The position numbers and the translations under genes were made by a program. A stretch of DNA of 24,566 nucleotides from a virus. Below the pieces are notes generated by a model that saw nothing but the letters and a program-made list of their open reading frames with translations, was not told where the DNA came from and did no database searches. The stretch covers positions 742 to 25,307 of the IMG/VR virus record IMGVR_UViG_3300030419_005317; one strand, given 5' to 3'. Numbering within the stretch: the stretch's first letter is position 1; every line of letters begins with the position of its first letter. Below, piece by piece: positions 1-24,566 of this stretch.

Positions 1-85
1 TATAATCGGGATCGTACTTGAGCCATCGCACTTCTTTGCATAGCCTATTGATCTTTAACCATTCTCTTTGAAGATCCTTGCTCAT
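1..85 (-). CDS. Hypothetical protein, N-terminal fragment cut by window edge
   Basis: This reading frame opens with ATG at 85-83 and runs off the left edge, so only 28 residues are visible (MSKDLQREW at the start). The ATG overlaps the stop codon of the preceding gene in an ATGA arrangement, which suggests translational coupling. The visible part is charged and probably helical. No family is recognised, and the length of the full protein is unknown. Confidence 0.6.
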   Translation of the reverse strand, partial: MSKDLQREWLKINRLCKEVRWLKYDPDY

Positions 86-255
86 TCATCCATAATCTCC
101 AATCTTTCTGCTTGCTCTGGCGTGTAGTGCCATTGACCGGGAATGTCGATCCACTTAACCACAACATACCCTTCTGCGGTTATCTTTTGAATCTCTCCTA
201 TGGCGTATCCATATTTCCATACGTCCTCCATTGAAACCTTATCTCCCTCTTTCAC
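82..255 (-). CDS. Small SH3/KOW-like barrel protein, 57 aa
   Basis: A 57-residue frame begins at GTG 255-253 and is preceded by a GGAGG ribosome site. It overlaps the end of the upstream gene by 17 bp and the next gene by an ATGA. An internal ATG eight codons later (MEDVWKYG) has no such site, so the GTG is preferred. The protein reads VKEGDKVSM near its start, then a G-E-I-Q strand and a YVVVKW strand. That is the short all-beta layout seen in about ten other proteins of this window. An SH3- or KOW-like fold is an inference from this pattern. The function is unknown. Confidence 0.65.
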   Translation of the reverse strand: MKEGDKVSMEDVWKYGYAIGEIQKITAEGYVVVKWIDIPGQWHYTPEQAERLEIMDE

Positions 256-442
256 TTACCACCTCCAGCTTTCCAGACTCAACCCACCAAGTCTCACCGT
301 CAGTAAACAAAACTTGTGCAGATGTAGTATCATGTCCCGTCTTAGAGATTTGAACCACTAAACCGTGATTTCGAGGTGGATCTGTTTCAAACACTTCTTT
401 CTCCAGCACACTAACAAACCTTACCAAGTCACCTACTTTCAT
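239..442 (-). CDS. Small SH3/KOW-like barrel protein, 67 aa
   Basis: The start is placed at the ATG giving MKVGDLVRF (442-440). A longer frame to 511 exists, but it would overlap the preceding gene much more deeply. The chosen start overlaps the upstream stop by 14 bp and has GAG a few bases upstream. The protein shows a GDLVRF strand, a GLVVQI strand, a tryptophan pair (ETWWVESGKL) and a closing L..V strand, the recurrent small-barrel pattern of this window. It contains no catalytic motif. Nucleic-acid or protein binding is possible but not shown. Confidence 0.7.
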   Translation of the reverse strand: MKVGDLVRFVSVLEKEVFETDPPRNHGLVVQISKTGHDTTSAQVLFTDGETWWVESGKLEVVSERGR

Positions 443-593
443 TTTTGATCTCGAAATCAAAACACTCATCGCACCACTCTCTCTCTTTAATGGTTTTCCG
501 AGACAACTCAATGATTGCCTTTCTATGCATCCTAATCATATTATAGTGTGCTTCGATGCATCTGTCAATCAGCTCTTTCTCGTATTTGTCCAT
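429..593 (-). CDS. Hypothetical helical protein, 54 aa
   Basis: The likely start is the ATG of MDKYEKELI (593-591), with GAGG nine bases upstream. A longer frame to 692 would run through most of the upstream gene and is not favoured. The product is charged and mostly helical, and ends with a WCDECF segment holding a CxxC pair. A single CxxC is too little to call a zinc site. It overlaps both neighbours, as is usual here. No family is recognised. Confidence 0.55.
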   Translation of the reverse strand: MDKYEKELIDRCIEAHYNMIRMHRKAIIELSRKTIKEREWCDECFDFEIKNESR

Positions 594-819
594 CTTTTGC
601 ATCCTCTTGACAAACAATGATGGCATCCTGATTGTCGTGAAGTTTAACGACGTAAAACACTTTACCTTCGTAAATCTCGCACGGGAAAGCACTTACCGGC
701 ATGACTGCCGTGGCGGGACCACCATTGGTTGCTGGATTAGTATTTAGTTCGACGGTTGCAAAATGTTCGTCGAATGAATCAACCATTCCCAATAAAACAA
801 ATGTAGTTAAAACTTTCAT
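565..819 (-). CDS. DUF3006-like small beta protein, 84 aa
   Basis: This 84-residue protein starts at ATG 819-817, which overlaps the stop codon of the preceding gene (ATGA), with GGTGGA just upstream. It reads GMVDSFDEHFATVELN, then after a short loop AVMPVSAFP and an EGKVFYVVK strand. This layout (vDrfe..favVEl ... P...lP ... eGdv) resembles the small DUF3006 domain, although the loop here is longer. That resemblance comes from memory of the family pattern and is moderate. No enzymatic residues are apparent. Confidence 0.65.
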   Translation of the reverse strand: MKVLTTFVLLGMVDSFDEHFATVELNTNPATNGGPATAVMPVSAFPCEIYEGKVFYVVKLHDNQDAIIVCQEDAKDGQIRERAD

Positions 820-1121
820 GCTTCCACCTGTGTTTCATAAATCTGATATTGAGCCTGTTCATTTATATCCCACGAATACTCCCACCAGTCTTGAACGATG
901 CCGCGAAGCTGCTCGCTGCTGTATTGCATCAAATCTTCCTCGGGGTCGTGAGGCAAGCCGGGACGATAATCGTCTATCTCATCCTCATCGAAGCCATCTA
1001 CCAGATCACTACGCACAGTTCTGATTGCTGTGATCAAAGCGCCTTTCTCGGTCAAGTGTGAGGACACGTAGGTTTCGTGATCATATAAACAAGTCTGTCT
1101 TACTACCCAAATCTTCATCAT
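816..1121 (-). CDS. Hypothetical protein, tandem paralogue A, 101 aa
   Basis: The gene starts at the first of two ATG codons at 1121 and overlaps the upstream stop by ATGA. It looks like a divergent duplicate of the preceding gene (1118-1456). Both begin MK[IL]WV and share a S.HLTEKG block near residue 21, a run of acidic residues, then a QL/I..DWWEY-like block and a closing YxIxxTxxxA tail. The product is acidic, soluble and rich in Trp and Tyr. The N-terminal pattern (short strand, then a helix beginning with TEKGAL) suits a small alpha/beta phage accessory protein. Function unknown. Confidence 0.75.
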   Translation of the reverse strand: MMKIWVVRQTCLYDHETYVSSHLTEKGALITAIRTVRSDLVDGFDEDEIDDYRPGLPHDPEEDLMQYSSEQLRGIVQDWWEYSWDINEQAQYQIYETQVEA

Positions 1122-1456
1122 GCTTGCACCATCTGTGGGGTTGCGTCAATGTAGTAGGAGCGATCTGCCATATATGACCAGCAGTTTTCGCACCAATCGC
1201 CAAAAATCTTCCAAAGTTGCTTGCTCGTCATGTCTTTCAATCTCTCCTGATTCCACTCAAACGGTTCGATCTGTTCGCCGTCAGCTTTCTGGTACTCGTA
1301 ATAGTCGTTCGCAACGCGCAGTGCTTCCTCGTCGCTATCAATACCCAAAAAATCAATCACGTCTGCGATACACGCCAGCGCACAACCCTTCTCCGTCAAG
1401 TGAAGCGAAGTAAACGATTCACCCTCGTATGTTCCGTGTAAAACCCAAAGTTTCAT
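1118..1456 (-). CDS. Hypothetical protein, tandem paralogue B, 112 aa
   Basis: This is the first gene after the promoter at 1476-1504. It has a strong AAGGAGAAG ribosome site and ATG at 1456-1454. The protein begins MKLWVLHGTY, carries SLHLTEKGCAL near residue 17, and has a tryptophan-rich C-terminal half (SKQLWKIFGDWCENCW). It matches the downstream 101-aa protein block by block, so the pair probably arose by duplication. It is acidic with no membrane segment. Function unknown. Confidence 0.8.
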   Translation of the reverse strand: MKLWVLHGTYEGESFTSLHLTEKGCALACIADVIDFLGIDSDEEALRVANDYYEYQKADGEQIEPFEWNQERLKDMTSKQLWKIFGDWCENCWSYMADRSYYIDATPQMVQA

Positions 1457-1475
1457 TTCTTCTCCTTATACATAA

Positions 1476-1504
1476 AATATAGCACCCAAACCGCTCAACG
1501 TCAA
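1476..1504 (-). promoter_or_regulatory. Sigma-70-like promoter
   Basis: Read on the minus strand, TTGACG (1504-1499) is followed after exactly 17 bases by TATATT (1481-1476). Transcription should start near 1469 and give a short leader that contains AAGGAG before the gene at 1456. Additional TTGAC copies lie just upstream (TTGACA and TTGACT within 1501-1520). The -35 box overlaps the stop codon of the preceding gene. Confidence 0.75.
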
Positions 1505-1713
1505 GTCAAGGAGTTGTCAAGAGGTTTAAGACAATCTTCTTGAATGTTTTGGTAGCGACCAATGGTATACCAGAACACTCGACAAACTCCAAACTCCGAA
1601 TCCTCAAATATATCATGACGCATCACGACTCCGCGCAACTCCTTGAATGGGTGGATTGTACCCCTTGCATGCACGACCAAATCGCCAATGTTGAACTTAG
1701 CTTTATGCTTCAC
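1501..1713 (-). CDS. Small SH3/KOW-like barrel protein, 70 aa
   Basis: The start is set at GTG 1713-1711, preceded by GGAGG at ideal spacing. An in-frame ATG farther upstream (1785) would lie deep inside the previous gene. The protein reads VKHKAKFNIGDLVVHARG, then a RGVVMRHD strand, a VCRVFWYT strand and a closing DCLKPL, the shared small-barrel layout. It ends inside the -35 box of the next promoter. Function unknown. Confidence 0.7.
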   Translation of the reverse strand: MKHKAKFNIGDLVVHARGTIHPFKELRGVVMRHDIFEDSEFGVCRVFWYTIGRYQNIQEDCLKPLDNSLT

Positions 1714-1894
1714 TGACAACCTCCATGTGTCTTTCAAGCATGTGATCGGTTGCTCGATCATCGAAAAAATAAACGACATACTCATCTAAATCATTATTGG
1801 TCGGAGACACATGAACCTGCATGCCGAGAACTATTCCATATTCCCAGCGACCCATGTAACTCGACCACGTTCTGACTATATCGCCCTTTTTCAT
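1703..1894 (-). CDS. Small SH3/KOW-like barrel protein, 63 aa
   Basis: The gene starts at ATG 1894-1892, overlapping the upstream TAA by one base (TAATG). No clear ribosome site is seen, so translation is probably coupled to the preceding gene. The protein starts MKKGDIVRTW, continues with a YGIVLGM strand and an EYVVYFFDD strand, and closes with HMEVVSEA. That ending is nearly the same as in the genes at 239-442 (LEVVSE) and 3928-4167 (FEIMSEA), which supports common ancestry. Confidence 0.75.
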   Translation of the reverse strand: MKKGDIVRTWSSYMGRWEYGIVLGMQVHVSPTNNDLDEYVVYFFDDRATDHMLERHMEVVSEA

Positions 1895-2052
1895 TATGGC
1901 GCTGAAGAAATAACCCGCAACTTAAAGCCAGATGAGAAATCAATCTTTCCAGATTCAAGCCAGTTGACCCAAACAGCGATGCCGTCAATAAGTTTGACAA
2001 CACCCAAGTCGCCTTCGTTGTTTTTTACAATATCACCAATGCAAATATCCAT
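1894..2052 (-). CDS. Small SH3/KOW-like barrel protein, 52 aa
   Basis: The start MDICIGDIV (ATG 2052-2050) has a GGAGGG ribosome site six bases upstream. The longer frame to 2097 would include the promoter region and is rejected. The protein is a compact set of strands: IGDIVKNN, LGVVKLI, IAVWVNWLESG and FKLRVIS. It is one of the shortest and clearest members of the recurrent family. It is the first gene after the promoter at 2069-2097. Confidence 0.75.
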   Translation of the reverse strand: MDICIGDIVKNNEGDLGVVKLIDGIAVWVNWLESGKIDFSSGFKLRVISSAP

Positions 2053-2068
2053 TTTGCCCTCCATATAT

Positions 2069-2097
2069 AAGATAATACCGTTATGATTAAAAGTCAA
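2069..2097 (-). promoter_or_regulatory. Sigma-70-like promoter
   Basis: Minus-strand TTGACT (2097-2092), a 17-base spacer, then TATCTT (2074-2069). The predicted start near 2062 gives a leader of about ten bases that carries the GGAGGG of the 52-aa barrel gene. The -10 box is the weakest of the set, but the spacing matches the other promoters of this window. Confidence 0.6.
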
Positions 2098-2119
2098 TCA
2101 ATATTTTGTAAGAGAAATG

Positions 2120-2428
2120 TCAAGGACTCTTTTTTTCTTTTTTCTTGCCGATTTCCTGAGTTGCAATCCTCAAAAACTTTTCCAACTCCTTCGTATGCTC
2201 GTCATGTCGAAGGGCGAAATCCTCACCACCGAAGCCCACTTTGTTCAGCACTTGCAGGAGGTCTGTGAAATCCTCGATATGATCAACCGCATCGATCAGC
2301 AAGGTTTCAAGGTTCTTTGCGCGAGAAACCCAAAAGCTAAGTTCATCGTAGTAGTTTTTTTTCGACCGGTCACCGAGCGGTTGATCATCCGGGTGACGCC
2401 GAGGATCGTAGCCGTCATGATAGCTCAT
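2120..2428 (-). CDS. Hypothetical helical protein, 102 aa
   Basis: The start is the ATG at 2428-2426 (MSYHDGYDPR). It has GGAGGT six bases upstream and overlaps the previous stop as ATGA. The upstream ATG at 2458 lacks these features. The first 30 residues are polar and His/Asp/Arg rich. The middle is an amphipathic helical stretch (AKNLETLLIDAVDHIEDF) and the end is a Lys/Glu-rich helix finishing KKKEKKSP. No family is recognised. It is the last gene before a promoter. Confidence 0.7.
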   Translation of the reverse strand: MSYHDGYDPRRHPDDQPLGDRSKKNYYDELSFWVSRAKNLETLLIDAVDHIEDFTDLLQVLNKVGFGGEDFALRHDEHTKELEKFLRIATQEIGKKKEKKSP

Positions 2429-2646
2429 CTTTTTACCTCCATAAGATTTTTTCGACACCAGTGAAGCGTCTTGGTTGTCACGTATTTAGTTTTAACGGTT
2501 CTCAGCGTTACCTGATCTATGCCAACGCTCAGAACTTCATATTCAACAATCGGTCTATTTTTGTTGACGTAAAATCCCGGCGTTATCGCAACATCCTTAT
2601 ATTTTTCATATTCTTCCATGTATTTTTTCTGACCTTTAGTAAGCAT
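2425..2646 (-). CDS. Hypothetical protein, 73 aa
   Basis: The start is the ATG of MLTKGQKKYM (2646-2644). It overlaps the upstream TAA by one base (TAATG) and sits just after AAGGAGAG. The protein has a helical, Lys/Glu/Tyr-rich N-terminus followed by beta-like segments (VEYEVLSVGIDQVTLRTV). It ends in a basic tail with HWCRKNL. The second half could be a small beta sheet. Function unknown. Confidence 0.65.
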   Translation of the reverse strand: MLTKGQKKYMEEYEKYKDVAITPGFYVNKNRPIVEYEVLSVGIDQVTLRTVKTKYVTTKTLHWCRKNLMEVKR

Positions 2647-2837
2647 TATCTCTCCTTTGCCCACGGATTAGTTTCCGTGTCATCAATGATACTTTCAATA
2701 TCTATTATACCCTTTTCTTCGCAGCTTTTTAAGGCTTCTTTCTCTGAATCTGCCGCAAGCCAAAAGGTTATCACGCGACCATCGGGCTTCCAAATCCTCG
2801 TGTCGCGACCTGTTATTTTGAAAAACTTTTTCTTCAT
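2646..2837 (-). CDS. Hypothetical alpha/beta protein, 63 aa
   Basis: This gene starts at ATG 2837-2835, ten bases after the 3' end of the tRNA-like gene, so it is probably read from the tRNA transcript. No ribosome site is visible. A basic N-terminus (MKKKFFKITGRD) leads into a strand (RVITFWLAAD) and a helix of the type SEKEALKSCEEKG, then an acidic tail. The strand plus A-x-S-x-x-E-A helix is common in small phage proteins. Function is not known. Confidence 0.6.
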   Translation of the reverse strand: MKKKFFKITGRDTRIWKPDGRVITFWLAADSEKEALKSCEEKGIIDIESIIDDTETNPWAKER

Positions 2838-2846
2838 ATTTGTAAA

Positions 2847-2926
2847 TGGTAGGGACGGTGGGACTTGAACCCACGTGTGACCAGCTATCCTTTCTACCGC
2901 TTATAAGACGGAGGGAATACGTCCCC
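2847..2926 (-). tRNA. tRNA-like gene with atypical or missing D arm (possibly Ile, anticodon UAU)
   Basis: The ends are clearly tRNA-like. A 7-bp acceptor stem pairs GGGGACG with CGTCCCT, an encoded ACCA follows, and the T arm is GTGGG-TTCAAGT-CCCAC. Between them, a CCGT/GCGG stem encloses the loop CTTATAA, which would give anticodon TAT (Ile, AUA) in the standard frame. Only about seven bases (TATTCCC) lie where a D arm should be, and about 21 bases separate this arm from the T arm. No normal cloverleaf can be drawn by eye. It may be a D-armless or decayed tRNA. The amino-acid identity is tentative. Confidence 0.55.
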
Positions 2927-2928
2927 AT

Positions 2929-3180
2929 TTATTTTATTTTTTTGATTATGTGGTAGTCAAAGACCCAAACAACAGGCTTATCCCCTTTTTTATATGGTAC
3001 ACCGCTTTTAATCAGCTTGTCAACGTCTTTTTTGTAAATGATTTGTGCATCCCAGCCATTTGCTCCCCAAAAGTCATCAGGCTTTTCGATGCGTTTTTTT
3101 AATCTGACCTTGATTAACTCCTTTTCGCCTAACGCAAACGATTTTACTGCTACAATGTCTCCGGGTTTATAGTCTGTCAT
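2929..3180 (-). CDS. SH3/KOW-like protein encoded within the tRNA cluster, 83 aa
   Basis: This gene lies between two tRNA genes, ATG at 3180-3178, with only 2 and 13 bp separating it from them. The protein starts MTDYKPGDIVAVKSF, carries Lys-rich strands, and ends VVWVFDYHIIKKIK. The GDIV start and the closing aromatic strand fit the small-barrel family, but it is more basic than the others. Its position means it must be translated from an RNA that is also processed to tRNAs. Confidence 0.7.
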   Translation of the reverse strand: MTDYKPGDIVAVKSFALGEKELIKVRLKKRIEKPDDFWGANGWDAQIIYKKDVDKLIKSGVPYKKGDKPVVWVFDYHIIKKIK

Positions 3181-3193
3181 TGTGTTTTCAAGA

Positions 3194-3270
3194 TGGTGGG
3201 CTCTGTGGGACTTGAACCCACGACCAACCGGTTATGAGCCGGATGCTCTGACCAACTGAGCTAAGAGCCC
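3194..3270 (-). tRNA. tRNA with CAU anticodon, probably tRNA-Ile2 (k2C type)
   Basis: A complete 77-nt cloverleaf with encoded CCA: acceptor GGGCTCT/AGAGCCC, D arm AGCTCAGTTGGTCAGAGC, anticodon loop CTCATAA (anticodon CAT) and T arm GTGGG-TTCAAGT-CCCAC. The CAU anticodon leaves three options: initiator Met, elongator Met, or Ile2 read after lysidine modification. The CTTAGCTCAG start and the TTGGTCG variable region resemble bacterial tRNA-Ile2 more than tRNA-Met, so Ile2 (reading AUA) is favoured. Confidence 0.9.
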
Positions 3271-3290
3271 GTATTTATTAGATTTTTTAA

Positions 3291-3366
3291 TGGTGGGACC
3301 ACTGGGAATCGAACCCAGAACCTACGGGTTAAAAGCCCGTTGCTCTACCAGTTGAGCTATGGACCC
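3291..3366 (-). tRNA. tRNA-Lys (UUU)
   Basis: A 76-nt cloverleaf with encoded CCA. The anticodon stem ACGGG/CCCGT encloses loop CTTTTAA, giving anticodon TTT. The D arm (AGCTCAACTGGTAGAGC) and T arm (CTGGG-TTCGATT-CCCAG) are standard. The acceptor stem GGGTCCA/TGGTCCC has one U-U mismatch at the fourth pair, which is tolerable. It lies 4 bp from the upstream tRNA-Leu. Confidence 0.95.
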
Positions 3367-3370
3367 AAAA

Positions 3371-3456
3371 TGGTAGCTGATGCGGGATTCGAACCCGCAA
3401 GCCCGTACGGGCGGGAGATTTTAAGTCTCCTGTGTATACCGTTCCACCAATCAGCT
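3371..3456 (-). tRNA. tRNA-Leu (UAA)
   Basis: An 86-nt class II tRNA with acceptor AGCTGAT/ATCAGCT, encoded CCA, anticodon stem GGAGA/TCTCC with loop CTTAAAA (anticodon TAA), and a long variable arm (GCCCGTACGGGC) as expected for leucine. It is the first gene of the tRNA cluster, and the promoter at 3470-3498 ends just upstream. Confidence 0.95.
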
Positions 3457-3469
3457 TCATCATGTACTT

Positions 3470-3498
3470 AATATAAGCTATTTCAGCCTCGCCGTCAA
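3470..3498 (-). promoter_or_regulatory. Promoter of the tRNA cluster
   Basis: TTGACG (3498-3493), a 17-base spacer and TATATT (3475-3470) on the minus strand. These are the same two hexamers as in the promoter at 1476-1504. The predicted start near 3463 lies about seven bases before the first base of tRNA-Leu. Confidence 0.8.
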
Positions 3499-3519
3499 GC
3501 GTTTAATGTCAGAAACTTG

Positions 3520-3870
3520 TCAAGCACCATTAACCGAGGAAACAACTCGCAAAAGATCCGATGGATACCAGTCATGATCGCGCATGATCTCATCAGTCTC
3601 CCACTCCGAAGGTCGTCTAATCCACTTAACATATATGTATTTCCTTACGTGGCCTGTTTCCGGCCATTTGTCGTAATAGTTGTAGCATTGGAAAAGCTGC
3701 TGTGTTTGTCTTGACAGCTTATTTTGGCGGTATAGTTCTTGAAAGTTGCTAACAAAAATCTCGTCTATCCTCTTGGAATCGGTTATTTCCAAAATGATGC
3801 CAAGACCTTTCTTTTTTCGCCTGAACAGTTCAACCAGAGCGCCAACCTTTTTTGTCGAATTTCTCGCCAT
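3520..3870 (-). CDS. SH3/KOW-like protein, 116 aa, predicted leaderless
   Basis: The gene starts at ATG 3870-3868, exactly six bases after a possible -10 box and with no ribosome site, so its mRNA may have no leader. The protein begins with basic MARNSTKKVGALVELF, followed by a GLGIILEI strand, a Gln-rich helix (LSRQTQQLFQ), then RKYIYVKWIRRP and a closing DLLRVVSS. It looks like a family member with an insertion of about 50 residues between the strands. Function unknown. Confidence 0.75.
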   Translation of the reverse strand: MARNSTKKVGALVELFRRKKKGLGIILEITDSKRIDEIFVSNFQELYRQNKLSRQTQQLFQCYNYYDKWPETGHVRKYIYVKWIRRPSEWETDEIMRDHDWYPSDLLRVVSSVNGA

Positions 3871-3876
3871 GTCTAT

Positions 3877-3905
3877 ATATTAACCTGATATCGAAGAAAA
3901 GTAAA
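3877..3905 (-). promoter_or_regulatory. Probable promoter giving a leaderless transcript
   Basis: TTTACT (3905-3900), a 17-base spacer and TAATAT (3882-3877), followed by six bases (ATAGAC) and then ATG. The -35 box is weaker than in the other promoters. A better TTGACA at 3920-3915 is too far upstream to serve this -10 box. A start at the usual seven bases past the -10 would fall on the A of the start codon. Confidence 0.5.
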
Positions 3906-3927
3906 GTATAGATTTGTCAAAAATATG

Positions 3928-4167
3928 TTATGCCTCGCTCATTATCTCGAATCCGTCATGTAAGCGATGCAATACGTGCAACTGGCCGTAACTCACAACG
4001 GAGACAATTACGGCATCAGGATCTTGTGTCGAAACATCCAAAACGATGCCGTATTCATATACCGGATCAAATGGCCTAACATCGTCGCTGGTTGTTCCAG
4101 CGGTAAATCCACGGTAAGTAACTATCCATCTGATTAGATCACCTATCTTTGCATTTTTTATATCCAC
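3928..4167 (-). CDS. SH3/KOW-like barrel protein, 79 aa, GTG start
   Basis: The start codon is GTG at 4167-4165. The overlapping ATG at 4169 hits a stop after three codons. No ribosome site is present. TATAGT at 4179-4174 lies exactly six bases upstream, which hints at a leaderless message, but no convincing -35 box is seen. The protein reads MDIKNAKIGDLIRWIV, then YGIVLDVS, VIVSVVS and a closing FEIMSEA. It is a clear member of the recurrent family. Confidence 0.75.
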   Translation of the reverse strand: MDIKNAKIGDLIRWIVTYRGFTAGTTSDDVRPFDPVYEYGIVLDVSTQDPDAVIVSVVSYGQLHVLHRLHDGFEIMSEA

Positions 4168-4195
4168 ATAATAACTATATGTGAATTGAGAAAGT

Positions 4196-4459
4196 TTAAC
4201 TCAGGAACGGACACTTCATAATCTTGACCACTATCCTGCGGCCGGCGGTCAATCTTAAAACTCCCTTGCTCCTGTCTTTAAAATACGTCCTGACCTCGCT
4301 CAATGATACTTTTTTCAAACGACCCTCATGAATATAGTGTACGGGCATGTTAGTTACATTAACTTGCTTGAGTCCATCGCGATACGCCGACTTCACAGAG
4401 GAATAGACACCTATAATTTCATCGTCATAGCCCAGCAGGACGTAAGCGTAAAGATTCAA
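4196..4459 (-). CDS. Hypothetical alpha/beta protein, 87 aa, TTG start
   Basis: The start is TTG 4459-4457, supported by GGGAGA at good spacing. No in-frame ATG exists nearby. The protein begins with a hydrophobic strand (LYAYVLLGYDDEIIGVYSS) leading into a helix (VKSAYRDGLKQV). That layout is typical of small phage proteins with a YVL.GYD..iiGVYSS motif, and loosely resembles the two paralogues at 816-1456. The C-terminal half is basic. Function unknown. Confidence 0.7.
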   Translation of the reverse strand: MNLYAYVLLGYDDEIIGVYSSVKSAYRDGLKQVNVTNMPVHYIHEGRLKKVSLSEVRTYFKDRSKGVLRLTAGRRIVVKIMKCPFLS

Positions 4460-4468
4460 TTTTTCTCC

Positions 4469-4693
4469 CTAATAGTTTTTCTTGAGTATCATTTTTTGAA
4501 AATGGCTAATTTCTTCAATCTCTTGGCTGTCTACCGCTGATAGGTCGATAGTCTCCATGTCGGCCAAAAATTTAACTAAGTATTCTTTTTGAATTTGCAG
4601 ATCCAATATCTCATTTCTAAGTTGGAGTTCTTTTTGATCAATTCTTTGCAGTTGTATGGTGCAAAATAGTTTAAACTGATCAAATTTGCTCAT
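4469..4693 (-). CDS. Hypothetical coiled-coil protein, 74 aa
   Basis: The gene starts at ATG 4693-4691, overlapping the stop of the nucleotidyltransferase gene (ATGA). It is almost entirely helical with heptad-like leucine spacing (LQRIDQKELQLRNEILDLQ), followed by an acidic turn and a Lys-rich end. Coupling suggests that it is made with the nucleotidyltransferase-like protein upstream. Whether they interact is unknown. Confidence 0.7.
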   Translation of the reverse strand: MSKFDQFKLFCTIQLQRIDQKELQLRNEILDLQIQKEYLVKFLADMETIDLSAVDSQEIEEISHFQKMILKKNY

Positions 4694-5604
4694 TGGTCTA
4701 TCGACATTTGCTTATCGTACGATTGATTTTTTAAATCCGAAAGCCTCGCAAGATAGTCGGTCCTTCTTAATACTTTAAATGCAACATTTTCAATCGAATA
4801 TTGACCAAGCGCAGATTCAAGACCAGCTTGGCGCATGCTCCTAATTTTTTCCTTCAGGCGATCAGCCATTCGATAGGAAACTTGTGGTTCCTCTTCTAAT
4901 TTTTCTTCAGCCATTTCAATTTGTCTCATAATTGATGCCGCTTTTTTCTGTACGTTGGGTTCATCGATCTCAAACTGTCTCTCCCTCTCTGGCTGAATAA
5001 TCCACTCATCATTCATAATAGAGTAAATTCCAGTCGAGATGTGCTTCTCGCTCTCATCCTCAACATATATCTCAACCTCGTATCCCTTTAGCATAATATC
5101 GTGGGAGTGATTCCAGTTGATTCTCTTGCCGTCAAAGAATCCTTTTACCAAATCAAAGTTTTCATCCATCTCAGAAAATTTAACTACTATGTGCAAATCA
5201 ATATCTGAATACTGGGACCAGTTATAATTTGCCAGGGAGCCTGTTAGTCTTATATCAATAATCTGTATATCGACGTCTAGGTTGTCAATAAAGTCATTGG
5301 CAATCTGTACTAGATTTTCTCTGATTTTCGGCTCCAGTCTATTTTGTATCCACACGGCCGGCTCTAACTCATCTTTCTGATCGAAGCCGGCCACTGGTAC
5401 TTCGGTGGGGTTAACTTCTTCCAGCGCACCCGCGCCGGCAGGGGCGCTTTGGCTGCGACCAGCATGGGCCTTTTTTGTATATGGTTTCGTGTTTTTATGA
5501 CCACCTTTGAGGTACATAGACTTATTTTTCCTATGTTTGCTTCGCACCATTTTTTGGTACTTGCTAATCTCATTTATGGTATCGACGTAATTTTTCCAAG
5601 TCAT
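4690..5604 (-). CDS. Nucleotidyltransferase-fold protein (Pol-beta superfamily), 304 aa
   Basis: Residues 121-136 carry the superfamily signature: TGS (121-123), then NYNWSQYSD with the acidic pair D134-x-D136 (SDIDLHIVV). A likely third acid is E176 or E178 in YEVEIYVED. Such GS...DxD enzymes transfer nucleotides to proteins, RNA or small molecules. The substrate here cannot be told. The first 80 residues are basic, then low in complexity (Ala/Gly/Pro-rich), and look like a flexible tail. After the domain come charged helices (about 220-270). The start at ATG 5604 has only a distant GGAG. Similar single-domain proteins are known in tailed phages without an assigned function. Confidence 0.8.
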   Translation of the reverse strand: MTWKNYVDTINEISKYQKMVRSKHRKNKSMYLKGGHKNTKPYTKKAHAGRSQSAPAGAGALEEVNPTEVPVAGFDQKDELEPAVWIQNRLEPKIRENLVQIANDFIDNLDVDIQIIDIRLTGSLANYNWSQYSDIDLHIVVKFSEMDENFDLVKGFFDGKRINWNHSHDIMLKGYEVEIYVEDESEKHISTGIYSIMNDEWIIQPERERQFEIDEPNVQKKAASIMRQIEMAEEKLEEEPQVSYRMADRLKEKIRSMRQAGLESALGQYSIENVAFKVLRRTDYLARLSDLKNQSYDKQMSIDQ

Positions 5605-5632
5605 ATTGTTTTATTAAAGCTCCACATGGTAA

Positions 5633-5980
5633 TTAGTTGTTCGGATATATAATCTGCTCTCCATCCTCAAATGTGAAAATTGTTTTGTTATCTGGGTGTG
5701 GGTGGACATGCACCTTTAGAAAATCCTCCAGCGAATCAAATATAGCAATACCACCACGGGGCGGCGGATAGAGCCAATGAATAATGGCATGCCCGGTCGC
5801 TAGCTGGACCCCTTCGATTACCACGCCGTCACCGGATACGCCAGTTTCATCATATTGCCGACACATCGTAAATGTCCTAATGCCTTGGGGCGCTAATCTC
5901 GGGGGAGGCTTTGGTTTTAGTTCTTCATTGTCCTTGTCGTCGATTTGGTCCGTGGTTTTTAAATCTTTCTTTTTCATCAT
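5633..5980 (-). CDS. Hypothetical protein, 115 aa
   Basis: Two adjacent ATG codons (5980 and 5977) follow a GGAG, and the first overlaps the upstream stop as ATGA. The second has better spacing. The N-terminal 35 residues are charged and proline-rich (KPKPPPRLAP), probably disordered. The rest looks like a small beta domain: GVVIEGVQLATGHAIIHWL, then IAIFDSLEDFLKVHVHPHP and FTFEDGEQ. The HVHPHP histidines could bind metal, but no family supports that. Function unknown. Confidence 0.75.
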   Translation of the reverse strand: MMKKKDLKTTDQIDDKDNEELKPKPPPRLAPQGIRTFTMCRQYDETGVSGDGVVIEGVQLATGHAIIHWLYPPPRGGIAIFDSLEDFLKVHVHPHPDNKTIFTFEDGEQIIYPNN

Positions 5981-6192
5981 GCATCTCCAACCGGTTCGTC
6001 TATTTGCGCCGTCAGCGCCAACAGTTCTTCAAGCGCCGTACTTAATGCCTGATCGGAACCAATGACATCTCTGCATATCGTGTCGAGCGCGGTTAATTCA
6101 TAAAGCTCATTAACGGCGGCTTTTATTTGTTCGATTGTGGACTCAATCTCTGTTAATCTTTGATTGATGTTTTTTATTTCATCGTCTTCCAT
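5977..6192 (-). CDS. Hypothetical coiled-coil protein, 71 aa
   Basis: Starts at ATG 6192-6190 with GGGG upstream. It is helical throughout and acidic, with a heptad-like N-terminal half (INQRLTEIESTIEQIKAAV). It has no Trp and one Cys. A small oligomerising protein is likely, but no role can be given. The 34-bp gap before it is AT-rich and holds TATATC-like sequences with no convincing -35 box. Confidence 0.7.
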   Translation of the reverse strand: MEDDEIKNINQRLTEIESTIEQIKAAVNELYELTALDTICRDVIGSDQALSTALEELLALTAQIDEPVGDA

Positions 6193-6226
6193 GATTATCC
6201 CCTTTTGATATAATGGTATATTATTT

Positions 6227-7033
6227 TTAATAATTTGTTAAGCAGTTACTCTGTATCATAGAAAAATCTATCGCAGCAACCGGGGCACCATAAACAATAG
6301 TCTCGATGAGTTCTAATGTGGCGCCGCTATGGCCTATCTGAATGGCGCTCACAATTCCAATCAAATCGCCGTTAATGCTAAAAATTCCAGAACCGGAAGC
6401 CCCGTGCCATGCATATGACTGCAATAAAAACTTATCATGCGTGTATCCTGCAATTTGTCCTTTGATTGTCAAGCGTCCAGAGTCATTTGGATATCCTGTA
6501 TAGTATATCTGTTCGCCAATTGGATAGTGTTTGGACATATTTAAAGAGCTGTCAAGGAGTGCGGGCGTGACCGTCAACAGCTGATCATCCATCTCTAGAA
6601 GCGCTATGTCCAATTTCTCATCATAATAAACAACGTCATAGCACGACGTCGATTCTTCGGATGGAGTGGCTACAAACAAATAATCACAACTTTCCCCAAC
6701 CATGTGAGCAGCAGTTAGGACATAAAGGTTCTTGTCATATGTAACGTAGACTCCCGTACCAGTTGCAGATATTATGAAAGGTGGATAATCCAAAAAAATG
6801 GTAGAATAAATTTTTACCGTCGAATTTCTAGATCTTATTATGGTGCCTTTTTCTGTGCTTGGAAGCTCCGTTGAAAAATGTTCATATTCCTGCAAGTCGA
6901 AGGCCACATTGGGAAAGTACTCTCTCTCAACGTACTGGCGGTAAGTAATCAAAAACACAAGAGAGGCAATGGCTGCAAAAACAACCACAAGCGTCACCCA
7001 GTAAGATTTAATATAATTTATTATAGACCGCAA
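6227..7033 (-). CDS. Membrane-anchored trypsin-like serine protease, 268 aa
   Basis: Residues 11-30 form one membrane helix after a short basic start, so the protein is probably anchored with its catalytic part outside the cytoplasm. The trypsin-fold triad is complete: H110 in LTAAHMV, D142 in LDIALLEM and S213 in WHGASGSGIF, with a following GIVSA strand. This resembles the catalytic domain of HtrA/DegS-type proteases, but there is no PDZ domain. The start codon appears to be TTG 7033-7031, 11 bases after GGAG, since no ATG fits. It follows the 1177-aa gene by 16 bp. Possible jobs are processing virion or envelope proteins, or countering host defences. None is shown by the sequence. Confidence 0.85.
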   Translation of the reverse strand: MRSIINYIKSYWVTLVVVFAAIASLVFLITYRQYVEREYFPNVAFDLQEYEHFSTELPSTEKGTIIRSRNSTVKIYSTIFLDYPPFIISATGTGVYVTYDKNLYVLTAAHMVGESCDYLFVATPSEESTSCYDVVYYDEKLDIALLEMDDQLLTVTPALLDSSLNMSKHYPIGEQIYYTGYPNDSGRLTIKGQIAGYTHDKFLLQSYAWHGASGSGIFSINGDLIGIVSAIQIGHSGATLELIETIVYGAPVAAIDFSMIQSNCLTNY

Positions 7034-7049
7034 GATTATGGTTTCTCCT

Positions 7050-10000
7050 TTACACTTGTTTTTGGTAGTTAAAAATTACCGGTAACTCCTCCAATCCTAT
7101 ATCCTTTGCCGCAAAAACCGTGTCAATTCCATGTGTTATTTTTGCTCTTCCGTTTTTTCCAATCGCTAGCATAATCGGCTCAAGAGGCCCGCTCTTTATA
7201 AGATTCGATCTCACATGGTCAAAATCTCTCTTAGTGTTTCTATAAAATGGTGATGTGCAGTATTTCCACAACTCATCAACGCCCACCATGCTGTGATATC
7301 CCATGTTCGCGGTGTGGTACGGGACATCATATATTGCCTCGCCACTAGCTGCCCATGCGCCAATCACATCTTCTATCTGTGGCCGGGGAGTAACATGCAG
7401 TGGGCCCTGTAGGTTTTTGACTTGTGCGCCACCACCACCTTCCGATAGGCCCCCAGATATTTGCTCGATGCTGCTAATGCCACCGGGAAGGACTTTTAAT
7501 CCCTTAATCTTTAGAATTCCGGGCAGCAAAATAAGATTGACGTATTTTATTCTCGAACGGGTACCCTCCAACTCGAATTTTATTTTAAGGGTTGAATAAT
7601 AGTTCGTAGGATCTTGTCTCTGAGATTCCGGTACGACACTAACAACAGTTACACCCTCGATGCCTCTGATTTCCGTTTCAGTTTCTCCACGCTGGCCACC
7701 AACCGCTTTCGCCATAGCGCATTTCAACATTATCTGGTAAACTCTCAGGTCGTATCCCGGATCTTTCTCTCTAATTAAACTCAGCGCCTCGTCAATTACG
7801 CTATCTCGCTCGACGTTTGATTTCCAAGTTTTTTCGACGCTCTCTTGTGCTGGTCTTGGCTCTCCCATTGTACCTGCGACTGGCTCACTGCGTTGAACGC
7901 CGCCATAGCTGCTCTGCTGCCCATGAGTGCCGCCTAACAACCGAATTTGGTCCCTGACTTTATTCTCCCAAGTCGACGGCTTGCCGTAGTTATTGGGATC
8001 ATCCATTTCAATGCCGGGAATGTCGCGAGCAAAATTGAGTCTTCTCAGCGCCAGCGGCAGAATATACCTATAATAACCAACGTACTTCTCAATATCACCC
8101 ATATCGCCCCAGTTGTCTCTAATCCATTTGGTCACCATTATGGCCCTCTCAGCCCATTCGTCTGAACCGGACCGGGCGCGAGATGCGTAGGCACTATCGA
8201 TGCGCTGGGCTGCGGCCTCAAGACGCTTGCCTGAGAGCACTTCTTCTTTGTTCACATCTGCGAGTGCTTTGATTGTCTTGAAGCGCGTTCCGATGACTTC
8301 TTCGGCTGCGTCCTCCACCATCTCAGGGTTCTCGTTAAAGTATTTGATCATAGCCTTGACCGCGCTGATGGTTTCTTCTCCAGACTTAGCATCCACAAAA
8401 ATCTCAAACTTCCAGTTAACAAGTTGCGTCCGATATCCACCGCCGCTGAGACTTGATTCGGCTATAATAATAAAGCGAGAGTTTGATCTTAATACTTGTG
8501 CCCAAGGAGGTCCAGTTCTCACGGGCTTGTATCTGTCGCCTAGATCTAGCTGTTGTTGAGCGGTGTCTGTTTCCATCTCTCTGTAACGCCGGCGTAGGGC
8601 ATATACCATTTCTTGGTTAAGATCCGGGTTCTCGATCTTGGCGGGATGCGTGCGTGTGGGGGGAGAGCCAAACATTTTGCTGTAAAGCCCATCAATCATT
8701 CCTTCTTGTTCTTCATCGAACGCCCACATCTTAAACTCATTTGGAATCGAGGTGAGTTCCCCGCCAAGGTTGTTAACGGCGCTAGCGTGGTTGGGTGAGA
8801 TCCTAAACCAAAACTCTACATTGCTGCCGTTGGAGTCGTACACGTGCCAGTGTCTAAGATCGGTTGCAACAAGATCATCCTCGGCACGATCATAAGCTGT
8901 CTTGGCTATGAACTCGCCCTTAACCAAGTTCCTGCGTACTCGTTCTGCGATCTCGGCATAGGAGTCCTCAAAATTTTCTTGGATCTGACTAGCAAACTGC
9001 TCAAACTCCCATTTGGCTTCGTCAGGATCGGCTGCCGGCTCTTGGTGGGTCATACGAATTTCTATTTCAAGGTGTGCGGTTTTGGGGTGATCGGGGTTTA
9101 AGTCTTCTCCCTCTGGCTGGGCGCCTTGGAGCATTCTAACATCCCACTCAGTCTCACCTTCGCCGGGAAGATCCCATTCGATGTTCTCAATCTCAATCTC
9201 AGATGAGAAGTCTCGGGCTTCGTGGCCCCAAGTGTTGCCGGGGATTGGGTGGAAGTTGTCGTCATAGTCGCCGGAGCCTGCCTCTACCGAAGGGTAAAAA
9301 TCGTTGTCTCTCCTTACAATGTCAGGCCAACCCAAGTCAATCTGAAGACTGCAATAGGCGTTCATATAAATGTATGTTCCGTCGCCACCGTGTTCGTCTG
9401 GGCCCATCACCTGCGCGTCAATGCTGGAGTGTACTGCGTTATTGTTGTACTCTCCCTCGACCTCGTCCAGTACTTCTTGGATTGCTTGCTCATCGACAAC
9501 GCCTGTGAACGCAACGCTGGGGTTTTGTTGCTGGAGGTATTCCAGCATCTCTCGGAAGTCTTCTGGATTGCGTGAGTGTTCGCCGTCTTCTTGGACATTC
9601 GTGATGCCCATGTTGCTGATGAACCAACTGATGTGATCCCAGACCTCGTCGGGTGGGGCTTCGTTGCCGCGTCCCTTAATTTGATACAGGTAGTTGCCTC
9701 CGTATCCTTCATCTTCCCAAGTCATCGTGACATAGGACGAGGATGCCTTGCGCTTCTCTTTGCGCTTACGCAGCGACACAAGCACACCGCGAGAGTCTGA
9801 TCCGCAGTGTCCCATTCGTTCGCCTTCTACATCACAATTAGACACATTTAAATTATACCAATAGGAGCCATCAGGAAATTCGTGAATGACATTCTCTGGC
9901 TCTTCGCGGTTCTCTAGATCTTCTCTGGCTGTGTTGTATGCTGAGTCGATGTTGTCTTCGTTCTTAATCAGTTCATAGTTAGTAGGCTCGTCGTTAAGCC

Positions 10001-10583
10001 AAGAGAACAGCATGTCATATTGCGAGTACCATGAACGAAACTCTTGCATCATGTAGGTTTGCAACCACTCTTTTACTTTCTCGACCTTCTCCGATTCCAC
10101 GCCGGCTTTGCTTAGGGCCTTCACAGCTTTCATAAATGACTTGCGCCAAGTGCCGGCAGGCTTGCCCCACGCTGCGCTTACATTCTGAACGACGAAGGCG
10201 ATCTTCTTGTTTCGATCGACCATTTCATCGTCGTACATCTTGCGCTGCTGTGGCCCAACATTGCGGTCGACGCGGTAGGGGGTTATTGTTCGGGCATCAA
10301 CCTTAGTTGTTCCGTCGCTGTCGTTGGTTATTTGTATCTCGTCTTCGAAGTTTTCCTCCATGAAGGAACGCCACCGCTTTTTTAGAACATCGTGGGTATA
10401 CGCAGAGGGGAGCGTGTGGTCCTTCCACTGGTTGCCGGCATACATCTTTGACTTCTCGGGCGCTCTTGCCATCGCGTTCTCGATAAAGTCGACGATCCGT
10501 TCGGGGAGACCTATATCCCTCAACCCTTCTTCTAATATTTCTTCGTTTAGGTATTTAAACCAGCTGCCTGTTGCTATATCCAT
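7050..10583 (-). CDS. Giant multidomain phage protein with MGHC motif and ParB-like C-terminal domain, 1177 aa
   Basis: The largest gene in the window, with start ATG 10583-10581. Residues 1-60 begin WFKYLNEEILEEGLRDIG. Residues 241-310 read YWYNLNVSNCDVEGERMGHCGS, then LVSLR, a VTMTW strand and QIKGRGN. I recall this block from unnamed phage proteins, where Cys and His are conserved. Around residues 930-1050 a beta-alpha-beta segment (EIRGIEGVTVVSV ... TLKIKFEL) suggests a ferredoxin-like fold. Residues about 1118-1177 (VRSNLIKSGPLEPIML ... KITHGIDTVFAAK ... LEELPVIF) match the layout of a ParB/sulfiredoxin-like domain, but without the usual GHHR arginine. It could be a virion or injected protein. 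The enzymatic role, if any, is unknown. Confidence 0.85.
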   Translation of the reverse strand: MDIATGSWFKYLNEEILEEGLRDIGLPERIVDFIENAMARAPEKSKMYAGNQWKDHTLPSAYTHDVLKKRWRSFMEENFEDEIQITNDSDGTTKVDARTITPYRVDRNVGPQQRKMYDDEMVDRNKKIAFVVQNVSAAWGKPAGTWRKSFMKAVKALSKAGVESEKVEKVKEWLQTYMMQEFRSWYSQYDMLFSWLNDEPTNYELIKNEDNIDSAYNTAREDLENREEPENVIHEFPDGSYWYNLNVSNCDVEGERMGHCGSDSRGVLVSLRKRKEKRKASSSYVTMTWEDEGYGGNYLYQIKGRGNEAPPDEVWDHISWFISNMGITNVQEDGEHSRNPEDFREMLEYLQQQNPSVAFTGVVDEQAIQEVLDEVEGEYNNNAVHSSIDAQVMGPDEHGGDGTYIYMNAYCSLQIDLGWPDIVRRDNDFYPSVEAGSGDYDDNFHPIPGNTWGHEARDFSSEIEIENIEWDLPGEGETEWDVRMLQGAQPEGEDLNPDHPKTAHLEIEIRMTHQEPAADPDEAKWEFEQFASQIQENFEDSYAEIAERVRRNLVKGEFIAKTAYDRAEDDLVATDLRHWHVYDSNGSNVEFWFRISPNHASAVNNLGGELTSIPNEFKMWAFDEEQEGMIDGLYSKMFGSPPTRTHPAKIENPDLNQEMVYALRRRYREMETDTAQQQLDLGDRYKPVRTGPPWAQVLRSNSRFIIIAESSLSGGGYRTQLVNWKFEIFVDAKSGEETISAVKAMIKYFNENPEMVEDAAEEVIGTRFKTIKALADVNKEEVLSGKRLEAAAQRIDSAYASRARSGSDEWAERAIMVTKWIRDNWGDMGDIEKYVGYYRYILPLALRRLNFARDIPGIEMDDPNNYGKPSTWENKVRDQIRLLGGTHGQQSSYGGVQRSEPVAGTMGEPRPAQESVEKTWKSNVERDSVIDEALSLIREKDPGYDLRVYQIMLKCAMAKAVGGQRGETETEIRGIEGVTVVSVVPESQRQDPTNYYSTLKIKFELEGTRSRIKYVNLILLPGILKIKGLKVLPGGISSIEQISGGLSEGGGGAQVKNLQGPLHVTPRPQIEDVIGAWAASGEAIYDVPYHTANMGYHSMVGVDELWKYCTSPFYRNTKRDFDHVRSNLIKSGPLEPIMLAIGKNGRAKITHGIDTVFAAKDIGLEELPVIFNYQKQV

Positions 10584-10594
10584 ATATCATAACC

Positions 10595-10608
10595 CTGTAT
10601 TAAATAGT
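10595..10608 (-). promoter_or_regulatory. Candidate late-promoter motif upstream of the 1177-aa gene
   Basis: The minus strand reads ACTATTTAATACAG, almost the same as ACTATTTAAGTACAG at 19007-19021 upstream of the acidic-protein gene. The core TATTTAA loosely resembles phage late promoters of the TATAAATA type. Only two copies are seen, so this is a hypothesis. Confidence 0.3.
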
Positions 10609-10612
10609 CATT

Positions 10613-11023
10613 TCAAATGGTTATATCAGTAACTTTCACTTTTTGATTCGAAGTAGAGTCACCAATCTCCAAAACTTCGCTGTCTTCAATAGCGGTAATC
10701 ATATATGGACAACACGACTGTATGTTCAATCCAGAACCCGGGCCAAAAATATCCTTCTCAAATGGGTGCTGCACTGAATCACTCAGCGATAGTTCGTTAC
10801 CATAAAGTATCTCCACCTTACCTGATAAAACATAAAGGCTTTCATTTTTCAAAGGATAATACTTAAAGCTGGTCTGCTGGCCGGCTTTGATGTATAAAAT
10901 TTTTCCATGGATCGAGGGTAAAGCCGCCCAAGACACCTCTTGGCCCCATTGTTTTTCCACAACGTTTGTTGCGGTTCTCCATGCGCTTTTTGCGTGTTTC
11001 TTAGATTTTGTTGTCATTGTCAT
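10613..11023 (-). CDS. Cupin-domain protein lacking metal-binding histidines, 136 aa
   Basis: The protein follows the mannose-6-phosphate-isomerase type II cupin pattern: VVEKQWGQEVSW (21-32), GKILYIKAG (40-48), an ESLYVLSGKVEILYG core (61-75) and AIEDSEVLEIGDS (111-123). In typical members the first motif carries a metal histidine before the Glu, and the second has PxxxH. Here these positions read KYYPLKNE (54-61) and CPYMITA (105-111), so the histidines are replaced mainly by Tyr while the Glu remains. It is therefore unlikely to bind metal the usual way and may be a binding or structural cupin. The start ATG 11023 has GGAGAA upstream. Confidence 0.75.
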   Translation of the reverse strand: MTMTTKSKKHAKSAWRTATNVVEKQWGQEVSWAALPSIHGKILYIKAGQQTSFKYYPLKNESLYVLSGKVEILYGNELSLSDSVQHPFEKDIFGPGSGLNIQSCCPYMITAIEDSEVLEIGDSTSNQKVKVTDITI

Positions 11024-11041
11024 AAATTCTCCATATAGTAA

Positions 11042-11386
11042 TTATTTCCAAAATAGCTGAATGGCAACTATTGTAAAAGATAGAAATACACACAGCATTG
11101 TCTTGGGCGTGAACATGCTCTCACCAAGCAACCACCACGTCAGCACGGGGAATGTCAAATAAGACATGCCAAATATCAACAGTCGAGGCCCCCAGACCTC
11201 ATTCATTTCTGCGTGGGCAACTCGCATGCCATACCAAAATAAAATTCCGGTGGGTACCGAAAATATTATCGCACTGAGGATCGGCTTATCCTTCCACCAG
11301 TCCCAAACAAATTGACTATTTAACTGAAACCATCCGAGTGTTTGCCCGATAGCAAACAGTAAGCATGCTATCAGTACCTTAAACAT
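11042..11386 (-). CDS. Four-helix integral membrane protein, DMT/EamA-like half, 114 aa
   Basis: About four hydrophobic segments are visible (residues 1-20, 36-53, 69-86 and 95-113). The last part (PVLTWWLLGESMFTPKT followed by a hydrophobic helix) resembles the end of drug/metabolite-transporter family repeats, where a GE pair precedes the final helix. Proteins of this size in that family act as dimers. Transport activity is an inference. The ATG at 11386 overlaps the end of the upstream methyltransferase-like gene by 8 bp. Confidence 0.75.
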   Translation of the reverse strand: MFKVLIACLLFAIGQTLGWFQLNSQFVWDWWKDKPILSAIIFSVPTGILFWYGMRVAHAEMNEVWGPRLLIFGMSYLTFPVLTWWLLGESMFTPKTMLCVFLSFTIVAIQLFWK

Positions 11387-12155
11387 TGTGAATTACAACT
11401 TGCTCGGCGTTTTCAGCTATTTCTGTTTGGCGCCAATATTTGTCTAAATAAATCATATCATAATTTTTATACATGGAAAGAACCTTTGGGTGAACCTTAT
11501 ATATCAATATCCAATTCTTTCTTTCGCTCAAAGCGCTGTGAAGGTCCTCATGGTCTACATTGACGTCCGATGCAGTGACTATTTTGCTGCCAGATAAGAG
11601 ATTGTAAGAAAAATTTGGGGGTGCACATATCATATAATCATCTTGCGGGATCTTCTCGACAATTTTTAACGGATCATTGCATGCGATATGGGCTACGGTT
11701 AAATTCGGTGCGCTAAATTTTTTTAAATTCATTAATGCATAATCGGAAATATGAGTTTTGGGTTTTCCGGGCATCATATTCCCAGAAAATATTTCACCAG
11801 TTTCCGAAAGATTGCTAAGGACAAACATCATTGCCGCTCTTGTGTATAGTCCTTTATAGAATTGAAATCCCCTCTGGATTTCAAAGAACGCTTCCGCGTC
11901 AAAACTCCGGCTACTTATAAGTTTGTCTACGTGGCCGGCCAATACGTCTGGACCCTGCCTGAGACACTGCCAAAACATCTCCATCGATGGAAAGTTTGTG
12001 TAGCCGATCACAGGGCCATGTTTGCTTAACTTAATCTCTATGCCCCCGTTTGTAAAAAATGGAGAATGCAGGATCGCTGAGCGATCAGGCAGCAACGAAG
12101 ATACGAGGCTAGCAGCTTTAAATTTATTCTCAGCTATTCTCAGTGGTGCTTGCAT
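11379..12155 (-). CDS. D12-class adenine methyltransferase homologue, apparently catalytically dead, 258 aa
   Basis: The whole protein follows the D12 (Dam-like) DNA adenine methyltransferase layout: an APLR..ENKFKAASL start, SPFF..GGIEI (31-41), FWQCL (61-65), RAAMMFVLSN (106-115), a GNMMPGKPK block (125-133) and a late WILIYK strand. The key residues are changed. The SAM-binding FxGGG reads FFTNGG (33-38). The acidic residue after the second strand is Thr (GYTNF, 51-55). The catalytic DPPY reads APPN (178-181). Loss of both SAM and catalytic motifs with the fold kept suggests a pseudoenzyme that may bind DNA or a partner. It overlaps the glutaredoxin gene by 26 bp and the membrane protein gene by 8 bp. 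Confidence 0.75.
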   Translation of the reverse strand: MQAPLRIAENKFKAASLVSSLLPDRSAILHSPFFTNGGIEIKLSKHGPVIGYTNFPSMEMFWQCLRQGPDVLAGHVDKLISSRSFDAEAFFEIQRGFQFYKGLYTRAAMMFVLSNLSETGEIFSGNMMPGKPKTHISDYALMNLKKFSAPNLTVAHIACNDPLKIVEKIPQDDYMICAPPNFSYNLLSGSKIVTASDVNVDHEDLHSALSERKNWILIYKVHPKVLSMYKNYDMIYLDKYWRQTEIAENAEQVVIHNV

Positions 12156-12456
12156 CGTCTAATCCAAATATCTCACAAAATGTGTCAGGTACCTTTAATG
12201 GCACGTCCTCGGTCAAATGTTCCAATAAATCCGTATAACCACCAATAAAATTAAATTCTTCGTGATTGTCTTCGTCGTGCTCTAAAATAATTGGTACCGT
12301 CTTCCAGTCATGTTTTGTTTTTAAATGCGCCAAATGGCTTTTATTCTTATCCAACAAGGTAAGAGTGTAGCTATAGCCGCCATCTTCAAGCAGCTTAATA
12401 GCCTTCACGCAATATGGGCACGATCCGCGCGCATAGAGATGATAATATTTAGCCAT
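12130..12456 (-). CDS. Glutaredoxin-like protein, 108 aa
   Basis: The start is placed at the ATG of MAKYYHLYARG (12456-12454), since glutaredoxins begin with this strand. The frame opens 11 codons earlier. Residues 13-16 are CPYC, the classic dithiol active site. TVPII (53-57) holds the cis-proline and IGGYTDL (71-77) is the glutathione-binding GG turn. Phage glutaredoxins commonly reduce ribonucleotide reductase, but no reductase gene lies in this window. The acidic C-terminal extension (about 25 residues) is longer than usual. Confidence 0.92.
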   Translation of the reverse strand: MAKYYHLYARGSCPYCVKAIKLLEDGGYSYTLTLLDKNKSHLAHLKTKHDWKTVPIILEHDEDNHEEFNFIGGYTDLLEHLTEDVPLKVPDTFCEIFGLDDASTTENS

Positions 12457-12865
12457 CTGCACGTTCCGCGGCTGGAGACTCAATGGCACTCTTTAAAGAT
12501 GCGATTCTTTGTTGAATGTCCTCGATATCGCCGGCCGGTGCGTGTTCTTGCTGCTCGGGGGATGGCTGTTGTTGTGGGGCTTGTTGCTTTTGCACCAAGT
12601 AGCTGTTATAGCCATGAACCAATCTCGCACAATCGCTTAGTCTATGATCGATGTTGGTGATGTTAAGCCTAGTCTCATTCAGAAAGTCATGCACATTGTA
12701 CAGCTCTCTCTCTTTGAGTCTCTTCACGATTGTTGGCTTTTCTTGTGAGAAATTATCGTTAAGATGCCCAATTTTATGTGAAATGTAGTCAATCATGCTG
12801 CTTATCTCATTCAGCACCTCTTCCAATTCAACAGTATACATGATATTTACGCGTTCGCTTGGCAT
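12449..12865 (-). CDS. Hypothetical helical protein with Gln/Pro-rich linker, 138 aa
   Basis: Starts at ATG 12865 with AGGAGG at good spacing. Residues 8-90 are helical (a run of VLNEISSMIDYISHKIG and LNETRLNITNIDHRLSD). Residues about 91-112 form a Gln/Pro linker (QKQQAPQQQPSPEQQ) and a short helix follows. The layout suits a small structural or scaffolding partner, but no family is recognised. It overlaps the glutaredoxin start by 8 bp. Confidence 0.75.
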   Translation of the reverse strand: MPSERVNIMYTVELEEVLNEISSMIDYISHKIGHLNDNFSQEKPTIVKRLKERELYNVHDFLNETRLNITNIDHRLSDCARLVHGYNSYLVQKQQAPQQQPSPEQQEHAPAGDIEDIQQRIASLKSAIESPAAERADG

Positions 12866-12901
12866 ATCTTGCCTCCTTGTGTGATTTCTTTAAATTTCAT
12901 T

Positions 12902-13195
12902 TTAACCTCGTAATAATTGTTTGTTAGAAAAAAGTTTTTGTTCGGTCATTTCAGGGTTTCCCACAACAACCAATTCTTGACCACTGGCGCCTTTATTTAG
13001 CACTATGCGCGTAAACCTCTGTCGTTCATCTAGATCGCCCGGCAATCGACGCTCTTTCAGGAGCCGTTTAGCGTTATGGTCCTCGCGCATAAACACCACA
13101 TGCTCCGGGTTGATATACACCTCTCTGAGTTTGTAGTCTTTGTTCTCTGAGATATTGAGTTCTCTTGATATTTCAACTAGTTTAACCACCGCCAT
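12902..13195 (-). CDS. Hypothetical protein, 97 aa
   Basis: The start is the ATG of MAVVKLVEISREL (13195-13193), preceded by GAGG. The frame is open 17 codons farther, but that region overlaps the upstream gene. The N-terminal half reads YKLREVYINPEHVVFMRED, a phrase common in short phage or YlzI/FlbEa-like proteins (strand, then INPxHVV). A basic helix (LLKERRLPGD) and two strands ending GQELVVVGNPEM follow. A small beta protein is likely. Function unknown. Confidence 0.75.
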   Translation of the reverse strand: MAVVKLVEISRELNISENKDYKLREVYINPEHVVFMREDHNAKRLLKERRLPGDLDERQRFTRIVLNKGASGQELVVVGNPEMTEQKLFSNKQLLRG

Positions 13196-13424
13196 CGTTT
13201 TGTACCTCGAATAAATCATTTTTGTTAACATACCACTTTTGGCCATTGCAAAAAACCTTAATAAGTTTGCCCAAGTGGGGATCGAGGTCTGAACTGCCCT
13301 CGTTGATCACGACGACATTCAGAGGCTTATCGGTCTTATAATAATTTTTTGGCGAGGTGCTGTTGTTGTCAAACTGAACCAGTAGCACATTCTGCGGTAC
13401 GTAATATAAATCTCCAGATTTCAT
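13182..13424 (-). CDS. SH3/KOW-like barrel protein directly after groEL, 80 aa
   Basis: The ATG at 13424 lies 3 bp after the groEL stop and has GGAGGT upstream, so it is read from the groEL promoter. The protein begins MKSGDLYYVP, has LNVVVINEG and GKLIKVFCNGQKWYV strands, and closes NDLFEV, fitting the small-barrel family. Its place after GroEL invites a GroES reading. However, it lacks the GroES mobile-loop glycine/IVL motif and the typical VGD..LF core order, so that is not supported. Confidence 0.7.
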   Translation of the reverse strand: MKSGDLYYVPQNVLLVQFDNNSTSPKNYYKTDKPLNVVVINEGSSDLDPHLGKLIKVFCNGQKWYVNKNDLFEVQNDGGG

Positions 13425-13426
13425 AT

Positions 13427-14995
13427 TTAAACCTCCACTATGGCATGGTTGGTTGTAATCAAGGTGCCTGCGACTGACGCTGCGTTTTTAAGAGCGCAGC
13501 GTGTAACCTTGACCGGATCGATTATCCCATTTTCAAACATATTCACCGTCTTCCTGTTCAAGAAATCATAACCGTGATCTGTTTCGCATTGCAGGACTGT
13601 TTGCAGAATTAAGTCCGCAGATTCTCCGGCATTGTGCGCCATCTGCCTCAACGGAGCCTTCACGGCTTCAAAGATAATATTCACACCAAGCTGCTGCTCA
13701 TCGTTGGCTGTTTCAACCTCCAAGTCATTAAGGGCGTTAAGTAGTGCAACTCCGCCGCCCGGTACGACACCCTCAATTTGAGCCGACCTCACCGCCTCTA
13801 GCGCGTCTTCAATTCTGTGTTTCTTTTCTATCATCTCTACTTCGGTGGGTGCGCCAACGTGAATCACCGCAACACCAGACGCTAGCCGAGTTATTCTTTC
13901 TTGAATTCTGACTATTTCAGTGTCGTGTTCTTCATTCTTTAACTGCTCTTTCAGGGCCTCAATTCGTTCATCTATTAACTCGTAGTCAGCGTTAGTGCCG
14001 ATGATGGTTGTTGCATATTTAGATGACTCAATCGTACTGGCGGTACCTAAATGCTTAAGTTGAATTTCATTAAGTTTGATGCCTGACTCCCGGGAAACGA
14101 ACGTCGCGTTCGTCGACAAAGCGAGATCATTCAGTATGTTTCGGCGCTCTTCTCCGTACCTTGGCGCTTTGATGGCGGCCACCTTTAACGTACCCCGCAT
14201 GACATTCATAATCAAAGCGGCCAGTGCTTGCCCTTCAATGTCTTCGGCCACTATTATCAGGGGCCTATTCTCGCGAGCAATAACCTCCAGCACCGGCAAA
14301 ATATGCTCAACAGATGCTATCTTGTGATCCGTAACCAAGATAAAAGGATCGTCATATTTCATAACGCCGCGGCGCTCGTCGGTCACGAATGCTCCGGCAC
14401 AAAAACCAGAATCAAATCTAAAACCCTCTGTCACGTCAAGGCTGGTTTCAAGCGAGCGCGCCTCTTCGATTGTAACGGAACCATCCTTGCCAACACGATC
14501 AACCGCCAACGCCACAAGCTGGCCAATCGACTTATCATTGTTGGCAGATATTGTTGCAATATGCGCGATATCTTCGGCACTCCTTACCGGCTTAGCCATG
14601 CTAAGCAGCTTGTCCGAAATTGCGTTGGTGGCTATGTCGATGCCCCTTTTAAGCTCAACAGGGGAAACGCCAGAAGTAATGTATTTCTGTGCGTTTTGTA
14701 GTATGGCCCCAGCCAACACTGTCGACGTGGTGGTACCATCGCCGGCATCCGAGTTTGTTTGGATCGCGGCCTCTTTAATAATCTGCACGCCAGCGTTCGA
14801 TATTGGATCTTCTAGCGTGATAAACTTAGCTACTGTGACGCCATCTTTTGTGATGAACGGGTTCGCACCTTTCTGCTGAATGATAACGTTGCGGCCGCGA
14901 GGACCAAGCGTTGATGCCACATTATCAGCTAGCAAGCTAGCACCCTCTAAAATCTTTTGGCTCAATGACTGACTGTCATCATAAACCTTTGACAA
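13427..14995 (-). CDS. groEL: GroEL-type chaperonin (HSP60), 522 aa
   Basis: The protein aligns with bacterial GroEL along its full length: LGPRGRNVIIQ near residue 31, KDGVTVAK, the ATP-site DAGDGTTTSTVLAG, the apical segment with DGSVTIEE and APRYGEERR, RIEDALEAVRSAQIEGVVPGGG, and GIIDPVKVTR near the end. The GGM-repeat tail is absent, as in many phage chaperonins. The start is TTG 14995-14993 (SKVYDDSQS follows), supported by GAGAGGTG. Phage GroELs fold virion or other phage proteins. No GroES homologue is visible here, so it may use the host's or work alone. A perfect consensus promoter drives it. Confidence 0.97.
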   Translation of the reverse strand: MSKVYDDSQSLSQKILEGASLLADNVASTLGPRGRNVIIQQKGANPFITKDGVTVAKFITLEDPISNAGVQIIKEAAIQTNSDAGDGTTTSTVLAGAILQNAQKYITSGVSPVELKRGIDIATNAISDKLLSMAKPVRSAEDIAHIATISANNDKSIGQLVALAVDRVGKDGSVTIEEARSLETSLDVTEGFRFDSGFCAGAFVTDERRGVMKYDDPFILVTDHKIASVEHILPVLEVIARENRPLIIVAEDIEGQALAALIMNVMRGTLKVAAIKAPRYGEERRNILNDLALSTNATFVSRESGIKLNEIQLKHLGTASTIESSKYATTIIGTNADYELIDERIEALKEQLKNEEHDTEIVRIQERITRLASGVAVIHVGAPTEVEMIEKKHRIEDALEAVRSAQIEGVVPGGGVALLNALNDLEVETANDEQQLGVNIIFEAVKAPLRQMAHNAGESADLILQTVLQCETDHGYDFLNRKTVNMFENGIIDPVKVTRCALKNAASVAGTLITTNHAIVEV

Positions 14996-15019
14996 ATTAC
15001 ACCTCTCTTATGTAACTAT

Positions 15020-15048
15020 ATTATAATCTCGTTCAAACCAAATGTCAA
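15020..15048 (-). promoter_or_regulatory. Perfect consensus sigma-70 promoter of groEL
   Basis: TTGACA (15048-15043), 17 bases, TATAAT (15025-15020): both hexamers and the spacing match the consensus exactly. The predicted start near 15013 gives a short leader holding the GAGAGGTG ribosome site and the TTG start codon. It points to strong transcription by the host housekeeping polymerase. Confidence 0.9.
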
Positions 15049-15057
15049 GCATTAAGG

Positions 15058-16569
15058 CTATGTTTTTTGCATATACTCTTCAGTTTCAGCTTTAATCTGG
15101 CCAGCAGTGCTGGCCGCGGCTACACCCTCGCTCTTGTCGCCGGCAACAAAATACGAATTAATTTGCTGTGACAAAGTCTGAACCTTGGAAAATAAATCAA
15201 ATATCTGCTGATTCAATACCTCGGCGTAATTTTGTGCCAACTCGGTCACAGCCTGTCGGCCAACATAAATAATGCCGACGTAGCCAAACCCATCCTTATC
15301 GTAACCCTTTTCTTTATAATAATTTGCACTAATGACGAATTGGGTTTCGCCGGCGGCGCCGCTATAGCCGGCGGTCTTGGATATCAATCCCCAAAACTCA
15401 TTTTTATCTCTTGATAGGGCCGCCTTCAATAGTTTAACGGACTCTGCATAAGTTCGGTAACCCTCATGGCCGCGGTCGCCGGCTGATTTGCGGCGAGGAT
15501 CGCCAGATGGCAACTCAATGTCTTTTCTCTTAATCGGTTCGCCGGTTTCCTTGGAGACAATGAACATTTTTTTACCGCTAGCGCTAGGCTTAAGTTCCAG
15601 CTTTGGCAATATCTCTCGCAGGTATGTGGCATCATAAGCACTGATAAGATAATTATAAACTTTTTTGGATGTACCATGCAGCGATGCCACTTGCTCATCG
15701 GATAGAAAATCTACGTTCTGTTCTGTTTCCATTTCTCCACCAATCTCTGGCTCGGTAGCCATATCAACTGGTAAAAGCAACAGCGGAACATTGTGCTTGT
15801 GACTCATCAAGGATTCAAAAAAGGTTTCGGCTGAAAAATCAAACTGGAAGAACCGAATGTACTCCTTGCCTTTTAGTTTTTCTCCCGCCTCTTTCTCCTG
15901 AAAGGACTTAAGTGCGACCACATAGGTCATTCTCCCTTCGGCGCCGGCGCCACCAACATACTGGCCGCTCTCTGGGTCTTGTTTCAGTCCGCCGGGATCG
16001 ACAAAGTGATCAACCAAGTCTTTATAACTACCGTGTACATCGCCCGGCTTTTCCGTAAGCAGCTTTAAGCTAATCGGATTATCGTCAGCATCAATTAAAT
16101 CTTGAATTCCCGCAGTACCAGCAGGCACCTGTTGTCCTGAAAGCAATGCGGACAGGAAACCTTCGAATGTAAACCCGGCGGCAGAAGCATTAAAGTGTAC
16201 CATTATGTTTGTAAGCGTATCTAGTAGTACGATGTTTGTCAAGATCTCGGAAATGTCTTCGGTCTGCGGAGGATCTGTCAGAAAGTTGTTAATCAGATCG
16301 ATCTTATCTTTGAGCGTGGTGCCGTGCATCACGATGCGGCTTAAGAGTTTCTGAATTATTTCGCGATCTTCCGAGCCTTCCTTGCCCCACATTTTTTCAG
16401 AAATGCGTATTACGGGCATCTTAACAACCAATTCTTTGCTTGCGGCGCCGGGAGACTCCCTTTCGACCAGCAGATCTGAATCGATTACTTCTTCGACTAG
16501 TTCCATTAACTGCTTTAAAGTAAAGCCGCCTCCATAGTTCCTATTGATCAATTCATCTAAAGTTAACAT
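15058..16569 (-). CDS. Unknown protein with possible PD-(D/E)XK nuclease-like core, 503 aa
   Basis: The start is ATG 16569-16567 in a TGATG overlap with the upstream gene. Helical segments fill residues 1-125. Residues 133-171 read FTFEGFLSALLSGQQ, then GIQDLIDADDNPISLKLL. The order E136, D157/D160, then SLK (167-169) matches the E..D..xxK pattern of PD-(D/E)XK nuclease folds, followed by GSYKDL. A further alpha/beta region (about 215-290) and a long helical tail follow. The nuclease idea rests on this motif only. Such proteins in other phages are uncharacterised, and it could instead be a structural protein. Confidence 0.7.
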   Translation of the reverse strand: MLTLDELINRNYGGGFTLKQLMELVEEVIDSDLLVERESPGAASKELVVKMPVIRISEKMWGKEGSEDREIIQKLLSRIVMHGTTLKDKIDLINNFLTDPPQTEDISEILTNIVLLDTLTNIMVHFNASAAGFTFEGFLSALLSGQQVPAGTAGIQDLIDADDNPISLKLLTEKPGDVHGSYKDLVDHFVDPGGLKQDPESGQYVGGAGAEGRMTYVVALKSFQEKEAGEKLKGKEYIRFFQFDFSAETFFESLMSHKHNVPLLLLPVDMATEPEIGGEMETEQNVDFLSDEQVASLHGTSKKVYNYLISAYDATYLREILPKLELKPSASGKKMFIVSKETGEPIKRKDIELPSGDPRRKSAGDRGHEGYRTYAESVKLLKAALSRDKNEFWGLISKTAGYSGAAGETQFVISANYYKEKGYDKDGFGYVGIIYVGRQAVTELAQNYAEVLNQQIFDLFSKVQTLSQQINSYFVAGDKSEGVAAASTAGQIKAETEEYMQKT

Positions 16570-17192
16570 CAAATATAATCCATATCCACATCAGTAATTA
16601 GGCTGTAAGTGAAGCTGTTGCCATATAGATCGGCCGATTTATTGATGAGCTTCATAAAATCGTTAAATTCTGAACTTCGAGCAAAAACCTGACAGCCGGC
16701 ACTCCATTTTTCAACACGCGTAGAATTAGATCCAGCCTTGTGTATGTTAATCCCAAATTTTCCCTCAACGATCGATTCTTTAACGTGATCCAAAATGTCG
16801 TCCTTGTTCGGGTCGCGATATACCTTTACCTTGTCTAAGCGCTGGCACAGCGCTTCGTATTTTCCGTTATGAAGGTCGATCTTATAAGTGCTTCGATATT
16901 GATCTGGCACCAATATTGCGGTACCAGCAATATAAAACGGCTTCTTTAGCCAATACAGGCCCGGATCGGTTGTGATTTGATAAGTTTTAACTTCCCAGTT
17001 TTTTCTACCATTGCGATATACGACCAGCATAATATCATCAAATCGATTTGCCTTTGACTCGGAATTTCTAATCCCTACTATATTAACGTTCCATGATTTT
17101 TTATTATCAAAAAAAGCGTAACCCTTGTCGTCAAAAACTCTCTTAACCTTGTCCGCAATTACTTTCGCGTGCCATCCTTTAATTGTAGCCAT
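16569..17192 (-). CDS. YkuD-like (L,D-transpeptidase-type) cell-wall protein, 207 aa
   Basis: The C-terminal half has GINIHKAG (147-154), then nine residues later WSAGCQVF (163-170). This H-x-x-G ... S-x-G-C order, with H151 and C167, is the active-site arrangement of YkuD-type L,D-transpeptidases and related wall enzymes. No signal peptide or wall-binding repeat is seen, so secretion would need a holin or another route. The N-terminal 100 residues are beta-rich. It may act as an endolysin or in wall crossing. It lies 9 bp after the ClpP-like gene and has AGGA upstream of its ATG. Confidence 0.75.
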   Translation of the reverse strand: MATIKGWHAKVIADKVKRVFDDKGYAFFDNKKSWNVNIVGIRNSESKANRFDDIMLVVYRNGRKNWEVKTYQITTDPGLYWLKKPFYIAGTAILVPDQYRSTYKIDLHNGKYEALCQRLDKVKVYRDPNKDDILDHVKESIVEGKFGINIHKAGSNSTRVEKWSAGCQVFARSSEFNDFMKLINKSADLYGNSFTYSLITDVDMDYI

Positions 17193-17201
17193 AATGTTTT
17201 C

Positions 17202-17924
17202 CTATATAATTGAATCAGCAATTCCTAATTCAATTGCTTCCTCTGCTGATAAATAGACATTGATTTTTCTTTCAATGATTTTTTTAAGCTGGGCTTTGGT
17301 CATACTCGTCTCGTTAACCAAGGCGTTGAGGTAGGAGTCCTGAATGTCCTGAATCGCTTCGAATTCGTTTTTTAAATCATGCATCGCGCCGTGCGTACCA
17401 GCATTGACTGAATGAATCATGACGCGACAATTTTTGCCAATTTGTCGTTTACCCTTAGTGCCGCCGGCCAACAGCAGCACTCCGGCTGACATTACTTTGC
17501 CATAGCCCTTGGTGTGTATTTCGCATCCATCTTCTTGGATCTGCTTCATTAAATCATAAATCGCAAACATATCATCGGCATTGCCGCCATATGTGGATAT
17601 ATAAAACTCTATCGGCTTTGTGGTTGGTTTATTCTTTTTGGATTTCTTCTTTTTGGGTGCGCCGTCATCCTTTGGTTGCGGGGGGGCCTTAAGGGTCAAT
17701 AGGCCGTGCATTATATCGGCCATTTTTTCCTGATCCAAGTCGGATAACAGCGCGATCATCCGGTAATCTTCTGGTGGGCTAGCGAGTGTTTCCAGCAAAT
17801 CTCCGGCCTGAACAATGGATATCTTTTTATCTCCGCCCTCTACGTCGTATTCTTCTGATGCCGCTGGGGGCGCCTCGACCAAATCGCGTATAATATCTTT
17901 AATTTTTTGTTTTATAAAATTCAT
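17202..17924 (-). CDS. ClpP-like serine protease homologue, 240 aa
   Basis: The ClpP/crotonase fold is clear: FYISTYGGNADDMFAIYD (107-124), GKVMSAGVLLLAGG (142-155) with nucleophile S146, and RVMIHSVNAGTHG (167-179) with H171. A closing YLSAEEAIELGIADSI (224-239) follows. The third triad residue, normally Asp two places before the aromatic of [FY][LM]SA, reads Asn (N222). A Lys-rich insert (about 85-102, KKKKSKKNK) interrupts the domain. No Clp ATPase lies nearby. In phages, S14 peptidases often act as capsid maturation proteases. That or a regulatory role is possible. Confidence 0.85.
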   Translation of the reverse strand: MNFIKQKIKDIIRDLVEAPPAASEEYDVEGGDKKISIVQAGDLLETLASPPEDYRMIALLSDLDQEKMADIMHGLLTLKAPPQPKDDGAPKKKKSKKNKPTTKPIEFYISTYGGNADDMFAIYDLMKQIQEDGCEIHTKGYGKVMSAGVLLLAGGTKGKRQIGKNCRVMIHSVNAGTHGAMHDLKNEFEAIQDIQDSYLNALVNETSMTKAQLKKIIERKINVYLSAEEAIELGIADSII

Positions 17925-18282
17925 TTAGTTTCTCCATAGCTTGCTCAAAACTGGCAAAGTCGTTTAAAAAATCATAGCGACTGGTTAAGTTACCGCTAAT
18001 ACACCTAATACTCCTTTTTTTCCAAGAATTGAATTCATTGTTTAATTTAATTTTTTCAGAATTAATTGCATGATCAGAATGGCCACATTCTTGCATTGTT
18101 ATGATTTTTAATTGTTTAATGTATGCCATTTCAATCATGCAGCTGCCGAGCATCTGCAATGCTATTAGTTTTGCGTCCCTCACTATATTAACAGAGATGC
18201 CCAGCGAAAGCACTCCGCCAAACACCTTTGCTGTAACAAGGCCAAATATAAAGGTCAAAAATGAAATTGAATATATGGTCAT
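17899..18282 (-). CDS. Single-pass membrane protein, 127 aa, predicted leaderless
   Basis: Two ATG codons stand side by side (18285 and 18282). The second lies exactly six bases after the TATAAT box, so transcription should begin on it. There is no ribosome site. Residues 1-22 are hydrophobic (YSISFLTFIFGLVTAKVF), giving a membrane anchor. The rest is helical, with a motif-like stretch AYIKQLKIITMQECG and a WKKRSI segment. It resembles unnamed membrane-tethered phage proteins recalled from memory. It overlaps the ClpP-like gene start by 26 bp. Confidence 0.75.
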   Translation of the reverse strand: MTIYSISFLTFIFGLVTAKVFGGVLSLGISVNIVRDAKLIALQMLGSCMIEMAYIKQLKIITMQECGHSDHAINSEKIKLNNEFNSWKKRSIRCISGNLTSRYDFLNDFASFEQAMEKLNEFYKTKN

Positions 18283-18288
18283 CATAAC

Positions 18289-18317
18289 ATTATAACAACA
18301 AAAAAGGCCACCGTCAA
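18289..18317 (-). promoter_or_regulatory. Promoter nested in the upstream terminator
   Basis: TTGACG (18317-18312), 17 bases, TATAAT (18294-18289). The -35 box covers part of the loop and descending stem of the terminator hairpin at 18307-18331, and the spacer contains the terminator's T run. The -10 box is followed by GTTATG and then ATG, so the transcript is expected to be leaderless. Confidence 0.85.
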
Positions 18318-18331
18318 ATAAAAACGGTGGC
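18300..18331 (-). terminator. Rho-independent terminator after the acidic-protein gene
   Basis: On the minus strand GCCACCGT pairs perfectly with ACGGTGGC across a nine-base loop, followed by C and a run of six T. It lies 30 bp after the stop of the gene at 18361. The plus strand ends the same hairpin with four T, so weak activity in the other direction is possible. Confidence 0.92.
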
Positions 18332-18360
18332 TTTTAGCATATTAATGGAGGGGGGTAAAT

Positions 18361-18978
18361 TTAATCCAGTCTATTTAATATTCTTTCAGCCAATTGAGAT
18401 GCAATATCTTCAATTTTCTGCTCTTTGTTCAGTCGCTCAGCAACACGCTTAACAACTGCATCGATAATCTCAGATTCGTTTTCATAAAGTCCGCCCATGC
18501 CGCCGGCTAGTTCTTCATCGTCTACGGGTGGGGGTACCTCTTCCTCGGCGCCAACATCAAGCTCATCGCCAAGATCGACCTCATCTTCTGGGACGCCAGC
18601 ACCGCGAGTGGCCTCAATCTGGCCAGCAAGATCAACAATAGCATCTGCCTGCTCGTCTGTCAAACTTACTGGGCCGGCCGCTTCGGCTTCGGGCTCCATG
18701 TCATCAAGTCCCATTTCATCCTCGGGTGGAAGTTCGCCAACTGGGTCTGCGTCTTCGTCATCCATCGGGGCATCCATGTCCAGTTCGTCAATAGTCTCGG
18801 CCGAATCGTCCTCTTCGACGGCAGCCTCTTCTACTGGTGCTTTTTCTGCTGCAGCATCTTCCTCAGTCTCTTCTTCGGTATAGATATGCTGCACTCTTTT
18901 CTCAGCCAAATCGCTGTTAATATTCGCCAATTTAGCAAATTGTCTAAATTCAGCTTCGGTTAATAACTTCTTACTCAT
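18361..18978 (-). CDS. Very acidic protein, possible prohead-core or virion component, 205 aa
   Basis: The N-terminus (MSKKLLTEAEFRQFAKLANI) is a helix. Residues 34-160 are dominated by Glu, Asp, Ala and Pro and are probably disordered. The last 45 residues (ENESEIIDAVVKRVAERLN ... QLAERILNRLD) form amphipathic helices. This three-part layout is familiar from unnamed proteins of marine myophages. A capsid-core or scaffold role is a guess from acidity and layout. The gene stands alone: a strong terminator follows, a candidate late motif precedes it, and AAGGAG sits about 13 bases before the ATG, rather far. Confidence 0.8.
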   Translation of the reverse strand: MSKKLLTEAEFRQFAKLANINSDLAEKRVQHIYTEEETEEDAAAEKAPVEEAAVEEDDSAETIDELDMDAPMDDEDADPVGELPPEDEMGLDDMEPEAEAAGPVSLTDEQADAIVDLAGQIEATRGAGVPEDEVDLGDELDVGAEEEVPPPVDDEELAGGMGGLYENESEIIDAVVKRVAERLNKEQKIEDIASQLAERILNRLD

Positions 18979-19006
18979 GATTAAAATTAAGCTCCTTAAA
19001 TACGCT

Positions 19007-19021
19007 CTGTACTTAAATAGT
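19007..19021 (-). promoter_or_regulatory. Candidate late-promoter motif upstream of the acidic-protein gene
   Basis: ACTATTTAAGTACAG on the minus strand, a near copy of the sequence at 10595-10608. No good -35 hexamer lies upstream, so it would need a phage-specific factor. A second CGTATTTAAGG lies just downstream. Two copies are suggestive only. Confidence 0.3.
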
Positions 19022-19039
19022 ATCTACTACTACAAAGTG

Positions 19040-19309
19040 CTAAAAAAATAACTTTTCAACAAAGCGCGATCTCTTAAGTTTGTGTAGTGCCTTCTTTTCT
19101 ATTTGTTGAATTCTGGCAAAAGTAACCCCAATTCGTTCTGAAACCTGTCTCAGAGTCATGGGGCCGTTGTTGTATACTGCCACTAGGCAGCAGTTGTTGT
19201 CGCCTTCGAAGTCTATCCAGTGCCGGCAATTATTATTTGGACAGCTGGTGTTTAATTCTATGCATTTTAGTGAACATAATAACAGGCCCTTCCCGTTCTC
19301 ATTTTTCAT
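19040..19309 (-). CDS. Sigma-70 region-4-like protein with Cys-rich N-terminus, 89 aa
   Basis: Residues 50-80 read PMTLRQVSERIGVTFARI then QQIEKKALHKLKR, the helix-turn-helix of sigma-70 region 4, which contacts -35 DNA. Regions 2 and 3 are absent. The first half has C12, C16, C23, C28 and C40/C41 (CPNNNCRHW), probably a small zinc-binding module. The start chosen is ATG 19309-19307, overlapping the upstream gene by 11 bp, with no strong ribosome site. It could redirect host polymerase, possibly at the candidate late motif immediately downstream. Confidence 0.82.
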   Translation of the reverse strand: MKNENGKGLLLCSLKCIELNTSCPNNNCRHWIDFEGDNNCCLVAVYNNGPMTLRQVSERIGVTFARIQQIEKKALHKLKRSRFVEKLFF

Positions 19310-19589
19310 CGGCAACGTCAAAATGCATCTTAGCTTGCTCAATCATGGCCAAGTGCAAATCACCAATCAAGCCAAACGGCTCAATACTCTCCACATCGGC
19401 GCCTTGGATCCAAGTTTCACTTTGAGTGATGGATTGATTGGGTTCAAAGTCTCTATTTGTCCACCTGACTTTTAAAAGTGGGTCATCGTTTATATCAGGC
19501 TTTTCGTCCTGAATGACTCCGAAATTAATTACCGAGTCGTTTTCTGAGTAGTGGGCCACAATGGACCCTACTTTAAAGTTGTTGTTCAT
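19299..19589 (-). CDS. SH3/KOW-like protein, 96 aa
   Basis: ATG 19589 overlaps the upstream stop (ATGA). The N-terminal part has the recurrent pattern KVGSIVAHYS, FGVIQDE, LLKVRWTN and an ETWIQGADVESIE closing strand. A helical extension of about 30 residues (IGDLHLAMIEQAKMHFD) follows and is not seen in the other members. It sits between an RHH-like protein and the sigma region-4 protein, so it may belong to a regulatory group. That is inference. Confidence 0.75.
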   Translation of the reverse strand: MNNNFKVGSIVAHYSENDSVINFGVIQDEKPDINDDPLLKVRWTNRDFEPNQSITQSETWIQGADVESIEPFGLIGDLHLAMIEQAKMHFDVADEK

Positions 19590-19912
19590 AGTTCTGGGTA
19601 CTCCTTTTCAATTATATCGAACAAATTGTCTATCTCATTCTCATCAAATATGAGTTGTTTAGCTGCTTCCTTTCCTTCTTCAATTTCTTTCCGCGATTTT
19701 TTAATCTTATCCTTACTTTGTATTTTGTTGGCGATGCGGTGTTGGTCCATGTAATCTAAAATTAACGAATTGTTTTCCAAATATCCCGTTAATAGGGCGC
19801 GGAAAAAATCAGACTGAGTCATGCCGTCGTGTTTAAGCTTGACTTTTAGTTTGGCATGCCTGTGTTCGTCATCAAAAAATATTATTCTTTTTTGCTGTTT
19901 CTCATACGCCAT
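19586..19912 (-). CDS. Possible ribbon-helix-helix protein, 108 aa
   Basis: The start is ATG 19912-19910 in a TGATG overlap with the GuaB-like gene, with GAGAG upstream. A TTG one codon earlier is less likely. The first 50 residues (KRIIFFDDEHRHAKLKVKL, then DGMTQSDFFRALLTGYLE) have a strand followed by two helices, with the T-Q-S-D-F-F-R-A-L helix typical of Arc/MetJ-like proteins. The rest is highly charged and helical (KDKIKKSRKEIEEGKEAAK). I recall related unnamed phage proteins. DNA binding is inferred. Confidence 0.7.
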   Translation of the reverse strand: MAYEKQQKRIIFFDDEHRHAKLKVKLKHDGMTQSDFFRALLTGYLENNSLILDYMDQHRIANKIQSKDKIKKSRKEIEEGKEAAKQLIFDENEIDNLFDIIEKEYPEL

Positions 19913-20973
19913 CAATTTCTCTCATATATATGCGTCCCGCTTTCAAATGCGCCGGCAGAGGATTGCTTAATAAACTCTGCCGTGGCCTGTAGCTCGCCTA
20001 TTGTGCGCGCTCCCGTATAGGACAGTCCGGACTTAATTCCTCTGACTAGTCCAGTGATTGTGTTTTCCACTGGGCCGGCGGCAGGAACATGACTGGAAAC
20101 ACCTTCAAGCGAGCTAACGCGGCCGCGCCAATCGATTTGTGCTTGCATGCTAGCCATACCGCGATAAACTTTACACAGTTCGCCTTCTGAATTTTTTAAC
20201 ACCGGGCCGGGAGTCTCCGTGGTGCCGGCAACCAATGAGCCGACCATAACCATGTCGGCGCCGGCGGCGAGAGCCTTTACAATATCTCCGGAATTTTTAA
20301 TTCCACCGTCAGCGATAATTTTAACATCTGCATATGGATGATTGGCATGCCGGAGAGTGGCGCGCATATCGTTGCAGTCACGGACCGATTGCCATGTTGG
20401 AACGCCATGGCCGGTTTTAATTCTTGTCGAGCAAATTGAGCCACCACCGATTCCGACGCGTATACTTGAAGCCCCCCAGTGGGCCAAATCTCTAAACCCG
20501 TAATGTGTGGCAATGTTTCCAGCCATCAGGTGCTTGTCGCCCCCAAATCGTGCACGCAAAATACGCAAGGCCGACTCCATGGTGACATGATGGCCGTGGG
20601 CCACATCGATGCAAAGAATATCTGCACCGGCGTTGTGTAGTTCCTGTGCCCGCTCTTCAAAATCGCCGGTAACACCGATGGCAGCTGCAATTATTCCATG
20701 CTCGTCGACGGCGTTGCGAATTTTTTTAACGATTCCAGCTTGTACATCGATGTCGTTATATCGATGCACGATACCCAAGCCGCCTAAATTGCTCATACCG
20801 ATCGCCATATCCGTTTCTGTAATGGTGTCCATTGGCGCTGTGATTATCGGAATGTCTAATGATTGAGTCGGTGAGAGTTTCACGCTAAGATCGACTTCCG
20901 ATCTAGAAACTATATCCGAATATCTTGGTCGCAATAAAACATCATCAAAACTAAGGGCTTCGCTAAAACTCAT
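19912..20973 (-). CDS. guaB: IMP dehydrogenase/GMP reductase family enzyme without CBS domains, 353 aa
   Basis: The TIM-barrel signature is complete: [14 protein letters not shown] (7-20), APMDT (46-50), CIDVAHGH (121-128), AGNIAT (151-156), [18 protein letters not shown] (173-190) with catalytic C181, ADGGI and VGSLVAGT, and YRGMAS (270-275). The CBS pair that normally sits near residue 80-90 is missing, so the length equals that of GMP reductase. The early GRPRYSD/VDLS features and YRGM look more IMPDH-like. IMPDH makes XMP from IMP, and GMP reductase makes IMP from GMP. Either would alter purine pools for phage DNA. Which reaction it catalyses cannot be settled by eye. The ATG overlaps the upstream stop. 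Confidence 0.93.
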
Positions 20974-21221
20974 TGGCCGCTCTTCTCTTGTATTACTCTT
21001 TGCTCTGTGTTCTTTGCTGCTTCACCGAAATATTTTTGTAGGGCTGCGCCGGCGGCTTCTGCTTCAGCTAGCCGGATGGCCCACTTTTTTACCTCGTCGA
21101 TCAAATTTTCTTGATTATCGGTCGACGTGCTGTTGATCAAAATGCTCTCCAATGCAAATAGGCACTCTTGCACCTCTGATCGAAGCAAATTCGTTATCGA
21201 ATAGTAAGCGTTTAATTTCAT
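20970..21221 (-). CDS. Hypothetical helical protein, 83 aa
   Basis: Begins at ATG 21221 with AAGGAG six bases before it and overlaps both neighbours by ATGA. It is predicted to be all helix (MKLNAYYSITNLLRSEVQE, VKKWAIRLAEAEAAGAAL), with one Cys and no known motif. The tight coupling to the GuaB-like gene may mean shared regulation only. No family is recognised. Confidence 0.75.
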   Translation of the reverse strand: MKLNAYYSITNLLRSEVQECLFALESILINSTSTDNQENLIDEVKKWAIRLAEAEAAGAALQKYFGEAAKNTEQRVIQEKSGQ

Positions 21222-21577
21222 TTTATCTCCTTAAAGTGTCTTTTTAAAAATTGCTTAACATGCTCTTTGCCATACCATGTGTCCTTGTCTGGCTTTTTTG
21301 GTTCGTCCAAAAATCTATATTTTCTTTCGCCTCTTCCGTTTAATAAAAGAATGGTTGGTACGCCGTTAAATACAAGCACCTCTGGCAGCGTTGATTCGGG
21401 ATATAGGTCAATTGAAATTTTATAGAAATTTAGGTCTCCAAATTCATTCGATATATTGGCATATATGTCACCAAGCTTTGTGCAATATTTGCAATTTTTA
21501 CTGTAAAATTTTACCACTGCTTGGTTGCCGGAATTAATCATTTTGATCAGTTCCGCGGTTTTTATTTCTTTAACCAT
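21218..21577 (-). CDS. Thioredoxin-fold protein, 119 aa
   Basis: Residues 21-36 (VVKFYSKNCKYCTKLG) show the thioredoxin strand followed by a CKYC dithiol (C29, C32), and GVPT (72-75) holds the cis-proline. The total length matches thioredoxin, although the usual WCGPC is replaced. After the fold comes a YRFLDEPKKPDKD loop and a basic helix. It probably reduces protein disulfides in the cytoplasm, perhaps serving ribonucleotide reduction. It overlaps the zinc-ribbon gene by 8 bp. Confidence 0.88.
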   Translation of the reverse strand: MVKEIKTAELIKMINSGNQAVVKFYSKNCKYCTKLGDIYANISNEFGDLNFYKISIDLYPESTLPEVLVFNGVPTILLLNGRGERKYRFLDEPKKPDKDTWYGKEHVKQFLKRHFKEIK

Positions 21578-21839
21578 CGTCCGCTGTCTCCGTTGTCTCC
21601 ATTGTCTCCATTATTCTGACTGCCTTTTTGTGACATTCCGGGCAAAAGAGCCTAACTACTTCTTCTTCATGTTTCACAACCACTCTCCATTGCGATGCTA
21701 AGACCTTGTCGCTCTTATCGTATGGCTCATCACAAGTATCGCACTTCTCAGGTAGCTTGTTAAACAGAAAAATTTTTTTCGAAAGATTTTCGTCGGTATC
21801 TGTTTGTTTTTTTAGTTTTCTTCTTTGTTCTCTATTCAT
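21570..21839 (-). CDS. Zinc-ribbon protein, 89 aa
   Basis: Two CxxC knuckles (C33/C36 in KCDTCDEPYD and C65/C68 in FCPECHKK) are 29 residues apart, a typical zinc-ribbon arrangement. The N-terminus is basic (MNREQRRKLKK). The C-terminus ends in a short repeat, METMETTETADD, encoded by a 9-bp tandem repeat. Such small zinc ribbons in phages usually bind nucleic acid or RNA polymerase. The partner here is unknown. ATG 21839 overlaps the Dam stop as ATGA. Confidence 0.82.
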   Translation of the reverse strand: MNREQRRKLKKQTDTDENLSKKIFLFNKLPEKCDTCDEPYDKSDKVLASQWRVVVKHEEEVVRLFCPECHKKAVRIMETMETTETADDG

Positions 21840-22330
21840 CTTGCCATTGTAAATGTCTTTGGATAATCTGCATAAACACTTCTATCTTCTGCACTGTGGC
21901 TAAAAACGACCACTGCCGATGGAAATGGTGCGGAATTATTTGCGCTACCAAACTTTAAGCGACCCTTAACGAAATGTATTTCTCGGGCCTTCATGACGTA
22001 ATTGTGCCAATAGCGCGTGTCGGTTCGGGCGGGAATTAACATTACCACTGTGGTATCATTACTCATGCTCTCTCGATATGCTTTCTCAATCCACTTGTGT
22101 ATCTGCCGGCCGTACGGGGGATTAACAAATACGGTCCGACCCTTCCAACTTTTACTTAAACCGTCTTCATCTTTTGTGTAGTAATTTACACATTTAGCTG
22201 ATTCCTTAGTGGCACACGGATCGAGATTAAAGGGCCCGAATCGCCAACTCAATTTGTCGAAAAAGTCTTGCGGGGTCTCCCACTCATTACTTTTGGAACT
22301 AAATAATGTCTTTTGTGCTGATTGATTCAT
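21836..22330 (-). CDS. dam: Phage DNA N6-adenine methyltransferase (Dam-type), 164 aa
   Basis: This fits the phage N6-adenine methyltransferase family: EWETPQDFFD (16-25), FNLDPCATKE (34-43), the catalytic NPPYG (70-74) and LIPARTDTRYWH (around 98-109), with a KFGSANNSAPFPS block near 127-139. The length is normal for the family. It transfers a methyl group from SAM to adenine, most likely in GATC sites, which could protect phage DNA from restriction or time replication. The NPPY motif is intact, unlike in the methyltransferase homologue at 11379-12155. Confidence 0.93.
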   Translation of the reverse strand: MNQSAQKTLFSSKSNEWETPQDFFDKLSWRFGPFNLDPCATKESAKCVNYYTKDEDGLSKSWKGRTVFVNPPYGRQIHKWIEKAYRESMSNDTTVVMLIPARTDTRYWHNYVMKAREIHFVKGRLKFGSANNSAPFPSAVVVFSHSAEDRSVYADYPKTFTMAR

Positions 22331-22335
22331 GTGCC

Positions 22336-22599
22336 CTACGCTGCGTTAACCTTGTTTTTCTTGTTCAAGAGCAACTGGTACGTATCATAAAGATCGTCAA
22401 TATTGACGTCACCCTTCATTAGACGATATGCCTTCACGGCCAGTCTGATTTCGTCAGTATTTAGCCGGTTCTTGTCTCTAAATTCCTTGCGAAGTTCGCG
22501 GCGTTGTTCCTTATACGGCTCCATGGCCTCTTCGATTGCGTGCAATGAACGAATATACTCCAGCACGTAGCGTTCTTTTTCGGTTTTATTTGATGACAC
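22336..22599 (-). CDS. GapR/DUF2312-like protein, 87 aa, GTG start
   Basis: The start is GTG 22599-22597 with a perfect AGGAGGT. The protein is helical: YVLEYIRSLHAIEEAM, then EPYKEQRRELRKEF, then TDEIRLAVKAYRLMKG. This order resembles GapR (DUF2312), where two long helices bind overtwisted DNA and a short basic helix ends in a K/R-rich motif. GapR-type proteins assist topoisomerases and replication. The match is by pattern only. Confidence 0.6.
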   Translation of the reverse strand: MSSNKTEKERYVLEYIRSLHAIEEAMEPYKEQRRELRKEFRDKNRLNTDEIRLAVKAYRLMKGDVNIDDLYDTYQLLLNKKNKVNAA

Positions 22600-22600
22600 T

Positions 22601-22798
22601 TTACCTCCTATTGATTATAAAAAAGTTGTCATGATGAAAACGAAGCTTCTCTCCGTTAGCAAACTGTACATGATAAGTTCCCGGCGAGTTGCTTACCTTG
22701 TTTATTATAAAGCCCATTCTGCTCTTTGGCATGCGGGAGTCATTTATTTTTTCCGATATTCTTACGATATCTCCGGGATTGAATTTATCACTTTTCAT
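22601..22798 (-). CDS. SH3/KOW-like barrel protein, 65 aa, predicted leaderless
   Basis: ATG 22798 lies exactly six bases after a TATAAT box and has no ribosome site, so the mRNA should begin at the start codon. The protein reads FNPGDIVRISEKI, MGFIINKVS, TYHVQFANGEKLRF and a closing DNFFIINRR, the recurrent small-barrel layout. It is the first gene of the block running down to the sigma region-4 gene. Confidence 0.8.
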   Translation of the reverse strand: MKSDKFNPGDIVRISEKINDSRMPKSRMGFIINKVSNSPGTYHVQFANGEKLRFHHDNFFIINRR

Positions 22799-22804
22799 AA
22801 TTAT

Positions 22805-22833
22805 ATTATAACCAATTGGGGTTTCCGAGTCAA
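22805..22833 (-). promoter_or_regulatory. Near-consensus sigma-70 promoter
   Basis: TTGACT (22833-22828), 17 bases, TATAAT (22810-22805), then ATAATT and ATG. It should drive the barrel gene, GapR-like, Dam and the rest of the block. The usual start seven bases past the -10 is the A of the ATG. Confidence 0.85.
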
Positions 22834-22839
22834 GGAAAT

Positions 22840-22974
22840 TTATTTACTTTTTTTGTCTGATCTGCACACCTCAACAACGAGAAAGCACACGATCACCAAA
22901 CCTATATATGATTTAACAAGAAAATTTGTAATTTTTTCTGCTTTTGAAGTTTTCCTTTTCTTACCCACGGTCAT
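22840..22974 (-). CDS. Tiny single-pass membrane protein, 44 aa
   Basis: A 44-codon frame starts at ATG 22974-22972, overlapping the polymerase stop as ATGA. A basic N-terminus (TVGKKRKTSKAEK) precedes one membrane helix (SYIGLVIVCFLVVEVC) and a charged end. The inside-positive pattern suggests the N-terminus lies in the cytoplasm. It is too small to assign. A holin-like or membrane-stress role is possible but unsupported. Confidence 0.6.
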   Translation of the reverse strand: MTVGKKRKTSKAEKITNFLVKSYIGLVIVCFLVVEVCRSDKKSK

Positions 22975-24566
22975 GCTAGCAACTTGAATGTCCTGCCAAT
23001 TGCATATGTTGAAAAGCCCCAATTTGAGTCATAATTTAACTTAGCCATATACGGCCTGTTTAAGAAAATTCGGTCTTTCTCGGGCTTAACTCCCCAGCAG
23101 CGAATCTTTGTCAATTCATTATTGCTGTCAATCACCTCAACAATCCAATATAACTTGCCATTTTTGGTTTTCTTCGGAACGATCTTGCGAGGAATGAACC
23201 AGCAAACCTCCAACTGAGGATCGAATTCCGAAACTGGTGGAACAAACTTTTCTTGAAGTCTCTGGATTGTTTCCGGCCTAATGACCAAGTTGATAGGAAA
23301 GACCCCGGTTAATTCTGTTTTGAATTGGATTATTTCTTCTTCGGTGAAATCGCCCTCTGGACGATATAAATCAATGTTTTCATGAAGTCTTTTGAGGTTT
23401 TTAGGTCGCTCAACTATGCATGCCGACCAAAAGTGCTTCCTACCGGAAAACCTATCATCCATCATGTCATCCAAGGCACCACCGCGACAAAGGGCATCTA
23501 GTGCCTTTTTGTTCAGCTTGGAGTACACAATATTTTCTCTAAACAAGAGATCTTCTGCGTCTTCGAATGGCCTATGGTTTAATATTTGCTCAATAGCAGA
23601 AGCGCCCAAGCCCTTGATTGACGTCAATGGTTGAATAAGTGTTTTGCTATCGCCATTGATCTCCCAGACGGTGCCGGATTTATTAATATCCAATGGTGCA
23701 ATCTTGAACCCAAACTTCTTGGCCACATTGATTGCTCTCTCTTTTCTTGTTTCTGGCTCTTTATCCAAGAAAGCAGCCATCCATTCGGTAGGATAATAGT
23801 TCCACAACCATGCGCACTGGTATGAAATAATGGAGTATGAAACCGCATGTGACTTATTGAAGCCGTAGCCCGAGAAATACTCAAATTTGTCCCAGAGCGC
23901 TTGAGCCTCATCACGGTGGATGGAATTCGCCATACATCCTGTAATGAACTTGTCGTGCAGCTTGCCCTTTGCGGATCCCTTGCCTGTTCCCTTTTTGGTT
24001 AAAACCTTTCGGAGCATGTTGCCCTCATCTAAACTTAGACCTCCGAGCTTATGCGCCAATAGTGCAATTTGCTCCTGAAAGATCAGGAACCCAAATGTCT
24101 CTTGGGTAATGTCGTGCGCGTCTTCATTGAGATATTTGATATACTGCGGGCTTTCTTTTGCCTCTACGTATTCATCGTGCACTCCGGCCGCCAAGGGGCC
24201 CGGTCGATAGATAGACGTGATCGCTGATAAGTCGATAATGTTGCGTGGCTTTGTGCGTGTGCAAAATTTTTGCGCGCCCTGTTCGGTAAACTGAAATATG
24301 CCAGCCCACTTCCCTTCATGGAAAACGTTCTCATATACCTCCTGATCGTTTAGATCCAAAACGTCTGGGTGTAGGTTGTTTTCGTAATATTCGCGGATCT
24401 GTTCGAACGTTGGTTCTTCAATATCGTGATGGCGCTTAAGGATGTGATAAATCGCACCCTCCATCATCTTTAGTGTAGACAAGCCGAGCAAATCGAATTT
24501 AATGAAGCCCATCGGTTCAAGGTGGCGAACGTTCTGCCCCTCAGACCATGGCGCCTGCCTGACACC
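22971..24566 (-). CDS. dnaE: DNA polymerase III alpha subunit (C family, DnaE type), C-terminal part, 531 aa visible
   Basis: The frame is open to the window edge, so the 5' part (PHP and early palm) is missing. Visible are GFIKFDLLGLSTL (19-31) with the third catalytic Asp, GIFQFTEQGAQKF, SIYRPGPL, LIFQEQIALLAHKLGGLSL, the FSGYGFNKSHAVSYSIISYQ block, a helix-hairpin-helix (LTSIKGLGASAIEQIL) and an OB-type domain (LEVCWFIPRKI ... YWIVEVI). It is the replicative polymerase of the phage. C-family enzymes are less common in phages than A- or B-family ones. The family is certain. Whether all catalytic residues are present is not visible. Confidence 0.96.
   Translation of the reverse strand, partial: GVRQAPWSEGQNVRHLEPMGFIKFDLLGLSTLKMMEGAIYHILKRHHDIEEPTFEQIREYYENNLHPDVLDLNDQEVYENVFHEGKWAGIFQFTEQGAQKFCTRTKPRNIIDLSAITSIYRPGPLAAGVHDEYVEAKESPQYIKYLNEDAHDITQETFGFLIFQEQIALLAHKLGGLSLDEGNMLRKVLTKKGTGKGSAKGKLHDKFITGCMANSIHRDEAQALWDKFEYFSGYGFNKSHAVSYSIISYQCAWLWNYYPTEWMAAFLDKEPETRKERAINVAKKFGFKIAPLDINKSGTVWEINGDSKTLIQPLTSIKGLGASAIEQILNHRPFEDAEDLLFRENIVYSKLNKKALDALCRGGALDDMMDDRFSGRKHFWSACIVERPKNLKRLHENIDLYRPEGDFTEEEIIQFKTELTGVFPINLVIRPETIQRLQEKFVPPVSEFDPQLEVCWFIPRKIVPKKTKNGKLYWIVEVIDSNNELTKIRCWGVKPEKDRIFLNRPYMAKLNYDSNWGFSTYAIGRTFKLLA

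What the first reader, a model, noticed from the sequence alone, without database searches (positions are those of the whole stretch)
7050..10583. Undescribed 1177-aa phage protein with MGHC domain, ferredoxin-like segment and ParB-like end
The protein joins a block with RMGHCGS, a VTMTW strand and KGRGN (241-310), a possible ferredoxin-like domain and a C-terminal ParB/sulfiredoxin-like domain without its usual arginine. Conserved Cys and His in the MGHC block suggest chemistry or metal binding. Its size and its place beside a membrane-anchored protease suggest a virion or injected protein that may be processed.
Basis: partly seen in the sequence, partly recalled or inferred. Interest (0 to 1): 0.6.

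Follow-up and report, generated by a model that had tools for sequence, protein, structure and literature searches.

The report
Likely head-packaged, modular phage protein
A large protein of uncultured T4-like marine phages carries a cleavable-looking address tag and swappable front modules, which suggests that it is packed in the virus head and delivered into the bacterium, although no experiment has yet shown this.

Summary
The 1177-aa ORF is real (minus strand, 7050-10583) and belongs to a family in many IMG/VR contigs of T4-like marine phages. Its only cultured relative found is the unannotated gp31 of Salicola phage SCTP-2. C250, H259 and C260 are invariant in 41 full-length and 66 domain sequences. 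The 'MGHC block' is a divergent PcfJ-like domain (PF14284): hhalign score 53.6 against at most 23 in 199 of 200 shuffles, and Pfam PcfJ matches 18 of 66 members. AlphaFold2 supports the ferredoxin-like (946-1041) and ParB/sulfiredoxin-like (1070-1174) folds; an invariant Asp replaces the ParB Arg. New here: an N-terminal tag (xxWFxYL...[LI]xE|G) is shared with non-homologous proteins (Pol-beta NTase; a Nudix-like protein in one contig) and nearly absent from other gene families. The phage encodes a gp21-like prohead protease, and T4 gp21 cuts after L/I-x-E. At the same slot other genomes keep the tag, middle and C-terminus but swap the N-terminal module. Best reading: a T4-CTS-like, head-packaged, ejected multidomain protein trimmed by the prohead protease, not by the adjacent, probably periplasm-facing trypsin-like protease. 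Virion location and activity are untested.

The parts
7050..10583 (-). 1177-aa multidomain protein (134 kDa, pI 4.9, no clear transmembrane segment by hydrophobicity)
   Evidence: family
10527..10583 (-). N-terminal tag, residues 1-19 (MDIATGSWFKYLNEEILEE|G); LEE (17-19) fits the L/I-x-E consensus of T4 gp21
   Evidence: 65/65 MGHC-type N-termini and 77/78 of all tagged N-termini have [LI]xE after the tag; the tag is also on NTase and Nudix-like proteins; consensus from PMC9026906
9609..9908 (-). PcfJ-like 'MGHC' domain, residues 226-325 (C250, E253, H259, C260, R272, Q301-x-x-G304-x-x-N307)
   Evidence: hhalign and shuffles, Pfam PcfJ in 18 of 66 members, AF2 model pTM 0.77
7884..9488 (-). 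Middle region, residues 366-900: conserved between the two long architectures, no known relative
   Evidence: hhalign 340-520 vs the SCH type: prob 97, 143 columns
7461..7751 (-). Ferredoxin-like babbab domain, residues 945-1041
   Evidence: AF2 secondary structure; Foldseek 2x3d/3bpd prob 1.00, TMt 0.56-0.59
7053..7376 (-). ParB/sulfiredoxin-like domain, residues 1070-1177, with invariant Asp1154 where ParB has the G-x-x-R Arg
   Evidence: Foldseek ParB 7bm8 first hit; alignments A4 and A5
6227..7033 (-). Trypsin-like serine protease with N-terminal hydrophobic anchor; H110, D142 and S213 invariant and C116/C131 nearly invariant in 68 homologues
   Evidence: directly downstream in all 61 loci that extend far enough
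4690..5604 (-). Pol-beta-type nucleotidyltransferase carrying a tag-like N-terminus (MTWKNYVDTINEIS)
   Evidence: PF01909 E 6.2e-5; tag in homologues
5633..5980 (-). Conserved 115-aa protein of the same gene block (phrog_7499), untagged

Best explanation
This is a head-packaged (internal) protein of a T4-like marine phage that is ejected with the DNA. Step 1 (inferred): the N-terminal 12-19 residues act as a capsid targeting sequence that draws the protein into the prohead core. Step 2 (inferred): the phage's gp21-like prohead protease removes the tag after L17-E18-E19. Step 3 (inferred): the mature protein enters the host with the DNA. Step 4 (inferred, weakest): the exchangeable N-terminal module, here a PcfJ-like domain, acts on a host or defence target, while the constant middle, ferredoxin-like and probably inactive ParB-like parts serve for assembly or binding. 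Shown by sequence: the domains, the tag, its sharing with unrelated proteins, the conserved slot and the module swap.
For: A tag of the form x-x-W-F-x-[YFH]-[LIV] ... [LI]-x-E|G heads the 65 non-redundant MGHC-type N-termini (one has W-N), although spacer length and sequence vary; 77 of 78 tagged proteins have [LI]xE. The tag is kept when the following ~500 residues are entirely different (SCH type) and in ~260-aa short forms. It also occurs on a non-homologous NTase (27 of 43 by a strict pattern; 56 of 64 for this family) and on a Nudix-like ORF in L132, while the other 22 gene families with 4 or more members have 5 matches in all. The contig encodes a gp21-like head maturation protease (phrog_207, E 2.9e-57), and its major capsid protein has LRE|A at residue 60, close to T4's 65-residue propeptide, while the portal has no such site in its first 140 residues. 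T4 gp21 cuts after L/I-X-E, removing 7-65-residue propeptides, and 10 residues suffice for targeting (PMC9026906). The genome is T4-like (terminase, portal, sheath, capsid).
Against: No virion proteomics was found for any relative. The gene lies far from the head genes of the contig, between chaperone/protease genes and others. The tag resembles T4's CTS only in general form. Family members are related, so 65 of 65 is not 65 independent observations; the null rate of [LI]xE per 30 residues is 23%. Clustering merged this family and the NTase through shared linkers, so exchange of tag and linker rather than independent origin may explain part of the sharing. About a third of NTase homologues lack the tag by the strict pattern.
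Confidence: 0.6

Rival explanations
1. It is a non-virion cytoplasmic protein made during infection, working with the ClpP and GroEL genes of the same block or in DNA metabolism, as PcfJ genes may do in Herelleviridae; the N-terminal motif is an oligomerisation or partner-binding helix shared by operon members.
For: Conserved order clpP - groEL - ... - this gene - protease - g5633 - NTase. PcfJ genes of SPO1-like phages lie near RNase H, thymidylate synthase and polymerase genes.
Against: Does not explain why the tag is followed by an [LI]xE site across variable spacers, nor why it is on three unrelated protein types but absent from GroEL, the trypsin-like protease, g5633 and other neighbours.
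Confidence: 0.25
2. It is a structural tail, neck or baseplate protein of the virion whose ferredoxin-like and ParB-like folds are scaffolding, and whose sequence variation reflects structural adaptation.
For: Large size, many members in T4-like genomes, no confident enzyme assignment.
Against: No PHROG structural family matches. Wholesale exchange of the N-terminal part and 253-262-aa short forms at the same slot are unusual for an essential structural part.
Confidence: 0.12
3. The PcfJ-like MGHC domain is a GNAT-like acyltransferase that modifies a host protein after injection, as GNATs of polyvalent proteins are thought to do (a refinement of the best explanation, not exclusive with it).
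For: Most of the 50 best PDB matches of the isolated-domain model are GNAT, MYST or HAT1 acetyltransferases, and Q-x-x-G-x-[GS] follows the third strand of the sheet. GNATs occur in polyvalent proteins (PMC5512222).
Against: Best E 0.088, prob 0.80, TM mostly 0.25-0.53, many of the hits redundant; no acetyltransferase match by sequence; GNATs have no conserved His-Cys pair (own knowledge).
Confidence: 0.2
4. The adjacent membrane-anchored trypsin-like protease processes this protein.
For: Strict adjacency in 61 of 61 informative loci.
Against: Signal-anchor-like N-terminus and a conserved Cys pair point to the periplasm, while the protein has no signal or transmembrane segment. A prohead protease with a fitting site exists.
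Confidence: 0.08

Closest known systems
Salicola phage SCTP-2 gp31 (ASV44046.1, hypothetical protein)
   Same: Same MGHC domain with C, E, H-C, R, KG-x-x-N and P positions; model-to-model match at E 6e-7 to a 735-aa BFVD entry (A0A248SJ20) of the same length as gp31, identified by length only
   Different: 735 aa, 17% identity over the full-length alignment, no clear tag of the WF form
PcfJ-like family (PF14284; PcfJ of pCF10, phage PcfJ proteins)
   Same: E-G-x-x-[LM]-x-H-C, then an R-ending strand, T-x-[ET], Q-x-x-G-x-x-N in the same order; hhalign prob 95, 66 columns
   Different: Below the Pfam cut-off; V after HC is G; extra invariant C250; embedded in a 1177-aa protein; no PcfK/AcrIIA9 neighbour
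Polyvalent proteins of phages and conjugative elements (Iyer et al. 2017, PMC5512222)
   Same: Large multidomain phage protein, module exchange, ParB-superfamily domain, Pol-beta NTase gene nearby
   Different: ParB-like domain lacks the active-site Arg; PcfJ is not mentioned in that paper's text; not beside head genes
T4 internal proteins and Alt with capsid targeting sequence
   Same: Short N-terminal tag ending in L/I-x-E, shared by otherwise unrelated proteins; gp21-like protease in the genome
   Different: Different tag sequence; far larger cargo than the internal proteins; packaging untested

Membership tests
PcfJ-like (PF14284) | Profile match over the Pfam gathering score | tested here: not met
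   Window protein: no PcfJ match. Of 66 family members 18 match at E up to 10, best 0.004, the most frequent of all Pfam families
PcfJ-like (PF14284) | Profile-profile similarity above chance, with conserved residues aligned | tested here: met
   hhalign score 53.6, E 1.4e-8 over 66 columns; 199 of 200 column shuffles at most 23 (the one outlier is a 7-column artefact); windows that do not overlap the domain give prob below 1
PcfJ-like (PF14284) | E-G-x-x-L-x-H-C and Q-x-x-G-x-x-N motifs | tested here: met
   E253, M257 (for L), H259, C260, Q301, G304, N307 invariant
PcfJ-like (PF14284) | PcfK/AcrIIA9-type partner gene next door (usual, not obligatory) | tested here: not met
   Neighbours are a membrane protein or cupin and a trypsin-like protease
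T4-type CTS internal/ejected protein | Short N-terminal propeptide ending in L/I-x-E | tested here: met
   LEE|G at residues 17-19; site present in 65/65 relatives; cleavage itself not tested
T4-type CTS internal/ejected protein | gp21-like prohead protease in the genome | tested here: met
   phrog_207 E 2.9e-57
T4-type CTS internal/ejected protein | Tag shared with non-homologous proteins of the same phages | tested here: met
   Pol-beta NTase, and a Nudix-like ORF in one contig
T4-type CTS internal/ejected protein | Present and processed in the virion head | not testable with these tools
   needs virion proteomics
Polyvalent proteins | Several domains of disparate biochemistry in one chain | tested here: inconclusive
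   PcfJ-like, ferredoxin-like and ParB-like domains; no activity assigned to any
Polyvalent proteins | Gene among packaging/late genes or transfer genes | tested here: inconclusive
   Same T4-like contig, but about 46 kb or more from the capsid, portal and terminase genes
ParB/sulfiredoxin superfamily | Fold | tested here: met
   Foldseek first hits ParB and sulfiredoxin, prob 1.00, but E 0.014 or more
ParB/sulfiredoxin superfamily (active nuclease/NTPase) | G-x-x-R active-site Arg | tested here: not met
   Asp in 37/37
[Fe-S] ferredoxin | Cysteine cluster ligands | tested here: not met
   one Cys (955) in the domain; only the fold is shared
GNAT acetyltransferase | Significant fold or sequence match | tested here: inconclusive
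   GNATs dominate weak hits, best E 0.088; none by sequence

The most novel reading that the evidence does not exclude
These uncultured T4-like marine phages use one N-terminal address tag plus L/I-x-E cleavage site to load a set of unrelated proteins (this protein, a nucleotidyltransferase, a Nudix-like protein) into the head. The large member is a cassette protein whose N-terminal effector module (PcfJ-like MGHC or SCH type) is swapped between genomes on a constant carrier, making the PcfJ-like domain a new class of injected host- or defence-targeting domain.
Probability: 0.4. Interest if true: 0.72.

Novelty: new variant of a known kind. Interest (0 to 1): 0.55.

Why it matters
PcfJ-like proteins are widespread in plasmids and phages, and no function for them was found in the papers searched. 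Placing a PcfJ-like domain in a probable ejected phage protein, as the exchangeable module, suggests where to look. The tag gives a sequence rule for predicting head-packaged proteins in uncultured T4-like marine phages, which could be tested by virion proteomics.

Tried and rejected
Whole-protein Pfam, PHROGs, NCBIfam and PDB sequence searches gave nothing usable. INPHARED tblastn of the whole protein: no match. GTDB genome contigs with a strict motif: no relative, so no host is assigned. SCH module as a homologue of the MGHC domain: it shares C-x2-E-x6-C spacing and a similar order of elements, but hhalign gives prob below 1 even after trimming; not claimed. One column shuffle gave a huge hhalign score; inspected and found to be a 7-column artefact. 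PcfJ function in the literature: nothing found.

Full report
OBSERVATION. The reported protein is an ATG-initiated ORF of 1177 codons on the minus strand, 7050-10583; the other strand is closed. The window is part of an 82,426-base IMG/VR virus record that is T4-like: terminase, portal, tail sheath, major head protein, DnaB-type helicase and UvsX.

RELATIVES. The whole protein matches no Pfam or PHROG family and no INPHARED phage at E 1e-5. Six close relatives, 49 loci by profile and 129 domain hits, 80 kept, came from IMG/VR. The only cultured relative is gp31 of Salicola phage SCTP-2, found with the domain at E 0.1 and supported by alignment, by its place in the 32-sequence alignment with the same invariant residues, and by a Foldseek match to a 735-aa BFVD entry of the same length (E 6e-7; identity with gp31 inferred from length). 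C250, E253, H259, C260, R272, K303, G304, N307 and P310 are invariant.

THE MGHC BLOCK IS PcfJ-LIKE. From memory the pattern recalled PcfJ; this was then tested. pCF10 PcfJ and nine to ten relatives from phages and plasmids were aligned. hhalign of the MGHC domain against PcfJ gives score 53.6, prob 95.5, E 1.4e-8 over 66 columns, with H-C, R, T and Q-x-x-G-x-x-N in register. 199 of 200 column shuffles reach at most 23.0, the remaining one is a 7-column numerical artefact, and windows of the protein that do not overlap the domain give prob below 1. Independently, a Pfam scan of 66 members has PcfJ as the most frequent family (18 members, best E 0.004). It stays below the curated cut-off, so this is a divergent relative, not a formal member. 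The isolated-domain model (pTM 0.77) has GNAT/MYST/HAT acetyltransferases as most of its best PDB matches, but none is significant (best E 0.088); this is a lead only.

C-TERMINAL DOMAINS. The full-length AlphaFold2 model (41 sequences, mean pLDDT 80.5, pTM 0.43) predicts a beta-alpha-beta-beta-alpha-beta unit at 946-1041 and a ParB/sulfiredoxin-like unit at 1070-1174. Foldseek's first PDB hits are ParB (7bm8, 7bnk) and the ferredoxin-like archaeal proteins 2x3d and 3bpd, all prob 1.00 but E above 0.01. At the G-x-x-R position of ParB the family has G-x-x-D, D in 37 of 37. The nucleotide or DNA chemistry of ParB is therefore unlikely.

MODULE EXCHANGE. A scan with the C-terminal 249 residues showed three architectures at the same slot: the MGHC type; an SCH type of about 1290-1620 aa, in which the N-terminal ~365 residues are replaced by an unrelated module with SRHPxDVLRMSD...SCH...CA while the middle and C-terminus remain homologous (26-28% identity over ~800 residues in several cases); and short 253-262-aa forms with only the C-terminal part (one of the three, L225, may be a split gene). 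The trypsin-like protease follows in every case with enough downstream sequence.

NEIGHBOURHOOD. groEL - ... - membrane protein - this gene - trypsin-like protease - g5633 - NTase is conserved; the protease is directly downstream in all 61 loci that extend far enough. The protease has an invariant H110/D142/S213 triad in 68 homologues, C116/C131 in 67 of 68, and a hydrophobic N-terminus, which suggests a periplasmic site and argues against it acting on this protein in the cytoplasm.

THE TAG. The 65 non-redundant MGHC N-termini read M-x(n)-W-F-x-[YFHR]-[LIV] (one with W-N), followed after a spacer of variable length by [LI]-x-E and nearly always G. SCH-type and short forms keep the tag, often with Lys/Pro-rich spacers and again [LI]-x-E. 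The non-homologous NTase neighbours often begin with the same kind of tag (MDKWFRILREER, MNGTNWKDFVDSIHE), and in L132 a Nudix-like ORF does too. Among the other 22 gene families with at least four members in these loci, 5 sequences match the tag pattern. The contig encodes a gp21-like prohead protease; its major capsid protein has LRE|A at residue 60 and its portal no such site in the first 140 residues, as in T4, where gp23 is cut and the portal is not processed (PMC5694885). T4 gp21 cuts after L/I-X-E; internal proteins and Alt carry short targeting propeptides (PMC9026906; PMC5694885), and T-even internal proteins are diverse counter-defence proteins with only the targeting sequence conserved (PMC3012670).

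CONCLUSION. The best-supported mechanism is a CTS-like tagged, prohead-protease-trimmed, ejected multidomain protein with an exchangeable N-terminal module. Packaging, cleavage and injection are inferred; what the PcfJ-like domain does is unknown and the acetyltransferase lead is weak. It works like T4 internal proteins and polyvalent proteins; formal membership of the latter is inconclusive.

Noticed in passing
contig G000:C1 about 69503-82360 (L141), outside the window: Seven ORFs begin with a second shared N-terminal sequence, MKITKQQLKQIIREELE or similar, although the rest of the proteins looks different; possibly another targeting tag.
   Followed up: partly
contig G000:C1:70889-71938 (L141:6090-7139:-): Tubulin/FtsZ-like protein (TIGR00065 E 1.7e-8; phrog_4733 PhuZ E 3e-4) in a T4-like phage contig.
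   Followed up: no
window 22971-24566 and L139:12-1934: DNA polymerase III alpha-like protein appears split over two minus-strand ORFs (PHP part upstream, C-terminal part in the window); split gene, frameshift or inserted element not resolved.
   Followed up: no
L029-L057 and many L059-L137: About half of the contigs found by the N-terminus end inside this gene, which seems more than contigs of this size should give; local hypervariability may break assembly.
   Followed up: no
SCH-type proteins, e.g. L185:794-4756: Alternative N-terminal module with SRHPxDVLRMSDxxxxxSCHxEGxxxFxCAxxEsxGxGxIAY, no Pfam/PHROG match; its C-x2-E-x6-C spacing equals that of the MGHC domain, but profile comparison is not significant.
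   Followed up: partly
L212 and NTase proteins: An internal linker of the large protein near its C-terminal domains is 56-75% identical to N-terminal regions of NTase neighbours, suggesting exchange of tag/linker segments.
   Followed up: no
window 13427-14995, 17202-17924, 19912-20973: Phage-encoded GroEL-like, ClpP-like and IMP dehydrogenase-like genes in one region, with three tRNAs at 3194-3456.
   Followed up: no
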